This document shows positions 1 to 64,000 of a stretch of 64,000 bases of DNA, one piece after another. Under the pieces are notes generated by a model that did no database searches, was not told the origin of the DNA, and was given only the letters and a program-made list of their open reading frames with translations. This DNA is from Mesorhizobium sp. SCN 65-20. GTDB lineage: Bacteria; Pseudomonadota; Alphaproteobacteria; Rhizobiales; Rhizobiaceae. Position 1 is the stretch's first letter. Each line of letters opens with the position of its first letter. The translations under genes and the position numbers were made by a program. Where the stretch lies: positions 62,001 to 126,000 of the forward strand of contig MEEF01000010.1 of NCBI GenBank assembly GCA_001724355.1. The letters are read 5' to 3'.

Positions 1-1
1 C

Positions 2-901
2 AGGCTGTTCCTGATCGAGCCGCAACCCTACGAATTGGCGCTGGAGCAGGCCAAGGCCGGGCAGGCCTCGGCTGACGCCTCGAGCAAGCAATCCGGCGCC
101 GAATACAAGCGGCAGCAGGACCTGCTCACCCAGAAGGTGATTTCCCAGTCGTCCGCCGACCAGGCCGCGGCTGCCGCCCAGGTCGACGTCGCCAAGCAGC
201 AGCAGGCAGCAGTCGACATCAAGCAGGCCGAGCTCAATCTGAGCTATACCGAGGTCAAGGCGCCCTTCGATGGCATCGTGACCGCGCGCGAAGTGTCGCT
301 AGGCGAGCTCGTCGGTGCCGGCAGCGCCACGACGCTTGCGACTATCGTTCAGCTCGCCCCGATCTACGTCAATTTCAACGTCAGCGAGCAGGACGTGCTG
401 CGGGTGCGCGCGGCCATGGCCAAGCGCGGCATGACGGCCCAGGATCTGAAGAAGGTGTCGGTCGAAGTCGGGCTGCAGAGCGAGACGGGCTATCCCCATA
501 AAGGCAACATGGACTACGCCGCTCCGGAGGTGACCTCGTCCACCGGGACGCTGGCTGCGCGCGCCGTGTTTGCCAATGAGAACCGCCAACTGCTGCCGGG
601 CTATTTTGTCCGCATCAGGGTGCCTCTCGGCGAGGATCCCGACATGCTGCTCGTTCCCGACCGGGCCATAGGCACCGATCAGGGCGGCCGCTACGTGCTC
701 GTTGCCGGCAAGGACGACATGGTTGAACAGCGCCCGGTCGAGATCGGGCAACTGGTCGGCCAGTTGCGGGTGATCGCCTCCGGCATCAAGGAAGACGACC
801 GCGTGCTGGTCTCCGGCCTGCTGACGGCCGTGCCCGGCCAGAAGATCGAACCCCAGACGAAGACACTCGAGGCGGCCGCGGCGGACGGCGGCGCGCAATG
901 A
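2..901 (+). CDS. RND efflux periplasmic adaptor (HlyD/MexA-type), 5' truncated by window edge
   Basis: Frame is open from the window edge; motifs LNLSYTEVKAPFDGIVTAREVSLGELV and LLPGYFVRIRVPL are typical of membrane fusion proteins; ATGA overlap with the RND pump gene. Confidence 0.9.
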   Translation, partial: RLFLIEPQPYELALEQAKAGQASADASSKQSGAEYKRQQDLLTQKVISQSSADQAAAAAQVDVAKQQQAAVDIKQAELNLSYTEVKAPFDGIVTAREVSLGELVGAGSATTLATIVQLAPIYVNFNVSEQDVLRVRAAMAKRGMTAQDLKKVSVEVGLQSETGYPHKGNMDYAAPEVTSSTGTLAARAVFANENRQLLPGYFVRIRVPLGEDPDMLLVPDRAIGTDQGGRYVLVAGKDDMVEQRPVEIGQLVGQLRVIASGIKEDDRVLVSGLLTAVPGQKIEPQTKTLEAAAADGGAQ

Positions 902-3900
902 TCTCGAAGTTCTTCATCGAGCGGCCGGTTCTCGCAAACGTCATCGCCATCCTCATCGTCGTGATCGGCATCGTCTCCCTCTATTCGCTGCCAGTGGCGC
1001 AATATCCGGACGTGGTGCCGCCAACCGTTTCGGTGACGACCCGCTACCCGGGTGCCAGCGCGCGCACGGTAATTGACACCGTGGCGTTGCCGATCGAGCA
1101 GCAGGTGAACGGCGTGGAGGGCATGATCTACATGCAGTCCTTCGCGGCGTCGGACGGCAGCTACAACCTGACGGTGACCTTCGCGATCGGCACTGACCTG
1201 GACCAGGCGCAGGTCTTGGTGCAGAACCGGGTGTCCGCGGCCCTGGCCTCGCTTCCGCAGGCGGTGCAGGTGCAGGGCGTCACCGTGCAGAAGAAGTCGA
1301 CCGCGATCCTGGAGATCGTGACGCTCACTGCCCAGGACGGGAAGAGGTATGACAGCCTCTATCTCAGCAACTATGCGACGATCCGGCTCCGGGACGAGAT
1401 TTCGCGCCTGCCGGGCGTGGGCAATGTCAGCGTTTTCGGTGCCGGACAATATTCCATGCGCGTCTGGCTCGATCCCGACAAGATGCAGGCGCGCGGCCTT
1501 GCCGTGCAGGACGTCATCCAGGCGCTGCAGCAGCAGAGCGAGCAGGTCACCGCGGGCCAGGTCGGCGCCCCGCCGGCACCCGACGGCACGTCTTTCCAGT
1601 ACACGATAGAGGTCACCAGCCGGCTGGACGATCCAAGCCAGTTCGACGACGTGATCGTCAAGACCGGCTCGGAAGGCGACCTGACGCGGGTGCGCGACAT
1701 CGGTCGCGTCGAGCTCGGTGCGCAGACCTATGGACAGTTCTTCAACGTCGACGGCCAGCAGGCCGCGGGCATGGCAGTTTTCCTGTCGCCTGGCGCCAAT
1801 GCGCTCGACGTTGCCGGGCGCGTCGAGGCCCGGATGAAGGAGCTGTCGCGGGAATTTCCGCAAGGAATGCAATACGCGATCCCCTTCAACACGACGATCT
1901 TCGTCAGCCAGGCGATTAACGAGGTTTACAAGACGCTGCTCGAGGCCGCCGTGCTGGTGCTCATCGTCATCCTCGTGTTCCTGCAGGACTGGAGGGCCAT
2001 GCTGGTGCCCGCGACGACCGTTCCGGTGACCATCATCGGGGCGTTTGCCGCGATGATTGCACTCGGCTTCTCGGTCAACCTGTCCACCTTGTTCGCCGTC
2101 GTGCTCGCCATCGGCATCGTCGTGGATGATGCGATCGTGGTGGTGGAGAGGGCCGCGCACAACATGGAGCGCGGCATGAACGGCCACGACGCGTCGATCG
2201 CCGCGATGGCAGCACTTTTCGGACCGATCATCGGCATTACGCTGGTGCTGATGGCCGTGTTCCTGCCGGCAGCTTTCTTGCCGGGCCTCACGGGCAGGAT
2301 GTATGCGCAATTCGCGCTGGTCATAGCGGCTACCGCCCTGATCAGCGCCATCAATGCAGCGACATTGAAGCCGACGCAATGCGCGACCTGGCTCAGGCGC
2401 CCGGTCCCTCCCGAACAGCGCAATGCCTTCTATCGCGGCTTCAACGCCGTCTACCAGCGCATGGAGGACGGCTATGTGAGGCTGATCGCAGCCATGGTGC
2501 GCCACAGCGCCGTGGCAGTCGCAATCGCGCTGCTGATCATAGCGGCGGCCGGTTACGGCATGTCACGGGTCGCCACCGGCTTCATCCCGGTCGAGGACCA
2601 GGGTTACATGCTCGCCTCCGTCCGGCTGCCCGACGGCGCTTCGCTGGGCCGGACGCAGGAAACTCTCCAGCAGATGTCGACGATTGCCAAGGCAACGCCC
2701 GGCGTCGACCAGGTGGTGACGATCGCCGGCGTCTCGGCGCTCGACAACAACGCCCCGCTCGCCAATGCCGGGGTTGCCTACATCATCCTCAAGGACTGGA
2801 GCCTGCGCGGGAAGGGCGAGGACCTGCTGTCCCTGTACACGACGCTCAACAAAGACCTGTCCGCGGTTGAGGACGGCACAGTTCTGGTGCTGCCGCCGCC
2901 ACCAATCCAGGGCATCGGCAACGCGGCGGGCTTCACCATGCAGGTCGAACTCCGCGATGGCAGTTTCGATCTCGCCAAACTCCAGAGCGCGGCCAACGCC
3001 ATCGTGAAAACCGCTGAAACGCAGTCGGGCATCCAGCGGGTCTGGGCCCCGTTCAGCGCCAACGTCCCGCAGTATCGCGTCGAGATCGATCGCGAGAAGG
3101 TGCAGACGCTGGGACTGACAACCGACCTGGTGTTTCAAACCCTCGCCGGATATCTCGGCTCCAGCTATGTCAGCCAGTTCAACAAGTTCGGGCGGGTATT
3201 TCAGATCTATGTGCAGGGCGATTCGGAATTCCGGCTGACGCCCGAGAACATCGCCAACCTGACTGTGCGCAACCAGCATGGCGACATGATCCCGATCGGT
3301 ACGGTGCTGACCATCTCGCCGAGCGTCGGCCCTTCGCTGATCAGCCTCTACAATCTCTACCCGTCGGCCTCGGTCGTCGGCGTGCCGGCAACCGGGTTCT
3401 CGTCGGGCGACGCAATCAAGCTCATGGAGGAGATTGCCGCCGACACCTTGCCGGCCGGAACCGGCTTCGACTGGACGGCGCTGTCGTTCCAGGAAAAGCT
3501 CGTCGGCAACCAGATCTACCTGGTCTTCGCCCTGGCGCTGCTGCTCGTCTATCTGGTCCTTGCCGGCCAGTACGAGAGCTGGTTCGCGCCGATCTCCGTC
3601 TTGCTGGCAGCGCCGCTGTCGCTGGTCGGACCGGTCCTTGTGCTGACCGGCGCCGGCGTGGACAACAACCTGTACGTCCAGATCGGCCTCATCCTCCTGC
3701 TTGCGCTGTCGGCCAAGAACGCGATCCTCATCGTCGAGGTGGCGCGTGAGCTGCGCGCCGCAGGTAAGCCGATCGTCGAGTCCGCGGTCGAAGCCGCGCG
3801 TTCGCGCTTCCGTCCCATCCTGATGACCTCCTTCGCCTTCATCCTCGGCGTTGCTCCTCTGGTGGTGGCGACCGGGGCGGGCGCCAGCGCACGCAGATCG

Positions 3901-4050
3901 ATCGGCATTACGGTCTTTTCCGGCATGATCGCCTCGACCTGCCTTGCCGTCCTGTTCGTGCCCTCGTTCTTCGTGGTCCTGCAGCGCTTCGAGGAGTGGA
4001 GAAGCGCGCGGCGAAAGAAGCGCGAAATCAGCAGCGCCCATCCCAGCTGA
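898..4050 (+). CDS. RND multidrug efflux permease (AcrB/MexB-type HAE1 family)
   Basis: 1050 aa; MISKFFIERPVLANVIAILIVV N-terminus, IGIVVDDAIVVVE and SAKNAILIVEVA motifs. Confidence 0.95.
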   Translation: MISKFFIERPVLANVIAILIVVIGIVSLYSLPVAQYPDVVPPTVSVTTRYPGASARTVIDTVALPIEQQVNGVEGMIYMQSFAASDGSYNLTVTFAIGTDLDQAQVLVQNRVSAALASLPQAVQVQGVTVQKKSTAILEIVTLTAQDGKRYDSLYLSNYATIRLRDEISRLPGVGNVSVFGAGQYSMRVWLDPDKMQARGLAVQDVIQALQQQSEQVTAGQVGAPPAPDGTSFQYTIEVTSRLDDPSQFDDVIVKTGSEGDLTRVRDIGRVELGAQTYGQFFNVDGQQAAGMAVFLSPGANALDVAGRVEARMKELSREFPQGMQYAIPFNTTIFVSQAINEVYKTLLEAAVLVLIVILVFLQDWRAMLVPATTVPVTIIGAFAAMIALGFSVNLSTLFAVVLAIGIVVDDAIVVVERAAHNMERGMNGHDASIAAMAALFGPIIGITLVLMAVFLPAAFLPGLTGRMYAQFALVIAATALISAINAATLKPTQCATWLRRPVPPEQRNAFYRGFNAVYQRMEDGYVRLIAAMVRHSAVAVAIALLIIAAAGYGMSRVATGFIPVEDQGYMLASVRLPDGASLGRTQETLQQMSTIAKATPGVDQVVTIAGVSALDNNAPLANAGVAYIILKDWSLRGKGEDLLSLYTTLNKDLSAVEDGTVLVLPPPPIQGIGNAAGFTMQVELRDGSFDLAKLQSAANAIVKTAETQSGIQRVWAPFSANVPQYRVEIDREKVQTLGLTTDLVFQTLAGYLGSSYVSQFNKFGRVFQIYVQGDSEFRLTPENIANLTVRNQHGDMIPIGTVLTISPSVGPSLISLYNLYPSASVVGVPATGFSSGDAIKLMEEIAADTLPAGTGFDWTALSFQEKLVGNQIYLVFALALLLVYLVLAGQYESWFAPISVLLAAPLSLVGPVLVLTGAGVDNNLYVQIGLILLLALSAKNAILIVEVARELRAAGKPIVESAVEAARSRFRPILMTSFAFILGVAPLVVATGAGASARRSIGITVFSGMIASTCLAVLFVPSFFVVLQRFEEWRSARRKKREISSAHPS

Positions 4051-4095
4051 GCTTGCGCCCGCGCGCCAATGAGCTCCGGCACCCGGTTCGGTCCG

Positions 4096-4485
4096 CTAGC
4101 CGGCTTGCTTGTCCGCCTCGTCTAGGTCGTGGAGTACCCGCGACAAGACGTCGGAAAGCCTCGAATAGAAGGCCGCGACTATCGGGTTCTCCGGCAGTAG
4201 GGTCAGTGGGGCCTCCCGCACGGATCCTTCGTCGCTTCCTTCCAGCAAGCCCAGGTCCGTGAGCACCGCGACTCGTTCCGCCACGGTTTCGCGAGGGAGG
4301 TGAGTGAGCTCGGCGAGGGTTGCGGTGTCGGCCGGCCTGCCTTCGTATTCGCACAGGCGGATCGCACAACTGACGATCGCAACTTCCGGCGGCATGGGAA
4401 GTGCGGCGGCCACCTCGCGAAGCCCGAGAAGTCCCCTGAGCAACGCCACGCGTCTCAAGCGCTCTTTCGGTGATATGTCCGCCAT
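4096..4485 (-). CDS. Small MarR-like/winged-helix regulator candidate
   Basis: Likely start MADISPKERLRRV preceded by GGAGGGAG; helix-turn-helix-like segment TLAELTHLPRETVAERVAVLTDLGLLE. Confidence 0.55.
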   Translation of the reverse strand: MADISPKERLRRVALLRGLLGLREVAAALPMPPEVAIVSCAIRLCEYEGRPADTATLAELTHLPRETVAERVAVLTDLGLLEGSDEGSVREAPLTLLPENPIVAAFYSRLSDVLSRVLHDLDEADKQAG

Positions 4486-4649
4486 CGCTCCCTCCGGAAT
4501 GGTTTGAAACAATTCTCCTGTGATGCCCGGTTCGTCGAGGCAGCCGTCGCCTACCTCCGATTGCGGAGCCTACGATACCTTACATTGGCGAGAAATCAGA
4601 GCGGCATGGCAGCCCTGAATCCGGGCGTTCAGGTGAGCGGAAACAAATA

Positions 4650-4671
4650 CGGGCGCCAAAGGGCGCCCGTT
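4650..4671 (-). terminator. Rho-independent-like terminator of the tct operon
   Basis: ACGGGCGCC-CTTT-GGCGCCCGT (9-bp perfect stem) followed by ATTTGTTT on the minus strand, just past the tctA stop. Confidence 0.7.
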
Positions 4672-4695
4672 GCATGGATGTCCAAGCCGATTGCC

Positions 4696-6204
4696 TCAGT
4701 CTTCCTCGACGAAGACCTCGTCGCGCTTCTTGCGAACCGCCGGCAGCAGCACCACCACCAGCACGGCGGCGGCGATGGCGAGCAGAAGGGCGCTGATCGG
4801 GCGCGTGACGAAGGTCGTCGGGTCGCCGCGCGACAGGATCATGGCGCGGCGCAGGTTTTCCTCAAGCAGGGGACCTAGCACGAAGCCGAGCAGCAGCGGC
4901 GCCGGCTCGCAGCGCAGCTTCACCAGCGCGTAGCCGATGAGGCCGAAGAACGCGACCGCGTAGAGGTCGAAGACGTTGGAGTTCACGCTGTAGACGCCGA
5001 TCGAGCAGAACGCCATGATGATCGGGAACAGCACGTAGTACGGCACCGTGAGCAGCTTCACCCACAACCCGATGAGCGGCAGGTTGAGGATGATCAGCAT
5101 CAGATTGCCGATCCACATCGAGGCGATGATGCCCCAGAACAGCGCCGGTTGCTCTGTGGCGACGTTCGGACCGGGGACGATGCCCTGGATGATCATCGCG
5201 CCGATCATCAGCGCCATGACCGGGTTGGCCGGGATGCCGAGCGTCAACATCGGGATGAAGGAAGTCTGCGCACCGGCATTGTTGGCCGATTCCGGACCGG
5301 CGACACCGGCGACCGCACCCTTTCCGAACTCTTCCGGGTTCTTGGAGACGCGCTTTTCCACCGTGTAGGAGGCAAACGCCGCGAGGATCGCGCCGCCGCC
5401 GGGCAGGATACCGAGCGCCGAGCCGATGGCCGTGCCGCGCAGGATGGGGGCGGCCATGGCCTTGAAATCCTCGCGCGACGGCATCAGGCCGGACACCTTG
5501 GCCATCAGCACTTCGCGGGTCTTCTCGCTTTCGAGGTTGCGCAGGATCTCGGCGATGCCGAAGACACCGACGGCGACCGCGACGAAGTTGAGCCCGTCGG
5601 CATACTCGCGGATGCCCAGCGTGAAGCGCGGCGTGCCGGTGTAGATATCGGTGCCGACGAGGCCGAGCAGCAGCCCGAGCACCACCATGGCCAGCGCCTT
5701 GACGATGGAGCCGTGGGCGAGCGCTATGGACGAGACCAGGCCCACCACCATCAGCGAGAAGTATTCGGCCGCGCCGAACTGCAGCGCGATCGCGGTCAGC
5801 GGCGGGGCGAAGATGGCGACCAGGAAGGTCGACACAGTGCCGGCGAAGAAGGAGCCGATGGCGGCGATGGCGAGTGCCGCACCGGCACGGCCGCGGCGGG
5901 CCATCTGGTAGCCGTCGATGGCCGTCACCGCCGACGAGGATTCGCCCGGCATGTTGATCAGGATGGCCGTGGTCGAGCCGCCATACTGCGCGCCGTAGTA
6001 GATGCCGGCGAGCATGATCAGCGAAGACACCGGATCGCCGATCTGGAAGGTGATCGGCAGCAGCATGGCGATGGTGGCGGTGGCGCCGATGCCGGGCAGA
6101 ACGCCGATGAGCGTGCCGAGCAGCACACCGATCAGGCAGAAGCCGAGATTGGCGATGGTCGAGGCGGTCGAGAAGCCGAGCGCGAGGTTGCTGAAGAGTT
6201 CCAC
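4696..6204 (-). CDS. tctA: Tripartite tricarboxylate transporter permease TctA
   Basis: 502 aa, GVLPGIGATATIAMLLP and PGESSSAVTAIDGYQMARRGRAGAAL motifs; GTG start after GAGGAGG. Confidence 0.93.
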   Translation of the reverse strand: MELFSNLALGFSTASTIANLGFCLIGVLLGTLIGVLPGIGATATIAMLLPITFQIGDPVSSLIMLAGIYYGAQYGGSTTAILINMPGESSSAVTAIDGYQMARRGRAGAALAIAAIGSFFAGTVSTFLVAIFAPPLTAIALQFGAAEYFSLMVVGLVSSIALAHGSIVKALAMVVLGLLLGLVGTDIYTGTPRFTLGIREYADGLNFVAVAVGVFGIAEILRNLESEKTREVLMAKVSGLMPSREDFKAMAAPILRGTAIGSALGILPGGGAILAAFASYTVEKRVSKNPEEFGKGAVAGVAGPESANNAGAQTSFIPMLTLGIPANPVMALMIGAMIIQGIVPGPNVATEQPALFWGIIASMWIGNLMLIILNLPLIGLWVKLLTVPYYVLFPIIMAFCSIGVYSVNSNVFDLYAVAFFGLIGYALVKLRCEPAPLLLGFVLGPLLEENLRRAMILSRGDPTTFVTRPISALLLAIAAAVLVVVLLPAVRKKRDEVFVEED

Positions 6205-6217
6205 TGAGATGTCCTCC

Positions 6218-6679
6218 TCAGAACGGCAGCCAGGGGCCGAAGCGCTGGAAGGGCAGGCCGAGCGCGTAGCTGAACACCATGACCGAGAACAGCGTCACCA
6301 GGGCGGAGAGCACGATCGCACCCAGCGGCTTCATGCGAGACGAGGCGAAGGCGGCGATCAGGCAGGTAATGAACAGCGACGGCACGAAGCCGAGCCCGCG
6401 CACGGTCAGTCCGAAGAAGACCGGCGCCGGCAGGATGAAGGCCATGCCACGCCAGGCGATCGGGCCGATGGGCTCTCCTGCAACGCGGGTTGCCTGGACG
6501 ATGATGATGAGCCCGAGGAGAACCAGCACCAGCGACAGCACCAGCGGAAAGTAGCCGGGTCCCATGCGCAGCGAGGTGCCGAGTTCGAGCCCCAGTGACT
6601 GGTAGGCGAAGAAGGCGCCGGTCGCGGTGAGCAGCGCGCCGCAGGCTCCGTTGGTGGGATCTATGGAAAGCTTGTTCAT
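6218..6679 (-). CDS. tctB: Tripartite tricarboxylate transporter small subunit TctB
   Basis: Small four-helix membrane protein immediately upstream of tctA. Confidence 0.85.
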   Translation of the reverse strand: MNKLSIDPTNGACGALLTATGAFFAYQSLGLELGTSLRMGPGYFPLVLSLVLVLLGLIIIVQATRVAGEPIGPIAWRGMAFILPAPVFFGLTVRGLGFVPSLFITCLIAAFASSRMKPLGAIVLSALVTLFSVMVFSYALGLPFQRFGPWLPF

Positions 6680-6713
6680 CGGCTGATCGCCTCTTTGGAT
6701 GGCTGGAAACGCC

Positions 6714-6873
6714 GCCCCTCATCCGCCTGCCGGCACCTTCTCCCCGTTATGACGGGGAGAAGGGACTTGGCATCAGCGGCCGCGCAGAAGTCGGCGACGC
6801 TGGCGAAGTGGTGTGCGGCAGTCTGCCTTCTCCCCGAAGGCGGGGAGAAGGGGCCGGCAGGCGGATGAGGGGC
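6714..6873. repeat. RIME/REP-like palindromic intergenic element
   Basis: Outer arms GCCCCTCATCCGCCTGCCGGC and GCCGGCAGGCGGATGAGGGGC are inverted; each arm carries an inner CTTCTCCCCG..CGGGGAGAAGG hairpin. Confidence 0.85.
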
Positions 6874-6917
6874 AGCTGTCGAAATCAGCGGTGCCCTTCC
6901 GCAACTGCCGTCCGGCC

Positions 6918-7895
6918 TTAGTCGGCGTACTGGCCCGCAGCCTCGATGATCGGCTTCCAGCGCGCGATCTCGCCTTCGAGCTTGGTCTTGAGCGCGGCCG
7001 GCGTGGCGTCGGCTTCCGGCGACGGCACGGTGCCGAGTTCGGCGAAGCGGGCCACGACGTTCGGGTCCTTGAGTGCCGCTTGCAGCGACTTCGACAGGCG
7101 CTCGGTCACCTCGGCAGGCGTGCCCTTCGGTGCATACACGCCGTGCCAGATGCCAACTTCCATGCCCTCCAGGCCGCCTTCCTTGGTGGTCGGCACGTCC
7201 TTCAGCACGTCGAGCCGGGCTGGCGAGGTCACGGCATAGGCCTTGATGGTGCCGCCCTGGATCTGCTTCGTGGTGTTGGTGGTCTGGTCGCACATGATGT
7301 CGACCTGGCCGCCCAGCAAGTCGGTCATCGCCGGGCCCGTGCCCTTGTAGGGAACGGTAACCAGCGGCGTACCGATGGAGCTCATGAACAGCATGCCGCA
7401 CAGGTGCGACGCCGCGCCGATACCGGCATTGGCGACGGTGACGGTGTCCTTGTTGGCCTTGGCATAGTCGACCAGACCCTTGAGATCGGTCGGCTCGAGA
7501 TCCTTGCGGGCGACGATCGTCATCGGAACTTCGGTGACGAGGCCGACATATTCGAAGGCGTTCAGCGTGTCGTAGGCGAGCTTGCGGTAGAGAGTGGCGC
7601 TGGTGGCCATGCCGATATGGTGGAGCAGCAGCGTGTAGCCGTCCGGATCGGCACTGGCGACGCGGCCGGCACCCAGCGTGCCACCGGCACCGCCGACGTT
7701 CTCGACGATGACCTGCTGGCCGAGGTCCTTGGACATCGATTCGGCGACGAGACGGGTGACGGTATCGGTCGGGCCGCCGGCCGAGAACGGAACGACGACG
7801 GTAATGGTGCGCTCGGGGTAGCTCTGCGCGTCAGCGGCGAGCGGGAAAATGGCAACGGTAGCGGCAGTCGCCAGCGAGGCGAAAAGTTTCTTCAC
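6918..7895 (-). CDS. tctC: Tripartite tricarboxylate transporter substrate-binding protein (Bug/TctC family)
   Basis: Likely GTG start at 7895 after GGGAGGAAAT; signal peptide VKKLFASLATAATVAIFPLAADAQ; YPERTITVVVPFSAGGPTDTVTR. Confidence 0.9.
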   Translation of the reverse strand: MKKLFASLATAATVAIFPLAADAQSYPERTITVVVPFSAGGPTDTVTRLVAESMSKDLGQQVIVENVGGAGGTLGAGRVASADPDGYTLLLHHIGMATSATLYRKLAYDTLNAFEYVGLVTEVPMTIVARKDLEPTDLKGLVDYAKANKDTVTVANAGIGAASHLCGMLFMSSIGTPLVTVPYKGTGPAMTDLLGGQVDIMCDQTTNTTKQIQGGTIKAYAVTSPARLDVLKDVPTTKEGGLEGMEVGIWHGVYAPKGTPAEVTERLSKSLQAALKDPNVVARFAELGTVPSPEADATPAALKTKLEGEIARWKPIIEAAGQYAD

Positions 7896-7981
7896 GGATT
7901 TCCTCCCAGGGTCTTGTTCGTGACCTCCACCCGCGCCAACGACCCTCCCGGCACCGGCAGTGGATTGCCAATTAGGGCGAG

Positions 7982-7997
7982 GGCAGGCCGCGTTCCG
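7982..7997 (-). promoter_or_regulatory. Candidate sigma54 (-24/-12) promoter of tctCBA
   Basis: Minus strand CGGAACGCGGCCTGCC: GG-N10-GC spacing, close to TGGCACG-N4-TTGC. Confidence 0.4.
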
Positions 7998-8080
7998 CAA
8001 CGTGCGTGATCGGTTGCCGGCGGCTAAAAGATGATCTCGGAGCAGGTGATGGGTGGAATCGGTAACATCGGCTTGGTGGC

Positions 8081-8100
8081 ATGTGTGGAATTCCACACAT
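8081..8100. promoter_or_regulatory. 20-bp perfect palindrome, candidate DctD-type upstream activating site
   Basis: ATGTGTGGAATTCCACACAT is self-complementary; lies between the dctD stop and the tctC start, about 120 bp upstream of the predicted TSS. Confidence 0.55.
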
Positions 8101-8110
8101 CGGGTCGGCT

Positions 8111-9465
<1,355 letters not shown>

Positions 9466-9469
<4 letters not shown>

Positions 9470-11208
9470 TCCGCCGCCTCGCGGACGGACGATCTCGCTG
9501 CGTCGAGTTCGATTGTGAACAAGGCCCCGCCTTCCGGATGATTCACCACGCCAAGACTCCCTCCGAAGTCCTTGACGATATTGTAGGAAATCGAAAGGCC
9601 CAATCCAAGGCCCTTGCCGACGCCCTTGGTAGAGAAGAACGGGTCGAAGATGCGGTCTGCGACTGCGGCTGGCACGCCCGGCCCATGGTCGCGGATGGAA
9701 ATGGTGACCTTGCCGCCCTTGCGGCGGGCCGAAAGCTCGATGCGCCGGTCGGCACGGCCCTCGACGGCGTCGGCGGCGTTGGTGATGATGTTGACCAGGA
9801 CCTGCTGCAGGCGCACCGACCCGGCCTTGACCGCTAATGGCGTCTGTCCGAGGTCGACCATCAGGGTGGCATCAGCCGCCTTGAGCCGCCAGGCCACGAT
9901 CTCCTGGGTGTCGCGCACGACCTCGTCGAGGCCGACCGCCCCGAGCTTCTGGTTGGGCTTGCGGGCGAAGTTCCTGAGATGCCGGCTGATGGACGCCATG
10001 CGGTCGGCGAGGCTCGAAATACGCGAGATGTTGTCGCGCGCTTCATCGATGCGGGCACGTTCGATCAGCACCGCCGCATTGTCGGCATAGGTTTTCACCG
10101 CCGCGAGCGGCTGGTTGAACTCATGCGACAGCGCTGCCGACATCTGCCCGAGTGCTGCGAGCTTGCCGGCCTGGATGAGGTCTGCCTGGGTCTGGCGCAA
10201 CTGCTGCTCGGTGGCCCGCCGCTCGGCGACCTCCGTCTCCAGCCGGGTGTTGACGAGCGCGAGGTCGGAGGTGCGCTCCTCGACCCGGCGTTCGAGTTCG
10301 TGCTGGGCCGACTGCTGCAACTGCAGGCGCTCGGCGAGGCGGGCGCGTCGCTGCAGGATCACCGCGCCGCCCAGCGTGGCGAGGCTGAGCGCGAGCAGGG
10401 CGGAAATCACGGCGGTCAACGCCTGGGCATGGGCGGAGGACGTGTCGGCGAGGACGCGAACGGTCCACCCTTCTTCCGGCATTTCCTCCGCGAGTTCGAT
10501 GAATTCGCGCGTCCGTCCGCCTTCCTCGACGCGCATCAGCGGATGGCCGCCTTCCGATTTCGCTTTGCTGACGGGCAATTCGCGCAGCATCTCGTCGGCG
10601 TAGCGGCGCGACGCCTCGGTGCGCGCCAGGCGCTCGGGCGTCAGCGGCAGGAGACCGGCGTAGAGCCACTGCGGCCGCCCGGTCATGAAGATGATGCCCT
10701 CGGGATCGGTGACGATGATCTCCTGCTCGCCCCCTTTCCACGAGGACTCGATGCCGTCGATGTCGACCTTGAAGACGACGACGCCTCGGATCTCCATGCC
10801 GATCCGGATCGGGGAGGAAAAATAGTAGCCGCGCTTCAGCGACGTCGTGCCGAGAGCGAAGAAGCGCCCGAGATTGCCGCGGATCGCGTCCTGGTAGTAG
10901 GGACGGTAGGAGAAGTTCTCGCCGACGAAGCTGATCGGCTGGTCGTAGTTGCTGGCTGCAATGGTGTCGCCGCCGGGGGTCAGGACGTAGATATCCGAAG
11001 ACTTGAGCAGCGCGTTGATTTCCTTCAGGTAATCGTTGGCGCGGGCGCGCAGCCAGGCATTGTCCGGGTCGCTGACGAGGTCCTTGATGTCGTCATGATC
11101 GGCGATGAGTTCGGGCAGCGGCTCGTAGCGGCTCATGTGGCCGGCGAGGGCGGCGACGGCGAGGCGCAACGTCGTCTCGCCGCGCGCGGCGGCCTCGTCC
11201 ATGTACAT
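9466..11208 (-). CDS. dctB: Sensor histidine kinase, DctB family (N-terminal anchor apparently out of frame, see findings)
   Basis: PAS-like sensor region, ALSHEFNQPLAAVKTYADNA H-box, GKGLGLGLSISYNIV; first in-frame start lacks the expected N-terminal TM segment. Confidence 0.85.
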
Positions 11209-11435
11209 GCGGCGGCAAGCCTGCCGCCGAGGACGACGATCGCCAGCGCGAGAGCGGCAAGGGCAAGGCCGGGCAGGACCCAGCGGCGACCTCTAAGAAA
11301 CTGCGGCATCGGTTGGAGCTAACCCATCTTCGGGGTCCGAAGTATAGCGGCGCGTGGCAACGAGACAACCAAGCCCCTGTTTTCCCGCGCGGCATTCGCT
11401 ACAGTCGAGGTGAAAGAACACAGGATTCCCCCGAC

Positions 11436-13247
11436 ATGCCCAAGACCGTACGCTTCGCCAAGCCGCTTCCGTGGACAGAGACCGCACCGCAACTGGTCGA
11501 TGTCGCCGTGGGGCGCAAGCCGGCCGACCTCGTCGTACGCAACGGCCGCTGGGTCAACGTGCACTCGGGCGAGATCATTGCCGGCACCGACATCGCCATC
11601 GTGGCGGGCCGCTTTGCCTATTGCGGGCCCGACGCCAGCCACGCCATCGGCGAGGGCACCAAGGTTGTCGATGCCGGCGGCCGCTACCTGGTGCCGGGGC
11701 TGTGCGACGGCCACATGCATGTCGAGAGCGGCATGGTGACGGTGACTGAGTTCTCCCGGGCGGTCATCCCGCACGGGACCACCTCGATGTTCATCGACCC
11801 GCACGAGATCGCCAACGTGCTGGGCCTCGAGGGCGTGCGCCTGATGCACGACGAGGCGCTGGCCATGCCGATCAACGTGCACGTGCAGATGCCGTCCTGC
11901 GTGCCTTCGGCGCCGGGACTGGAGAATGCGGGTGCGGTGCTGACTGTCGAGGACGTTGCCGAGGCGATGACCTGGGAAAACATCATCGGGCTCGGCGAGG
12001 TGATGAATTTTCCGGGCGTTGCCGCGAACAATCCGGTGATGTCGGGCGAGATCGCCGAAACCGTGAAGGCCGGAAAGACCGTCGGCGGCCACTATGCCTC
12101 GCCCGATCTCGGCCTGCCGTTCCACGGCTATGTCGCCGGCGGGCCTGAGGATGACCACGAGGGCACCCGCGCCGAGGACGCCATTGCCCGCGTGCGCCAA
12201 GGCATGAAGGCGATGCTGCGCCTGGGGTCGGCCTGGTACGATGTCGCAACCCAGATCAAGGCCGTGACCGAGATGGGCATCGACCCTAGGAACTTCATCC
12301 TCTGCACCGACGACAGCCATTCCGGCACTCTGGTGCATGACGGCCACATGGACCGTGTCGTGCGCCATGCCATCCAGCAAGGCCTGAAGCCGGTGACGGC
12401 GATCCAGATGGCAACGATCAACACCGCCCAGCATTTCCGGCTGGAGCGCGAGATCGGCTCGATTGCCCCGGGCAGGCTGGCCGACCTCCTGATCGTCTCC
12501 GACCTGGCCGATCTCAGCATCGACGAGGTCTATGCCCGCGGCGTCCGCGTGGCCAAGGCGGGCAAGCTCGACATCGACATTCCCGCCTACGCCTATCCGG
12601 CGCAGGCCAAGAACACGGTGAAGCTCGGCAAGAAGCTTGCCGCCGGCGATTTCGACATCAAGGCGCCGGAGGGAGCCAACGAGGTGCGGGTGCGCGTCAT
12701 CGGCGTGATCGAGAACCAGGCGCCGACGCGCGCGCTGGAGGCGGACCTTCCGGTCGAGAGCGGGCTGGTCGGCATGGACCGCCGCAACGACGTCTGCCAG
12801 ATCGCGCTCGTCGAGCGTCATCGCGGCACGGGCGCGGTGACCAACGCCTTCGTTTCCGGCTTCGGCTACGTCAAGGACTGCGCCATCGCCTCGACTGTGG
12901 CCCACGACAGCCACCACATGATCGTCGTCGGCACCAACAAGGCCGACATGGCGCTTGCGGCCAACCGGCTGGGCGAAGTGGGCGGCGGCGTGGTGCTGTT
13001 CTCGGAAGGCAAGGAACTGGCGCGTGTGGAGATGCCGATCGCCGGACTGATGTCGGACGAGCGCGCCGAGATCGTCGCTGCCAAGGCGGACAAGTTGGTG
13101 CGAGCCATGCAAGACATGGGTTGCAGCCTCAACAACGCCTACATGCAGCACTCGCTGCTGGCGCTGGTGGTCATCCCCGAACTGCGCATCTCGGATGTCG
13201 GGCTGGTCGACGTGACGACCTTCGAGAAGGTCGACCTTTTCGTCTGA
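11436..13247 (+). CDS. ade: Adenine deaminase (amidohydrolase)
   Basis: Start MPKTVRFAKPLPW; GGRYLVPGLCDGHMHVESGMVT and PHGTTSMFIDPHEIANVLG motifs. Confidence 0.92.
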   Translation: MPKTVRFAKPLPWTETAPQLVDVAVGRKPADLVVRNGRWVNVHSGEIIAGTDIAIVAGRFAYCGPDASHAIGEGTKVVDAGGRYLVPGLCDGHMHVESGMVTVTEFSRAVIPHGTTSMFIDPHEIANVLGLEGVRLMHDEALAMPINVHVQMPSCVPSAPGLENAGAVLTVEDVAEAMTWENIIGLGEVMNFPGVAANNPVMSGEIAETVKAGKTVGGHYASPDLGLPFHGYVAGGPEDDHEGTRAEDAIARVRQGMKAMLRLGSAWYDVATQIKAVTEMGIDPRNFILCTDDSHSGTLVHDGHMDRVVRHAIQQGLKPVTAIQMATINTAQHFRLEREIGSIAPGRLADLLIVSDLADLSIDEVYARGVRVAKAGKLDIDIPAYAYPAQAKNTVKLGKKLAAGDFDIKAPEGANEVRVRVIGVIENQAPTRALEADLPVESGLVGMDRRNDVCQIALVERHRGTGAVTNAFVSGFGYVKDCAIASTVAHDSHHMIVVGTNKADMALAANRLGEVGGGVVLFSEGKELARVEMPIAGLMSDERAEIVAAKADKLVRAMQDMGCSLNNAYMQHSLLALVVIPELRISDVGLVDVTTFEKVDLFV

Positions 13248-13284
13248 AGGCGTTGCCGACGCTTTGTCGGAGGGCGCCTAACGA

Positions 13285-13303
13285 TGGGGCCGTGTCGGCC
13301 CCA
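13285..13303. terminator. Bidirectional terminator-like stem-loop
   Basis: TGGGGCC-GTGTC-GGCCCCA between convergent genes. Confidence 0.55.
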
Positions 13304-13341
13304 CTCGTATTTCGTGGCCCTGCGAACGGGCAGGGCGCACC

Positions 13342-14421
13342 CTACATCAGTCCGCCGAGCATGTTGATGCGATCGGTGACCTCGCGGTCGCTGGCAAAGC
13401 CGTCGTCCGAGCGCAGGCGCTGGCCAAGGAGCCGAACCATCTCCGGATTGTCCGCGAACTTGGTGTGGTTGAACGCGTCGCCGCTCTTGGTGTCGGACAG
13501 GTCGACTGCGATCACGCCATAGTCGGCGAGGTCGGCAGCATTCTTGTATTCGCCGAGGCGCGGCTTGGAGCCGGCGATGAGCCCGGACAGCTTCAAGGCG
13601 CGGTCGTCGTCCGACAGCATCAGGAAGAACGGCTTCGCCGGCTTGCCGTAGCGGCGCATCTGGCTCTTGAAGACGTCGACATCGATGTCGGGCGAGGCAA
13701 GTACGACGTCGCCCAGCTTGCCGCCGAGGTCGCGGTCGCCGGTAATCGCGAGCTGACGCAGTGCTTCCATGGTGACCCAGGTGCCCATCGAATGCGCGAC
13801 GATGTCGATGCGGCGCGCACCTGACTGGGCCAGCATGCGCAACGTCGCCTCGAGTTGGTCGCGGGCAACCGACGCGCTTTCCTTGTCGTAGACGTAGTCG
13901 GCCGTGCTGCCACCCGAGGCCCAGGAGAACAGCACCGGTGTGCCGGTGTAGCCCGAATCCTGTGCGATCTGGGTGGCGCGGTAAACACCGGCGTCGAACG
14001 AGGTGTTGTAGCCGTGTACGAAGACCATGGCCCGGCCGCCGCGCGCGGCGATGTCGGCGCTGAGCGCCTTGGAGAATTCGGGCTGCGTTTCAAAGGTAAC
14101 GGCGTCGGTGGCCGTAAAGTACTTGCTCGGATCGGCCTCCTTGCCCTTCTTGCGCAACTCGATCTGACCGACCTTGTGAATCTGAGGCACGGTGACGTTG
14201 ACGCGGGCGAAATTGAGCATCGCCGAACGGTCGCGGGCGAATACCTGCTTGTCGTCGGCGGCGCGCTCGCGCGTCGAGGCGATGAAGATGGCATGGTTGC
14301 CGGCGATTTCAGAGACCGGGACGTTGACGACCGCGCCCGTCAACAGCTCGCCCGAAGGCTGGTTGATGCAACCGGAAAGCAGGAGGGCGGCAATGACAAG
14401 CGAGTACTTGGACGGCGACAC
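13342..14421 (-). CDS. Alpha/beta hydrolase lipoprotein (DUF900-like)
   Basis: Lipobox LLLSGC near N-terminus; VFVHGYNTSFDAGVYRATQI, IVAHSMGTWVTMEALRQL; GTG start inferred. Confidence 0.82.
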   Translation of the reverse strand: MSPSKYSLVIAALLLSGCINQPSGELLTGAVVNVPVSEIAGNHAIFIASTRERAADDKQVFARDRSAMLNFARVNVTVPQIHKVGQIELRKKGKEADPSKYFTATDAVTFETQPEFSKALSADIAARGGRAMVFVHGYNTSFDAGVYRATQIAQDSGYTGTPVLFSWASGGSTADYVYDKESASVARDQLEATLRMLAQSGARRIDIVAHSMGTWVTMEALRQLAITGDRDLGGKLGDVVLASPDIDVDVFKSQMRRYGKPAKPFFLMLSDDDRALKLSGLIAGSKPRLGEYKNAADLADYGVIAVDLSDTKSGDAFNHTKFADNPEMVRLLGQRLRSDDGFASDREVTDRINMLGGLM

Positions 14422-14600
14422 TTTTATGATCTCTCTGACGGGCAAGGCGTACAGCGTGCCTCTTCCGGACCGGCTGATAGTGGCGGAAGTAAGTCGGGTC
14501 CAGCCGAAAAGGCGTGCAGTGCAGCAAGTCTGTCGCCAGGTGTTGCGCGAATGCCAAAATCGTGGCGGAAACAGGGACTTCCGCTGCGCAGTTCGCGAAA

Positions 14601-16058
14601 TCAGCGGCCCCAGAAAGTCGGGGTGAAGATGACCAGCACGGCGAGGATTTCGAGACGACCGAGCAGCATCGCGGCCGACGAGATCCACTTTGCGGCGTCC
14701 GGCAGGGACGAGAAATTGCCGACCGGACCGATGATCGGCCCGAGGCCCGGGCCGACATTGGTGAGCGCGGTCAGCACGCCGGTCATGGACGTGACGAGAT
14801 CGAGCCCGGTTGCTGCCATGAGCACTGTGCCGATAGCCCAGATCACGAAGAACGAGGCGATGAAGAGAACCACTGCGCGCTGCATGTCGGCATCGACGAC
14901 GCGATCGCCATAACGGACCGGCGTGACCGAATTGGGATAGATGAGCCGGCGCAGGCCGTTTGCCATGAGTTCATACAGGATCAGGAAGCGGTAGGCCTTG
15001 ATGCCGCCTGTGGTGGAGCCCGAGCAGCCGCCCAGGAAGGTGGCGACGAAGATGCAGGCCACGGCGAACGGCCCCCACAGGCTGTAGTCGTCGCTGGCAA
15101 AGCCGGTCGTCGAGATCACCGACATGAAATTGAAGGCGGAGTGGGTCAGTGCCGTCAGGAACGGCATCCCGGTGCGGACGCTGAGATAGACGGCGACCGC
15201 AACCGCGAAGACGACACAGTAGCCGGCAAAAACCCTGATCTGCGGGTCGCGCAGCGCGTCGAGGCGGCCGCGCACGGCAAACAGGATCATGATCGAGAAG
15301 GGCAGGCTGCCGATGAACATGAAGAATGTGCCGACCCACAGGATCGCCGGCTGGCCTGCGTAGCGGATGAAGGAGGTGTCGCTGGTCGCCATGCCGCCGG
15401 TGGCCAGCGTGGACATCGCATGGTTGATGGCATCGAACCCGCTCATGCCGGCGGCTGCATAGGCAATAGCACAGGCGGTGACGAGCGCCGTGTAAATGCT
15501 GATGAGGCTGACGGCGAAGGTGTGGAAGCGTTCGAACGGGCGCTGCTCGATGTCGGACGACTCGATCTTGAAGTAGGACACGCCGCCGATGTTCAGGAAC
15601 GGCAGCAGGAACAGGCCGAGCGCGATGACGCCGAGGCCGCCCATGTAGTTGAGCAGTGACCGCCAGATGAGGACGCCGGGCGGGGCGGTGTCGAGCCCGT
15701 TGATGACGGTGGAGCCGGTGGTGGTGATGCCGGAAACAGATTCGAAGAAGGCGTCCGTCACGCTGAGCTGCAACGACGAGGTCATGAACGGCACCGCGCC
15801 GGCGATTGCCAGCGTCAGCCACAACAAATTGACCAGCAGGAAACCGAACCGCGTGTTGGCCGGCGGCTTGCGCCCCTGGGTGGCCAGCGCGATCGCCAGC
15901 GCCAGGCCGCCCATGAACATTGCCGTGAAGGCGAAGGAGCGCCAGTCGTCGTTGCCGTAGAAGAGGTCGACGGCGGCCGGGATGAGCATCGCCACCGAAA
16001 GATAGATGGCAAAGACCGCCGCAACGTGGATCGCGGCGCGGACGGCTATTCTGTTCAC
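14601..16058 (-). CDS. trkH: TrkH-family potassium uptake membrane protein
   Basis: 485 aa; FFESVSGITTTGSTVI and GGCSGSTTGGIKAYRFLIL selectivity-type motifs. Confidence 0.92.
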   Translation of the reverse strand: MNRIAVRAAIHVAAVFAIYLSVAMLIPAAVDLFYGNDDWRSFAFTAMFMGGLALAIALATQGRKPPANTRFGFLLVNLLWLTLAIAGAVPFMTSSLQLSVTDAFFESVSGITTTGSTVINGLDTAPPGVLIWRSLLNYMGGLGVIALGLFLLPFLNIGGVSYFKIESSDIEQRPFERFHTFAVSLISIYTALVTACAIAYAAAGMSGFDAINHAMSTLATGGMATSDTSFIRYAGQPAILWVGTFFMFIGSLPFSIMILFAVRGRLDALRDPQIRVFAGYCVVFAVAVAVYLSVRTGMPFLTALTHSAFNFMSVISTTGFASDDYSLWGPFAVACIFVATFLGGCSGSTTGGIKAYRFLILYELMANGLRRLIYPNSVTPVRYGDRVVDADMQRAVVLFIASFFVIWAIGTVLMAATGLDLVTSMTGVLTALTNVGPGLGPIIGPVGNFSSLPDAAKWISSAAMLLGRLEILAVLVIFTPTFWGR

Positions 16059-16210
16059 CGGGACCTTCCCCCAAGATTGTCGCGGCAGGCCGCCGATCCG
16101 GCGCGGGCAGCCCGCGGGAGCCGGACAGTGGCTTCGCGCCTTCGAATATGCAATAGCGCATGCGAGCGGGCCACAGCATTTGCCCGGCCGAGTTCAGGAG
16201 TGCCATCGCC

Positions 16211-17467
16211 ATGACCAGTTTTTCCGCAAGGGTTGCACTGGCGGCCGAGGCAGTTCGACAGCTCTTTCCAGAAACGCCCCTGCAGCTGAACGACTATCTG
16301 TCGCGCAAGACCGGCGCACGGGTGCTGCTCAAGCGTGAAGACCTGACACCGGTTCGCTCCTACAAGATTCGCGGCGCGCTGAACTTCTTCCGCAAGGCGC
16401 TGTCGGCCGGCGACCATGCGGAACTGTTCGTTTGCGCCTCCGCCGGCAACCATGCGCAGGGATTTGCCTTCGTGTGCCGCCACTTCGGCAAGAAGGGCGT
16501 GGTCTTCATGCCCGTCACGACCCCGCAGCAGAAGATCGACAAGACCAAGCTGTTCGGCGGCGAGTTCGTCGAGATCAGGCTGGTGGGCGACTTCTTCGAC
16601 GACTGCCTGCGGGCGGCAATGGAATTTGCCGATCATTCCGGCGGCCACATGGTGCCGCCCTTCGATCACAAGGACATCATCGAGGGGCAGGCGACGGTCG
16701 GCCTCGAGATCGCGGCGCAGATGCCAGGAGGCCGCGCACCTGACATGGTCCTGTTGCCGGTTGGCGGCGGCGGGCTTGCCGCCGGCGTCACACGCTATTT
16801 TGCCGATATCGGAAGCGAGCCGCGCTTCGTGTTCTGTGAACCTGCCGGTGCCCCGAGCCTCCGGGACAGCCTCGCCAGCGGCAAAAGGGTGAAGCTCGCC
16901 AAGGTAGACAACTTCGTCGACGGCGCCGCCGTCGCCGAGATCGGCCGAGAGCCGCTCCGGCACCTCAAGGATTTCCCGGCCGAGGCGGTGAGGTTGGTTC
17001 CGGAGAACCGGCTGTGCGCGACCATGGTCGAGATGCTGAACGTCGAGGGCGTCGTGCTGGAGCCGGCGGGTGCGCTCGCGATCGATGCGCTCAAGGATTT
17101 CCCGAAGAAGGACCTGAAGGGCAAGACAGTGGTCGCCGTGGTTTCAGGCGGCAACTTCGACTTCGAGCGGCTGCCGGACGTCAAGGAGCGCGCCCTGCGC
17201 TTCGAGGGGCTGAAGAAGTATTTCGTCATCCGCTTTCCCCAGCGCCCCGGCGCGCTGCGCGATTTCCTCGAATTGCTGGGCCCCGACGACGACATCACCC
17301 GCTTCGAATATCTCAAGAAGTCGGCGCGCAACTTCGGCTCCGTCCTGATCGGCATCGAGACCAAGGACAGGCGCAACTTCGACCTGCTCAAGGCGCGTTT
17401 CGACGTCGAGGGCGTGCAGTATCACGACATCACCGACAACGAGACGCTCGGCGGCTTCATCATATGA
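16211..17467 (+). CDS. ilvA: Threonine ammonia-lyase (biosynthetic)
   Basis: LKREDLTPVRSYKIRGA, ASAGNHAQGFAF, ACT-like C-terminus. Confidence 0.92.
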   Translation: MTSFSARVALAAEAVRQLFPETPLQLNDYLSRKTGARVLLKREDLTPVRSYKIRGALNFFRKALSAGDHAELFVCASAGNHAQGFAFVCRHFGKKGVVFMPVTTPQQKIDKTKLFGGEFVEIRLVGDFFDDCLRAAMEFADHSGGHMVPPFDHKDIIEGQATVGLEIAAQMPGGRAPDMVLLPVGGGGLAAGVTRYFADIGSEPRFVFCEPAGAPSLRDSLASGKRVKLAKVDNFVDGAAVAEIGREPLRHLKDFPAEAVRLVPENRLCATMVEMLNVEGVVLEPAGALAIDALKDFPKKDLKGKTVVAVVSGGNFDFERLPDVKERALRFEGLKKYFVIRFPQRPGALRDFLELLGPDDDITRFEYLKKSARNFGSVLIGIETKDRRNFDLLKARFDVEGVQYHDITDNETLGGFII

Positions 17468-18003
17468 CCGTGTTCGTCGCGCTGTTCTCCGGCATCAATG
17501 TCGGCGGCAACCGCATCGTGAAGATGGCAGAGCTGAAGGCTTTCTTCTGCGAACTCGGCTTCGAGGACGTGGCGACCTACATACAGAGCGGCAACGTTGT
17601 ATTTGCGGCCGGTGACGGGGACGCTGCAGGTCTGACGACCAGGCTGGAGAAGGCTTTCGAGCAACGCTGGGGATTTCACTCGCGCATCATGGTGCGTGAC
17701 GCGGCCTGGCTCGAGCGGCTGGTGGCGGAAAACCCGTATCCCGAGGTTGCCGGGGATCATACCAAGCTGCACGCCTATGCGCTGGAGCGTACCCCCACGG
17801 TCGAAGAGATCGCGCCTCTCGCCGAACGCTGCACCGGCCCGGAGCGTTTCGAGGCCAGGGGCGACGCTCTCTACCTGCATGCGCCAGACGGGTTGGGGAA
17901 GTCTAAGTTTGCGGAAGTGCTGCCGCGCGTGCTCAAGGTTCCAGGCACGGCGCGCAACTGGCGCACCGTGCTGGCCTTGCTCGACATGGCGCGCGGCGCC
18001 TGA
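17464..18003 (+). CDS. DUF1697 family protein
   Basis: VALFSGINVGGNRIVKMAELKAFFCELGFEDVATYIQSGNVVF; ATGA overlap with ilvA. Confidence 0.88.
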   Translation: MTVFVALFSGINVGGNRIVKMAELKAFFCELGFEDVATYIQSGNVVFAAGDGDAAGLTTRLEKAFEQRWGFHSRIMVRDAAWLERLVAENPYPEVAGDHTKLHAYALERTPTVEEIAPLAERCTGPERFEARGDALYLHAPDGLGKSKFAEVLPRVLKVPGTARNWRTVLALLDMARGA

Positions 18004-18006
18004 CCT

Positions 18007-18447
18007 TTACCAGGCGCCGGTGTTCGGCATCGACAGCCACGGCTCGGCCGGGGCCTTGCGCTCACCCTTCTGCAGCAGCTCGATCGAGATGCCGTCAGGC
18101 GACCTGACGAAGGCCATGTTGCCGTCACGCGGCGGACGGTTGATGACCACGCCCTTGTCCATCAGGTTCTGGCAGGTGGCGTAGATGTCGTCGACCTCGT
18201 AGGCGAGGTGGCCGAAGTTGCGGCCGCCCTTGTAGTCTTCCGGATCCCAATTGTAGGTGAGTTCCAGAAGCGGCGCCTGCACGCTTGTCCCGCCATGCTC
18301 GTCCTCGGAAGCAGCCAGGAAGATCAGCGTGTAGCGGCCCTTCTCGTTGGTGCTGCGGCGGACCTCCTTCATTCCGAGCTTGTTGCAGTAGAAGTCGAGG
18401 GAGGCGTCGACGTCGGTGACGCGGACCATGGTGTGCAGATAGCGCAT
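18007..18447 (-). CDS. gloA: Lactoylglutathione lyase
   Basis: MRYLHTMVRVTDVDASLDFYCNKLGMKEVRR glyoxalase I N-terminus. Confidence 0.92.
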   Translation of the reverse strand: MRYLHTMVRVTDVDASLDFYCNKLGMKEVRRSTNEKGRYTLIFLAASEDEHGGTSVQAPLLELTYNWDPEDYKGGRNFGHLAYEVDDIYATCQNLMDKGVVINRPPRDGNMAFVRSPDGISIELLQKGERKAPAEPWLSMPNTGAW

Positions 18448-18666
18448 CGCTGTTCCTCAGCTGTTTGGGTTGGCCGATACATAGGGCGACCCGGCCACGC
18501 TCGGCAACCGCGCGAGGGACATTTGCCGTAAGGCAGATGCCCGGCTTTCTATATTCCAGTGACTAAGATGAAAAATGGCTGGGCGGCCCTTGCGCATGAG
18601 CAAAGTGCAAGTGTTAATCTTACGTCAAGAATCAGTAATGGCGTTTGCAAGGAAAGGGGGCGTTCT

Positions 18667-19254
18667 ATGGGGGAAAAGGCCTCTCTCTTTATGCAGGACA
18701 CGGTTCGGGATGCCGTCGCGGATGACGGCACCGATCTCGGCCTGTTCGAGATCTCTGGCGCCATCAAATGGTTCGACGTGGCCAAGGGCTACGGCTTCAT
18801 TCTTCCCGACGGCGGCGGTGCCGCCGATGTTCTCCTCCACGTCACCTGCCTGCGCCGCGACGGCTTCCAGACCGCACTCGAGGGTGCGCGCGTCGTCTGC
18901 CTGGTCAAGCAGGGCGATCGCGGACTTCAGGCTTTCCGCGTTCTCTCCATGGACACCTCCACGGCCGTTCATCCGGCCGAGATGCAGGAGCAGCGCACGC
19001 ACGTCGCGGTAACAGCCGAAAGCGGGCTCGAGCGTGCCCTGGTCAAGTGGTTCAACCGCACCAAGGGCTTCGGGTTCCTTTCGCGCGGCGACGGCACCGA
19101 GGACATCTTCGTCCACATGGAAACGTTGCGCCGCTACGGCGTGACCGAACTGCGGCCCGGCCAGGTGGTCCTCGTCCGTTACGGACGCGGCGACAAAGGC
19201 CTTATGGCTGCCGAAATTCACCCCGATCTAGGAACATTGCCGGTCGCGCACTGA
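18667..19254 (+). CDS. Two-domain cold shock protein
   Basis: Two CSD copies: [20 protein letters not shown] and [40 protein letters not shown] before ATG. Confidence 0.9.
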
Positions 19255-19327
19255 AGACGGTCAGCGCGATCGACGGCAAGTGTTCGAACTTTTGCCGGTC
19301 GTGCTGTGGCCGGACGCGGGGGAATCG

Positions 19328-19849
19328 ATGAACAGACGCAAATTCCTGATGGGTGGCGCGATCGGCGCCGCGCTGATCGCTATGGCCGCGGCCACGTCCT
19401 TCGGCTTGACCACGGCGAGCCTCGCCGAAAGCCAACCGATGGCGCTTCCCGCCGATCCGGAGGCGCTGGTTGCGGTGACGGCCAAGGGCGAGGTTCGCTT
19501 CCGCATCGAGGTTGCCGACGAACCGGCCGAAAGATCGATGGGCCTGATGTTCCGCACCGACCTGGGCGACGACCAGGGCATGCTCTTCGTGTTCGACGAG
19601 ACCCAGCCGGTCGGTTTCTGGATGAAGAACACGCCGCTGCCGCTCGACCTGCTGTTCATCGGCGAGGACGGTAAGGTGCGCGATATCCAGCAGGGCGTGC
19701 CCTTCTCGGAAGCGGTCATCGCGGCGGACGAACCGGTGCGCTTTGTGCTGGAGCTCAAGGCGGGCACGGCCGAGAAGAATGGCATCAGGGACGGCGACCA
19801 GCTAAAGCACCGCGTCATCACCAAGGCCGGCGCGGCCAATCCCGGATAG
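19328..19849 (+). CDS. DUF192 family exported protein
   Basis: Twin-arginine-like/signal N-terminus MNRRKFLMGG; ERSMGLMFRTDLGDDQGMLFVFDETQPVGFWMKNTPLPLDLLFI. Confidence 0.9.
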   Translation: MNRRKFLMGGAIGAALIAMAAATSFGLTTASLAESQPMALPADPEALVAVTAKGEVRFRIEVADEPAERSMGLMFRTDLGDDQGMLFVFDETQPVGFWMKNTPLPLDLLFIGEDGKVRDIQQGVPFSEAVIAADEPVRFVLELKAGTAEKNGIRDGDQLKHRVITKAGAANPG

Positions 19850-19856
19850 ACGATAC

Positions 19857-20633
19857 ATGGCAGTCCAGCATTTCTCCCACGACGGCTTCGATCTGGCTTT
19901 CCTCGACCAGCCGCCTTCTGCGGCGGGCAGCGGGGAACCGGTGCTGATGATCCATGGCTTCGCCTCGAGCCATTACGTCAACTGGGTGTCGCCCGGCTGG
20001 TTCAAGACATTGAGCGAAGCCGGCTACCGCGCCATCGCGCTCGACAATCGCGGCCATGGCCTGTCGTCGAAAAGCTATGAAGAGGCCGACTACACGCCTC
20101 CCAAGATGGCAAGCGACGCGGTGGCGCTTCTCGATCATCTCGGCATCGAACGCGCTCATGTCATGGGGTATTCGATGGGCGCGCGCGTTTCGGCGTTCCT
20201 GGCGCTGGAAGCACCGGAGCGCGTGGCGACGCTGGTGTTCGGCGGACTGGGCATCGGCATGGTCGACGGCGTCGGCGACTGGGACCCGATCGCCGATGCG
20301 CTGCTGGCCGAGGACCCCGAGAGCATCACCCATCGCCGCGGCAAGTCGTTCCGCGCCTTTGCCGACCAGACGCGCAGCGACAGGCGGGCGCTAGCCGCTT
20401 GCATCGCCACCTCGCGCGAGCTTTTGACCGAGGACGACATGTCCCGCATCACCCAGCCGACGCTGGTGGCGGTCGGCACAACCGACGACATCGGCGGCTC
20501 GGCTGCCGACCTGGCGGCACTGATGCCGAACGCTCAGAGCTTCGACATCGAAGGCCGCGACCACATGCTCGCCGTCGGCGACCGCACCTTCAAGAAGCGC
20601 GTGCTGGAGTTTTATGCCGAGCATCCGCTCTGA
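19857..20633 (+). CDS. Alpha/beta hydrolase
   Basis: LMIHGFASSHYVNW, VMGYSMGARVSAFLALEAPER. Confidence 0.88.
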   Translation: MAVQHFSHDGFDLAFLDQPPSAAGSGEPVLMIHGFASSHYVNWVSPGWFKTLSEAGYRAIALDNRGHGLSSKSYEEADYTPPKMASDAVALLDHLGIERAHVMGYSMGARVSAFLALEAPERVATLVFGGLGIGMVDGVGDWDPIADALLAEDPESITHRRGKSFRAFADQTRSDRRALAACIATSRELLTEDDMSRITQPTLVAVGTTDDIGGSAADLAALMPNAQSFDIEGRDHMLAVGDRTFKKRVLEFYAEHPL

Positions 20634-20638
20634 GCGAG

Positions 20639-21139
20639 ATGGTCAATCTCCTCGTCACTTACCTGGAGATGACGCAACGCCCTGACGGAGAGCCGCTTCC
20701 GCAGCCGATTGCTGGCATACGGATCGAACGGGAACACCTGAGGCCGTCCGACTATCTGACGCTGTATCGCCGTGTCGGCGAGCCGCTTCAGTGGGATCAG
20801 CGATTGCACATGCCAGCCGAGGCGCTTGAAGCACTGCTCGGAGACGATGGCGTGCATGTGTATGTTCTGCGTATTGACGGTCAGGCCGCAGGATTCTGCG
20901 AGTTCGTGGCTGTCGGCCAGCCAGACGTCGAGCTTACGCATTTCGGGCTGGCCCCTGAACACCAGAGTAGAAAACTTGGCCCCTATCTGCTCGACCATTC
21001 CTTGCGAGCGATCTGGGAACTGGCGCCAAAACGCATTTGGTTGCACACCGACACGAACGATCATCCACATGCTCAAAAGGTGTACCACCGAGCTGGTTTC
21101 CGGCCGTTCATACAGCGCATGGAGAATTTTGAGGACTGA
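20639..21139 (+). CDS. GNAT family N-acetyltransferase
   Basis: HFGLAPEHQSRKLGPYLLDHSLRAIWE...NDHPHAQKVYHRAGFRPF. Confidence 0.8.
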   Translation: MVNLLVTYLEMTQRPDGEPLPQPIAGIRIEREHLRPSDYLTLYRRVGEPLQWDQRLHMPAEALEALLGDDGVHVYVLRIDGQAAGFCEFVAVGQPDVELTHFGLAPEHQSRKLGPYLLDHSLRAIWELAPKRIWLHTDTNDHPHAQKVYHRAGFRPFIQRMENFED

Positions 21140-21148
21140 GCAACTGGC

Positions 21149-21739
21149 TCAGCTGCTCAACCTGGCCAGCGACCGCGACATATTCTCCCGTGCCTGCGTG
21201 TCGAAGCGTTCGGCGAAGATATCGGTGTGGAAGATTCGCGGTCTTGCTAGGAAGCTCTTCAGTACGGCTGCGCGGCCGGCGCGCCAGTCTTCGTAGCTGA
21301 CCCAGCCATATTCACGCCGGACGGCAGCTTCGTAAGCCTCGAACGCTTCAGCCGGCGCGCCGAGGATCGACAGGTCCATGTCCAGGAACAGGGCCGCGTC
21401 TTGCCGTGCCGTCCCGTCCTCGAACTCCGGGATCTGATGTGCGGCGGTGGCTTCGATCATCTTTACGATGCGGGCGAGGCGAGGGGCATCGACGTGCCCT
21501 CTGAGTCTGTCGGCGGCGAGGGCGGCGCTGGCCGCCTCGTTGTCCTTGCGGCGGCTGTCGTAGATCGCGTCGTGGAACCAGATGGCGGCCTCGACGGCAT
21601 CGGGATCGGCGAAAGCCTGGCGGTGCTCCCCGAGCAAAGAGAGCAGCGCCTCGATATGCCTGACGCCATGATAATGGCGGTCGGGCGCCTGGTAGAGCGC
21701 TGTCAGTTCGGCTTTCGTTGCGGCGTCGACCAGCGACAT
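21149..21739 (-). CDS. Predicted HD-superfamily metal-dependent phosphohydrolase
   Basis: YHGVRHIEALL...AAIWFHDAIYD...NEAASAALA. Confidence 0.82.
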   Translation of the reverse strand: MSLVDAATKAELTALYQAPDRHYHGVRHIEALLSLLGEHRQAFADPDAVEAAIWFHDAIYDSRRKDNEAASAALAADRLRGHVDAPRLARIVKMIEATAAHQIPEFEDGTARQDAALFLDMDLSILGAPAEAFEAYEAAVRREYGWVSYEDWRAGRAAVLKSFLARPRIFHTDIFAERFDTQARENMSRSLARLSS

Positions 21740-21742
21740 CGG

Positions 21743-22525
21743 TCAGCGTCCCTTGAAATGCGGTGCTCTGCGGGCATGGAAGGCGGCGCGGCCCTCGGCA
21801 TAGTCTTCGCTGAGGAACGTGGCGTCGCCGAGTGCCTGCGCAATGGCTGCCTCCGCCGGATCGTGGCTCAGTGCGGCGCGGATTGCGGCTTTCGACGCCC
21901 GTATGGACATGGGCGCGTTGCCGGCGATCGTCCTGGCGATCTGCTCGATACGGGCGTCGAACTCGGCTTCTTTGACGGTCTCCAGCAAGAACCCGGCGGC
22001 GAGGGCGGCTGTCGCGTCGATCCTGCCGGCGGTGTAGGTGAGGTAGCGCGCCATCTGCGGCCCGGCGGACCAGACGATGTCGCCCATCGCGTCCTGCGGA
22101 TAGGCGAGGCCGAGACGCCCGGCCGGCACCGAAAACTGTGCGTCAGGCGTGGCGATCCTGAGATCGCAGGCGGCGGCGAGGCCGAATCCGCCGCCGAAGC
22201 AGATGCCGCGGATCGCGGCGATCACCGGCACGGCGCAGTTGCGAAGTGCCGCGAAAGCAGCGGAATTGGTGGCCTCGTAGGTGCGGGCGCTTTCGGCCGT
22301 CCCGCGCAAGGTGTCGAACTCGGAGATGTCCGCACCGGCGGAAAAGTCCTGGCCCTTGCCGCGCAGCACGATCACGTGGGCACTGCCGCTGTCCGACAGC
22401 CGGCCGAGGATTGACGCCAGATCGACCCACATGGCCTGCGTGATCGCGTTCTTTCGCGACGGACGGTTGATGGCAATGGTGGCGACGCCGTCTTTAGTGC
22501 TCACCTGCAGCGGTTCGGTTTCCAT
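21743..22525 (-). CDS. Enoyl-CoA hydratase/isomerase family protein
   Basis: AINRPSRKNAIT, FSAGADISEF, IRGICFGGGFGLAAACDLRIA. Confidence 0.9.
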   Translation of the reverse strand: METEPLQVSTKDGVATIAINRPSRKNAITQAMWVDLASILGRLSDSGSAHVIVLRGKGQDFSAGADISEFDTLRGTAESARTYEATNSAAFAALRNCAVPVIAAIRGICFGGGFGLAAACDLRIATPDAQFSVPAGRLGLAYPQDAMGDIVWSAGPQMARYLTYTAGRIDATAALAAGFLLETVKEAEFDARIEQIARTIAGNAPMSIRASKAAIRAALSHDPAEAAIAQALGDATFLSEDYAEGRAAFHARRAPHFKGR

Positions 22526-22679
22526 GGCGTCTTGAATATCCGTGAACCTGGTCCATCTGAAGCGGCACGAACGAAACGATCTGAACGACCGCTAAGGAAA
22601 ATTGAGTTCAATCGTGCTAACATGTGGCTTATATGTCCCGCGCGGGAATGCACAAGCCGACAGTGAACGGAGACCGTCG

Positions 22680-23528
22680 ATGAACACCATATCCGCTGTG
22701 CGGCACGGGTCGCTGAAGCCTGTCGACCCGATCTGGCAATCGGTGCGCGACGAGGCTGCGGACGCGGTGGCGGGCGACCCTCTGCTGGCGGCATTCCTGT
22801 ATGCCACGATCCTGAACCAGGATACGCTGGAAGAGGCGGTCATCCATCGCCTCGCGGAACGGCTGGCGCACCAGGACCTCGGCGCCGATCTCCTGCGCCA
22901 GACCTTCTATGCCATGCTGGAAGACCGGCCGGAGTGGAGCGAGACGGTCCGCACCGACATCCAGGCCTATTACGACCGCGACCCGGCCTGCGACCGCTAT
23001 CTGATGCCGGTGCTCTATTTCAAGGGCTTCCACGCGATCCAGACGCACAGGCTGGCGCATTGGCTGTGGAACCGCGGCCGCAAGGATTTCGCGCTCTACC
23101 TGCAGAGCCGCTCTTCTTCCGTGTTCCAGACCGACATCAACCCGGCTGCGCGCATGGGCAAGGGCATCTTCATCGATCATGCCACCGGGCTGGTGGTCGG
23201 CGAGACTGCCGTCATCGAGGACGACGTGTCGATCCTGCACGGCGTGACCCTCGGCGGCACTGGCAAGACCGGCGGCGACCGTCATCCCAAGGTGCGATAC
23301 GGCGTGCTCATTGGCGCCGGAGCCAAGATCCTCGGCAACATCGAAATCGGTCATTGCGCCAAGATCGCGGCCGGCTCGGTGGTGCTCTCGCCCGTGCCGC
23401 ACAACAAGACGGTCGCGGGTGTGCCCGCGCGCGTGGTGGGCGAAACCGGCTGCGACCGCCCGTCGAGCCAGATGGACCAGTTGCTGCCGTCGCAAAGCAT
23501 GGATCACGTCGTCAGTTTCGACATCTGA
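22680..23528 (+). CDS. cysE: Serine O-acetyltransferase
   Basis: Start MNTISAVRHGSLK; FQTDINPAARMGKGIFIDHATGLVVGETAVIEDDVSILHGVTLGGTG. Confidence 0.93.
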   Translation: MNTISAVRHGSLKPVDPIWQSVRDEAADAVAGDPLLAAFLYATILNQDTLEEAVIHRLAERLAHQDLGADLLRQTFYAMLEDRPEWSETVRTDIQAYYDRDPACDRYLMPVLYFKGFHAIQTHRLAHWLWNRGRKDFALYLQSRSSSVFQTDINPAARMGKGIFIDHATGLVVGETAVIEDDVSILHGVTLGGTGKTGGDRHPKVRYGVLIGAGAKILGNIEIGHCAKIAAGSVVLSPVPHNKTVAGVPARVVGETGCDRPSSQMDQLLPSQSMDHVVSFDI

Positions 23529-23655
23529 TGTTCGTCGGCTTGTGCCGCTTGCGCATAATGCGTGAATTGCGAGATGCAGGCGGCGCGTTGCCTTTACATT
23601 GCCATGTCGAGCGTGTCAGAAGCGCCTCTCTCAAACGACAAGCCGGAGAAGCCAG

Positions 23656-23856
23656 TTGAAGCCGGAAGAAATCCGAAAGCTCGACGCTTATTTCAAGCGC
23701 CAGTTCCAGAACCCGAACCTCCAGGTCAAGGCTCGCCCGCGCAAGGACGACTCGGCAGAGGTCTATATCGGGGACGAATTCCTCGGCATCGTCTTCAAGG
23801 ACGAAGACGACGGCGACTACAATTTCTCGATGGCGATCCTCGACGTCGATCTGTAA
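23656..23856 (+). CDS. DUF3126 family small protein (TTG start)
   Basis: LKPEEIRKLDAYFKRQFQNPNLQVKARPRKDDSAEVYIGDEFLGIVFKDEDDGDYNFSMAILDVDL. Confidence 0.8.
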   Translation: MKPEEIRKLDAYFKRQFQNPNLQVKARPRKDDSAEVYIGDEFLGIVFKDEDDGDYNFSMAILDVDL

Positions 23857-23898
23857 GGCCGAGCGGCCGACCGACGCCGCGCGCCTGACGCGCGGCCG

Positions 23899-24624
23899 TC
23901 ACCTCTCGCGCAGCATCATGTTCGCACGGGCGACCACCGCCTCGTCGAGCGCGCGCCAATCTCCCAACAGTTCACGCGGAAACCTGTAGGTCAGGCTGAG
24001 GTCCTTGCCGACGAAAACGTCGCGTTCGCAGGGCGCCAGCGATTCATCGGCTTCGACCCCGTTGAGACAGCGTGCCACGAAAGCGGGCTCGCCCGGGCGG
24101 GCCGCCACTGCCAGAACCTCGTTGAGATAGCCGGAGTTTTCGGTGAACCCGAAGAGCGTTGTTCCGTCCGGGCCCGGCACGCCCGGCTTGACGGTAAGCG
24201 CGTCATAGATCGGACCGAGCCGGCCGCTCATGTCGCGCTTCATGGTGCGCGGCTCGAAGGTGAGGAAGACGATGCGCTTGCTGCCGTCGGTATTGTTGAA
24301 CGCGGCGCGGGCTGTTTCGCTGTAGCCGTCCATCTCCGGCCAGCGGAGGAAGAGGTCGAGCCGGTCGGCGATGCCGTCATGCCGGGCCTTTTCGAAGCGG
24401 ATCGTGTTGGCGGGGGCGGAGACCACATCGTCGTCGATGACGATCTCGCGCAGGCTTGTGTCGTCGCTGTAGCCAGCCAGTGCGATCGAATGCCCGAACC
24501 ATCGGCCGCCGGCGCTGATCGCGACCGAGAGCGCCGCAAGCACGGCGAAGCCGTAAAAGACCTTCACTGCCAGTGCGGAGTTGACGACCTCGAAGCCGGG
24601 GGTATCCGTCGCCTGCTGTTTCAT
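23899..24624 (-). CDS. Conserved hypothetical single-TM protein
   Basis: Start MKQQATDTPGFEV, one TM (VFYGFAVLAALSVAISAG); no family recognised. Confidence 0.7.
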   Translation of the reverse strand: MKQQATDTPGFEVVNSALAVKVFYGFAVLAALSVAISAGGRWFGHSIALAGYSDDTSLREIVIDDDVVSAPANTIRFEKARHDGIADRLDLFLRWPEMDGYSETARAAFNNTDGSKRIVFLTFEPRTMKRDMSGRLGPIYDALTVKPGVPGPDGTTLFGFTENSGYLNEVLAVAARPGEPAFVARCLNGVEADESLAPCERDVFVGKDLSLTYRFPRELLGDWRALDEAVVARANMMLRER

Positions 24625-24833
24625 CGATGTCTCCGGGGTGCCCGGCCTTCCTGTCGGCTGGGGAAGCGGAAGGCCGACGTGCCGGCTTCCGCTGTCGGGC
24701 CGTGGCCTGAGGCGGCGGCCCGATGCGCGATCACATTGCGCGCCTATGGTTAATGGCGCGTTAAGAGTTGCGGCGGGCTTGCCTGACGCCAAGCCAATCC
24801 ATAGGTTGCGCCCGACCAAGGAAGGGATTTGCC

Positions 24834-25367
24834 ATGCCGCTCTACGCACTCGACGGGATCGAACCGCAATTCGAGGACCGCGACAGCAACTGGATCGCAC
24901 CGGACGCGGCTGTGGTGGGCGATGTCCGGATCGCCCGTGACGTAGGCATATGGTTCGGCGCCGCGATCCGTGGCGACCGCGAGCCGATATCGATCGGTGC
25001 CGGCAGCAACATCCAGGAGCACACGGTGATGCACACCGATCCGGGATATCCGCTGACCGTCGGCGAGGGCTGCACCATCGGGCACCGCGCTATCCTGCAC
25101 GGCTGCACGGTGGGCGACAACAGCCTGATCGGCATGGGAGCGATCGTGCTCAACGGTGCCAGGATCGGCCGCAACTGCCTGGTGGGCGCGGGCGCGCTAG
25201 TGACCGAAGGCAAGGAGTTTCCGGACAACTCGCTGATCGTCGGTTCGCCCGCCAAGGTGATCCGGACCCTCGACGATGCCGCCGCCGATCGTCTGCGCAA
25301 GTCAGCCCAGGATTATGTCCAGAACCAGAAGCGTTTCAGGGCCGGCCTTAGCAAGGTCGCCGATTAA
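24834..25367 (+). CDS. Gamma carbonic anhydrase family protein (left-handed beta helix)
   Basis: Hexapeptide repeats, NIQEHTVMHTDPGYPLTVGEGCTIGHRAILHGCTVGDNSLIGMGA. Confidence 0.9.
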   Translation: MPLYALDGIEPQFEDRDSNWIAPDAAVVGDVRIARDVGIWFGAAIRGDREPISIGAGSNIQEHTVMHTDPGYPLTVGEGCTIGHRAILHGCTVGDNSLIGMGAIVLNGARIGRNCLVGAGALVTEGKEFPDNSLIVGSPAKVIRTLDDAAADRLRKSAQDYVQNQKRFRAGLSKVAD

Positions 25368-25373
25368 GTCGTA

Positions 25374-25397
25374 TGACCCGGCTGGCGAGCCGGGTCA
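25374..25397. terminator. Bidirectional terminator-like hairpin
   Basis: TGACCCGGCT-GGCG-AGCCGGGTCA (10-bp perfect stem) between convergent genes. Confidence 0.65.
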
Positions 25398-25412
25398 CGC
25401 TCTCGCCGCAGC

Positions 25413-26204
25413 CTAGGCGGCGGTGAGTTCAAGATGGATGGCCACCGGCACGTGGTCGGACGGCTTTTCCCAGGCGCGCACGTGTTTTTCGATGGATGCC
25501 GAGCCGAGCCGGTTGGCGGCCTCCGGCGACAAGAGCAGGTGGTCGATGCGGATGCCGTTGTTCTTCTGCCACGCGCCGGCCTGATAGTCCCAGAAGGTAT
25601 AGACGTCAGGCTTGTCGGTCACCGCGCGGACCGCTTCGGTGAAGCCGAGGTTCTTCAGCCGCCTGAATGCCTGGCGGGTCTCGGGCTGGAACAGGGCATC
25701 GCCCAGCCATTGCTCGGGGAAGCGCGCGTCAACCGCCTCCGGGATGACGTTGTAGTCGCCGGCCAGCACCAGTGCTTCCTCCAGGGCCAGGCGCTCGGCG
25801 GCCCAGCGTTCGAGCCTCGCCATCCAGGACAGCTTGTAGGGGAACTTGTCGGTACCGACGGGATTGCCGTTTGGCAAGTAGAGCGAGACGACGCGCAGCG
25901 CACCCTTGTCGGTCGAGAATACGCCCTCGATGAACCGCGCCTGCTCGTCGGCATCGTCTCCGGGCAGCCCGCGATTGACTTCGTCGAAGCGCAGCTTCGA
26001 AAGTATAGCAACTCCGTTGAAGCCTTTCTGGCCGTGGGTTTCTACGTTGTACCCCAGCGCCTCGATCTCGGCCCGGGGAAACTGGTCGTCTACGCTTTTG
26101 ATCTCCTGCAAGCAGACGATATCCGGCGAGCTTTCCTTGAGCCAATGAAGCAGATTGCCGATGCGAGCTCTGACGCCATTGATATTCCAGGTCACGATCT
26201 TCAT
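25413..26204 (-). CDS. xth: Exodeoxyribonuclease III
   Basis: MKIVTWNINGVRARIGNLLHWLKESSPDIVCLQEIK...WDYQAGAWQKNNGIRIDHLLLSP. Confidence 0.93.
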   Translation of the reverse strand: MKIVTWNINGVRARIGNLLHWLKESSPDIVCLQEIKSVDDQFPRAEIEALGYNVETHGQKGFNGVAILSKLRFDEVNRGLPGDDADEQARFIEGVFSTDKGALRVVSLYLPNGNPVGTDKFPYKLSWMARLERWAAERLALEEALVLAGDYNVIPEAVDARFPEQWLGDALFQPETRQAFRRLKNLGFTEAVRAVTDKPDVYTFWDYQAGAWQKNNGIRIDHLLLSPEAANRLGSASIEKHVRAWEKPSDHVPVAIHLELTAA

Positions 26205-26341
26205 GAATTTCACGCGATTATTTCAAATAATTCTTGATAGCCGTTGAGGCGGTTCCGGACGATCCTGCATCATCCTTCGGGAGAAGGGAACCGGTTCCGT
26301 TTGCCAAAAATTGGACCGGTTGCAAAAGGGGAACAAACGCC

Positions 26342-27826
26342 ATGTCTATCAGTCCACATCCCGTGGACGAGGTGCTGCCAGCGCCTCGTCTTGCTGCGCT
26401 CGGAATCCAGCACGTGCTGGTCATGTATGCCGGTGCCATCGCCGTGCCGCTCATCATCGGGCGCGCGCTCAAGCTCGACCCTGAGCAGGTCGCCTTCCTG
26501 ATTTCCGCCGACCTGTTCGTCTGCGGCGTCGTCACCATCATCCAGTCGCTGGGCGCCACCCAGTGGTTCGGCATCAAGCTGCCTGTCATGATGGGCGTGA
26601 CCTTCGCCGCCGTTGGTCCGATGGTGGCCATGGCCAACGCCAATCCGGGGCCTGACGGCGCCCGCATGATCTTCGGCGCGATCATCGGCGCGGGCATCAT
26701 TGCCCTGCTCATTGCGCCGATCGTCAGCCGCATGCTGCGGTTCTTCCCGCCAGTGGTGACCGGTACGATCATCGTGGTGATCGGTGCATCCTTGATGCGC
26801 ATCGGCATCAACTGGATCTTCGGCAATCCCTTCGGCCCGACCGCGCCCCGCATCGTGGCGCCAGAGCACGCCGAATGGCTGAAGTCGGTGACCGAGATGG
26901 CGGCCGCGACCGGCTCGACCATCCCGGCGATTCCGGAGAAGCTCGGACTTGCGCCGTCGGTGCAGAACCCCGCCTATGCGCCGCTGACCAATGTCGGCAT
27001 CTCGGCGATCGTGCTTTTTTCCATCCTCGCCATCGCCAAGTTCGGCAAGGGCTTCATGTCCAACATCGCCGTGCTGCTCGGCATCGTCATCGGCGGCGTC
27101 GTCACCGCGGCCCTCGGCATGATGAACTTCGACAAGGTCGCTTCCGCCGGCTGGTTCGAACTGATCACGCCGCTGCGCTTCGGCATGCCGATCTTCGATC
27201 CGATCCTCATCATCACCATGGTGCTGGTCATGATCGTCGTGATGATCGAGTCGACCGGCATGTTCCTGGCGCTCGGTGACATGACCGGCAAGAAGGTGAC
27301 GCAGCCGATGCTCTCCGCAGGTCTTCGCACCGACGGCCTGGGCACCGTGATCGGCGGCCTGTTCAACACCTTCCCCTACACCAGCTTCTCGCAGAACGTG
27401 GGCCTGGTCGGGGTCACCGGCGTGAAGAGCCGCTTCGTCTGCGTTGCCGGCGGCGTGATCCTGATTATCCTCGGCCTCGTGCCCAAGATGGGCGCGCTGG
27501 TCGAGGCGCTTCCGGTCTTTGTCCTGGGCGGCGCTGGCCTGGTGATGTTCGGCATGGTCGCGGCGACCGGCATCCGCATCCTCGCGAATGTCGACTTCAA
27601 GACGAACCGCAACAACCTGTTCGTCGTGGCTGTGTCGATCGGCTTCGGCATGATCCCGCTGGTCGCGCCCGACTTCAAGATGTGGATGCCGCACAACATC
27701 CATCCGCTGATCGAGTCGGGCATCCTGCTGGCCGCTGTCTCGGCCGTCGTGCTCAACGCCTTCTTCAACGGCACCAAGGTGAACGAGGAAGAGATCCGCG
27801 AGGCGGCAATGGCCTCCGAGGCCTGA
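26342..27826 (+). CDS. NCS2-family uracil/xanthine permease
   Basis: LGIQHVLVMYAGAIAVPLIIG; FNTFPYTSFSQNVGLVGVTGVKSR. Confidence 0.92.
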   Translation: MSISPHPVDEVLPAPRLAALGIQHVLVMYAGAIAVPLIIGRALKLDPEQVAFLISADLFVCGVVTIIQSLGATQWFGIKLPVMMGVTFAAVGPMVAMANANPGPDGARMIFGAIIGAGIIALLIAPIVSRMLRFFPPVVTGTIIVVIGASLMRIGINWIFGNPFGPTAPRIVAPEHAEWLKSVTEMAAATGSTIPAIPEKLGLAPSVQNPAYAPLTNVGISAIVLFSILAIAKFGKGFMSNIAVLLGIVIGGVVTAALGMMNFDKVASAGWFELITPLRFGMPIFDPILIITMVLVMIVVMIESTGMFLALGDMTGKKVTQPMLSAGLRTDGLGTVIGGLFNTFPYTSFSQNVGLVGVTGVKSRFVCVAGGVILIILGLVPKMGALVEALPVFVLGGAGLVMFGMVAATGIRILANVDFKTNRNNLFVVAVSIGFGMIPLVAPDFKMWMPHNIHPLIESGILLAAVSAVVLNAFFNGTKVNEEEIREAAMASEA

Positions 27827-27834
27827 CGCGATTC

Positions 27835-27873
27835 CATGACCCCGAAGATCGGAATCGATTTTTCGGGGTCATG
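27835..27873. terminator. Stem-loop downstream of the permease gene
   Basis: CATGACCCCGAA...TTCGGGGTCATG, 12-bp perfect arms. Confidence 0.6.
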
Positions 27874-27930
27874 CACAAATTCAAAGTGCTTCAGCGCCCT
27901 TTGCGTCCGACAGGAAGCGCGGCGCTGTAG
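27873..27930. repeat. Dispersed hairpin repeat, copy 1
   Basis: GCACAAATTCAAAGTGCTTCAGCGCCCTTTGCGTCCGACAGGAAGCGCGGCGCTGTAG; second copy at 46469-46528. Confidence 0.8.
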
Positions 27931-27995
27931 CGGTAGCGACACGGGTGGATCTGTCCGCGTGGGGGCGGGCAGATCCACCCGCAGGCGTTTGCGGG

Positions 27996-29234
27996 TCAGT
28001 GTTCCCGCGATGCCGCGGCGTGACTTGCCGCCTCATGAAGGCTGACGGGGCCATAGGTCTCGCCGCTCGCGCTGCCGGCAAGCACGAAGCCCCTGGGTGT
28101 CTCGACGAGAGCAAGACTCTCCTCCGCAAGCAGGATCCAGAATACCGGGTTTGGAATATCGGCCGCGACCGCTTGCGCCGACATGGCCGCATCCTCGATG
28201 AGAGGCCGGGCACGCCGCAGCAAAAGGTCGCCCGCGGCGGCTACCGGTCTTTTTGTTGCATAGGCAATCAGGGCGTCGACCGACCGGGCATCCACCCGCC
28301 CAAGCAACCGTCCAGCAGCGGGCGGCCGATACTTGCCGAGAGCGTCACCGTATCCCTCGATGTACTCGTAGAGTCGCGCTCCGGTGTCGTTCGCCACGGC
28401 AATCCGGATGCCGCCATCGGTGTCGACGACCCAGCCCTGCTCCTCCTTGCCCTGGATTTCAACCGAGTAGCCGCCGCGAATGCCGATCGGCGCCTCGGGC
28501 GTTTCGGCCGATGCTGCAGCAAGGCCTATGGCTACGCACAGCGGGTCGGTCAGTGAATGGTGGAAGCCCGCTATGCGAGCAGCGGAAAGACGTTTGCTTC
28601 GCCTGGGATTGGCAAGGATGAGCCCTTCCATCGCGGCCGCATAGGAAGCGTCTTCCACCTTTCGTAGCTCTGGGCAGTGCGAAATCCACTCGGCCGCACG
28701 CCGGGAAATCGGATCTGCCTTCTCCGCAGCGTAGAAACGATCATCGAGGCTGTTCAGGAATGGAGCACGGCCGCCGGAGAATCCGGTCTGCTCGCTTGCA
28801 GCTGCCGGATTGGCATCCACCCAGGCGATCATCTCCTGCAGCAATCCCGCCTGGGTGGCTGCGCCCATGGCTATCAACCCCGCCAGGGCATCGGCGAAGA
28901 TGTGCTTTGCCTTGTGCCCACTGTTGTGGATGAACTGGCTGTGACCGCCATTGTTGACCTGCGCCAGATAGAAGTCGGCGTGGTAGGCCTGCAGCGCAAG
29001 TGAGGGCAGTTCGTGGCGACGATACAGGCCACGGTCGAACATCGCGTTGACGTAGTCGACTACACCCTGGACGATGTCGTCGTCGCGGTATTTTGTTTGA
29101 TTGAAAGACGAATCCGACAAGATGATCGGCATTGTCGAGTTGCCCGCGGGCGGTTGCTTGCGTCTGCCAAACAATGCCATCTGCGATGTCTCCTCTTGGC
29201 GCTTCATGCAACGCTCGAAGACACTGGCACACAA
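27996..29234 (-). CDS. DUF4375/DMP19-like domain protein with uncharacterised C-terminal half
   Basis: LQAYHADFYLAQVNNGGHSQFIHNSGHKAKHIFADALAGLIAMGA matches the DUF4375 signature; remainder unrecognised; start uncertain (29177 also possible). Confidence 0.65.
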   Translation of the reverse strand: MCASVFERCMKRQEETSQMALFGRRKQPPAGNSTMPIILSDSSFNQTKYRDDDIVQGVVDYVNAMFDRGLYRRHELPSLALQAYHADFYLAQVNNGGHSQFIHNSGHKAKHIFADALAGLIAMGAATQAGLLQEMIAWVDANPAAASEQTGFSGGRAPFLNSLDDRFYAAEKADPISRRAAEWISHCPELRKVEDASYAAAMEGLILANPRRSKRLSAARIAGFHHSLTDPLCVAIGLAAASAETPEAPIGIRGGYSVEIQGKEEQGWVVDTDGGIRIAVANDTGARLYEYIEGYGDALGKYRPPAAGRLLGRVDARSVDALIAYATKRPVAAAGDLLLRRARPLIEDAAMSAQAVAADIPNPVFWILLAEESLALVETPRGFVLAGSASGETYGPVSLHEAASHAAASREH

Positions 29235-29237
29235 ATA

Positions 29238-29633
29238 TCAATTTATGGTTGTTTCGGATCGCCTCTCGACCAGTCCGATCGTGTTGCCCGCCGGATCCTT
29301 CAGGAAGGCCATCCATTCGCTGTCGCCGGCCGGCCCGAACACGCCTTCGGTGTCGCGATGCACCAGGGCAGGCGCGGCGGTGAAGGGGACGCCGTGTTCC
29401 GACGCCCGTTCGTGGAACGCATCAAGATCGTCGATGTCGAGATAGACGGTTCCCTGGGGCACGCCGCCGGTGAAGAATAGCCTGACGTCGCCGACGAGGA
29501 TGAAGCCGATGCCGGGCGGGTCATAGCGGGCATGGACGTGCAGCCCGAAGACCTCGAGCCAGAAGGCGAGGGTCGCGTCGATATCGCGACCGGCCGAGAG
29601 CGCAACCTGGCGGAGCGCTCGCGGCCTGCGCAT
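29238..29633 (-). CDS. VOC/glyoxalase-like protein
   Basis: DIDATLAFWLEVFGLHVHARYDPPGIGFILVGDVRLFF; FLKDPAGNTIGLVERR. Confidence 0.82.
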   Translation of the reverse strand: MRRPRALRQVALSAGRDIDATLAFWLEVFGLHVHARYDPPGIGFILVGDVRLFFTGGVPQGTVYLDIDDLDAFHERASEHGVPFTAAPALVHRDTEGVFGPAGDSEWMAFLKDPAGNTIGLVERRSETTIN

Positions 29634-29634
29634 G

Positions 29635-29991
29635 CTAGATGGAGAAACTGGTGCCGCAGCCGCAGCCGGCGACCGCGTTGGGGTTCTTGATATGGAACGA
29701 CTGGCCCATCAGGTCGTCGACGAAGTCGACCACCGAGCCGCCCATGTAGACCAGCGACAGGTCGTCGATGAGCAGCGTCGCGCCGTCCTTTTCGATGGCG
29801 ACGTCGTCGTCGTTGCGGCCTTCCACCAGGTCGAACTTGTAGGAAAAGCCGGAACAGCCGCCGCCTTCCACCGAGATGCGCAACGCCGTCTTGCCGGGTT
29901 CGCCGGCAACGATCTTGGCGATCCGCTTGGCAGCGGCCTCGGTCATGTCAACTTTCATGGCGGTCTTGGCGTCTGCGCCCATGGGCGTCAC
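29635..29991 (-). CDS. erpA: Iron-sulfur cluster insertion protein (HesB/ErpA type)
   Basis: [19 protein letters not shown]...[16 protein letters not shown]. Confidence 0.92.
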
Positions 29992-30053
29992 CTTGCTTTC
30001 TGGTTTTCATGATAGGTATGAAGCGACCCAGGGCAAGTCAACAGGTTGGGAGC

Positions 30054-31274
30054 ATGGACGGCGAGCGGCAACTTGGCGACATTGGCTTCGGCTACCGGCC
30101 GCGGGCCGCATATGCCTGCGACCCCGCGCGCTCGCGCGGGCGCCTGGTCGACGAGGTCGAAAGCCCGACGCGCACGCCGTTCCAGCGCGACCGCGACCGC
30201 ATCATCCATTCGACCGCCTTCCGCCGGCTCAAGCACAAGACCCAGGTCTTCGTCGCGCATGAGGGCGACCATTTCCGCACCCGGCTGACCCACACCATCG
30301 AGGTCGCGCAGATCGCCCGAGCGCTGGCGCGTGCGCTGCGCTGCGACGAGGACCTGGCCGAGGCGATCGCGCTCGTCCACGACTTCGGGCACACGCCGTT
30401 CGGGCATACCGGCGAGGATACGCTCAACGAGCGAATGGCGGCATGGGGCGGTTTCGACCACAACGCCCAGTCACTGCGCGTGGTAACCAAGCTCGAACGG
30501 CGATATGCGGAATTCGACGGCCTGAACCTGACCTGGGAAACGCTGGAAGGCCTGGTCAAGCACAACGGCCCGCTCACCGACGCTGCCGGCAACGGATTGA
30601 AGGGGCCTGTACCGCAGGCGATCATCGACTATTCCGAGCTGCACGACCTTGAACTCGACCGATTCGCCAGCCTCGAGGCACAGTGCGCGGCGATAGCCGA
30701 CGACATCGCCTACAACACCCATGACATAGACGACGGCCTGAGAGCCGGGCTGCTCACGCTCGACATGCTCGGCGAGGTGTCGTTGCCGGCGAGCATCCTG
30801 CGCGGCGTTCGCGAGCGTTATCCCTCGCTTGATGCAGTGCGCACCGGTCACGAGCTGATGCGGCGCCAGATCACCATCTTCGTCGAGGACGTGATCGCCA
30901 CTTCCGCGGACCGGATCGCCCGCATGAAACCGGCCAGCCCCGATGACGTTCGGGCTGCCGGCGAGGCGATGGTCACGTTCTCGACTGAGATGACGGTGCA
31001 GGAGAAGGAGCTCAAGACCTTCCTCTATCGCAACATGTACCGCCATCCGGAAGTCATGAGGGTTCGGGCGAACGCGGATGCGATCGTCCGGGACCTGTTC
31101 GATGCCTATTTTGCGGATCCCCGGGCCATGCCGGAGGGGTGGCGCGAGGGGCTCGATCGCTGCGAGGATCGGGTCAAGGCGCGCCATGTGTCGGACTTTT
31201 TGGCCGGCATGACCGACACCTATGCGGTCAAGGAGCACCGACGCTTGTTTGACCATACGCCCGATTTGGTTTAG
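30054..31274 (+). CDS. dgt: Deoxyguanosinetriphosphate triphosphohydrolase-like protein
   Basis: [39 protein letters not shown] motif; divergent from erpA. Confidence 0.92.
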
Positions 31275-31336
31275 GCCGGACGCAAATTCCCGGCATTTGT
31301 GCCGGTTTTCACGCAATGCCACCCAGAGCCGAGCAG

Positions 31337-33094
31337 ATGAACATTTTCGCCGATTTCAACGAGCGGATCACCAAAGCCGTCGAAGCGCTTGAATTGACTC
31401 CGAAAGATGGCGGCGTGCTCGATTTGACGCGTATCGCCGTCGAGCCACCGCGAGACGCCAGCCATGGCGACCTCGCGACCAATGCGGCAATGGTGCTGGC
31501 CAAGCCCACCGGCCAGAACCCGCGCGCGCTGGCCGAACGGCTGGTGACGGAACTCGCCAAGGACACGGATGTCGAGAAGGCGGAAGTGGCCGGCCCAGGC
31601 TTCGTCAATCTGAAGCTCAAGGACGACTTCTGGCACAGGCACCTGACCGCGCTTCTCGCGAGCGGCACCGACTATGGCCGCTCCACCTTCGGCCAGAAGA
31701 AGCGCGTCAACGTCGAGTACGTCTCGGCCAATCCGACCGGTCCGATGCATGTCGGGCACTGCCGCGGCGCGGTGGTGGGCGACGCCCTCGCCAATATCCT
31801 CGGCTTCGCCGGCTACGACGTGACCAAGGAATACTACATCAACGACGCCGGCGTGCAGATCGACGTGCTCGGCAACTCGGTGATGCTGCGTTACCGCGAG
31901 GCGCTGGGAGATCACATCGGCGAGATTCCTGCCGGGCTCTACCCGGGCGATTATCTCGTCCCGGTCGGCCAGGCGCTGGCCAAGGAATTCGGCCGCAAGC
32001 TGCTGGAGATGCCGGAAGACGAGGCGCTCTCGCTCGTCAAGGACCGCACCATCGATGCGATGATGGACATGATCCGGGAGGACTTGGCGCTGCTCAACGT
32101 GCGGCACGAAGTGTTCTTCTCCGAACGCACGCTGCACGCCGACAACGCAAAGGCGATCCGCTCGGCGATCAACGACCTGACGCTCAAGGGCCACATCTAC
32201 AAGGGTACGCTGCCGCCGCCCAAGGGCGAGAAGCCGGAAGACTGGGAAGATCGCGAGCAGACCCTGTTCCGCTCGACCGAGGTCGGCGACGACATGGACC
32301 GGCCGCTGGTGAAGTCGGACGGCTCCTTCACCTATTTCGCCGCCGACGTCGCCTATCTCAAGGACAAGGTCGATCGCGGGTTCCAGGAACTGGTGTTCGT
32401 GCTCGGCGCCGACCATGGCGGCTACGTGAAGCGGCTCGAAGCCCTCGCCAAGGCTGTCGCCGGGGATGCGGTCAAGCTGGACGTCCTGCTTTGCCAGTTG
32501 GTGAAGCTGTTCCGCGACGGCGAGCCGGTGCGCATGTCCAAGCGGGCAGGGGAGTTCATCACCCTGCGCGAGGTGGTCGAGGAAGTCGGCCGCGATGCGA
32601 TCCGCTTCATGATGCTCTATCGCAAGAGCGACGCGCCGCTGGACTTCGACTTCGCCAAGGTCACCGAGCAGTCCAAGGACAACCCGGTGTTCTACGTGCA
32701 GTATGCCTCGGCACGCAGCCATTCGGTGTTCCGGCAGGCGAAGGAGCAGCTTGGCGACGTCGACCTCGCTCGCGGCAGCCTGGTCGCGCATGTCGAGCGG
32801 CTGACGGACGAGGGCGAGATCGCGCTGGTCAAGAAGCTCGCCGAGTATCCGCGCCTGATCGAGTCCGCCGCCCAGTCGATGGAGCCGCACAGGCTGGCCT
32901 TCTATCTTCATGATCTTGCCAGCACGTTCCATTCACATTGGAACCGTGGCACGGACAACCCAGACTTACGGTTTGTTAAGGTTAACGAGCCAGAATTGAC
33001 CTATGCCAGACTCGGGCTGGTGCAGGCTGTTTCGGACGTTTTGACGTCGGGCCTTGCGTTGATCGGAGCGGATGCCCCCACCGAAATGCGCTAG
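31337..33094 (+). CDS. argS: Arginyl-tRNA synthetase
   Basis: [30 protein letters not shown] signature. Confidence 0.95.
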
Positions 33095-33197
33095 GTTTGC
33101 TGGGATTTCCTGTCACCTTTTGCCCACATTGCGCTGGTAAGGGCCAACCTTACGCGACGTCCCCGGGCGTCCGAAAAGTGCGAGTTCGGGAAAAATA

Positions 33198-36100
33198 ATG
33201 GCAGACAGAACCCAGCTGAAGATCGCCGATAACAAGAACGATTTCGCCGAAGAAGATCCGTTCGCTGAACTGACGAGGATCATGGGCTTCGACCCTCGCC
33301 AGCCCGTTGTGCGCAACGACGCTGGCGCTGCTGGCGCGCGCGTGGAGCCTGCGCTGGACGATGACTTCGGCATCGATCTGGAAAAGGAACTGCTTGGCGA
33401 ATTGGCCGGCGACGATCATTCCGTCGCGCCTCAGTATGCCGAGCCCCAGGCCTATGTCGAAGCCGATGAGCCGGTAGCCTATGCCCAGGGTGGCTATGCG
33501 CCCGCCGACGAGCCCGTGGCGCCTGTGTTCGAGGACGAAGCTCGGTACGAGCAGTCGCGCGAGCCGCATTTCGATGCCGACACTGCCTTTGACGATGCGC
33601 TGGCCGCGTCGTTCGAGCAGGGGCTTGAGCTTGAAAACGAGCTGATCGCCGAGCCGGCATACGGAAACGAGCCGGAGGTGGATTTCGCCCCAGCTGCCGC
33701 GCACTACGAGCCAGCCGCGGAAGCTGGGCAGGCCTTCGACGACGCGTTGGATGCATCGTTCGAGCAACATTTCATGCTCGAAGACGAGTTGCTGCCTGCC
33801 GACGCCCAGGAAGCCCAGTTTGACGCGCCCGCCGCTTACCGCGAGCGGACCGAGGCGGAGCTGGACGCCGATTTCGACACCGCCATGGCGAATGTCGACA
33901 TGAACTTCGCTGCCCATGACAATGCGCAGTACGAGGCCGAGGTCGTCGCGGAAGAAGATCATCTGACGCTTGGCGACTATCAGCCGGCCGAGCCGGAGAT
34001 GGCATTCTCGGAGCAGGACCTGGTCGACGAGGCGCAGGAACCGGCGCCGGTTGCCCAGGCTGCAGACTATGACGAATTCGAGCGCTCCTTGCACAGCGCC
34101 CTTGCAGACGACGAGCCTGCATATGAGGCTGCCGATGCGGTCTATGAGGCCGTGGTTGAAGAGCCTGCCTATGAGCCCGTCGCTGTCGAGGAAGACAAGC
34201 CAGTAGTGGCGGCGCGCCAGGAGGACAGCCTCGAAGACGAACTCGCCGCGCTCCTCGGCACCATGAGCAGCCAGGTCAAGGCGCTGGTCAATCCGGCCGT
34301 CGTGCCGCTTCGGTCGGCCGCCGAGTCCGTCGTCACCGAGCCTGTCCACGCCAAGTCGCTTTGGGCTCCCGAACAACCCGTCGAGAACGTCGACGAGCCG
34401 GTTGCCGAGGCATACGCCTATGCGCCCGCCGCGACCTACGCCGATGAAGCGGCCGAGGTCGAGGAACCGCAGTTCGAGGTGCAAGCAGCTGCGCCGTCCT
34501 TCGACGAGACGACCTACGACGAGCCGGTGCTCGAGACCGAGCAGCACGACGAGGTCAGCTTCGACGACGACGCCTTCGACGCCGCGTTCGAGCAGAACCA
34601 AGAGCCGGTCGAAGAGATCGCGCCGGCGCCGGTCCAGCGCGCGCCCGAGCGCCCGCTTGCCGCATCGCGCTACGAACAGGCCCGCAGTTGGGGCCTTGGC
34701 ACTCCGGTTGCGCCCAAGGTCGCGCCGGAATCCGACTATGCCAGCTACAGGCCGGCAGCTTACGCCGCGCCGGCGGCTGCGGCAGTTGCGGCAGCCTATG
34801 TCTCGCACTCGGCGTCCCAGGCCTACGCGCCTGCCCCCGAGGTTTCGGTTCAGGCGCCGCAGGATGAGCCTGCGATCGACCTGCACGACGATCTCGAGGC
34901 GGAGCTCTTCGCGGCGGTGTCCGCGGCAGACGATGCGCCGGAGATCGAGACCGTGGACGTGCCTGAAAAGGCTGTCGCAATTGCGGACGACCTCGACATC
35001 CCCGAGCTTTCCTTCGAGGACGACACCCCGCCTGCCGCGGCCTTCGATGACCTGGAGAACGAGTTCTCCAGCCTGATGCACGAAATGAACGTTGCCGAGA
35101 CGGCTCCCGCCGCGGCGACGCCGAGCTATCAGTCGAATCCGTATTCAGCTGGCTTCGACCGGCAGGAGCTCCGCGAGGTCACGCCGGCCCAGCCGATCGA
35201 ATTCCCGGCTGCCGCCGCAGCCGGCGCGCTCGCTGCTGCCGGCGCTCTGGCCGGCCGTGATCGGCAGGCCGGTAACAGCAATGATGCGCTCGCCGGTTTC
35301 GATTTCGGCTCCGCTCAGGGTCGCGCAAGCTCTGCTGAGCAGGGGCCTGAGGACGATTTCGGCTACGATCCGGATTTCGACGAGGCGATGGAGTCTTCCG
35401 GCCTCGCCGGCACGCCGGTGGCCAAGCGTCCGGCTCGCCGCGGAATGATGATCGCAGCCGTCGTCGGCGCTGTGGCCGTGATCGGCGGCCTCGGCGCGCT
35501 GGCCTTCTCCTTCGGAGGCGGCGACGGAGCCGAGGCTCCGGTGATCGTGAAGGCCGATGACGGTCCGATGAAGGTTCGCCCCGAGAATCCGGGCGGAGCT
35601 GTCGTCCCCAATCAGGACAACAAGGTCTACGACCGCGTCGCTGGCGCTGCTCCGGGAGCCCCGACGCAGGAGAAGCTCGTCGCCAACACCGAAGAGCCAA
35701 TCGACGTCGTGGCCCAGGAGGCCGAGGCGCGCGCCAACGATAATCCCGCGTCGAGCGGGGATGACATGGCCGCGGCACCGGCTGCGAAGTCCGAGGACCG
35801 CGTCCAGCAGGCGATCGACAACGGCCAGCCGGACACCAGCGCGGAAACCGCCGCTGTCGCGCCGCGCAAGGTGCGCACCATGGTCGTTCGCCCGGACGGC
35901 ACTCTGGTTGCGCGCGAGGAGCCGGCTCCTGCGCCGCAGGTCGCCGCCGCCGAACCGTCCGATCCGGCCCCGCAGCGCGTAGCCAACCAGCCGGCCGAGG
36001 CCACCGGTACAGTGCCCGCCGCGAGCGCAACCGCTCCGGCCCTGGCGCCGGTGCCCGCCAAGCCGGCGGAGACGGCCAACACTCCGGCCAGCGCCCCGAT

Positions 36101-36446
36101 CGCACCGCAGCGTCCGTCCGAGCAGCCCGTCAACGTGGTCGGCGAGGTCAAACCGGACCAGGTGGCGGCAGTCGCTCCCGCGGCACCGGTCACTGCCGCC
36201 GCAGGTGGATGGGCGATGCAGATCGCGTCCCAGCCGAGCGAGGAGGCTGCCAAGTCGACCTACGCGGATCTGGTGAAGCGCTACGGCAGCGTGCTCAATG
36301 GCCGGGAAGTCAGCATCGTTAAGGCGGAAATCGCGGGCAAGGGCACCTTCTATCGCGTTCGCGTGCCGGCCGGCACCCGCAACGACGCGGTCGCGCTCTG
36401 CGAGAGCTATAAGGCCGCCGGCGGAAACTGCTTCGTCTCGAAGTAA
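33198..36446 (+). CDS. SPOR domain protein with a long acidic disordered region
   Basis: 1082 aa; TM GMMIAAVVGAVAVIGGLGALAFSFG; C-terminal SPOR GGWAMQIASQPSEEAAKSTYADLVKRYGSVL. Confidence 0.9.
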   Translation: MADRTQLKIADNKNDFAEEDPFAELTRIMGFDPRQPVVRNDAGAAGARVEPALDDDFGIDLEKELLGELAGDDHSVAPQYAEPQAYVEADEPVAYAQGGYAPADEPVAPVFEDEARYEQSREPHFDADTAFDDALAASFEQGLELENELIAEPAYGNEPEVDFAPAAAHYEPAAEAGQAFDDALDASFEQHFMLEDELLPADAQEAQFDAPAAYRERTEAELDADFDTAMANVDMNFAAHDNAQYEAEVVAEEDHLTLGDYQPAEPEMAFSEQDLVDEAQEPAPVAQAADYDEFERSLHSALADDEPAYEAADAVYEAVVEEPAYEPVAVEEDKPVVAARQEDSLEDELAALLGTMSSQVKALVNPAVVPLRSAAESVVTEPVHAKSLWAPEQPVENVDEPVAEAYAYAPAATYADEAAEVEEPQFEVQAAAPSFDETTYDEPVLETEQHDEVSFDDDAFDAAFEQNQEPVEEIAPAPVQRAPERPLAASRYEQARSWGLGTPVAPKVAPESDYASYRPAAYAAPAAAAVAAAYVSHSASQAYAPAPEVSVQAPQDEPAIDLHDDLEAELFAAVSAADDAPEIETVDVPEKAVAIADDLDIPELSFEDDTPPAAAFDDLENEFSSLMHEMNVAETAPAAATPSYQSNPYSAGFDRQELREVTPAQPIEFPAAAAAGALAAAGALAGRDRQAGNSNDALAGFDFGSAQGRASSAEQGPEDDFGYDPDFDEAMESSGLAGTPVAKRPARRGMMIAAVVGAVAVIGGLGALAFSFGGGDGAEAPVIVKADDGPMKVRPENPGGAVVPNQDNKVYDRVAGAAPGAPTQEKLVANTEEPIDVVAQEAEARANDNPASSGDDMAAAPAAKSEDRVQQAIDNGQPDTSAETAAVAPRKVRTMVVRPDGTLVAREEPAPAPQVAAAEPSDPAPQRVANQPAEATGTVPAASATAPALAPVPAKPAETANTPASAPIAPQRPSEQPVNVVGEVKPDQVAAVAPAAPVTAAAGGWAMQIASQPSEEAAKSTYADLVKRYGSVLNGREVSIVKAEIAGKGTFYRVRVPAGTRNDAVALCESYKAAGGNCFVSK

Positions 36447-36471
36447 TCGACGCAAGGCGCATTGCAATCTG

Positions 36472-36504
36472 ACGGCGCGGCTCTGCCGCGCCGTTTTCGT
36501 TTTT
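36472..36504 (+). terminator. Rho-independent terminator
   Basis: ACGGCGCGGC-TCT-GCCGCGCCGT then TTTCGTTTTT. Confidence 0.85.
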
Positions 36505-36556
36505 CCGGGCTTCGGGCCGATTCTATCGGTCTCAAAAAGGCGCTAAGCTTGACGTC

Positions 36557-37576
36557 ATGACCGAATCAAAATCGATGATCCTTGGCTGCGCAGGCCTTTC
36601 GCTCACCCCTGAAGAAGTCGCGCTGTACCGGCGCGAGCGGCCCTGGGGCTTCATCCTCTTTGCCCGTAACGTCAAGGAGCCGGAGCAGATCCGCGATCTC
36701 GTAGCCGCGATGCGCGAGACGGTCGGGCGGCCGGAGGCGCCCGTCTTCATCGACCAGGAGGGCGGGCGGGTACAACGCCTGCGTCCGCCGTTGGCTCCGA
36801 ACTATCCCGCCGGCGGTGCGCTTGGCGCACTCTACCAGAGCGACCGCGATGCCGGTCTGAGGGCGGCCTGGCTACATGCGCGCCTGCATGCCTTCGACCT
36901 TCGCCGCTACGGCATCACCGCCGACTGCCTGCCGGTTCTCGACGTGCCGGTGGAAGGTGCGAGCGACGTGATCGGCGCGCGTGCCTATGGCCGCGACCCG
37001 CAGGTGGTCACAGCGCTCGGTCGCGCGGCGGCGGAGGGGCTGCTGGCTGGCGGCTTGCTGCCGGTCATGAAGCACATTCCCGGGCATGGCCGCGCCACCG
37101 CCGACACGCATTTCGAGCTGCCGACGGTGCACACACCGCTCGACGAACTGCGTGCCCACGACTTCGCCCCGTTCAAGGCACTCAATCACCTGCCGGTCGC
37201 AATGACTGCACATGTGATCTTCAGTGCCGTTGACCCTGATGCGCCCGCGACGACCTCGCGCAGGGTGATCGAGGAGATCGTGCGCGGCGAGATCGGGTTC
37301 GACGGGCTCTTGGTCAGCGACGACATCTCGATGAAGGCACTTTCTGGGGATTTCCCGTCAAAGTCGGCCGCGATCCTTGCGGCGGGCGTCGATCTCGTCC
37401 TTCACTGCAACGGGGTGATGGAAGAGATGGAAGGCATTGCATCGCGTGCCATTCCGCTGGCGGGCAGGTCGCTGGAACGCGCCGAAAAGGCGCTCAAGGC
37501 GATCTCTGTGGGCGATGGCCGCGACGAAGCGCAGGTCAGGGCTGAATTCGGACAATTTTTCGAGGCAGTTGCATAG
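36557..37576 (+). CDS. nagZ: Beta-N-acetylhexosaminidase (GH3)
   Basis: PVMKHIPGHGRATADTHFELP; VSDDISMKALSG. Confidence 0.93.
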   Translation: MTESKSMILGCAGLSLTPEEVALYRRERPWGFILFARNVKEPEQIRDLVAAMRETVGRPEAPVFIDQEGGRVQRLRPPLAPNYPAGGALGALYQSDRDAGLRAAWLHARLHAFDLRRYGITADCLPVLDVPVEGASDVIGARAYGRDPQVVTALGRAAAEGLLAGGLLPVMKHIPGHGRATADTHFELPTVHTPLDELRAHDFAPFKALNHLPVAMTAHVIFSAVDPDAPATTSRRVIEEIVRGEIGFDGLLVSDDISMKALSGDFPSKSAAILAAGVDLVLHCNGVMEEMEGIASRAIPLAGRSLERAEKALKAISVGDGRDEAQVRAEFGQFFEAVA

Positions 37577-37600
37577 CCTCTCAAAGAGAAGGCGCGGAAC

Positions 37601-38443
37601 TTGGCGGAAGCATTGGAAAGCAAGGCTGCAAAGCCCGCACCGATGGACCGCCTGTGGGCGGATGACGCCGACGACCGCACGTCGGACGACCCCGCGCTGG
37701 TCGTTGACGTCGCCGGCTTCGAAGGGCCGCTCGACCTGCTGCTTCATCTTGCACGCAGCCAGAAGGTCGACCTGTCGCGCATTTCCATCGTTGCGCTGGT
37801 GGAACAGTATCTGGAATTTGTGTCCAGGGCCCGGGCACTGCGCCTGGAACTCGCCGCCGACTATCTGGTCATGGCGGCATGGCTTGCCTTCCTCAAGTCG
37901 AAGCTGCTCATTCCCAAGCAGCCGGGCGAGGAGGGCGAGAGCGGCGAGGAACTCGCCGCAGTGCTTCAATTCCGTCTGAAGCGGCTCGAGGCGATGCGGG
38001 ACGCTGCCGCCCGGCTGGTCAACCGCAACCGGCTCGGCAGGGACGTTTTTGCGCGCGGTGCGCCTGAGATGGTCATCATCGACAAGCGCAACGAGTATTC
38101 GGCGTCGCTCTACGACCTGCTTAGCGCCTATGCCGGCCAGCGCCAGCGCCAGGCGATCACCAATGTGCAGATCGCCAAGCGCGGCGTCTGGTCGCTCAAG
38201 CAGGCGCGCGAGATCCTGACCCGTCTCATCGGCCAGTTTAACGACTGGACCTCGCTCGATCATTTCCTGATCCGCTATACAACGAGCCCTGAGCAGCGGT
38301 CGACCGTGATCGCCAGTTCCTTTGCCGCGAGCCTGGAAATGGTGCGTGAGGGGCATGTCGAGATCAGGCAGCACGAACCGTTTGCGCCGATCTATCTGCG
38401 CGACCGCCAGCACGCCGCCCGGCAGACCGAAGGCACGTCATGA
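37601..38443 (+). CDS. scpA: Segregation and condensation protein A
   Basis: FEGPLDLLLHLARSQKVDLSRISIVALVEQYL. Confidence 0.93.
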   Translation: MAEALESKAAKPAPMDRLWADDADDRTSDDPALVVDVAGFEGPLDLLLHLARSQKVDLSRISIVALVEQYLEFVSRARALRLELAADYLVMAAWLAFLKSKLLIPKQPGEEGESGEELAAVLQFRLKRLEAMRDAAARLVNRNRLGRDVFARGAPEMVIIDKRNEYSASLYDLLSAYAGQRQRQAITNVQIAKRGVWSLKQAREILTRLIGQFNDWTSLDHFLIRYTTSPEQRSTVIASSFAASLEMVREGHVEIRQHEPFAPIYLRDRQHAARQTEGTS

Positions 38444-39174
38444 GCGAAGGATCGAACGTCGTTCCCTTCTCTGTCGAGGACGAGGACGGCGAGACCGTCA
38501 AGGTAAACCCGGCCGCCCGGCTGCTTCTGGCCGAGGCCGCGCGCATGGCGGAAGCGATCGTCTTTGCCAGCGCCGATCCGGTCAGCGAGCGCCAACTCGC
38601 CCAGCGCCTGCCCGAGGGGGTGGACGTTCCGGCGGCAATGGCCGAGTTGCAGCGGCTCTACGAACGGCGCGGCGTGAACCTCGTGAGGGTAGGGGACGCC
38701 TGGGCGTTCCGCACGGCCGGCGACCTCGCCTTCCTGATGAGCCGAGATACTGTGCAGCAGAAGAAGCTGTCGCGCGCGGCACTCGAGGTGCTGTCTGTAA
38801 TTGCCTACCACCAGCCGGTGACCCGTGCCGAGATCGAGGACATCCGCGGCGTGGAGACGTCGAAGGGCACGCTCGACACGCTCATGGAAACCGAGTGGGT
38901 GCGCATGCGCGGCCGTCGCAAGTCGCCGGGCCGGCCCGTGACCTACGGAACGACCGACAAGTTCCTCGACCATTTCGGCCTCGAGGAAATTCGCGACCTG
39001 CCCGGCATCGAAGAACTGAAGGGGGCAGGGCTGCTGTCGTCGCGCATGCCTCCGGGCTTCTCCGTGCCTGTTCCGCCGTCCGATCCGGACCTGCTCGCTG
39101 AGGACGAGGATCCGCTGACGGACATCGACCTCGAGGAGCTTGGCCTGTTGACACCCAAGGCCACAGATGATTGA
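38440..39174 (+). CDS. scpB: Segregation and condensation protein B
   Basis: LSRAALEVLSVIAYHQPVTRAEIEDIRGV; ATGA overlap with scpA. Confidence 0.93.
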   Translation: MSEGSNVVPFSVEDEDGETVKVNPAARLLLAEAARMAEAIVFASADPVSERQLAQRLPEGVDVPAAMAELQRLYERRGVNLVRVGDAWAFRTAGDLAFLMSRDTVQQKKLSRAALEVLSVIAYHQPVTRAEIEDIRGVETSKGTLDTLMETEWVRMRGRRKSPGRPVTYGTTDKFLDHFGLEEIRDLPGIEELKGAGLLSSRMPPGFSVPVPPSDPDLLAEDEDPLTDIDLEELGLLTPKATDD

Positions 39175-39213
39175 CCGGCGCCGGTGAGGAACCGGCCCCC
39201 GGAGGTCCATCCC

Positions 39214-40317
39214 GTGAAGACCAACCAAGCCCAGACGGCAGCCCGCGTCACGGCGGGCGTGACTTTTGCCGCCCGCCTCGCCTTCGAGAACATCCGCCAT
39301 TCCTTCGCCAACGGTGCGGAGACGCTGCGCGACGTCAGTCTGGCGGCCGAGCCGGGCGAAGTGTTGTGCCTGCTTGGTCCGTCCGGCTCGGGCAAGACGA
39401 CCCTCCTTCGGATTGCCGCCGGCATCGAGCCGCAGAAATCCGGAAGCGTCCTGCTCAACGGCAAGGAGATCGCCGGTCCTTCGGTGTTCCTGCCGCCCGA
39501 ACAGCGCTCCATCGGACTTGTCTTCCAGGATTTCGCGCTGTTTCCGCATCTGACGATCCTGGACAATGTGCGCTTCGGCCTGACTGCGCTGTCGCGCGAG
39601 GAGGGGCGGCGCGAGGCGCTGATCGCCCTGTCGCGGGTCGGGCTGGAACACTACGCCGACAACTACCCGCATTCGCTCTCGGGCGGCGAGCAGCAGCGCG
39701 TCGCGCTTGCCCGAGCACTGGCGCCCCGGCCAGCCGTTCTGCTGATGGACGAGCCGTTCTCCGGCCTTGATTCGCGCCTCAAGGATTCGGTGCGCGCCGA
39801 AACGCTGGCCATCCTGCGCGAGAGCCGCGCCACGGCAATCGTCGTGACGCACGATGCCGAGGAGGCCATGCGCATGGGCGACCGGATCGCACTCCTGAAG
39901 GATGGCAGGCTGGTGCAGACGGGCAGGGCGGAGGATCTCTATCTTCGCCCCGCGAACCTGTTCGTCGCCGGGTTCTTCTCGGAACTCAACGTCTTTTCGG
40001 CCAGGGTTTCTGACGGCTATGCCGATACGCCGGTCGGTCAGGTGGAAACCGATCTGGCCGACGGTACGGACGTGTCGGTGGCGGTGAGACTCAATGGCAT
40101 GGATGTCAGCGAAACGACCGGGGAAACGCAGGCCCGCATCATATCGCGGCGCTATCTCGGAGTGGTCGAATTGCTCGAACTGGCGGTGCCGGGCGCCGAG
40201 ACGCCGGTCCGGGCGAGAATTAGGTGCGGCGCTTTGTCCAATAAATCCCGGGATATATGGCTGACGCTGCGGAAGGCGGACGTTCTAGTGTTTGAAACCG
40301 GCGGCGAAAAAGCCTAG
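39214..40317 (+). CDS. ABC transporter ATP-binding protein (FbpC/PotA-like), no cognate permease nearby
   Basis: [21 protein letters not shown] Walker [19 protein letters not shown] signature; GTG start after GGAGG. Confidence 0.9.
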
Positions 40318-40352
40318 ATCATTCCCCAGGAAACACTTCGAGAGAGACTTCA

Positions 40353-40571
40353 ATGGGTTCCTTTTCAATCTGGCACTGGCTGATCGTGCTGGTCGTCGTG
40401 CTGCTGCTCTTCGGCCGCGGCAAGATCCCCGAACTCATGGGCGACATGGCCAAGGGCATCAAGAGCTTCAAGAAGGGCATGTCGGAAGACGACGCCGACG
40501 ACACCAAGACCGTCGAGCACCGCTCCGACGAGACCGTGAACTCGGCCAAGGAAAAGGCCAGCAAGAGCTGA
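40353..40571 (+). CDS. tatA: Sec-independent translocase TatA
   Basis: [42 protein letters not shown]. Confidence 0.95.
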
Positions 40572-40603
40572 GCCCGATCCTCCGTTAGCCGGACCGCATC
40601 GCC

Positions 40604-41299
40604 ATGTTTGAAATCGGCTGGACCGAAATGCTGGTGATCGCGATCGTCATGATCGTGGTCGTCGGGCCGAAGGATTTGCCACGCATGCTCCGCACCATGG
40701 GGCGCATGACGGCCAAGGCCCGTTCCATGGCTGGCGATTTCCAGCGCCAGTTCAACGAGGCGCTGAAGGAAGCAGAGCTCGACGACCTCAAGAAGTCGGT
40801 CGACGAGCTCAAGGGGCTCAACCCCGCGAACGAGATACGCAAGCAGCTCAATCCGTTCGAAAAGGCTGCGGCCGACATTCGCAGCGGATTCGATTCGGCG
40901 ATGAAGCCGACCCCGGCGGAAGTCGCCGAGGCTGCGGCTGCAGACGCGGCACCCCAGGCTGCCGAACCGCTGAAGACCGGCGCAACCGCAATGCCCGGTG
41001 TTGCCGGACCTGACGCGATGCCGGCGCCACCGATATTCCCGGCTGCGGAAGCAAGGTCGACACCGGCGCCGGCAGCCGCGGTATCCACCGAGCCTGTCAA
41101 GGTGGAGGCGGTGAAGGCGAAGGGTGAGCCGGCAAAGAAGGCGGCCGCTAAGGCCAAGACAGTAGCGAAGCCAGCTAAGGCGGCCACGGCGAGTGCCAAG
41201 GCGCCTGCCAAGGTTACTGCTGCGAAGGCGCCGACCACGGAAAAGGTGGCTTCCGGGAAGCCCGCCGCAAGCAAGACGAAATCAGGAAAAGCCTCGTGA
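40604..41299 (+). CDS. tatB: Sec-independent translocase TatB
   Basis: MFEIGWTEMLVIAIVMIVVVGPKDLPRMLRTMG; Lys/Ala-rich tail. Confidence 0.94.
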   Translation: MFEIGWTEMLVIAIVMIVVVGPKDLPRMLRTMGRMTAKARSMAGDFQRQFNEALKEAELDDLKKSVDELKGLNPANEIRKQLNPFEKAAADIRSGFDSAMKPTPAEVAEAAAADAAPQAAEPLKTGATAMPGVAGPDAMPAPPIFPAAEARSTPAPAAAVSTEPVKVEAVKAKGEPAKKAAAKAKTVAKPAKAATASAKAPAKVTAAKAPTTEKVASGKPAASKTKSGKAS

Positions 41300-42183
41300 G
41301 CGCCGAAGACGACGAGATCGACAAGTCATCGGCACCGCTGATCGAACATCTGATCGAGCTGCGGACGCGGCTGATGTGGTCCATCGGCGGCTTCTTCGTC
41401 GCCTTCCTCGTCTGTTTCTTCTTCGCCAAGCAGCTCTTCAACTTGCTGGTCATCCCCTTCAAGTGGGCGACGCAGTGGGCCGGGCTCGATCCGCAGAAGG
41501 TCGAGCTGATCTACACCGCGCCGCAGGAATTCTTCTTCACGCAGATCAAGCTCGCCATGTTCGGCGGCCTGGTCATCGCGTTTCCGCTGATCGCCTCGCA
41601 GATTTACAAATTCGTGGCGCCGGGCCTGTACAAGAACGAGCGGTCTGCTTTCCTGCCGTTCCTGATCGCCTCGCCGGTCCTGTTCCTGATGGGCGGCGCG
41701 CTCGTCTATTTCTTCTTCACGCCCATGGTGATGTGGTTCTTCCTCGCCATGCAGCAGAGCGGCGGTAATGGCGAAGTCCAGATCTCGCTGCTGCCCAAGG
41801 TGTCGGAGTATCTCAGCCTCATCATGACGCTGATCTTCTCCTTCGGCCTGGTGTTCCAGTTGCCCGTCGTCACGACGCTGATGGCACGCGTGGGCATGGT
41901 CACCTCCCAGGGGCTGGCGGACAAGCGCAAGTGGGCGATCGTCATCGCCTTCGTGGTCGCCGCGGTTCTCACCCCGCCGGATCCGGTCAGCCAGATCGGC
42001 CTTGCCCTTCCCACGATCCTTCTTTACGAGATTTCCATCTGGACCGCCCGGATGATCGAAAGGAAACGCGAGCAGGAGAAGCTGGCGAGCGAGAAGCAGG
42101 ATGCCGAAGACGGCAACGCCCAGCAATCGCAGGCAGCATCGACCCCGCTCGAAGGCACAGGCAGCGGCACGAACGCCGGCTGA
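41296..42183 (+). CDS. tatC: Sec-independent translocase TatC
   Basis: PLIEHLIELRTRLMWSIGGF; FVVAAVLTPPDPVSQIGLALP. Confidence 0.95.
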   Translation: MSAEDDEIDKSSAPLIEHLIELRTRLMWSIGGFFVAFLVCFFFAKQLFNLLVIPFKWATQWAGLDPQKVELIYTAPQEFFFTQIKLAMFGGLVIAFPLIASQIYKFVAPGLYKNERSAFLPFLIASPVLFLMGGALVYFFFTPMVMWFFLAMQQSGGNGEVQISLLPKVSEYLSLIMTLIFSFGLVFQLPVVTTLMARVGMVTSQGLADKRKWAIVIAFVVAAVLTPPDPVSQIGLALPTILLYEISIWTARMIERKREQEKLASEKQDAEDGNAQQSQAASTPLEGTGSGTNAG

Positions 42184-42240
42184 CAGCCCGATCCGCCGTC
42201 GCGGTCGTTTTCGACAACTGCCGCGACCGGAACCTTTTAA

Positions 42241-43545
42241 ATGCTTGATATCAAATGGATTCGCGAAAACTCTGAAGCTCTGGTCGAAGCGCTTTCGAAG
42301 CGTGGACAGTCGCCGGAGGTCGCGAGGTCGACGGTCGAAGACCTGATCGCGAAGGACGAGGCCCGCCGGGCCCACGTCTCCGCCCTGCAGGAGGCGCAGG
42401 AGCGCCGCAACGCCGCCTCGCGGGAAATCGGCAACGCCATGCGCGCAGGCGATTCTGCCCTGGCCGAAAAGCTCAAGGCCGAGGTGGCTGAGATTAAGGG
42501 CTTCATCCAGGACGGCGAGGGCCGTGAGCGCGACCTCGACAAGGCGCTCGACGACGCGCTTGCGGTCATCCCCAACATTCCGCTGGAGGGCGTGCCGGTC
42601 GGCAAGGACGAGAACGACAATGTCGAGATCCGCAAGGTCGGCATGGTCCAGCCCCGTCCGAATTGGGCCAAGGAGCATTTCGAGATCGGCGAGGCGCTCG
42701 GCCTGATGGATTTCGAGCGCGCAGCCAGGCTGTCGGGCTCGCGTTTCACCGTGCTGAAGGGCCAGTTGGCGCGCCTGGAACGCGCGCTCGGTCAGTTCAT
42801 GCTCGACCTGCACACCACCGAGCACGGCTACACCGAGGTTCAGGCGCCGCTTCTGGTGCGTGACGATGCGCTGTACGGAACTGGCAATCTGCCCAAATTC
42901 GAGGAAGACCTGTTCTTCGTGCCGCACGGCGATAGCCGACTGGGTCTCATCCCGACCGCCGAGGTGCCGCTGACCAATCTCGTGCGCGAGGAAATCCTTG
43001 CGAATGAGCAATTGCCGTTGCGCATGACCGCACTCACGCCGTGCTTCCGCGCGGAAGCGGGCTCCGCCGGCCGCGACACCCGCGGCATGCTGCGCCAGCA
43101 CCAGTTCTACAAGGTCGAGCTCGTATCCATCACCGACGCGGAGAGCTCGCTTGCCGAGCACGAGCGCATGACGGCCTGCGCCGAAGAGGTGCTCAAGCGC
43201 CTCGGCTTACCGTTCCGCACGGTCGTGCTGTGCACCGGCGACATGGGCTTCGGAGCCCGCAAGACCCACGACATCGAGGTCTGGCTGCCGGGCCAGAATA
43301 CTTACCGCGAGATTTCGTCCTGCTCTGTCTGCGGCGATTTCCAGGCGCGCCGCATGGATGCCCGCTACCGGCCCAAGGAAGAAAAGGGCACGCGTTTCGT
43401 CCATACCCTCAACGGCTCTGGCGTCGCCGTCGGTCGCGCGCTGATCGCAGTCCTCGAAAACTATCAGAACGAGGATGGCAGCGTAACGATTCCTGAAGTG
43501 CTGCGCCCTTACATGGGTGGCCTGGCCAAGATCGAAGCGAACTGA
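42241..43545 (+). CDS. serS: Seryl-tRNA synthetase
   Basis: [47 protein letters not shown]. Confidence 0.95.
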
Positions 43546-43546
43546 A

Positions 43547-44305
43547 ATGCGCATTCTCCTGACCAATGACGATGGTATCCACGCCGAGGGCCTCGCCTGC
43601 CTCGAGCGGATCGCCAACCAGCTTTCCGACGACGTCTGGGTGGTCGCACCCGAGACGGACCAGTCGGGCTATGCCCATTCGCTATCGATTTCGGAGCCGC
43701 TCAGGCTGCGCAAGATCAGCGACAAGCACTATGCGGTGAACGGGACGCCCACCGATTGCGTCATCATGGGTGCCCGCAAGATCCTGCCGAGCCCGCCGGA
43801 TCTCATTCTCTCGGGCATCAATTCGGGCCTGAACGTCGCCGACGACGTGACCTATTCGGGCACGGTCGCAGGTGCCATGGAAGGCGCGCTGATTGGCATC
43901 CGCTCCATCGCGCTCAGCCAGGCCTACAACTATGAGAACGACGAGCGCGTCGTGCCCTACGGCACGGCCGAAGCGCTCGCGCCGGCGCTTCTCAGGAAGC
44001 TGATCGCGACCGAACTGCCGATCGGCGTGCTGCTCAACGTCAACTTCCCCAACTGCCCGCCAGAAGAGGTGATCGGTCCGGTCGTGGCGAGCCAGGGCAA
44101 GCTGTCCTACGGCATCTGGGTCGAGGAACGCCGCGATGGCCGCAGCCTGCCATATTACTGGCTGCGATTCGGCCGCGACGAGCCGGAAGTGAAACCCGGC
44201 ACCGATCTGCATGCAGTGCGCAACAAGCAGATCTCCGTCACCCCGCTCAAGCTGGACATGACGGCGCACGAATTGCGCGATCAATTGGCCAAGGCAATTG
44301 CATGA
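43547..44305 (+). CDS. surE: 5'/3'-nucleotidase SurE
   Basis: [51 protein letters not shown]. Confidence 0.95.
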
Positions 44306-44955
44306 ACATCATGTCGGACGACCGTGAAGGCTTCGCCGCCTTCCTTCTTCGCTTGCGCGGGCGAGGGGTTGTTCCGAAGAGCCTGATCGCCGCGTTCGAG
44401 GCGACGCCCCGGCGCAACTTCCTGCCCGGCCATTTCCATTCGCTCGCCTGGAGCGAGCGCATGCTGCCGATCGAGTGCGGCGAGGCGATAGAGGGGGCCG
44501 ACATCCAGGCCGCGATCCTGGCGGCCCTCAACGTCGAAGCGAGTAGCCGCGTCCTCGAAGTCGGCACCGGCACCGGTTACACCGCCGCCGTCATGGCGAG
44601 GCTTGCCGCGAGGGTCGTGACCGTCGACCGGTTCAAGACGCTCACCGAACAGGCACGGCAGCGCTTCGAGGCACTCGGCATCAGCAATGCGTTCGTCCGC
44701 CAGGCCGACGGCTCCAACGGCCTGCCGGGCGAGGGGCCATTTGATCGAATCGTCGTGTGGGCGGCCTTCGACAGCCATCCGCGCATGTTCGTCGACCAAC
44801 TGTCCAGCGGTGGCACGATGATCGCCCCGATCGGCCCCGAGGAGGGCGAGCAGGTCCTCTGCAAGCTGACCAAGATCGGCAGCCGGTTCGAGCGCGAGGA
44901 TCTCGGCGTGATACGCCTCCAACCCCTCGCCAAGGGCGTCGCCGCCGCTCTCTGA
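44302..44955 (+). CDS. pcm: Protein-L-isoaspartate O-methyltransferase
   Basis: [24 protein letters not shown] overlap with surE. Confidence 0.92.
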
Positions 44956-45113
44956 GTGCACCGGGGCAGGATGCAGGCTGCCACGTGACCGCCGACGCGG
45001 CACCAACGAGTTTTACGAAGCCGTTGTTTTCTTTCGTTCCCTTAACTGACCAGTAACATTAACGCGCTTTAATCATACCCAGTTGGTATCGGGTAAAAGC
45101 GCGGGTCGTAGCG

Positions 45114-46391
45114 ATGCGTTTCAATATTCTGAAGGCGAATGGACGCTCTTTGGCGCGTAGTGGCGCCGCTCTCATTCTGGCCGGCGTTGCCGCCGGTTGC
45201 AGTTCCAGCGTTGCGCGATTCGGCGGTGGTGGCGTGGACGATCTGTTCACCGCCTCGACCTCCAATCAGCAGTCGATAATCAATCAGCCTCAGGCCTATC
45301 CGGGCGATACGCAGGCGGCTCCTCTCGTGGCGAGCAATTCGGGCTCGGTCAGCCGCGGCAGCCTCCAGCCAGTGTCGTCGCAGCCGCTGCCGGCTCCAGT
45401 CGCCCAGGCACCTGCGATGGCTCCGGCCGTTGCCCAGGCACCTGCGCTGGCGCCTGCCGTAGATCGTAGCGTTGCCCAGCCTGCACTGGTGCAGCCGAAG
45501 GTCGCCCAGGCCGAAGAGAACGTGCTCAAGGTGCCCGCCGGCAAGAAGCCCTTGCCGAACAACCAGCAGCCGCTGTCGACCGACAAGGTGGCAGTGTTGC
45601 CGCAGCAGCCGAAGGCGAAGGAAGGCACCACCACTGCCCAACTGGACGCGTCGACTGGCAAAAGCGCTGGTTCGGCCGGTGCCGGCGGCTACAAGGTGGT
45701 CGAGGGCGATACCCTCAACCGCATCGCGGGCAAGCTCGGCGTCACCACGGCGGCGCTGAAGGAAGCCAACGGTCTGCAGGACGGGCGCATTCGGATCGGC
45801 CAGACGCTCAAGGTCCCGGCGGCTACCACTGCCGTGGCCAAGGCTGCACCTGCCGCGGTCGACCCCGTCGTGACTAGCACGCCGGCACCGGCCAAGCCGG
45901 CCGTCGCGGCGGCCAAGCCGGCCGATGCTCCCACCACGGCGTCGTACACGCCGCCGAAGACCGAGCGGCTCGCCCAGCAGGCCGAACAGGGCGCCGAGGC
46001 CGCGCCAAACGCCACGGGCATCGACCGCATGCGCTGGCCGGTCCGCGGCCGGGTCGTGTCGTCCTACGGCAAGGGCGGCGGCAAAGCCAATGACGGCATC
46101 GACATTTCGGTTCCGGAAGGCACTCCTGTGAAGGCCGCCGAGAACGGCGTCGTCATCTATGCCGGCGACGGGCTCAAGGAATTCGGCAATACCGTGCTCG
46201 TGCGCCACGAGAACGGCCTGGTCACGGTCTACGGCCACGCCAGCGAGATCAAGGTGCAGCGTGGTCAGAAGGTGAAGCGGGGCGACGAGATCGCGCTCTC
46301 CGGCATGAGCGGCGCCACCGACCAGCCGAAACTTCACTTCGAAGTGCGCAAGAATTCGACGCCGGTCGATCCGTCGACCTATCTGGAATAG
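45114..46391 (+). CDS. LysM/M23 peptidoglycan DD-metalloendopeptidase lipoprotein (NlpD/DipM-like)
   Basis: Lipobox LAGVAAGC; LysM YKVVEGDTLNRIAGKLGVTTAALKEANGL; M23 domain. Confidence 0.92.
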   Translation: MRFNILKANGRSLARSGAALILAGVAAGCSSSVARFGGGGVDDLFTASTSNQQSIINQPQAYPGDTQAAPLVASNSGSVSRGSLQPVSSQPLPAPVAQAPAMAPAVAQAPALAPAVDRSVAQPALVQPKVAQAEENVLKVPAGKKPLPNNQQPLSTDKVAVLPQQPKAKEGTTTAQLDASTGKSAGSAGAGGYKVVEGDTLNRIAGKLGVTTAALKEANGLQDGRIRIGQTLKVPAATTAVAKAAPAAVDPVVTSTPAPAKPAVAAAKPADAPTTASYTPPKTERLAQQAEQGAEAAPNATGIDRMRWPVRGRVVSSYGKGGGKANDGIDISVPEGTPVKAAENGVVIYAGDGLKEFGNTVLVRHENGLVTVYGHASEIKVQRGQKVKRGDEIALSGMSGATDQPKLHFEVRKNSTPVDPSTYLE

Positions 46392-46434
46392 GAATTCGCG
46401 GATCGTCCGACCTCCATCAGATCCGCCAGCTTCG

Positions 46435-46468
46435 CCCGTCCCGCCAAGGGGCGGGCGTTTTCGCTTTC
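46435..46468 (+). terminator. Rho-independent-like terminator
   Basis: GCCCGTCCC-GCCAA-GGGGCGGGC then GTTTTCGCTTTC. Confidence 0.7.
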
Positions 46469-46528
46469 GCACAAATTCAAAGTGTTACAGCATCCTTTGC
46501 GCGCCCAATAGGGCGCGCGGCGCTGTAG
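46469..46528. repeat. Dispersed hairpin repeat, copy 2
   Basis: GCACAAATTCAAAGTGTTACAGCATCCTTTGCGCGCCCAATAGGGCGCGCGGCGCTGTAG; inner stem GCGCGCCC/GGGCGCGC, outer TACAGC/GCTGTA. Confidence 0.8.
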
Positions 46529-47410
46529 TCAGTCCTTGAGCGGCTTGCCCGTGCGGCCGGCGAGGTCCTGGATGAACTGCCAGGCGACGCGGCCCGAACG
46601 GCTGCCGCGCGTGGTCGCCCATTCGAGCGCCTCGGCCCTCAATCGCTCCGGATCGGAATCTAGGCCGTGATAGCTCGCATAGCCGCTGATCATTTCCAGG
46701 TACTCGTCCTGCGAGCATTTGTGGAAGCCGAGCCACAGGCCGAAGCGGTCCGACAGCGACACCTTTTCCTCGACCGCCTCGGACGGGTTGATGGCGGTCG
46801 AACGCTCGTTCTCGATCATGTCGCGCGGCAAGAGATGGCGCCGGTTGGAGGTGGCGTAGAAGATCACATTGCCGGGCCGGCCCTCGACGCCGCCCTCGAG
46901 CGCCGCCTTGAGCGACTTGTAGGACGTGTCGTCGTGGTCGAAGGAGAGGTCGTCGCAGAACAGGACGAAGCGGTAGGGGGCTGCTTTGAGCAGGCCCATC
47001 AGCTTCGGCAGCGTGTCGATGTCCTCGCGGTGGATCTCGATCAGCTTGAGCGGCGTGTCGTACTTGCCCGAGGCGTTGATGGTGGCGTGCGCGGCCTTGA
47101 CCAGCGACGACTTGCCCATCCCGCGCGCGCCCCACAGCAGCACGTTGTTGGCCGGCAGGCCGGCGGCGAAGCGCTCGGTGTTGTCCACCAGGATGTCGCG
47201 CACCCGGTCGACGCCCTTGATGAGGCCGATGTCGACCCTGTTCACCCGCTGCACCGGTTCGAGGTAACCTGGATCAGCTGCCCAGACGAAACAGTCGGCG
47301 ATATCGAGGTCCGTTGCCGGTGCTGCCGGCGGGGCCAGTCGCGTCACCGCTGCGATCAAACGGTCGAGTTTGTCGTTGAGCGCTTCGATCGCCTTGTCCA
47401 TTTCAATCAT
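46529..47410 (-). CDS. DUF815 AAA-type ATPase
   Basis: NNVLLWGARGMGKSSLVKAAHA; VLFCDDLSFDHDD; ATSNRRHLLPRDM. Confidence 0.9.
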   Translation of the reverse strand: MIEMDKAIEALNDKLDRLIAAVTRLAPPAAPATDLDIADCFVWAADPGYLEPVQRVNRVDIGLIKGVDRVRDILVDNTERFAAGLPANNVLLWGARGMGKSSLVKAAHATINASGKYDTPLKLIEIHREDIDTLPKLMGLLKAAPYRFVLFCDDLSFDHDDTSYKSLKAALEGGVEGRPGNVIFYATSNRRHLLPRDMIENERSTAINPSEAVEEKVSLSDRFGLWLGFHKCSQDEYLEMISGYASYHGLDSDPERLRAEALEWATTRGSRSGRVAWQFIQDLAGRTGKPLKD

Positions 47411-47578
47411 TCCCTTGCGGTATTCCGGTTGCGAGCCGCTCTATCATGCTCGGAATGCGCGGAAAAGCCGCACTGCTTGGGCCAAGCGCAGTTGCATTGG
47501 TGGCTTTAGCGACTATATTCCGCGCACATTTCCCGGGGGCCGGATTTACGGTGTCCGGTCACTTCTCAGGAGACATTC

Positions 47579-47917
47579 ATGTTCGTCACGCCGGCATACG
47601 CACAGGCCACGGGGGCCACGCCCGACGTATTCATCAGCATTCTGCCGTTTGTACTGATCTTCGTGATCATGTATTTTCTCATCATCCGCCCGCAGCGCAC
47701 CCAGCTGAAGAAGCGCGGAGAGATGCTCAATGCCATCCGTCGCGGCGATACGGTCGTCACCGGCGGCGGCTTTGTCGGCAAAGTGACGAAGGTCATCGAC
47801 GACAACGAACTCGAGGTCGATCTGGGTAATGGCGTCAAGGTGACCGCGCTGCGGGCCACCATTTCTGACGTTCGGGTCAAGGGCGAGCCGATCGCCAACC
47901 AGAACGCCAAGAAATAA
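47579..47917 (+). CDS. yajC: Preprotein translocase subunit YajC
   Basis: IMYFLIIRPQRTQLKKRGEMLNAIRRGDTVVTGGGFVGKV. Confidence 0.94.
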   Translation: MFVTPAYAQATGATPDVFISILPFVLIFVIMYFLIIRPQRTQLKKRGEMLNAIRRGDTVVTGGGFVGKVTKVIDDNELEVDLGNGVKVTALRATISDVRVKGEPIANQNAKK

Positions 47918-47968
47918 CCGTAGTAAAGGCGGAACGCACCGCTTTCACGCCTTATCGGACGAGGCCAA

Positions 47969-50530
47969 ATGCTTTATTTTTCGCGCTGGAAGACATTCTC
48001 GATCTGGGCCGTCGTGCTCCTCGGGGTGATCTTCACCATCCCGAACCTGCTGACGCAATCGCAGCTCGATTCGCTGCCGGGGTGGTTCCCGAAGCGCTCC
48101 ATGACGCTTGGCCTCGACCTCCAGGGCGGTTCACACATCCTGCTTGCCGTTGAGCGGCAGGATCTGGTCGATGAGCGGCTTCAAGCGACGCGGGACGACA
48201 TCCGCACGCTGCTGCGCGACGCCAAGATCGGCTACACTGGTCTCACCGGCACCGGCAAGACGGTGCAGGTCCGCATCACGGATCCAAACGAAGTCGAACC
48301 GGCCAAGACCGCGCTTGCAGCGCTGACGCAGCCGGTTTCGTCCGGCATGTTCGGCGGCGGTTCGATCTCTGAACTGGCGCTGGAGCAGCCCGAGCCAGGC
48401 ATTCTCCGCTTCACGCTGACTGACGAAGGCATCGACCACCGCGTCAGCAACGCGGTCACTCAGTCGATCGAGGTCGTCGGCCGCCGCGTCAACGAACTCG
48501 GCACCAACGAACCCATCATCCAGCGCGCGGGCGCCGACCGCATCCTCGTCCAGGTGCCCGGCCTTCAGGACCCGCAGCGTCTGAAGGATATCCTCGGCAA
48601 GACCGCCAAGCTGACCTTCCAGATGGTCGACCAGTCGATGTCCGCCCAGGAGGCACTGCAGGGCCGTCCGCCGGCCGGCTCGACGGTGATGTATTCGCAG
48701 GACGATCCGCCGGTTCCCTATCTGATCGAGAACCGCATCATCGTCTCCGGCGAGAACCTCGTCGATGCGCAGGCGACCTTCGACCAGCGAACGAGCGAGG
48801 CGGTCGTTTCCTTCCGCTTCGACGCCAAGGGTGCCGCCCGCTTCGGTCAGGCGACCCAGCAGGGCGTCGGCCGCCTGTTCGCCATCATCCTCGACAACCA
48901 GGTGATTTCGGCGCCGCAGATCCGCGAGCCCATCCTTGGCGGCACTGGCCAGATCTCCGGCAGCTTCACCGCACAGAGCGCCAACGACCTGGCAGTGCTG
49001 CTGCGTGCCGGCGCGCTTCCGGCCGACTTGACCATCGTCGAAGAGCGTACCGTCGGCCCGAGCCTCGGCGCCGACTCGATCGCGGCCGGCAAGTTCGCCT
49101 CGGTCATCGCCGGTATCCTCGTCGTTTCCTTCATGCTCTTCGCCTATGGGACGCTCGGCATCATCGCCAACATCGCGCTGATCGCCAACGTGGGGCTGAT
49201 CATTGCGACGCTTTCGCTCCTCGGCGCGACGCTGACCATGCCTGGCATCGCGGGTATCGTGCTGACCGTCGGCATGGCGGTGGACTCCAACGTCATCATC
49301 TACGAGCGCGTGCGCGAGGAGCGACAATTGGGTCGTTCCCTGGTGCAGTCTTTGGACGCGGGCTTTGCCAGGGCGCTGGCGACCATCGTCGACGCCAATT
49401 TCACCACCTTCATTGCCGCAATCATCCTCTTCTACCTGGGCTCCGGCCCCGTGCGCGGCTTCGCGGTCACGCTCGCGATCGGTATCGTGACGACCGTCTT
49501 CACGGCCTTCACGCTGACTCGCTGGCTGGTGGCCCTGTGGCTGCGCCGCGCCAAGCCCAAGGAACTGCCCAAGGGCCTGGTGCGACTGGTGCCCGACAAC
49601 ACCAGCTTCCCGTTCATGTCCTGGCGGCGCTATGCCTTCACGCTCTCGGCGGCCGCTTCCGTCGCAGCCATGGTTCTCTTCTTCTCCGTGGAGATGAACT
49701 ACGGCATCGACTTCCGCGGCGGCACGAGCATCGAGGTGCAGGCCAAGCAAGGCACGGCCAATTCCGGCGACGTGCGAGCCCGGTTGAGCGAGCTTAATCT
49801 CGGCGACGTTCAGGTGCAGGAGTTCGGCTCCGATCAGAACCTGCTGATCCGGGTCGAGGGCCAGAATGCCGGTGACAATGCCGAGCAGAGCGTGGTCGAG
49901 AAGGTCCGCAGCGAACTCGCCAACGACTACGAGTTCCGGCGCGTGGAATCGGTCGGCCCGACGGTGTCGAGCGAACTCGCCTGGTACGGTACCCTCGGCG
50001 TCCTTGCCTCGATGGCGGCGATGCTGATCTACATCTGGTTCCGCTTCGAGTGGCAGTTCGGCCTTGGCGCCATCCTGGCGACCGTCCACGACGTGACCAT
50101 GATGATCGGCCTCTATGTCATCACCGGCATCGAGTTCAACCTGACCAGTATCGCGGCGATCCTGACCATCGTGGGCTATTCGATCAACGACACGGTCGTC
50201 GTCTACGACCGGGTTCGCGAGAACCTGCGCAAGTACAAGAAGATGCCGATCGAGCAGCTTCTCGACCTGTCGATGAACCAGACGCTGTCGCGTACCGTGC
50301 TGACGGGCGTGACCACGCTGCTGGCGCTGATTTCGCTCTACCTGTTCGGTGGCGAGGTCATCCAGTCGTTCACGCTCGCCATGATCTTCGGCATCCTGGT
50401 CGGCACCTATTCGTCGATCTTCGTGGCCGGTCCGCTGCTGATCCTGTTCAGGCTGCGCCCGGAGGCCTTCGAAGCCGACGAGAAGGATAAGCCGGCGGTA
50501 CCGACCAACGTCCAGCCGACGAAGTCGTAG
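47969..50530 (+). CDS. secDF: Fused protein translocase SecDF
   Basis: SecD motif LGLDLQGGSHILLAVE and SecF motif YGIDFRGGTSIEVQ in one 853-aa ORF. Confidence 0.95.
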   Translation: MLYFSRWKTFSIWAVVLLGVIFTIPNLLTQSQLDSLPGWFPKRSMTLGLDLQGGSHILLAVERQDLVDERLQATRDDIRTLLRDAKIGYTGLTGTGKTVQVRITDPNEVEPAKTALAALTQPVSSGMFGGGSISELALEQPEPGILRFTLTDEGIDHRVSNAVTQSIEVVGRRVNELGTNEPIIQRAGADRILVQVPGLQDPQRLKDILGKTAKLTFQMVDQSMSAQEALQGRPPAGSTVMYSQDDPPVPYLIENRIIVSGENLVDAQATFDQRTSEAVVSFRFDAKGAARFGQATQQGVGRLFAIILDNQVISAPQIREPILGGTGQISGSFTAQSANDLAVLLRAGALPADLTIVEERTVGPSLGADSIAAGKFASVIAGILVVSFMLFAYGTLGIIANIALIANVGLIIATLSLLGATLTMPGIAGIVLTVGMAVDSNVIIYERVREERQLGRSLVQSLDAGFARALATIVDANFTTFIAAIILFYLGSGPVRGFAVTLAIGIVTTVFTAFTLTRWLVALWLRRAKPKELPKGLVRLVPDNTSFPFMSWRRYAFTLSAAASVAAMVLFFSVEMNYGIDFRGGTSIEVQAKQGTANSGDVRARLSELNLGDVQVQEFGSDQNLLIRVEGQNAGDNAEQSVVEKVRSELANDYEFRRVESVGPTVSSELAWYGTLGVLASMAAMLIYIWFRFEWQFGLGAILATVHDVTMMIGLYVITGIEFNLTSIAAILTIVGYSINDTVVVYDRVRENLRKYKKMPIEQLLDLSMNQTLSRTVLTGVTTLLALISLYLFGGEVIQSFTLAMIFGILVGTYSSIFVAGPLLILFRLRPEAFEADEKDKPAVPTNVQPTKS

Positions 50531-50535
50531 CAACA

Positions 50536-50925
50536 ATGGCTGCAGGCCTGGTCATGCGCGAGGCGCACTATCCCGGAAGGGCTCCCGTCGACGCCTATGG
50601 CGACGGCGGGTTCCGCTTCGCGGACATGTCGCATCGCGGCTCGATCCTCTGCCTGCCGTCCGGCATCTATGGCTGGGAACCGGCGGACCCGTCGGCCCTG
50701 ACGCCGGCCGATTTCGCCAAGGTGATCGCCGAGGCGGCGCAGGTCGAGATCCTGCTCGTCGGTACCGGCAAGGAGCTGATGCGGCTTCCTGCCGAACTCC
50801 GCGCGGCCTTCAAGGAAGTCCGGATCTCGGCGGACCCCATGTCGACCGGGGCAGCGGTGCGCACCTACAACGTGCTGCTCGCCGAAGACCGTGCTGTGGC
50901 GGCCGCATTCATTGCCGTCGATTGA
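50536..50925 (+). CDS. Mth938-like (DUF498) protein, NDUFAF3 homologue family
   Basis: LLVGTGKELMRLPAELRAAFKEVRISADPMSTGAAVRTYNVLLAEDRAVAAAFIAV. Confidence 0.9.
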   Translation: MAAGLVMREAHYPGRAPVDAYGDGGFRFADMSHRGSILCLPSGIYGWEPADPSALTPADFAKVIAEAAQVEILLVGTGKELMRLPAELRAAFKEVRISADPMSTGAAVRTYNVLLAEDRAVAAAFIAVD

Positions 50926-50926
50926 A

Positions 50927-51751
50927 GTGAAGTCGGGCGTCGAAACGGTGGCTGAACTGGTTCGCGAGGCGGATCGCGACCGTTACCTGTCCGTGCTTTA
51001 TGCGCCCGAGCACAAGCGCTCAGCGCTCTTCGCGATCTATGCCTTCAACGCCGAGGTCGCCGGTATCCGCGATCGCGTCAGCGAGCCGATGCCGGGTGAA
51101 ATCCGGCTGCAATGGTGGCGCGACGTAATCGCCTCGGGCGACCCGCAGGCCGGCGCCGGTCACCCCGTCGCGTCTGCCCTGATGGCTGCAATCTCGGCCC
51201 ATCGGCTGCCGGTGGCGGCCTTCGACAACTACCTCGAGGCCCGGATCTTCGACCTCTACGACGATCCGATGCCGACTCGCACCGACCTCGAGGGCTATTG
51301 CGGCGAGACGGCATCGATGCTGATACAGCTTGCCGCACTCGTGCTCGATCCTGGCGAGGCCGCCGCCCATGCGGAACTGGCCGGCCACGCCGGTTGTGCC
51401 CAGGCGATCACCGGTCTGCTGCGCCTGCTGCCCGTCCACCGGGCGCGGGGCCAATGCTACGTCCCGCGCGACATCCTGTCGGCGGCCGGGATGACGCCCG
51501 AGGAGTTCGTGGCCGGCGGCAAGAGCCCAGGCGCGGACGTTGCTGTCCAGGCCATGATTGCGCTCGCGCGCGAACATCTGGGAGCCTTCGAGCGGCAGGC
51601 CAAGTCGATGCCGCTATCGCTGCGTCCGGCATTCCTGCCGGTGGCGCTCACCGGCGCTTATCTCGACCGGCTCGAGCAAGGTAAGGACGGCATTTCATCG
51701 CTCCGCAAGCACCTGTCCATGCTCCGGACTGCATCGCGCGGCTGGCGCTAG
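50927..51751 (+). CDS. Phytoene/squalene synthase family protein (NDUFAF6-like)
   Basis: DRYLSVLYAPEHKRSALFAIYAFNAEVAGIRDRVSEPMPGEIRLQWWRD; GTG start inferred. Confidence 0.85.
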   Translation: MKSGVETVAELVREADRDRYLSVLYAPEHKRSALFAIYAFNAEVAGIRDRVSEPMPGEIRLQWWRDVIASGDPQAGAGHPVASALMAAISAHRLPVAAFDNYLEARIFDLYDDPMPTRTDLEGYCGETASMLIQLAALVLDPGEAAAHAELAGHAGCAQAITGLLRLLPVHRARGQCYVPRDILSAAGMTPEEFVAGGKSPGADVAVQAMIALAREHLGAFERQAKSMPLSLRPAFLPVALTGAYLDRLEQGKDGISSLRKHLSMLRTASRGWR

Positions 51752-51796
51752 GGCGCCGTCGCCAAGGTCGTCGGACGGGGATCAGTCGGCCTGACC

Positions 51797-52321
51797 TCAA
51801 GTGGGAACGTAATCTTCTCGCCGGGTGAAGAAGAAAAAGCGGTCGAGACCGCGGGCGTTCACGTAGGTACGGACATCCCGATGGAGGCGGCGAGCCACGC
51901 TTGCCGAGGAGGTGTTGTCGGGGGCAACGATCGAGCCGATTTCCGGTTCGTCGGTTACATCGAATCCGAGGGCCATGGCAGCCCGCGCCGCTTCCAGGGC
52001 AAGCCCGCGGCCGCGCCAGGCCGGCGCGACGTGATAGCCGATCTCGAGCGCCCGCGCTCCGCCGACGTCCTGCCACGTCGGGCCGCAATCCCCGATCAAT
52101 TGTCCGCTGGCCCGGTCCACCATCGCCCAGAGGCCGAAACCGTCGCGCTCGTAGCGCGCGAGGTTTCGCTCGACCCATTCGGTTGCGCCGGCGTCGTCCG
52201 TCATCTCGGGATAGAAACGACGCGCATAGTCGTCGGTGAAGACCGACAGGATCGCGGCCTCGTCGCCGCGCTCCATCTCCCTCAGGATCAGCCGTGGCGT
52301 ACCTGGGGGCTTCATCATCAT
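51797..52321 (-). CDS. GNAT N-acetyltransferase (RimJ-like)
   Basis: TPRLILREMERGDEAAILSVFTDDYARRFYPEM; GYHVAPAWRGRGLALEAARAAM. Confidence 0.88.
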   Translation of the reverse strand: MMMKPPGTPRLILREMERGDEAAILSVFTDDYARRFYPEMTDDAGATEWVERNLARYERDGFGLWAMVDRASGQLIGDCGPTWQDVGGARALEIGYHVAPAWRGRGLALEAARAAMALGFDVTDEPEIGSIVAPDNTSSASVARRLHRDVRTYVNARGLDRFFFFTRREDYVPT

Positions 52322-52323
52322 GG

Positions 52324-53748
52324 CTATTCCGCGGCCTGAGCCTCGGCGGGCGCGATGCCCAGCCAATTGCGGCAGTCGGCAAGCGCGCGGCCGGTCATGG
52401 CCTTCTTCTTGGCAATGGTCTTTTCCTTGCCACGCAGGCGCTTGCCGTCGACCTTGGGCGCCTCGATCTCGGGGAACAGGCCGAAATTGACGTTCATCGG
52501 CTGGAACGACCGCTTGCCCGGCTCGTCGTCGGAGACGATGTGGCCGCCGGTGATGTGGTTGAGCAGCGCGCCGAATGCGGTCGTCGCCGGAGGCGGCGTC
52601 ATCGGACGGCCCAAGCGCTCGGCTGCGGCGAAGCGACCGGCCAGCAGGCCGATGGCAGCGCTCTCGACATAGCCTTCGCAGCCGGTGATCTGGCCGGCAA
52701 AGCGCAGGCCCGGGCGCGACTTGAGCTGCAGCGTCGGATCCAGCAGCGTCGGCGAGTTGAGGTAGGTGTTGCGGTGCAGGCCGCCGAGGCGCGCGAACTC
52801 GGCGTTCTCCAGGCCCGGGATCATCTTGAAGATGCGCACCTGCTCGCCGTGCTTCAGCTTGGTCTGGAAGCCGACCATGTTGTAGAGCGTGCCGAGCGCG
52901 TTGTCCTGGCGCAACTGGACCACGGCATAGGCCTTGACGGTCGGGTTGTGCTCGTTGGTCAGGCCCATCGGCTTCATCGGACCGTGGCGCAGCGTCTCCG
53001 GCCCACGCTCGGCCATCACCTCGATCGGCAGGCAGCCGTCGAAATAGGGCGTGCCTTCCCATTCCTTGAACTCGGTCTTCTGGCCATCCATCAAGGCCTG
53101 CACGAAGGCCTCGTACTGCTCCTTGTCCATCGGGCAGTTGATGTAGTCCTTGCCGGTGCCGCCGGGGCCGACCTTGTCGTAGCGCGACTGGAACCAGCAG
53201 GTGTTCATGTCGATGGAAATGTCGATGGAATCGAAATGCACGATCGGCGCGATCGCGTCGAAGAAGGCGAGCGCATCGGATGACGTGCCGGCGGCGATGG
53301 CCTCTGCCAGCGACGGGGCCGTCAGCGGGCCGGTGGCGATGATCGCCTGGTCCCAGTCCTCGGGCGGCAGGCCGGTGATTTCCTCCCGCACGATAGTGAC
53401 CAGCGGATGGGCTTCAAGCCGCGCGGTGACTGCGTCGGAAAAGCCGTCGCGGTCGACCGCGAGCGCGCCGCCGGCAGGCACCTGGTTGGCATCGCCCGAC
53501 GCCATGATCAGCGAGTTGGCAAGCCGCATCTCGGCGTGCAGCAGCCCGACGGCGTTGGTCTGGGCATCGTCCGAACGGAAGGAATTGGAGCAGACCAGTT
53601 CGGCCAGGCCGTCGGTCTTGTGGGCGTCGGTGCCGCGCACTCCGCGCATTTCATGCAGGATGACGGGCACGCCGGCCTCCGCCGCCTGCCACGCTGCTTC
53701 AGATCCGGCGAGACCGCCGCCGACGATATGGATGGGTTTCGTGCTCAT
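52324..53748 (-). CDS. trmFO: Methylenetetrahydrofolate-tRNA-(uracil-5-)-methyltransferase TrmFO
   Basis: [41 protein letters not shown]-like [12 protein letters not shown]. Confidence 0.94.
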
Positions 53749-53850
53749 GGCAGCGGAATAGTCCCTTGCCCGGGCGATTGCAACGATTGCCGTGGATTGG
53801 CGGCGGCGGTGGGATTGCCGACGGTCGCAGACAACTTCTAAGATGCCTTC

Positions 53851-54456
53851 ATGACGAAGCGCTCAATCGGTCATTTGCTCCTGGCGGGCATGATTTCGCT
53901 CTCGATCCATGCCGCCGGCCCGCCGGCCGCTCAGGCAGCTCCAATTACTAACCGCATAGATGTCTGCCACGGCTATGGCTGTGCATTCCGGGCAAGGCTC
54001 TATCTCGGCGCCGGCGATGCCCAGCGCTTCGCCTCGATCCTGGCCGCAGGCAAGTCCTCGGCGGAGGCCGAGCGTGCGGCGATCGGTCAAGCCGTCAGCT
54101 ATTTCGAGAAGCGGGTCCAGCAGGTGACGGGCGTGCGCGACGAACCGAAGTCGGAGTTCGGGGCGTCAAAGGTCAAGGGCCAGATGGACTGCGTCGACGA
54201 ATCGACCAACACCGACACCCTGTTGCGCTACCTGCAAGGGCGCGGCCTGCTGAAGTACCACAAGGTAGAGGCGAGGACCTCGCGCGGGTTCCTTTTCGAT
54301 GGACGCTACCCGCACTGGACCGCGGTGATACGCGCGCCGGACGGTGTCAAATGGGTGGTCGATTCCTGGTACGCGCCGATGGGCGGCTTACCGGACATCA
54401 TTCCGCTCAGCGACTGGAAGCCGCGCGGCCTGCTCTCCAGCGGCGCGCTGGATTAG
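53851..54456 (+). CDS. Secreted hypothetical protein, transglutaminase-like candidate
   Basis: Signal peptide [29 protein letters not shown]; ordered C (MDCVDES), H (PHWTAVI), D (VVDSWYAP). Confidence 0.65.
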
Positions 54457-54490
54457 CCCGGGTCACAATTTCTGGGAGCCGAATACAACA

Positions 54491-54603
54491 ACACCCGCCG
54501 GGGGAGGAGGTCCGGCGGGTGTCGTTTTGATGGTCAGCTCCAGGGAGGAGGAGAGAAGCTGACCTATTCGCCGTGAGCCAGGGAGGAGGAGGGCTCGGGC
54601 GAA
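54491..54603 (-). ncRNA. Anti-SD stem-loop triad 3 (hairpins 54567-54603, 54532-54564, 54491-54522)
   Basis: Minus-strand loops CTCCTCCTCCCT, TCTCTCCTCCTCCCTGG, ACCTCCTCCC on stems of 5-11 bp. Confidence 0.75.
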
Positions 54604-54619
54604 ATTCCTTTGGCTAACT

Positions 54620-54730
54620 GCACCCGCCGGGGGAGGAGATCCGGCGGGTGCGTTAAGGTGGTCGGCTTCGGGAGGAGGAGTAAGCCGACCTATTCGCCAT
54701 GAGCCGGGGAGGAGGAACGGCCCGGGCGAA
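54620..54730 (-). ncRNA. Anti-SD stem-loop triad 2 (hairpins 54693-54730, 54660-54690, 54620-54651)
   Basis: Minus-strand loops TTCCTCCTCCC, ACTCCTCCTCCCG, ATCTCCTCCC; stems GGTCGGCTT/AAGCCGACC and GCACCCGCCGG/CCGGCGGGTGC perfect. Confidence 0.78.
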
Positions 54731-54775
54731 ATTCTTTTCGCCTGTTGAAGAGGGCGAATCTCTTTCTGGGTAACG

Positions 54776-54877
54776 GCACCCGCCGGGGGAGGAGATCCGG
54801 CGGGTGCGTTAAGGTGGTCAGCTTCGGGAGGAGGAGTAAGCTGACCGATCCGCGGGGTCGGGGAGGAGGTCGACCCC
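54776..54877 (-). ncRNA. Anti-SD stem-loop triad 1 (hairpins 54854-54877, 54816-54846, 54776-54807)
   Basis: Minus-strand loops ACCTCCTCCC, ACTCCTCCTCCCG, ATCTCCTCCC; stems GGGGTCG/CGACCCC, GGTCAGCTT/AAGCTGACC, GCACCCGCCGG/CCGGCGGGTGC. Confidence 0.78.
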
Positions 54878-54890
54878 AGCGGAAACTGAA

Positions 54891-55031
54891 TTAGATGGCG
54901 CGGCGAGCGATCGCCGGGATTTCACCGCGGTTGATGCCGAGGTCGGCAAGCTGGCGGTTGGACAGGCGGCCCAGCTCATTCACCGTCTCGCGATAAGCGC
55001 GCCAGTTGCGGTAAGTGCGGAGCAAGTTCAT
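54891..55031 (-). CDS. DUF1127 small protein (46 aa), copy A
   Basis: Hand translation MNLLRTYRNWRAYRETVNELGRLSNRQLADLGINRGEIPAIARRAI*; AAAGAGAAAG upstream. Confidence 0.92.
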   Translation of the reverse strand: MNLLRTYRNWRAYRETVNELGRLSNRQLADLGINRGEIPAIARRAI

Positions 55032-55073
55032 TTTCTTTCTCTTTCGTTCGTACGGTTGTGTGAATGTCGACGC

Positions 55074-55214
55074 TTAGATGGCCTTACGCGCGACGAAGTG
55101 GATGTCGCTGCGGGTGATGCCCAGGTCGGTCAGTTCACGGTTGGACAGGCGGCTCAGCTCATTCACGGTCTCGCGATAGCGGCGCCAGTTGCGGTAGTTG
55201 CGGATCAGGTTCAT
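55074..55214 (-). CDS. DUF1127 small protein (46 aa), copy B
   Basis: Hand translation MNLIRNYRNWRRYRETVNELSRLSNRELTDLGITRSDIHFVARKAI*; about 33/46 identical to copy A. Confidence 0.92.
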   Translation of the reverse strand: MNLIRNYRNWRRYRETVNELSRLSNRELTDLGITRSDIHFVARKAI

Positions 55215-55259
55215 CTTCGTATCCCGTTCGTTTTCTTTTCGCTCTCTGTGTACGGGGCG

Positions 55260-55288
55260 TAGATAGGTCCGCTCTGACTAAAATTGAA
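55260..55288 (-). promoter_or_regulatory. Candidate promoter of the DUF1127-sRNA operon
   Basis: Minus strand TTCAAT-N17-TATCTA (-35 at 55283-55288, -10 at 55260-55265). Confidence 0.5.
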
Positions 55289-55290
55289 GC

Positions 55291-55328
55291 GCTATGCTCG
55301 CATAGCAGCAATGCGTTTTGTGCATTGC
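55291..55328. promoter_or_regulatory. Paired palindromes, candidate LysR-type regulator recognition and activation sites
   Basis: GCTATG-CTCG-CATAGC (55291-55306) and GCAATGC-GTTTTGT-GCATTGC (55308-55328), the latter containing TGCGTTTTGTGCA (T-N11-A). Confidence 0.5.
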
Positions 55329-55349
55329 AGCATTAATGGGCATTTACGG

Positions 55350-55371
55350 TTCGGTCATAATTGTGACCGAA
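55350..55371. promoter_or_regulatory. Inverted repeat, candidate operator upstream of the DUF2157 gene
   Basis: TTCGGTCA-TAATTG-TGACCGAA, 8-bp perfect arms. Confidence 0.5.
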
Positions 55372-55387
55372 TCTGAAAATCGCCATA

Positions 55388-56542
55388 ATGACAAAGGCTT
55401 GGCCGGCGGTAGAAGGCCTGAACGGGGGAACGGGGCGCATGGCGGGCTATGCCACCAGGGTCAAGAAAGACATCGATCGCTGGGTCGAAAGCGGCCTTAT
55501 AGACCGGCCCACTGGCGAAAAGCTCGCTACTGATGTCGACGCAAGAGATCGCAGCGGGCTGAATTTCGGCTGGATACTGGCGATCATGGCCGCTCTGCTG
55601 TTTGCGGCAGCGATACTCATTCTGGTCGCGGCCAATTGGGGGGCGTTGCCGCGAGTAGCGCGCCTAATTGGCCTGTTTGCGGTGATTTTTGCCGGATATG
55701 TCGGTGGCGCCGTCCTCAAGGGCCGCGGCCATGGCGGGTTCGCCGAAGCGCTGTGGCTGGTCGCCGCGGCCGCTTTCGGAGGGTCGATCGCATTGATCGG
55801 CCAGATGTACCATATGTCCGGCGACGAGGCCGCCGCCATTGTCACATGGTGCATTGCAACAGGATTGGCGGCGGCGGCCTTGCGCTCCAGTGCCCTGACG
55901 GTCGCAGCCGTCGCCATCGCCGACGCCTGGTTGGTCACCAAGGGGTTCGAATTCTTCCGGCGCACGGACTTTCCGCACCTGTTCCCGGTCTTCATGGCGG
56001 TGCTTTGGGCTTTGTCCTACTGGACCCTCAGCCGCGCGGCACGGCATCTGATCTCTCTGTCGCTCATTCTCTATGCCGTCTTGCTCGCCATACATTACGA
56101 CGCGCTGCTTGCGGGGCTAGTGCTTGCCCTCGTATCCGCGGCCCTGCTTGCAATCGCAGCACTAGCGCCGGCTGCCGCCGAGCGCTTGGTCCAGCTTGGC
56201 GGATACCTGCCGCTGCATGCCCTGATCGGCTTCCTGACCGGCATGGGCATCGTCCAGTTCGACCTGGTCGACGATCAGGGATTTGTCGTCGCAGCCGCGG
56301 TCGCACTCGCTGTCATAGCCACGGCGATCGTCTTCCTCGGACGGGAAAGCCGCGCCTTGCGCTGGGTAGCCTATGTCGGCTTCGCCTTTGAACTGGCGAT
56401 CGTTTACGTCGCCACCGTCGGCTCCATGCTCGGCACGGCTGGCTTCTTCTTCGCAGCTGCAGCAATTTTTGCAGGCCTTGCCTATGCAATCATGCGCATC
56501 GAACGACGGATGAGGCCGCAATCGGCCCGGGGAGCAGCCTGA
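55388..56542 (+). CDS. DUF2157 membrane protein
   Basis: VKKDIDRWVESGLIDRPTGEKLATDVDARDRSGLNFGWILAIMAALLFAAAILILVAANW; possible start at 55439. Confidence 0.87.
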   Translation: MTKAWPAVEGLNGGTGRMAGYATRVKKDIDRWVESGLIDRPTGEKLATDVDARDRSGLNFGWILAIMAALLFAAAILILVAANWGALPRVARLIGLFAVIFAGYVGGAVLKGRGHGGFAEALWLVAAAAFGGSIALIGQMYHMSGDEAAAIVTWCIATGLAAAALRSSALTVAAVAIADAWLVTKGFEFFRRTDFPHLFPVFMAVLWALSYWTLSRAARHLISLSLILYAVLLAIHYDALLAGLVLALVSAALLAIAALAPAAAERLVQLGGYLPLHALIGFLTGMGIVQFDLVDDQGFVVAAAVALAVIATAIVFLGRESRALRWVAYVGFAFELAIVYVATVGSMLGTAGFFFAAAAIFAGLAYAIMRIERRMRPQSARGAA

Positions 56543-57147
56543 TGTCCCGCTACAAGCTTGTCGTTGTTGCCGCGGTGCTCGCGCTCGCACAGATCGGTTT
56601 TCTCGGCTGGATGGTCGCTGGTCGCGCAGCGCTGCTGCGCAATGGCCAGGAGGTGCTGCTCAAGGTGGAGCCCGTCGACCCGCGCGACCTGCTGCGCGGC
56701 GACTATGTGCGGCTCGGATACGAGATCTCGCGCCTGCCGGTGGAACTGATTGCCAATCTGCCCCAGGGCGAGGCGACCTCCGTGGAGGGGCCGATCGTCG
56801 TGCGCGTCAGGAAGGATGCTGACGGCTACTGGCGGGCCACGAGCGCCTGGCTGGGCACTGCTGCGGCCACTGCGCCCACTGGAGAGGTCGATCTCCGCGG
56901 CAATGTACAGGGTGGCTGGAACCTCACATCCGGGTCCACGATCGCAGTGGACTACGGCATCGAGCGCTTCTATGTGCCGGAAGGCGAGGGGCTGGCGATC
57001 GAGGAAGAGATGCGCAGGCGCAATGCCGAGGCTGAGCCGGAGATACGCAACTTCGGCGTCAAGGTCGCCGTCGGCAGCGGCGGGACCGCCCAGATCAAGG
57101 CATTGATGGACGGCGATGCCATGCTGTTCGAGGAGCCGCTCTACTGA
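56542..57147 (+). CDS. GDYXXLXY domain protein
   Basis: EPVDPRDLLRGDYVRLGYEIS; partner of DUF2157. Confidence 0.87.
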   Translation: MSRYKLVVVAAVLALAQIGFLGWMVAGRAALLRNGQEVLLKVEPVDPRDLLRGDYVRLGYEISRLPVELIANLPQGEATSVEGPIVVRVRKDADGYWRATSAWLGTAAATAPTGEVDLRGNVQGGWNLTSGSTIAVDYGIERFYVPEGEGLAIEEEMRRRNAEAEPEIRNFGVKVAVGSGGTAQIKALMDGDAMLFEEPLY

Positions 57148-57308
57148 ATGAGGGCACCGTCAGCATCTGGATCAAGCGGAAAGCTAGGCAAAGCTGATAT
57201 CGCCTCAGGCTGCGACCAGTTCCGGGCACCCAAAGTTTGCTTTGAGATGAAATTAATGGGTTCGGCATATAGCGAGCAATGCTTGTTGGACGAACGCCCG
57301 TACATATT

Positions 57309-58580
57309 ATGAAGATTGCAATTGTTGCAGAACATGCCTCCGCCCGTTTTGGAGGCGAAGCGATCCTGCCGCTCCACTACTTTCGCATATTGCGCCAGCG
57401 CGGACATGACGTCTGGTTGATCGTTCACGAAAGGACGCGTGAAGAGCTGGTTGATCTGTTCGGCGATGACTCGCGCATCATTTTCACGCCCGATACGCCG
57501 CTGATACGCCTGTTGTGGCGTATGGGCAGCTTTCTGCCGCACCGCCTGGCAAATTTCTCGACCGGCTATCTCATGCGGGTGCTGACGCAGCGCAGGCAGC
57601 GGAAGGAGGCGCGTCGGCTGGTCGCCGAGCAGAGGGTGAACATCGTGCACCAGCCCATCCCGGTCTCTCCGCGCGAACCGTCCATGCTCTTCGATTTGGG
57701 AGCTCCCGTCGTGATCGGCCCCTTGAACGGCGGCATGGAGTTCCCGCCAGCCTTCCGCAGCCGCACCTCCGCGCTGGAGCGGCATGCGGTCGCCGCGGGC
57801 CGGTCCATGACCAACTTCATGAACCGTCTCGTTCCGGGGAAACGTCTTGCAAGCGTCGTGATGGTAGCAAACGAGCGCAGCCGCCTGGCCTTACCCTCGG
57901 GCGTCCGGGGCAAGATCGTCGAGCTTTTCGAGAATGGCGTCGACATCTCGACATGGACCGTCCATGCGGCCGCAGAGCGGGATCCGCAAGGCAGTGCGCG
58001 CTTCGTCTTTTCGGGCCGTCTGGTGGATTGGAAGGCTGTTGATCTCCTGCTGCGTGCTTTTGCGCGTGCCAGTACGCAGGTTCCGATGAGCTTGCTGATC
58101 GTCGGTGATGGGGACGTACGTGGCAGCCTGGAAGAGCTTGCCGCCGAACTCGGGGTGCTTTCCGCCCACGAGGTTCCCGGCAAGGTGCATTTCGCCGGTT
58201 GGCTTAGCCAGCGCGAATGTGCCGAAATGTTGGCGTCCCGCGACGCCCTGGTGCTTCCCAGCCTCTACGAATGCGGGGGAGCGGTGGTCCTCGAGGCGAT
58301 GGCGCTCGGCAAGCCCGTCATTGCAACCGCATGGGGCGGCCCGTTGGACTACCTCAACCCGGAATGCGGCATCCTGGTCGCACCGGAGTCTCCAGATGCT
58401 CTCGTTCGCGGCCTGGAGGACGCGATGGTGGAACTCGCCCGTTCGCCCGGGCTGCGCCGGCAGTTGGGCGAGGTGGCGAAGCGGCGCATCCGTGACGAGT
58501 TCGACTGGGAGAAGAAGGTCGACGCAGTTCTGGGCGTCTATGCCTCCGCGATCGCCGCGGAAGGCCAGCGTCCGCAATAG
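57309..58580 (+). CDS. Glycosyltransferase family 4 protein
   Basis: RFVFSGRLVDWKAVDLLLRAFARA...VLPSLYECGGAVVLEAMALGKPVIATAWGG. Confidence 0.9.
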   Translation: MKIAIVAEHASARFGGEAILPLHYFRILRQRGHDVWLIVHERTREELVDLFGDDSRIIFTPDTPLIRLLWRMGSFLPHRLANFSTGYLMRVLTQRRQRKEARRLVAEQRVNIVHQPIPVSPREPSMLFDLGAPVVIGPLNGGMEFPPAFRSRTSALERHAVAAGRSMTNFMNRLVPGKRLASVVMVANERSRLALPSGVRGKIVELFENGVDISTWTVHAAAERDPQGSARFVFSGRLVDWKAVDLLLRAFARASTQVPMSLLIVGDGDVRGSLEELAAELGVLSAHEVPGKVHFAGWLSQRECAEMLASRDALVLPSLYECGGAVVLEAMALGKPVIATAWGGPLDYLNPECGILVAPESPDALVRGLEDAMVELARSPGLRRQLGEVAKRRIRDEFDWEKKVDAVLGVYASAIAAEGQRPQ

Positions 58581-58597
58581 GCGATTGGCGCCGGCCG

Positions 58598-59059
58598 CTA
58601 AGGCTCCACCGCCACGATCGCCTCGATCTCGACGGTGATGTTGTCCGGCAGCGAGCCGAAGCCGACCGCCGAGCGCGCGTGGCGCCCGCGCTCGCCGAAG
58701 ACCTCAATCAAAATGTCCGAGCACCCATTGATCACCTTGGGATGCGCCTCGAAGTCCGGCACGGCGTTGACCATTCCGAGCAGCTTGATGACGCGGCGGA
58801 CCTTGGACAGGTCGCCGATGGCGGAATGGATCACTGCAAGCAGGTTGAGCCCGGTAAGGCGCGCGTCGTCATAGGCCTGCTCGATGCCGATCTCAGCACC
58901 GACCTTGCCCGTCCGGAGGCGGCCGTCCGGCTGGCGCGGCCCCTGGCCGGACAAATAGAGGATGTTCTCCTCGCGCACGAACGGCACGTAGGTGGCGATC
59001 GGCGCGGGCGGCGGCGGCAATGTCAGGCCGAGTGCGGCCAGTCTGTCGTAAGGGGTCAT
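58598..59059 (-). CDS. RidA/YjgF family protein
   Basis: Start MTPYDRLAALGLTLPPPPAPIATYVPFV; LYLSGQGPRQPDG; FGSLPDNITVEIEAIVAV. Confidence 0.9.
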   Translation of the reverse strand: MTPYDRLAALGLTLPPPPAPIATYVPFVREENILYLSGQGPRQPDGRLRTGKVGAEIGIEQAYDDARLTGLNLLAVIHSAIGDLSKVRRVIKLLGMVNAVPDFEAHPKVINGCSDILIEVFGERGRHARSAVGFGSLPDNITVEIEAIVAVEP

Positions 59060-59079
59060 TGGCTCGGCGATTGTTGCAG

Positions 59080-60066
59080 TTATGCGAGTTCTGCCTGGCG
59101 GATGCAGGCGACGCTGTGCCCTGTACCGATTGCTTCGCGCACCGGCACCTTGTCCGCGCAGGCCGCGACCGCGTGCGGACAACGGGTGCGGAACACGCAG
59201 CCAGACGGCGGGTTGAGCGGGCTCGGGATGTCGCCCTGGAGGATGACCCGCTCGCGCCGGACCGTCGGGTCCGGCACCGGGGCGGTCGCCAGCAGCGCGC
59301 GCGTGTAGGGGTGGCGCGGATTGGCATAGACCGAGCGCGCAGGCCCCTGTTCCATGATCCGGCCGAGATAAAGCACGACGATTTCGTCGCACAGATATTC
59401 CACCACCGTCAGGTCGTGGGAGATGAAGATCATCGTCAGGCCGAGTTCGCGCTGCAACTCCTGGATCAGGTTCAGCACCTGCGCCTGGACCGAAACGTCG
59501 AGCGCGGAAACCGGCTCGTCGGCGATGATCAATTCCGGTTCCACCGCGAGCGCGCGGGCGATGCCGACGCGCTGGCGCTGGCCGCCCGAAAATTCGTTTG
59601 GGTAGCGCCGCCCGTGCTCGGGCGAAAGCCCGACACGTGTCAACAACTCGTCGATCCGCGCCTGGCGGGCGGCACCTTTCGCCAGCCCGTGCGTGTCGAT
59701 TGCCTCGCCGATGATGTCGCGCACGCGCATGCGCGGGTTGAGGCTGGAATAGGGATCCTGGAAAATGATCTGCAGGCGGCGCCGATAGGCGCGCAGCGCC
59801 TTCTCCGGCAGGGCGAACAGGTCCACTCCGTCGAAGATCGCTTCGCCCGAAGACGGTTCCACCAGCCGCAGCAGGCAGCGCCCGGCGGTGGTCTTGCCCG
59901 ATCCGGATTCGCCCACGATGCCGACGATCTGGCCGCGGCGGACGTCGAACGAGATGTCCTCGACTGCCTTGACCGGGCCGCTGCCGGTGGAGAACTGCTT
60001 GCTCAGGCCGCGCACCGACAACAGGATGTCGGCATCGCCGGCGGAGGTTTGTTGCACGTCGTTCAC
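59080..60066 (-). CDS. Oligopeptide/dipeptide ABC transporter ATP-binding protein (OppF/DppF-like)
   Basis: Walker [39 protein letters not shown]-terminal peptide-transporter extension. Confidence 0.92.
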   Translation of the reverse strand: MNDVQQTSAGDADILLSVRGLSKQFSTGSGPVKAVEDISFDVRRGQIVGIVGESGSGKTTAGRCLLRLVEPSSGEAIFDGVDLFALPEKALRAYRRRLQIIFQDPYSSLNPRMRVRDIIGEAIDTHGLAKGAARQARIDELLTRVGLSPEHGRRYPNEFSGGQRQRVGIARALAVEPELIIADEPVSALDVSVQAQVLNLIQELQRELGLTMIFISHDLTVVEYLCDEIVVLYLGRIMEQGPARSVYANPRHPYTRALLATAPVPDPTVRRERVILQGDIPSPLNPPSGCVFRTRCPHAVAACADKVPVREAIGTGHSVACIRQAELA

Positions 60067-61112
60067 AGGAGCTCGTGCCTCCAGCAGCGGGTTAGGTGTT
60101 CGGGCGACGCGTTCAGCAGGTCCGGCGGAACAGCCTCGCAATGCGCCTCGGCATGCGGGCAGCGTGGCGCGAAGGTGCAGCCCGAGGGCAGGGCGAGCAC
60201 GCTTGGCACGCTCCCCGGGATCGGGTTGAGCATGCGCCGCGAGCCGTCGTCGGCGCGGTCGCGCTTGGTGTCGGGGATGCAGGCAAGCAGGCCCTTGGTG
60301 TAGGGGTGGCGGGGCCGCGCGAACAGATCCTTGACCGGCGCCTGCTCGACGACGCGGCCCGCATACATGACGGCGACCTCGTGGGCGATCTCGGCCACGA
60401 CGCCGAGATTGTGAGTCACGAACAGGATGCTCATGCCGATTTCGCGCTGCAGGCGGCGCATCAGGTCGAGGATCTGGGCCTGGATGGTCACGTCGAGCGC
60501 GGTGGTGGGCTCGTCCGCAATCAGCAGTGCCGGGTTGCAGGCGAGCGCGAGCGCGATCATGACGCGCTGACGCATGCCGCCGGACATTTCGTGCGGATAT
60601 TGGTCGAGGCGCTTGTCGGCGGCGGGAATTTCGACCAGTTCGAGCATGCGTTTGGCGCGGGCGCGGGCCTCGATACGGCTCACCGGCTCGTGCAGCCGGA
60701 TCATCTCCATGATCTGGTCGCCGACGGTGAAAAGCGGGTTCAGGCTCGTCATCGGCTCCTGGAAGATCATGGCGATCTCCTTGCCGCGGATCGCCCGCAT
60801 CCGTTTGTCGCTGAGCGCGGCCAGATCGACGACGCTGCCGTCGCGCAGGCGGTAGAGCAGGCGGCCGCCGACGATGCGGCCGGGATGCGACAGGAGCCGC
60901 ATGATCGAAAGACTGGTGACCGACTTGCCGGAACCGGATTCACCGACCACGGCGAGCGTTTCGCCGCGACGGACCGTGAGCGTGACCCCGTCGACCGATT
61001 TCGCGGCACGCGAACCCATGACGAAATGGGTGCGCAGGTCCTCGGCACGCAGCACGACGTCGGCGGCGAGCATTTCCGGCTGACTGTCGGATCTCTGTGC
61101 GGAAGCGGCCAT
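60063..61112 (-). CDS. Oligopeptide/dipeptide ABC transporter ATP-binding protein (OppD/DppD-like)
   Basis: [52 protein letters not shown]. Confidence 0.92.
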
Positions 61113-61114
61113 GG

Positions 61115-61978
61115 TCAGAGGTCCTTGCGCAGGCGCGGGTCGAGCAGATCGCGCAGCCCGTCACCGACGAGTTGTAGCGACAGCACGGTGAGGATGATGG
61201 CGAGGCCGGGGAAGATGGTGACCCAGTCGGCCTGACCGACATATTGCCGTCCCGACGCGATCATGGTTCCCCAGGTCGGGACCTCGGGGCTGACGCCGAC
61301 GCCGAGGAACGAGAGGCCGGCTTCGGCCAGCATCGCATAGGCGAAGATGAAGGTCGCCTGCACCAGGATCGGCGAGACGAGATTGCGCAGCACGTGCCGC
61401 GTCATGATGCGCCAGGTGGGCACGCCGAGCGCACGGGCGGCCTCGACATAGGGCAGTTCGCGGATGACCAGCGTCGAGGCGCGCACCACGCGGGCCAGAC
61501 GTGGCGCGTAGACGATGCCGAGCGCGATGATGACCGTGGCGAGCGACGGACCGAGTGCTGCCACCAGTGCAATGGCGAGCAGGATATCGGGAAACGCCAT
61601 CATCGCGTCGATGATGCGCGAAACCACGCCGTCCGCCTTGCGGAAGAAGCCGGCGACGATGCCGAGCGTGATGCCGACGACAGCCGCGAGCGTTGTTGCC
61701 GCCGCTCCGACCAGAAGCGAGAGCTGCCCGGCATAGATCGTGCGGCTGAAGACATCGCGGCCGAACTCGTCGGTGCCGAAGAACCAGGTCGTGCTCGGCG
61801 GCTTCAGCCGGTTGACGATCGACAGCTTGTTCGGCGCGTAGGGCGCGATCAGCGGCGCGAGCACGGCAAGCAGCGTGATCGTCGCGATTACTGCGAGACC
61901 GATCGCCAGCGTGCGGCGCTGCAGGATGAGCGTGGAGATGCGCGGGGTGTCCACGCCGGCGGAGGAGACGGCAGCCAT
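61115..61978 (-). CDS. ABC transporter permease (OppC/DppC-like)
   Basis: FGTDEFGRDVFSRTIYAGQLSLLVG; AEAGLSFLGVGVSPEVPTWG. Confidence 0.92.
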   Translation of the reverse strand: MAAVSSAGVDTPRISTLILQRRTLAIGLAVIATITLLAVLAPLIAPYAPNKLSIVNRLKPPSTTWFFGTDEFGRDVFSRTIYAGQLSLLVGAAATTLAAVVGITLGIVAGFFRKADGVVSRIIDAMMAFPDILLAIALVAALGPSLATVIIALGIVYAPRLARVVRASTLVIRELPYVEAARALGVPTWRIMTRHVLRNLVSPILVQATFIFAYAMLAEAGLSFLGVGVSPEVPTWGTMIASGRQYVGQADWVTIFPGLAIILTVLSLQLVGDGLRDLLDPRLRKDL

Positions 61979-62919
61979 CAGTAGCGCACCCGCGGATCGA
62001 TCATGAGATAGAGCATGTCGATGCCGAAATTGATGAGGACGTAGATCGCGGCAATGACGAGCAGGGCGCCCTGGATGACGGGATAGTCGCGGCGCAGCAC
62101 GGCCGAGACGACGAGGTTGCCCACGCCGGGCAGGCTGAACACCGTTTCGGTGACCACGGCGCCAGACACCAGCAGGGCGGCGGTCAGGCCGATGACGGTC
62201 AGCACCGGGATCAGCGCGTTCTTGAAGGCATGTTTCATCACGACCCGCAGTTCGCCCATGCCCTTGGAGCGGGCCGTACGTACGTAGTCGTCGTTGAGCA
62301 CGTCGAGCATCGACGCGCGGGTGAAGCGCGTAATCAACGCCGATGAGACCACGCCGAGCGCGGTCGCCGGCAGGACGAGGTGGCTCATCCGTGTCAGGAA
62401 CGAGGCATCCGGCCCGCCATATCCCGCGACAGGGAACCAGCCCAGGCGAACGGCGAAGACCTGGATCAGGATAAGGCCGAGCCAGAAACTCGGGATACTG
62501 GCCGCCAGCACGGTGAGCGTGGTGACCGACTGGTCGAACAATCCGCCGCGCCGGTAGGCCGACATGATGCCGACGGGCAGGGCGATGGCGCTGGCGATCA
62601 GGATGGCGAACAGGGTGAGGAAGAAGGTCGGCTCGGCGCGGTCGAGCAGGGCGCTCGCGACCGGCATGTCGAGGAAGATCGAATGGCCGAGGTCGCCACG
62701 GGCGAGCTGGGCGAGGAAATAGACATATTGGATGGGCAGCGGCTGGTCGAGCCCCAGGCGCACACGCAGTACCTCGATATCGGCCGGCGTCGCGTCCGGG
62801 CCGAGCATGACCGCGGCCGGGTCGCCCGGCGCCACGCGCACGATGATGAAGACGATCGTGACGACCGTGAACATTACCGTGAGCATGCCGAGGAGGCGTT
62901 GCAGGACGTATCGCGACAT
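61978..62919 (-). CDS. ABC transporter permease (OppB/DppB-like)
   Basis: MSRYVLQRLLGMLTVMFTVVTIVFIIVRVAPGDPA. Confidence 0.92.
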   Translation of the reverse strand: MSRYVLQRLLGMLTVMFTVVTIVFIIVRVAPGDPAAVMLGPDATPADIEVLRVRLGLDQPLPIQYVYFLAQLARGDLGHSIFLDMPVASALLDRAEPTFFLTLFAILIASAIALPVGIMSAYRRGGLFDQSVTTLTVLAASIPSFWLGLILIQVFAVRLGWFPVAGYGGPDASFLTRMSHLVLPATALGVVSSALITRFTRASMLDVLNDDYVRTARSKGMGELRVVMKHAFKNALIPVLTVIGLTAALLVSGAVVTETVFSLPGVGNLVVSAVLRRDYPVIQGALLVIAAIYVLINFGIDMLYLMIDPRVRY

Positions 62920-62936
62920 CGATCGGCTCCCATTGG

Positions 62937-62964
62937 CCCCCGGCGCGGCGGTTGCCGCGCCGGG
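62937..62964. promoter_or_regulatory. Intercistronic stem-loop between substrate-binding protein and permease genes
   Basis: CCCCGGCGCGGC-GGTT-GCCGCGCCGGGG, 12-bp perfect stem. Confidence 0.7.
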
Positions 62965-62977
62965 GAGTCTTGGCTGG

Positions 62978-64000
62978 TTACTTGGTCAGGTGGGCGTTCC
63001 AGAAGTAGGGCCAGGCCGAGGCTGTGAAGCCTCCCAGCTTGGGCGATTTGGCCGAGAGCGCGTTGAAATCGCCGACCTTGTAGAAGGGAGCTTCGTCATA
63101 GATCAGCTTCTGGATGTCCGACCAGATGGCGACGCGCTTTTCCGGATCCATCTCGGTGTTGAGTTCGACGACGAGCTTGTCCTTGGCCTCGCTCGCCCAC
63201 CAGCCCGGATAGGACGCCGGCAGCGGTGCGATCAGGGCCGGATCCGGCAGGAACGGGCTGTGGGTGATGAAGATGTCCCAGAGCGCCGGTTCGGCGCGGC
63301 GCTGCACCAGCGTCGCCCAGTCGACGACGTCGAGCTGGACCGCAAGGCCGGCGGCCTTGAGGTACTCGGCAGCGACCTGCGCCATCTTGTAGTGGAACTC
63401 GTACTGCCGGCTGGTGAGGATGCGGATCGGCTTGCCGTCATAACCGGCCTCCGTCGCGAGTTCCTTGGCCTTGTCCGGGTTGCCCTGGTTGTAGCCTTCG
63501 ACGCCTGCATCCGAACGCCACTGGTAGCCTTCCGGATAAAGCGCGCCGTCGACGGCGAAGAAGTCGGGCTTGCCGAAGGCGGCGGCCAGCATGTCCTCCG
63601 AATTGAGCGCCGCCTGCACGGCCTTGCGCAGGCCGGGCTTGGTCATCATGCCTTCCTTGTTGTTCATGATGAACATCGGCCAACCGAAGGACTTGAGCAC
63701 CAGCGGCTCGGTCTTGGCCTGGCCGTTCAGCCGATCGAAGGCCTCGACGGGAAGCAGATCGGCATAGTCGTACTGGCCGGCAATCGCGCCTTCGACGCGG
63801 GTGTTGGCATCGGGAACCGGCACGAAGCGGATCTCGTCGAGATACTGCTTGCGCGCACCGCCGAAGCCATCCGGCTCGCCTTCGCGCGACTTGTAGCCGT
63901 CGAAGCGCACGAGCTGCAGATACTGGTCAGGCTTGCGCTCCTTGATCATGTAGGGGCCGGTGCCGACATATTCGGACAGCGTCTCGGCGATCTTTTCGGA
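62978..64000 (-). CDS. Peptide-type ABC transporter substrate-binding protein (family 5), N-terminus beyond window
   Basis: GAIAGQYDYADLLPVEAFDRL, AVQAALNSEDMLAAAFG; frame open to window end. Confidence 0.9.
   Translation of the reverse strand, partial: SEKIAETLSEYVGTGPYMIKERKPDQYLQLVRFDGYKSREGEPDGFGGARKQYLDEIRFVPVPDANTRVEGAIAGQYDYADLLPVEAFDRLNGQAKTEPLVLKSFGWPMFIMNNKEGMMTKPGLRKAVQAALNSEDMLAAAFGKPDFFAVDGALYPEGYQWRSDAGVEGYNQGNPDKAKELATEAGYDGKPIRILTSRQYEFHYKMAQVAAEYLKAAGLAVQLDVVDWATLVQRRAEPALWDIFITHSPFLPDPALIAPLPASYPGWWASEAKDKLVVELNTEMDPEKRVAIWSDIQKLIYDEAPFYKVGDFNALSAKSPKLGGFTASAWPYFWNAHLTK

Follow-up and report, generated by a model that had tools for sequence, protein, structure and literature searches.

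Three tandem copies of the ar14 small RNA family, each a triad of stem-loops, lie on the minus strand of the 64,000-nucleotide stretch of Mesorhizobium sp. SCN 65-20 DNA analysed here (the window), behind two co-directional DUF1127 genes, and we consider it likely (probability about 0.82) that this DUF1127-DUF1127-ar14 ×3 unit yields a regulated precursor of mRNA-silencing sRNAs. The RNA family, its strand, covarying structure, synteny, conservation, the single terminator-like tail, the linker signature and the conservation of the promoter are observed; the transcription, processing, regulator, targets and function of the array we infer as follows. A sigma70-like promoter, preceded by a LysR-type (LsrB/VtlR) activator box, would start the transcript near 55254; the two DUF1127 genes and the three triads would all be read, and the transcript would end at the last hairpin. 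The precursor would be cut in its A/U-rich linkers (at RNase E-like RNWUU sites near the spacer hairpin) into three-hairpin sRNAs of about 123 nt, whose CUCCUCCC loops would pair with Shine–Dalgarno (SD) sequences of the GGGAGGAG type and keep a subset of mRNAs from being translated, many of which encode transporters or solute-binding proteins. The main effect of the tandem copies would be more dosage or redundancy. The features are, in the predicted direction of transcription:

55311–55324, minus strand: LsrB/VtlR-type box TGCACAAAACGCAT (TGCA-N6-GCAT), a candidate site conserved at Hyphomicrobiales trmFO loci
55261–55289, minus strand: putative promoter CTTCAA-N17-CTATCT, the CTATCT part conserved in 38 aligned upstream regions
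55074–55214, minus strand: DUF1127 gene, 46 aa (Pfam PF06568, 65 bits), first of the putative operon
54891–55031, minus strand: DUF1127 gene, 46 aa (Pfam PF06568, 62.9 bits)
54771–54887, minus strand: triad 1, the 5′-most ar14 copy (RF02344, 90.8 bits), with hairpins at 54849–54883, 54816–54846 and 54771–54811
54737–54758, minus strand: spacer hairpin without the motif (UUCGCC...GGCGAA), then AAAAGAAUUU, a possible RNase E site (from the sequence and the linkers of relatives)
54615–54734, minus strand: triad 2, ar14 copy (RF02344, 93.5 bits), with hairpins at 54694–54729, 54660–54690 and 54615–54655
54486–54607, minus strand: triad 3, the 3′-most ar14 copy (RF02344, 100.9 bits), with hairpins at 54568–54602, 54532–54564 and 54487–54526

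The array and its RNA family

The whole window contains nine matches to GGGAGGAG, all of them on the plus strand and within 367 bp (54502–54868); shuffled windows held 2.98 matches on average and one shuffle in 100 reached nine. Read on the minus strand, CUCCUCCC lies in the loop of every one of nine stem-loops grouped as three triads. These are the nine inverted repeats in three triads, each with the motif in its loop, that an earlier sequence-only reading had described, and the location that it gave (54491–54877) also holds, except that the hairpins reach slightly wider (54487–54883). The stem of the third hairpin has 11–15 pairs (for example GCACCCGCCGG/CCGGCGGGTGC) and, with UCUCCUCCC in the third loop of triads 1 and 2, the core common to all loops is CUCCUCCC. 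The motif-to-motif offset is 154–156 bp between triads 1 and 2 and 126–129 bp between triads 2 and 3 (the earlier reading gave nearly the same, 156 and 128–129 bp), and it is unequal because the spacer hairpin sits between triads 1 and 2 but is absent between triads 2 and 3. Comparable motif-less hairpins occur between triads in the linkers of relatives.

A scan of the window with all Rfam models gave three ar14 (RF02344) matches, on the minus strand only and each covering positions 1–123 of 123, at 100.9, 93.5 and 90.8 bits against a gathering cut-off of 58.8 bits. Each copy has the three hairpins, the CCUCCUCCC loops and the variable, covarying stems of ar14. The earlier assignment to an alpha-r14/cuckoo/CcsR type, for which an alpha-r14 scan had been suggested as the check, stands for alpha-r14 and cuckoo (three ar14 matches with DUF1127 genes upstream) but not for CcsR1 (RF02791), whose best score in the window was 49.0 bits, below its cut-off of 65.3 bits. 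CcsR1, 6C RNA and anti-hemB were all under their Rfam cut-offs and were rejected. The array belongs to a known sRNA family as a hitherto uncharacterised member, and the arrangement of DUF1127 with cuckoo RNAs is already known as CIN1; as in CIN1, the array of anti-SD (aSD) hairpins adjoins and is co-directional with short DUF1127 genes. Since ar14 is present in 116 of the 121 genomes of the host's taxonomic family, the element itself is ordinary. The genome of the window (assembly 81% complete, 3.68 Mb) has a further ar14 that passes the cut-off, on contig C92, and another, on C43, that falls short of it. The latter, a weaker ar14-like triad of 55.5 bits (L166:5346-5425, G000:C43), adjoins the 3′ end of a coding sequence resembling a phasin gene and lies shortly before a tRNA gene, so that it may be a 3′-UTR-derived sRNA.

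With ar14/NfeR1 of Sinorhizobium meliloti (RF02344) the units of the array share three CCUCCUCCC-loop hairpins with variable stems, a length of about 123 nt (here predicted) and an upstream LsrB-type TGCA-N6-GCAT box with a CTT..N17..CTAT promoter, but that RNA comes from one solo gene whereas here three tandem units stand behind DUF1127, the inner ones without a terminator-like U tail. Cuckoo RNA/CIN1 and Rhodobacter CcsR1-4 with ccaF1 likewise have an aSD array just downstream of a co-directional small DUF1127 gene and one end terminator (here putative). Each CcsR unit has two hairpins, against three in the units of the window, and the CcsR promoter is of the RpoHI/RpoHII type (PMC3927594, PMC10253847). 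The SmelA075 and SmelA099 families (PMC3927594) also carry CCUCCUCCC in each of three or four hairpins but are shorter than the nine-hairpin tandem. AbcR1 and AbcR2 resemble the array in that they are sRNAs of alphaproteobacteria, carry aSD-like loops, are activated by LsrB/VtlR and silence the mRNAs of ABC transporters (the last two being predicted properties in the window), but they belong to another family, are Hfq-dependent and have motifs that are similar, not identical (PMC10746234).

Structure, strand and folding

Alignment of 50 triads revealed two-sided, pairing-preserving changes in 21 of the 24 consensus pairs, with 216 two-sided cells observed against 60 ± 11 in shuffled and 15–40 in slid-partner controls, although it should be noted that the triads are related by descent and these counts are not independent events. 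The mean majority base in the same alignment was 98% in loop columns and 76% in stem columns, and the comparison indicates that the triad structure is under selection. Loss of the loops in close relatives was one of the outcomes that the sequence-only reading said would refute it, and close relatives do keep them; in some Aminobacter relatives the loop of the second hairpin is UUCCUCCC instead of CUCCUCCC. G-U cells outnumber A-C cells (52 against 27), a point in favour of the minus strand being the RNA, and the minus strand folds at z = −12.1 relative to dinucleotide shuffles as against z = −7.9 for the plus strand. A repetitive DNA element, or a plus-strand 3′ UTR or terminator of the gene at 53851–54456, would suit the TTTT that follows the outermost repeat on the plus strand, making it terminator-like for that gene, but the ar14 model matches the minus strand only, the compensatory changes and the G-U excess fit that strand, and the position behind DUF1127 genes is fixed in many genera. 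This explanation was rejected on the strand-specific model matches and the covariation, and we consider it extremely improbable; the same two results bear out the earlier choice of the minus strand as the RNA strand. In the minimum-energy fold of the whole 409-nt precursor the arms of different triads partly pair, because the second-hairpin stems are nearly alike, and the nine hairpins may therefore not all form before processing.

Gene neighbourhood

The stop codon of the nearer DUF1127 gene is 7 nt ahead of hairpin 1. The locus adjoins trmFO, whose product is 91% identical to Aminobacter anthyllidis TrmFO, pointing to Aminobacter or a very close relative as the source of the window. The order of DUF1127 genes and array beside trmFO recurs in Aminobacter, Mesorhizobium, Pseudaminobacter, Phyllobacterium, Brucella, Aurantimonas and others; Rhizobium, Sinorhizobium and relatives have the reversed order, with arrays ahead of the DUF1127 genes. 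DUF1127 proteins of Agrobacterium act on the PhoR kinase (PMC12501420), and Rhodobacter CcaF1 binds RNA and aids CcsR maturation (PMC10253847). The convergent gene 53851–54456 encodes a secreted-looking protein without a Pfam match. As TTTT also comes after the final hairpin (window 54491–54522) on the plus strand, that hairpin may be a terminator of this gene as well.

Putative promoter and candidate regulator site

When 38 regions 5′ of the first DUF1127 gene were aligned, two conserved features stood out, a −10 sequence CTATCT and an element that reads TGCAATGCACAAAACGCATTGCTGCTATGC in the window. The candidate box precedes the expected start of transcription by about 64 nt and, at sequence level, the region is of the NfeR1 promoter type (TGCA-N6-GCAT box with CTT...N17-CTAT), nfeR1 itself having an LsrB box TGCA-N6-GCAT at −72 to −60 and the promoter CTTAGAC-N17-CTATAT (PMC10746234). 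Box and −10 together occur three times in the 3.68-Mb genome and not at all in the reversed control. By itself TGCA-N6-GCAT is not above chance in the window (four against three expected), and it is conservation and spacing, not this count, that support the putative LsrB/VtlR-type box. The proposed promoter at this conserved position went undetected in a simple sigma70 scan. In appearance the conserved promoter is LsrB/sigma70-like, where the CcsR-type operon has an RpoHI/RpoHII promoter. The solo ar14 on contig C92 has a similar upstream element, TGCACAAAACGCAAAGCTCCTATGC, in which the second half-site is GCAA and not GCAT, as it also is in the Aminobacter counterparts of this copy, and the likeness of the two elements suggests that array and solo copy may be co-regulated. 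The Agrobacterium small-protein gene atu1667 is presumably a DUF1127 gene. The Agrobacterium LysR-type regulator VtlR is a direct activator of this gene and of abcR1 (PMC7486931). A conserved LsrB/VtlR-type promoter before DUF1127-ar14 arrays would join DUF1127 proteins, cuckoo RNAs and NfeR1 in one regulon.

Between the LsrB-type box and the −35 there is also a near-perfect palindrome, GCTATGCGAGCATAGC (window 55290–55307), the core of which is kept in Aminobacter relatives. Another TGCA-N6-GCAT box with CTATAT at promoter spacing was seen at L227 (G000:C63:3040-3102), with no Rfam family match near the box.

A probable single precursor and its proposed processing

The tail after the third hairpin has a mean U fraction of 0.54 in last triads (n = 22) as against 0.25 in inner ones (n = 43). 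In the window the tails of the triads are CCGTTACCCAGAAA, CAGTTAGCCAAAGG and TTGTTGTATTCGGC, and because a terminator-like U-rich tail is confined to the last triad the array is probably one precursor. The polycistronic precursor proposed earlier thus gains from this single tail and from the co-directional DUF1127 genes upstream. If the tandem were merely a local duplication and every triad a separate sRNA gene, complete with promoter and terminator, the end-to-end match of every triad to ar14 would be expected, and S. meliloti nfeR1 does have a promoter of its own (PMC10746234). The inner triads, however, are without a U-rich tail, and the short linkers are mostly occupied by the spacer hairpin and gave no promoter-like site in the simple sigma70 scan, so that independent genes appear very unlikely.

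The linkers between triads contain 103 RNWUU sites against 68.7 ± 6.5 in dinucleotide shuffles, the counts being drawn from related arrays and hence not independent. RNWUU resembles the RNase E consensus. By analogy with the CcsR RNAs, which are cut by RNase E out of a DUF1127 transcript (PMC10253847, PMC8625941), the precursor is probably cut at the RNWUU sites of the linkers. The array might instead act as a single multivalent RNA that is left uncut and serves as a sponge or general damper of translation, by competing with the anti-SD tail of the 16S or by titrating a protein or G-rich RNAs. What could suggest this is that one predicted transcript, with a single terminator-like tail, would carry all nine loops, nearly identical to each other, and that loops are far more conserved than stems. 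We give this some weight but think it unlikely, since the family often has three-hairpin copies that stand alone (one of them in the genome of the window), NfeR1 acts as a 123-nt RNA on specific mRNAs (PMC10746234) and the linkers hold RNase E-like sites.

Candidate target mRNAs

The three-hairpin units most likely silence a subset of mRNAs, by analogy with the ar14 member NfeR1, the nearest one to have been studied, which is LsrB-activated and Hfq-independent and silences ntrB and ABC-transporter mRNAs with three redundant aSD loops, by gene-specific pairing to ribosome-binding sites (PMC10746234). Mimicry of the 16S 3′ end or a general sequestration of SD sequences, along the lines of the sequence-only reading, is conceivable. 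The pattern GGGAGGAG-N4-10-ATG has 22 sites in the genome of the window and one in the reversed control, and the picture is similar in nine other Aminobacter genomes; any strong SD would be expected to show an excess of this kind, so the sites are candidates only. Transport proteins account for 9 of the 19 candidate open reading frames (at least 80 aa) as against 3 of 20 control frames with an AAGGAG site (one-sided Fisher p = 0.03, in a small test with a short control set), and six of the nine are solute-binding proteins. This richness in transporters agrees with ABC transporters being NfeR1 targets (PMC10746234).

Array size and evolution

Nine hairpins in one array had seemed exceptionally large to the sequence-only reading, a view that comparison with relatives does not sustain. 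By motif counts, nine are found at the trmFO locus in most Aminobacter genomes, in Mesorhizobium jarvisii and in Pseudaminobacter arsenicus, so that nine is usual in Aminobacter and present in several other genera, and larger arrays lie beside trmFO in Aurantimonas sp. VKM B-3413 (L145:2190-2697; twelve hairpins in four triads) and Aurantimonas sp. 22II-16-19i (L122:6084-6903; seventeen to eighteen hairpins in six triads). Rfam confirmed four ar14 copies in the former, while the copies in the latter were under the cut-off. At least one complete triad is present at 39 of the 80 named trmFO loci (one triad at 24, two at 10, three at 3, four at one and six at one). In a class-wide scan for CTCCTCCC motifs standing three close together, perhaps one genome (G380) besides that of the window had an array and the other matches were simple repeats, but the pattern was too strict and the near relatives sampled too few for a survey.

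Triads 2 and 3 of Aminobacter are on average 84.6% identical within a genome and 76.4% between genomes, while triad 1 retains its own identity; in the window triads 2 and 3 are 74% identical and the effect is weak. In a tree the triads of one genome group together in Pseudaminobacter, G108 and Aurantimonas. Such likeness within a genome is attributable to local duplication or homogenisation, and triads 2 and 3 homogenise within most species. A speculative reading, to which we attach little credence, is that arrays expand, contract and homogenise within species and that the number of triads at the trmFO locus (0 to 6) is an evolutionary dosage dial, large arrays being multivalent anti-SD buffers that broadly damp translation when LsrB/VtlR fires and not gene-specific sRNA sets. 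The natural series of one- to six-triad arrays makes the reason for the tandem arrangement directly testable. A separate array in Pleomorphomonas (L146:6528-6902) also has nine aSD hairpins, but with mostly dissimilar stems and no repeated triads.

Follow-up and report, generated by a model that had tools for sequence, protein, structure and literature searches.

Two DUF1127 genes and an array of anti-SD hairpins

The window, i.e. the whole stretch of 64,000 nucleotides analysed here, belongs to an incomplete assembly (81% complete, 3.68 Mb). On its minus strand it carries two short DUF1127 genes, A and B, which are preceded by a conserved upstream region and followed by an array of nine hairpins (Table 1). 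The original prediction had read two arginine-rich DUF1127 proteins of 46 aa from this strand, and our translations are identical to the quoted ones. Both peptides match PF06568 in Pfam (gene A, 65.0 bits, E=4.9e-18; gene B, 62.9 bits, E=2.3e-17), approximately 40 bits above the Pfam cut-off of 23.3 bits for DUF1127, and a search of NCBIfam gave no family for either. The genes are plain ATG open reading frames, merely short, and are 72% identical to each other. Both genes are under purifying selection, with a pN/pS over 11 species of 0.118 (A) and 0.144 (B), which marks them as real and constrained; these values, together with the Pfam matches, rule out chance open reading frames. No GGAGG precedes the start codon of either gene, and one idea is that both might in this way be spared by their own sRNAs.

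The nine hairpins extend from 54883 to 54487, the first beginning 7 nt beyond the gene B stop codon. Each is stable and exposes a CTCCTCC loop (CCUCCUCCC-type). Nine anti-SD hairpins had been predicted to follow the gene pair; they are seen here, and Rfam assigns them to three complete sRNAs of the ar14 family (RF02344), with full-length matches at E=2e-17, 8.5e-16 and 3.4e-15 and a gathering score for the family of 58.8 bits. The ar14 stems covary, with compensatory changes in 16 of the 19 predicted pairs of a consensus that does not resolve the middle hairpin. The features by which ar14 is recognized, three hairpins with CCUCCUCCC-type loops on variable, covarying stems, are found here as nine hairpins in three units. 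The small hairpin between units 1 and 2 is possibly a spacer or a processing remnant.

Hairpin 9 has a 15-bp GC-rich stem followed by TTGTTGTATT and is probably the terminator of the array; its U-tract is imperfect, and a simple terminator scanner made no call. The same hairpin, at 54491-54522, also reads as a plus-strand terminator with the tail CGTTTTGATG. Read in that direction it would serve a convergent open reading frame of 201 aa (53851-54456), which has no Pfam match.

Table 1. Positions of genes, sRNA units and upstream elements in the window
Feature	Position	Strand	Remark
Putative regulator-binding dyad, inverted repeat GCAATGC-N7-GCATTGC	55308..55328	-	upstream of promoter
VtlR/LsrB-type box GCATTGCTGCTAT	55302..55314	-	100 nt before first start codon; overlaps dyad
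Putative core promoter CTTCAA-N17-CTATCT	55261..55289	-	conserved in genus; CTTTAA/TTATCT in sister genus
DUF1127 gene A, 46 aa	55074..55214	-	clusters with relatives' single-copy DUF1127 gene
DUF1127 gene B, 46 aa	54891..55031	-	duplicated, diverged copy
ar14 sRNA unit 1, hairpins 1-3, CCUCCUCCC-type loops	54771..54887	-	RF02344, 90.8 bits
Small hairpin TTCGCC..GGCGAA	54737..54758	-	between units 1 and 2; without anti-SD loop
ar14 sRNA unit 2, hairpins 4-6	54615..54734	-	RF02344, 93.5 bits
ar14 sRNA unit 3, hairpins 7-9	54486..54607	-	RF02344, 100.9 bits

Linkage of genes and array, and age of the gene pair

The ar14 family and the DUF1127 peptide were searched separately in 61 related genomes and the coordinates were then compared. 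All 35 homologues scoring at least 60 bits are followed on their strand by an ar14 match at most 700 nt away. The link is present for 12 of the 24 homologues at 50-60 bits and for 7 of the 34 below 50 bits, and no opposite-strand homologue lies within 1 kb of any ar14 match in these genomes. Because it is weaker for the distant DUF1127 proteins, the linkage holds for this DUF1127 subfamily and not for DUF1127 in general. A second set comprised the 80 named loci nearest to the query, with a DUF1127 alignment as query; an anti-SD hairpin comes shortly after the DUF1127 gene in 79 of these. Both sets are drawn from related species, and their counts are not independent trials. The pattern is the same in Aminobacter, Mesorhizobium, Phyllobacterium, Ochrobactrum-type Brucella, Aurantimonas, Aureimonas and others.

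There is good support for the original prediction of a single unit made up of the gene pair and the hairpin array, as the two are colinear and nearly adjacent, with conserved linkage. It had been stated that a missing linkage in relatives or a strong terminator between gene B and the array would speak against such a unit. The linkage is present in the strong homologues and in nearly all named loci, and a divide by a terminator is rejected, as a simple scan of the minus strand found none from gene B to hairpin 1. Six loci of relatives have alternating or multiple cassettes of DUF1127 genes (D) and hairpins (h), such as DhhDhhh, hhhDhhhD and DDhhDhDh; this suggests repeated cassette duplication.

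Genes A and B followed by 4-9 strictly scored hairpins are found in all ten Aminobacter genomes and in one further related genome (G024). Among the 80 named loci, the order A then B is also seen in most Mesorhizobium loci and in several relatives. A nucleotide tree places most A copies together with the genes that occur singly in other genera, and most B copies in separate groups; the tree is built on 138-nt genes (46 codons), its support is low and Mesorhizobium soli departs from the pattern. Since most copies of either type group with their own kind across genera, a recent local duplication is rejected, given the same low support and the same exception. Our reading is that a single old duplication occurred in the Mesorhizobium-Aminobacter lineage, in which case A would be ancestral in type and B a derived, diverged copy.

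The upstream region and a candidate regulator

Conservation is strong upstream of gene A, and the promoter evidence that this region holds was missed by the original prediction. Neither the window nor the 3.68-Mb genome has a second perfect match to the dyad, which is invariant in the genus (Aminobacter genomes) and nearly invariant in the sister genus; a search with 2 mismatches is by itself near chance. The putative core promoter fits RpoD or RpoH, and we take it to be compatible with an alphaproteobacterial RpoH promoter.

The box GCATTGCTGCTAT is a perfect match to the VtlR consensus GCAT-N3-TG-N3-T, which has only 7 fixed bases and is proposed for Brucella and Agrobacterium (PMC7486931). 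It agrees with the published Brucella 15-mer (CAATGCAGCCATGCA) at 11 of 15 positions. When up to 3 mismatches are allowed, the 15-mer has 3 matches in the window against 2.3 expected, which alone is not significant. It is position and conservation, and not the matches in the window alone, that make the case for a VtlR/LsrB-type box. Counted in either orientation and with genus replicates left out, a VtlR-type box lies at -140 to -70 in 25 of the 57 regions upstream of family DUF1127 genes, against a mean of 0.76 in dinucleotide shuffles; three other upstream intervals of the same regions gave 2, 3 and 0. A box is present at -145 to -70 in 65 of the 80 named loci. Six loci with DUF1127 genes of Ochrobactrum-type Brucella combine an upstream VtlR-type box with downstream anti-SD hairpins, an observation that bears on how the VtlR regulon is read.

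Elsewhere in the genome, an AsnC/Lrp gene, trxB and a LysR gene are found in a row. By synteny alone, the LysR gene directly after trxB is a candidate ortholog of VtlR/LsrB; the order trxB-vtlR is stated to be conserved in Alphaproteobacteria (PMC7486931). A search of NCBIfam gave no match to an LsrB-specific family model.

An orphan ar14 sRNA without a DUF1127 gene is located at C92:12439-12558 on the minus strand. It is conserved in the genus and is a likely NfeR1 ortholog. The orphan has 25 of the 31 bases of the upstream element of the operon (shuffle maximum 19) with the same spacing to the -10. This element stands directly before the orphan ar14, whereas the tandem array has no such element directly in front. 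A weak ar14-like element of three hairpins (C43:25326-25440, plus strand; 55.5 bits, below the cut-off) follows approximately 20 nt after a coding region ending KALKDLKAA, and looks like an anti-SD sRNA derived from a 3'-UTR.

In S. meliloti, LsrB is the indispensable activator of the ar14 sRNA NfeR1, which uses RpoD and LsrB (PMC10746234). Direct activation of short DUF1127 homologues by VtlR in Brucella and Agrobacterium is described in PMC7486931 and PMC12595884. Because of the conserved box, the syntenic trxB-lsrB and the orphan ar14 with the same element, we suggest that the likely activator here is LsrB/VtlR and not, as in Rhodobacter, the RpoH factors; on the simplest reading it would control the whole operon.

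A probable CIN1-type operon compared with known systems

From the genes and the selection on them, the hairpins, the linkage, the conservation of the box and the synteny of the regulator, all observed directly, we consider it highly probable that the region is a CIN1-type operon, in which a single LsrB/VtlR-activated transcript would encode two DUF1127 proteins and three ar14 units. Start site, co-transcription, activator, processing, targets and protein action are predicted as follows. The transcript would start near 55254 and run through A, B and three ar14 (CcsR/cuckoo/NfeR1-type) units to a terminator at hairpin 9. A LysR regulator of the LsrB/VtlR type at 55314-55302 would activate the weak-core promoter under stress or nutrient limitation. 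Processing of the RNase E type between the units would free three-hairpin sRNAs, the loops of which would pair with Shine-Dalgarno sequences of the form GGAGG and silence mRNAs, probably those for transporters and for nitrogen or carbon regulation. The DUF1127 proteins would act alongside, either in RNA maturation and turnover or by binding a sensor kinase. In NfeR1 the three loops are redundant on target mRNAs, and ntrB is among the genes silenced (PMC10746234).

The combination of a short DUF1127 gene and a CcsR-like sRNA is called a "CIN1 locus" in PMC10253847, citing Reinkensmeier and Giegerich 2015. The worked example is ccaF1 (RSP_6037)-CcsR1-4 of R. sphaeroides, which is co-transcribed and processed by RNase E into mRNA and sRNAs (PMC10253847), in agreement with the co-transcription that the original prediction had stated for Rhodobacter. 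Its central claim, an association of DUF1127 genes with sRNAs, is correct and already published. In both loci tandem sRNAs with anti-SD loops follow directly on a short DUF1127 gene of the same strand, and a hairpin terminator, here a probable one, stands at the end. They differ in that two diverged genes of 46 aa are found here and one gene of 71 aa there, in that three three-hairpin units (nine hairpins) stand against four CcsR sRNAs, and in the VtlR/LsrB-type box of the promoter here.

The ar14 family (RF02344; NfeR1, SmelA075; cuckoo RNA) is matched at full length three times with the same ultraconserved loop, and the orphan copy in the genome shares the upstream element of the operon. Descriptions of NfeR1 present a trans-acting sRNA that has its own promoter, whereas the units here are in tandem downstream of coding genes. 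The VtlR-activated genes BAB1_0914, BAB2_0512 and BAB2_0574 of Brucella and atu1667 of Agrobacterium likewise encode short DUF1127 proteins behind an upstream VtlR box. In the source passages, however, they are treated as small proteins (or a putative sRNA) alone, and those passages make no mention of downstream ar14 hairpins. What is added here is the old, conserved A/B duplication and the VtlR/LsrB-type box in the operon promoter. Neither the conserved tandem pair nor an LsrB/VtlR-type promoter of the combined operon is mentioned in the literature searched, a search that lay outside the founding CIN1 and CcaF1 papers.

Whether the DUF1127 proteins act on the array RNA is contested. CcaF1 of R. 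sphaeroides binds RNA and promotes maturation of CcsR RNAs by RNase E (PMC10253847), whereas no RNA binding was found for Salmonella YjiS, and the short DUF1127 proteins of Agrobacterium act through PhoR (PMC12501420). The proteins may work without touching the array RNA (PMC12501420). We regard it as a serious possibility, falling slightly short of an even chance, that they act only by protein-protein contact (e.g. with PhoR) and share an operon with the sRNAs for common control, with no joint mechanism. The binding of PhoR by the Agrobacterium proteins, a defect in which is complemented by CcaF1, and the lack of RNA binding by YjiS fit such a role (PMC12501420); the RNA binding of CcaF1 and its part in CcsR maturation argue against it, as does a subfamily linkage tighter than shared control alone would need.

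It is improbable, in our view, that the same operon is driven by RpoH-type sigma factors, as ccaF1-CcsR is in Rhodobacter, instead of LsrB/VtlR. The core hexamers do resemble RpoH promoters, and an RpoHI/RpoHII promoter is found at the R. sphaeroides operon (PMC10253847), but the box kept at a fixed upstream distance throughout the family, with the same element before the orphan ar14, points to a LysR activator, and NfeR1 uses RpoD plus LsrB (PMC10746234). Both kinds of control could be at work. That the array is a neighbouring unit, transcribed from a promoter within or just behind gene B and having no more than a loose tie to the DUF1127 genes, is very unlikely: ar14 can stand alone, as orphan units without DUF1127 elsewhere in the genome show, but the 7-nt gap leaves no room for an intergenic promoter, a single promoter region with strong conservation precedes gene A, the subfamily linkage is near-total, and the element directly in front of the orphan is missing in front of the array.

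The proposed CIN1-type operon under LsrB/VtlR control joins three literatures that, as searched, are mostly separate, i.e. those on CIN1 operons, on LsrB control of NfeR1 and on VtlR control of short DUF1127 proteins. If it is true, effects ascribed to the small proteins or to VtlR need to be re-tested in a way that separates them from those of the downstream sRNAs. The A/B pair, being conserved, offers a natural test of whether the DUF1127 domain binds RNA or protein. For the Hyphomicrobiales as a whole we offer a tentative proposal, which we hold possible though rather doubtful: redox-responsive LsrB/VtlR would drive a protein-plus-sRNA operon, of which the DUF1127 proteins of the VtlR regulon would in many species be the coding half and ar14 the other half, and in the Mesorhizobium-Aminobacter lineage A and B may have split into different roles, e.g. 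one on the array RNA and one on a sensor kinase.
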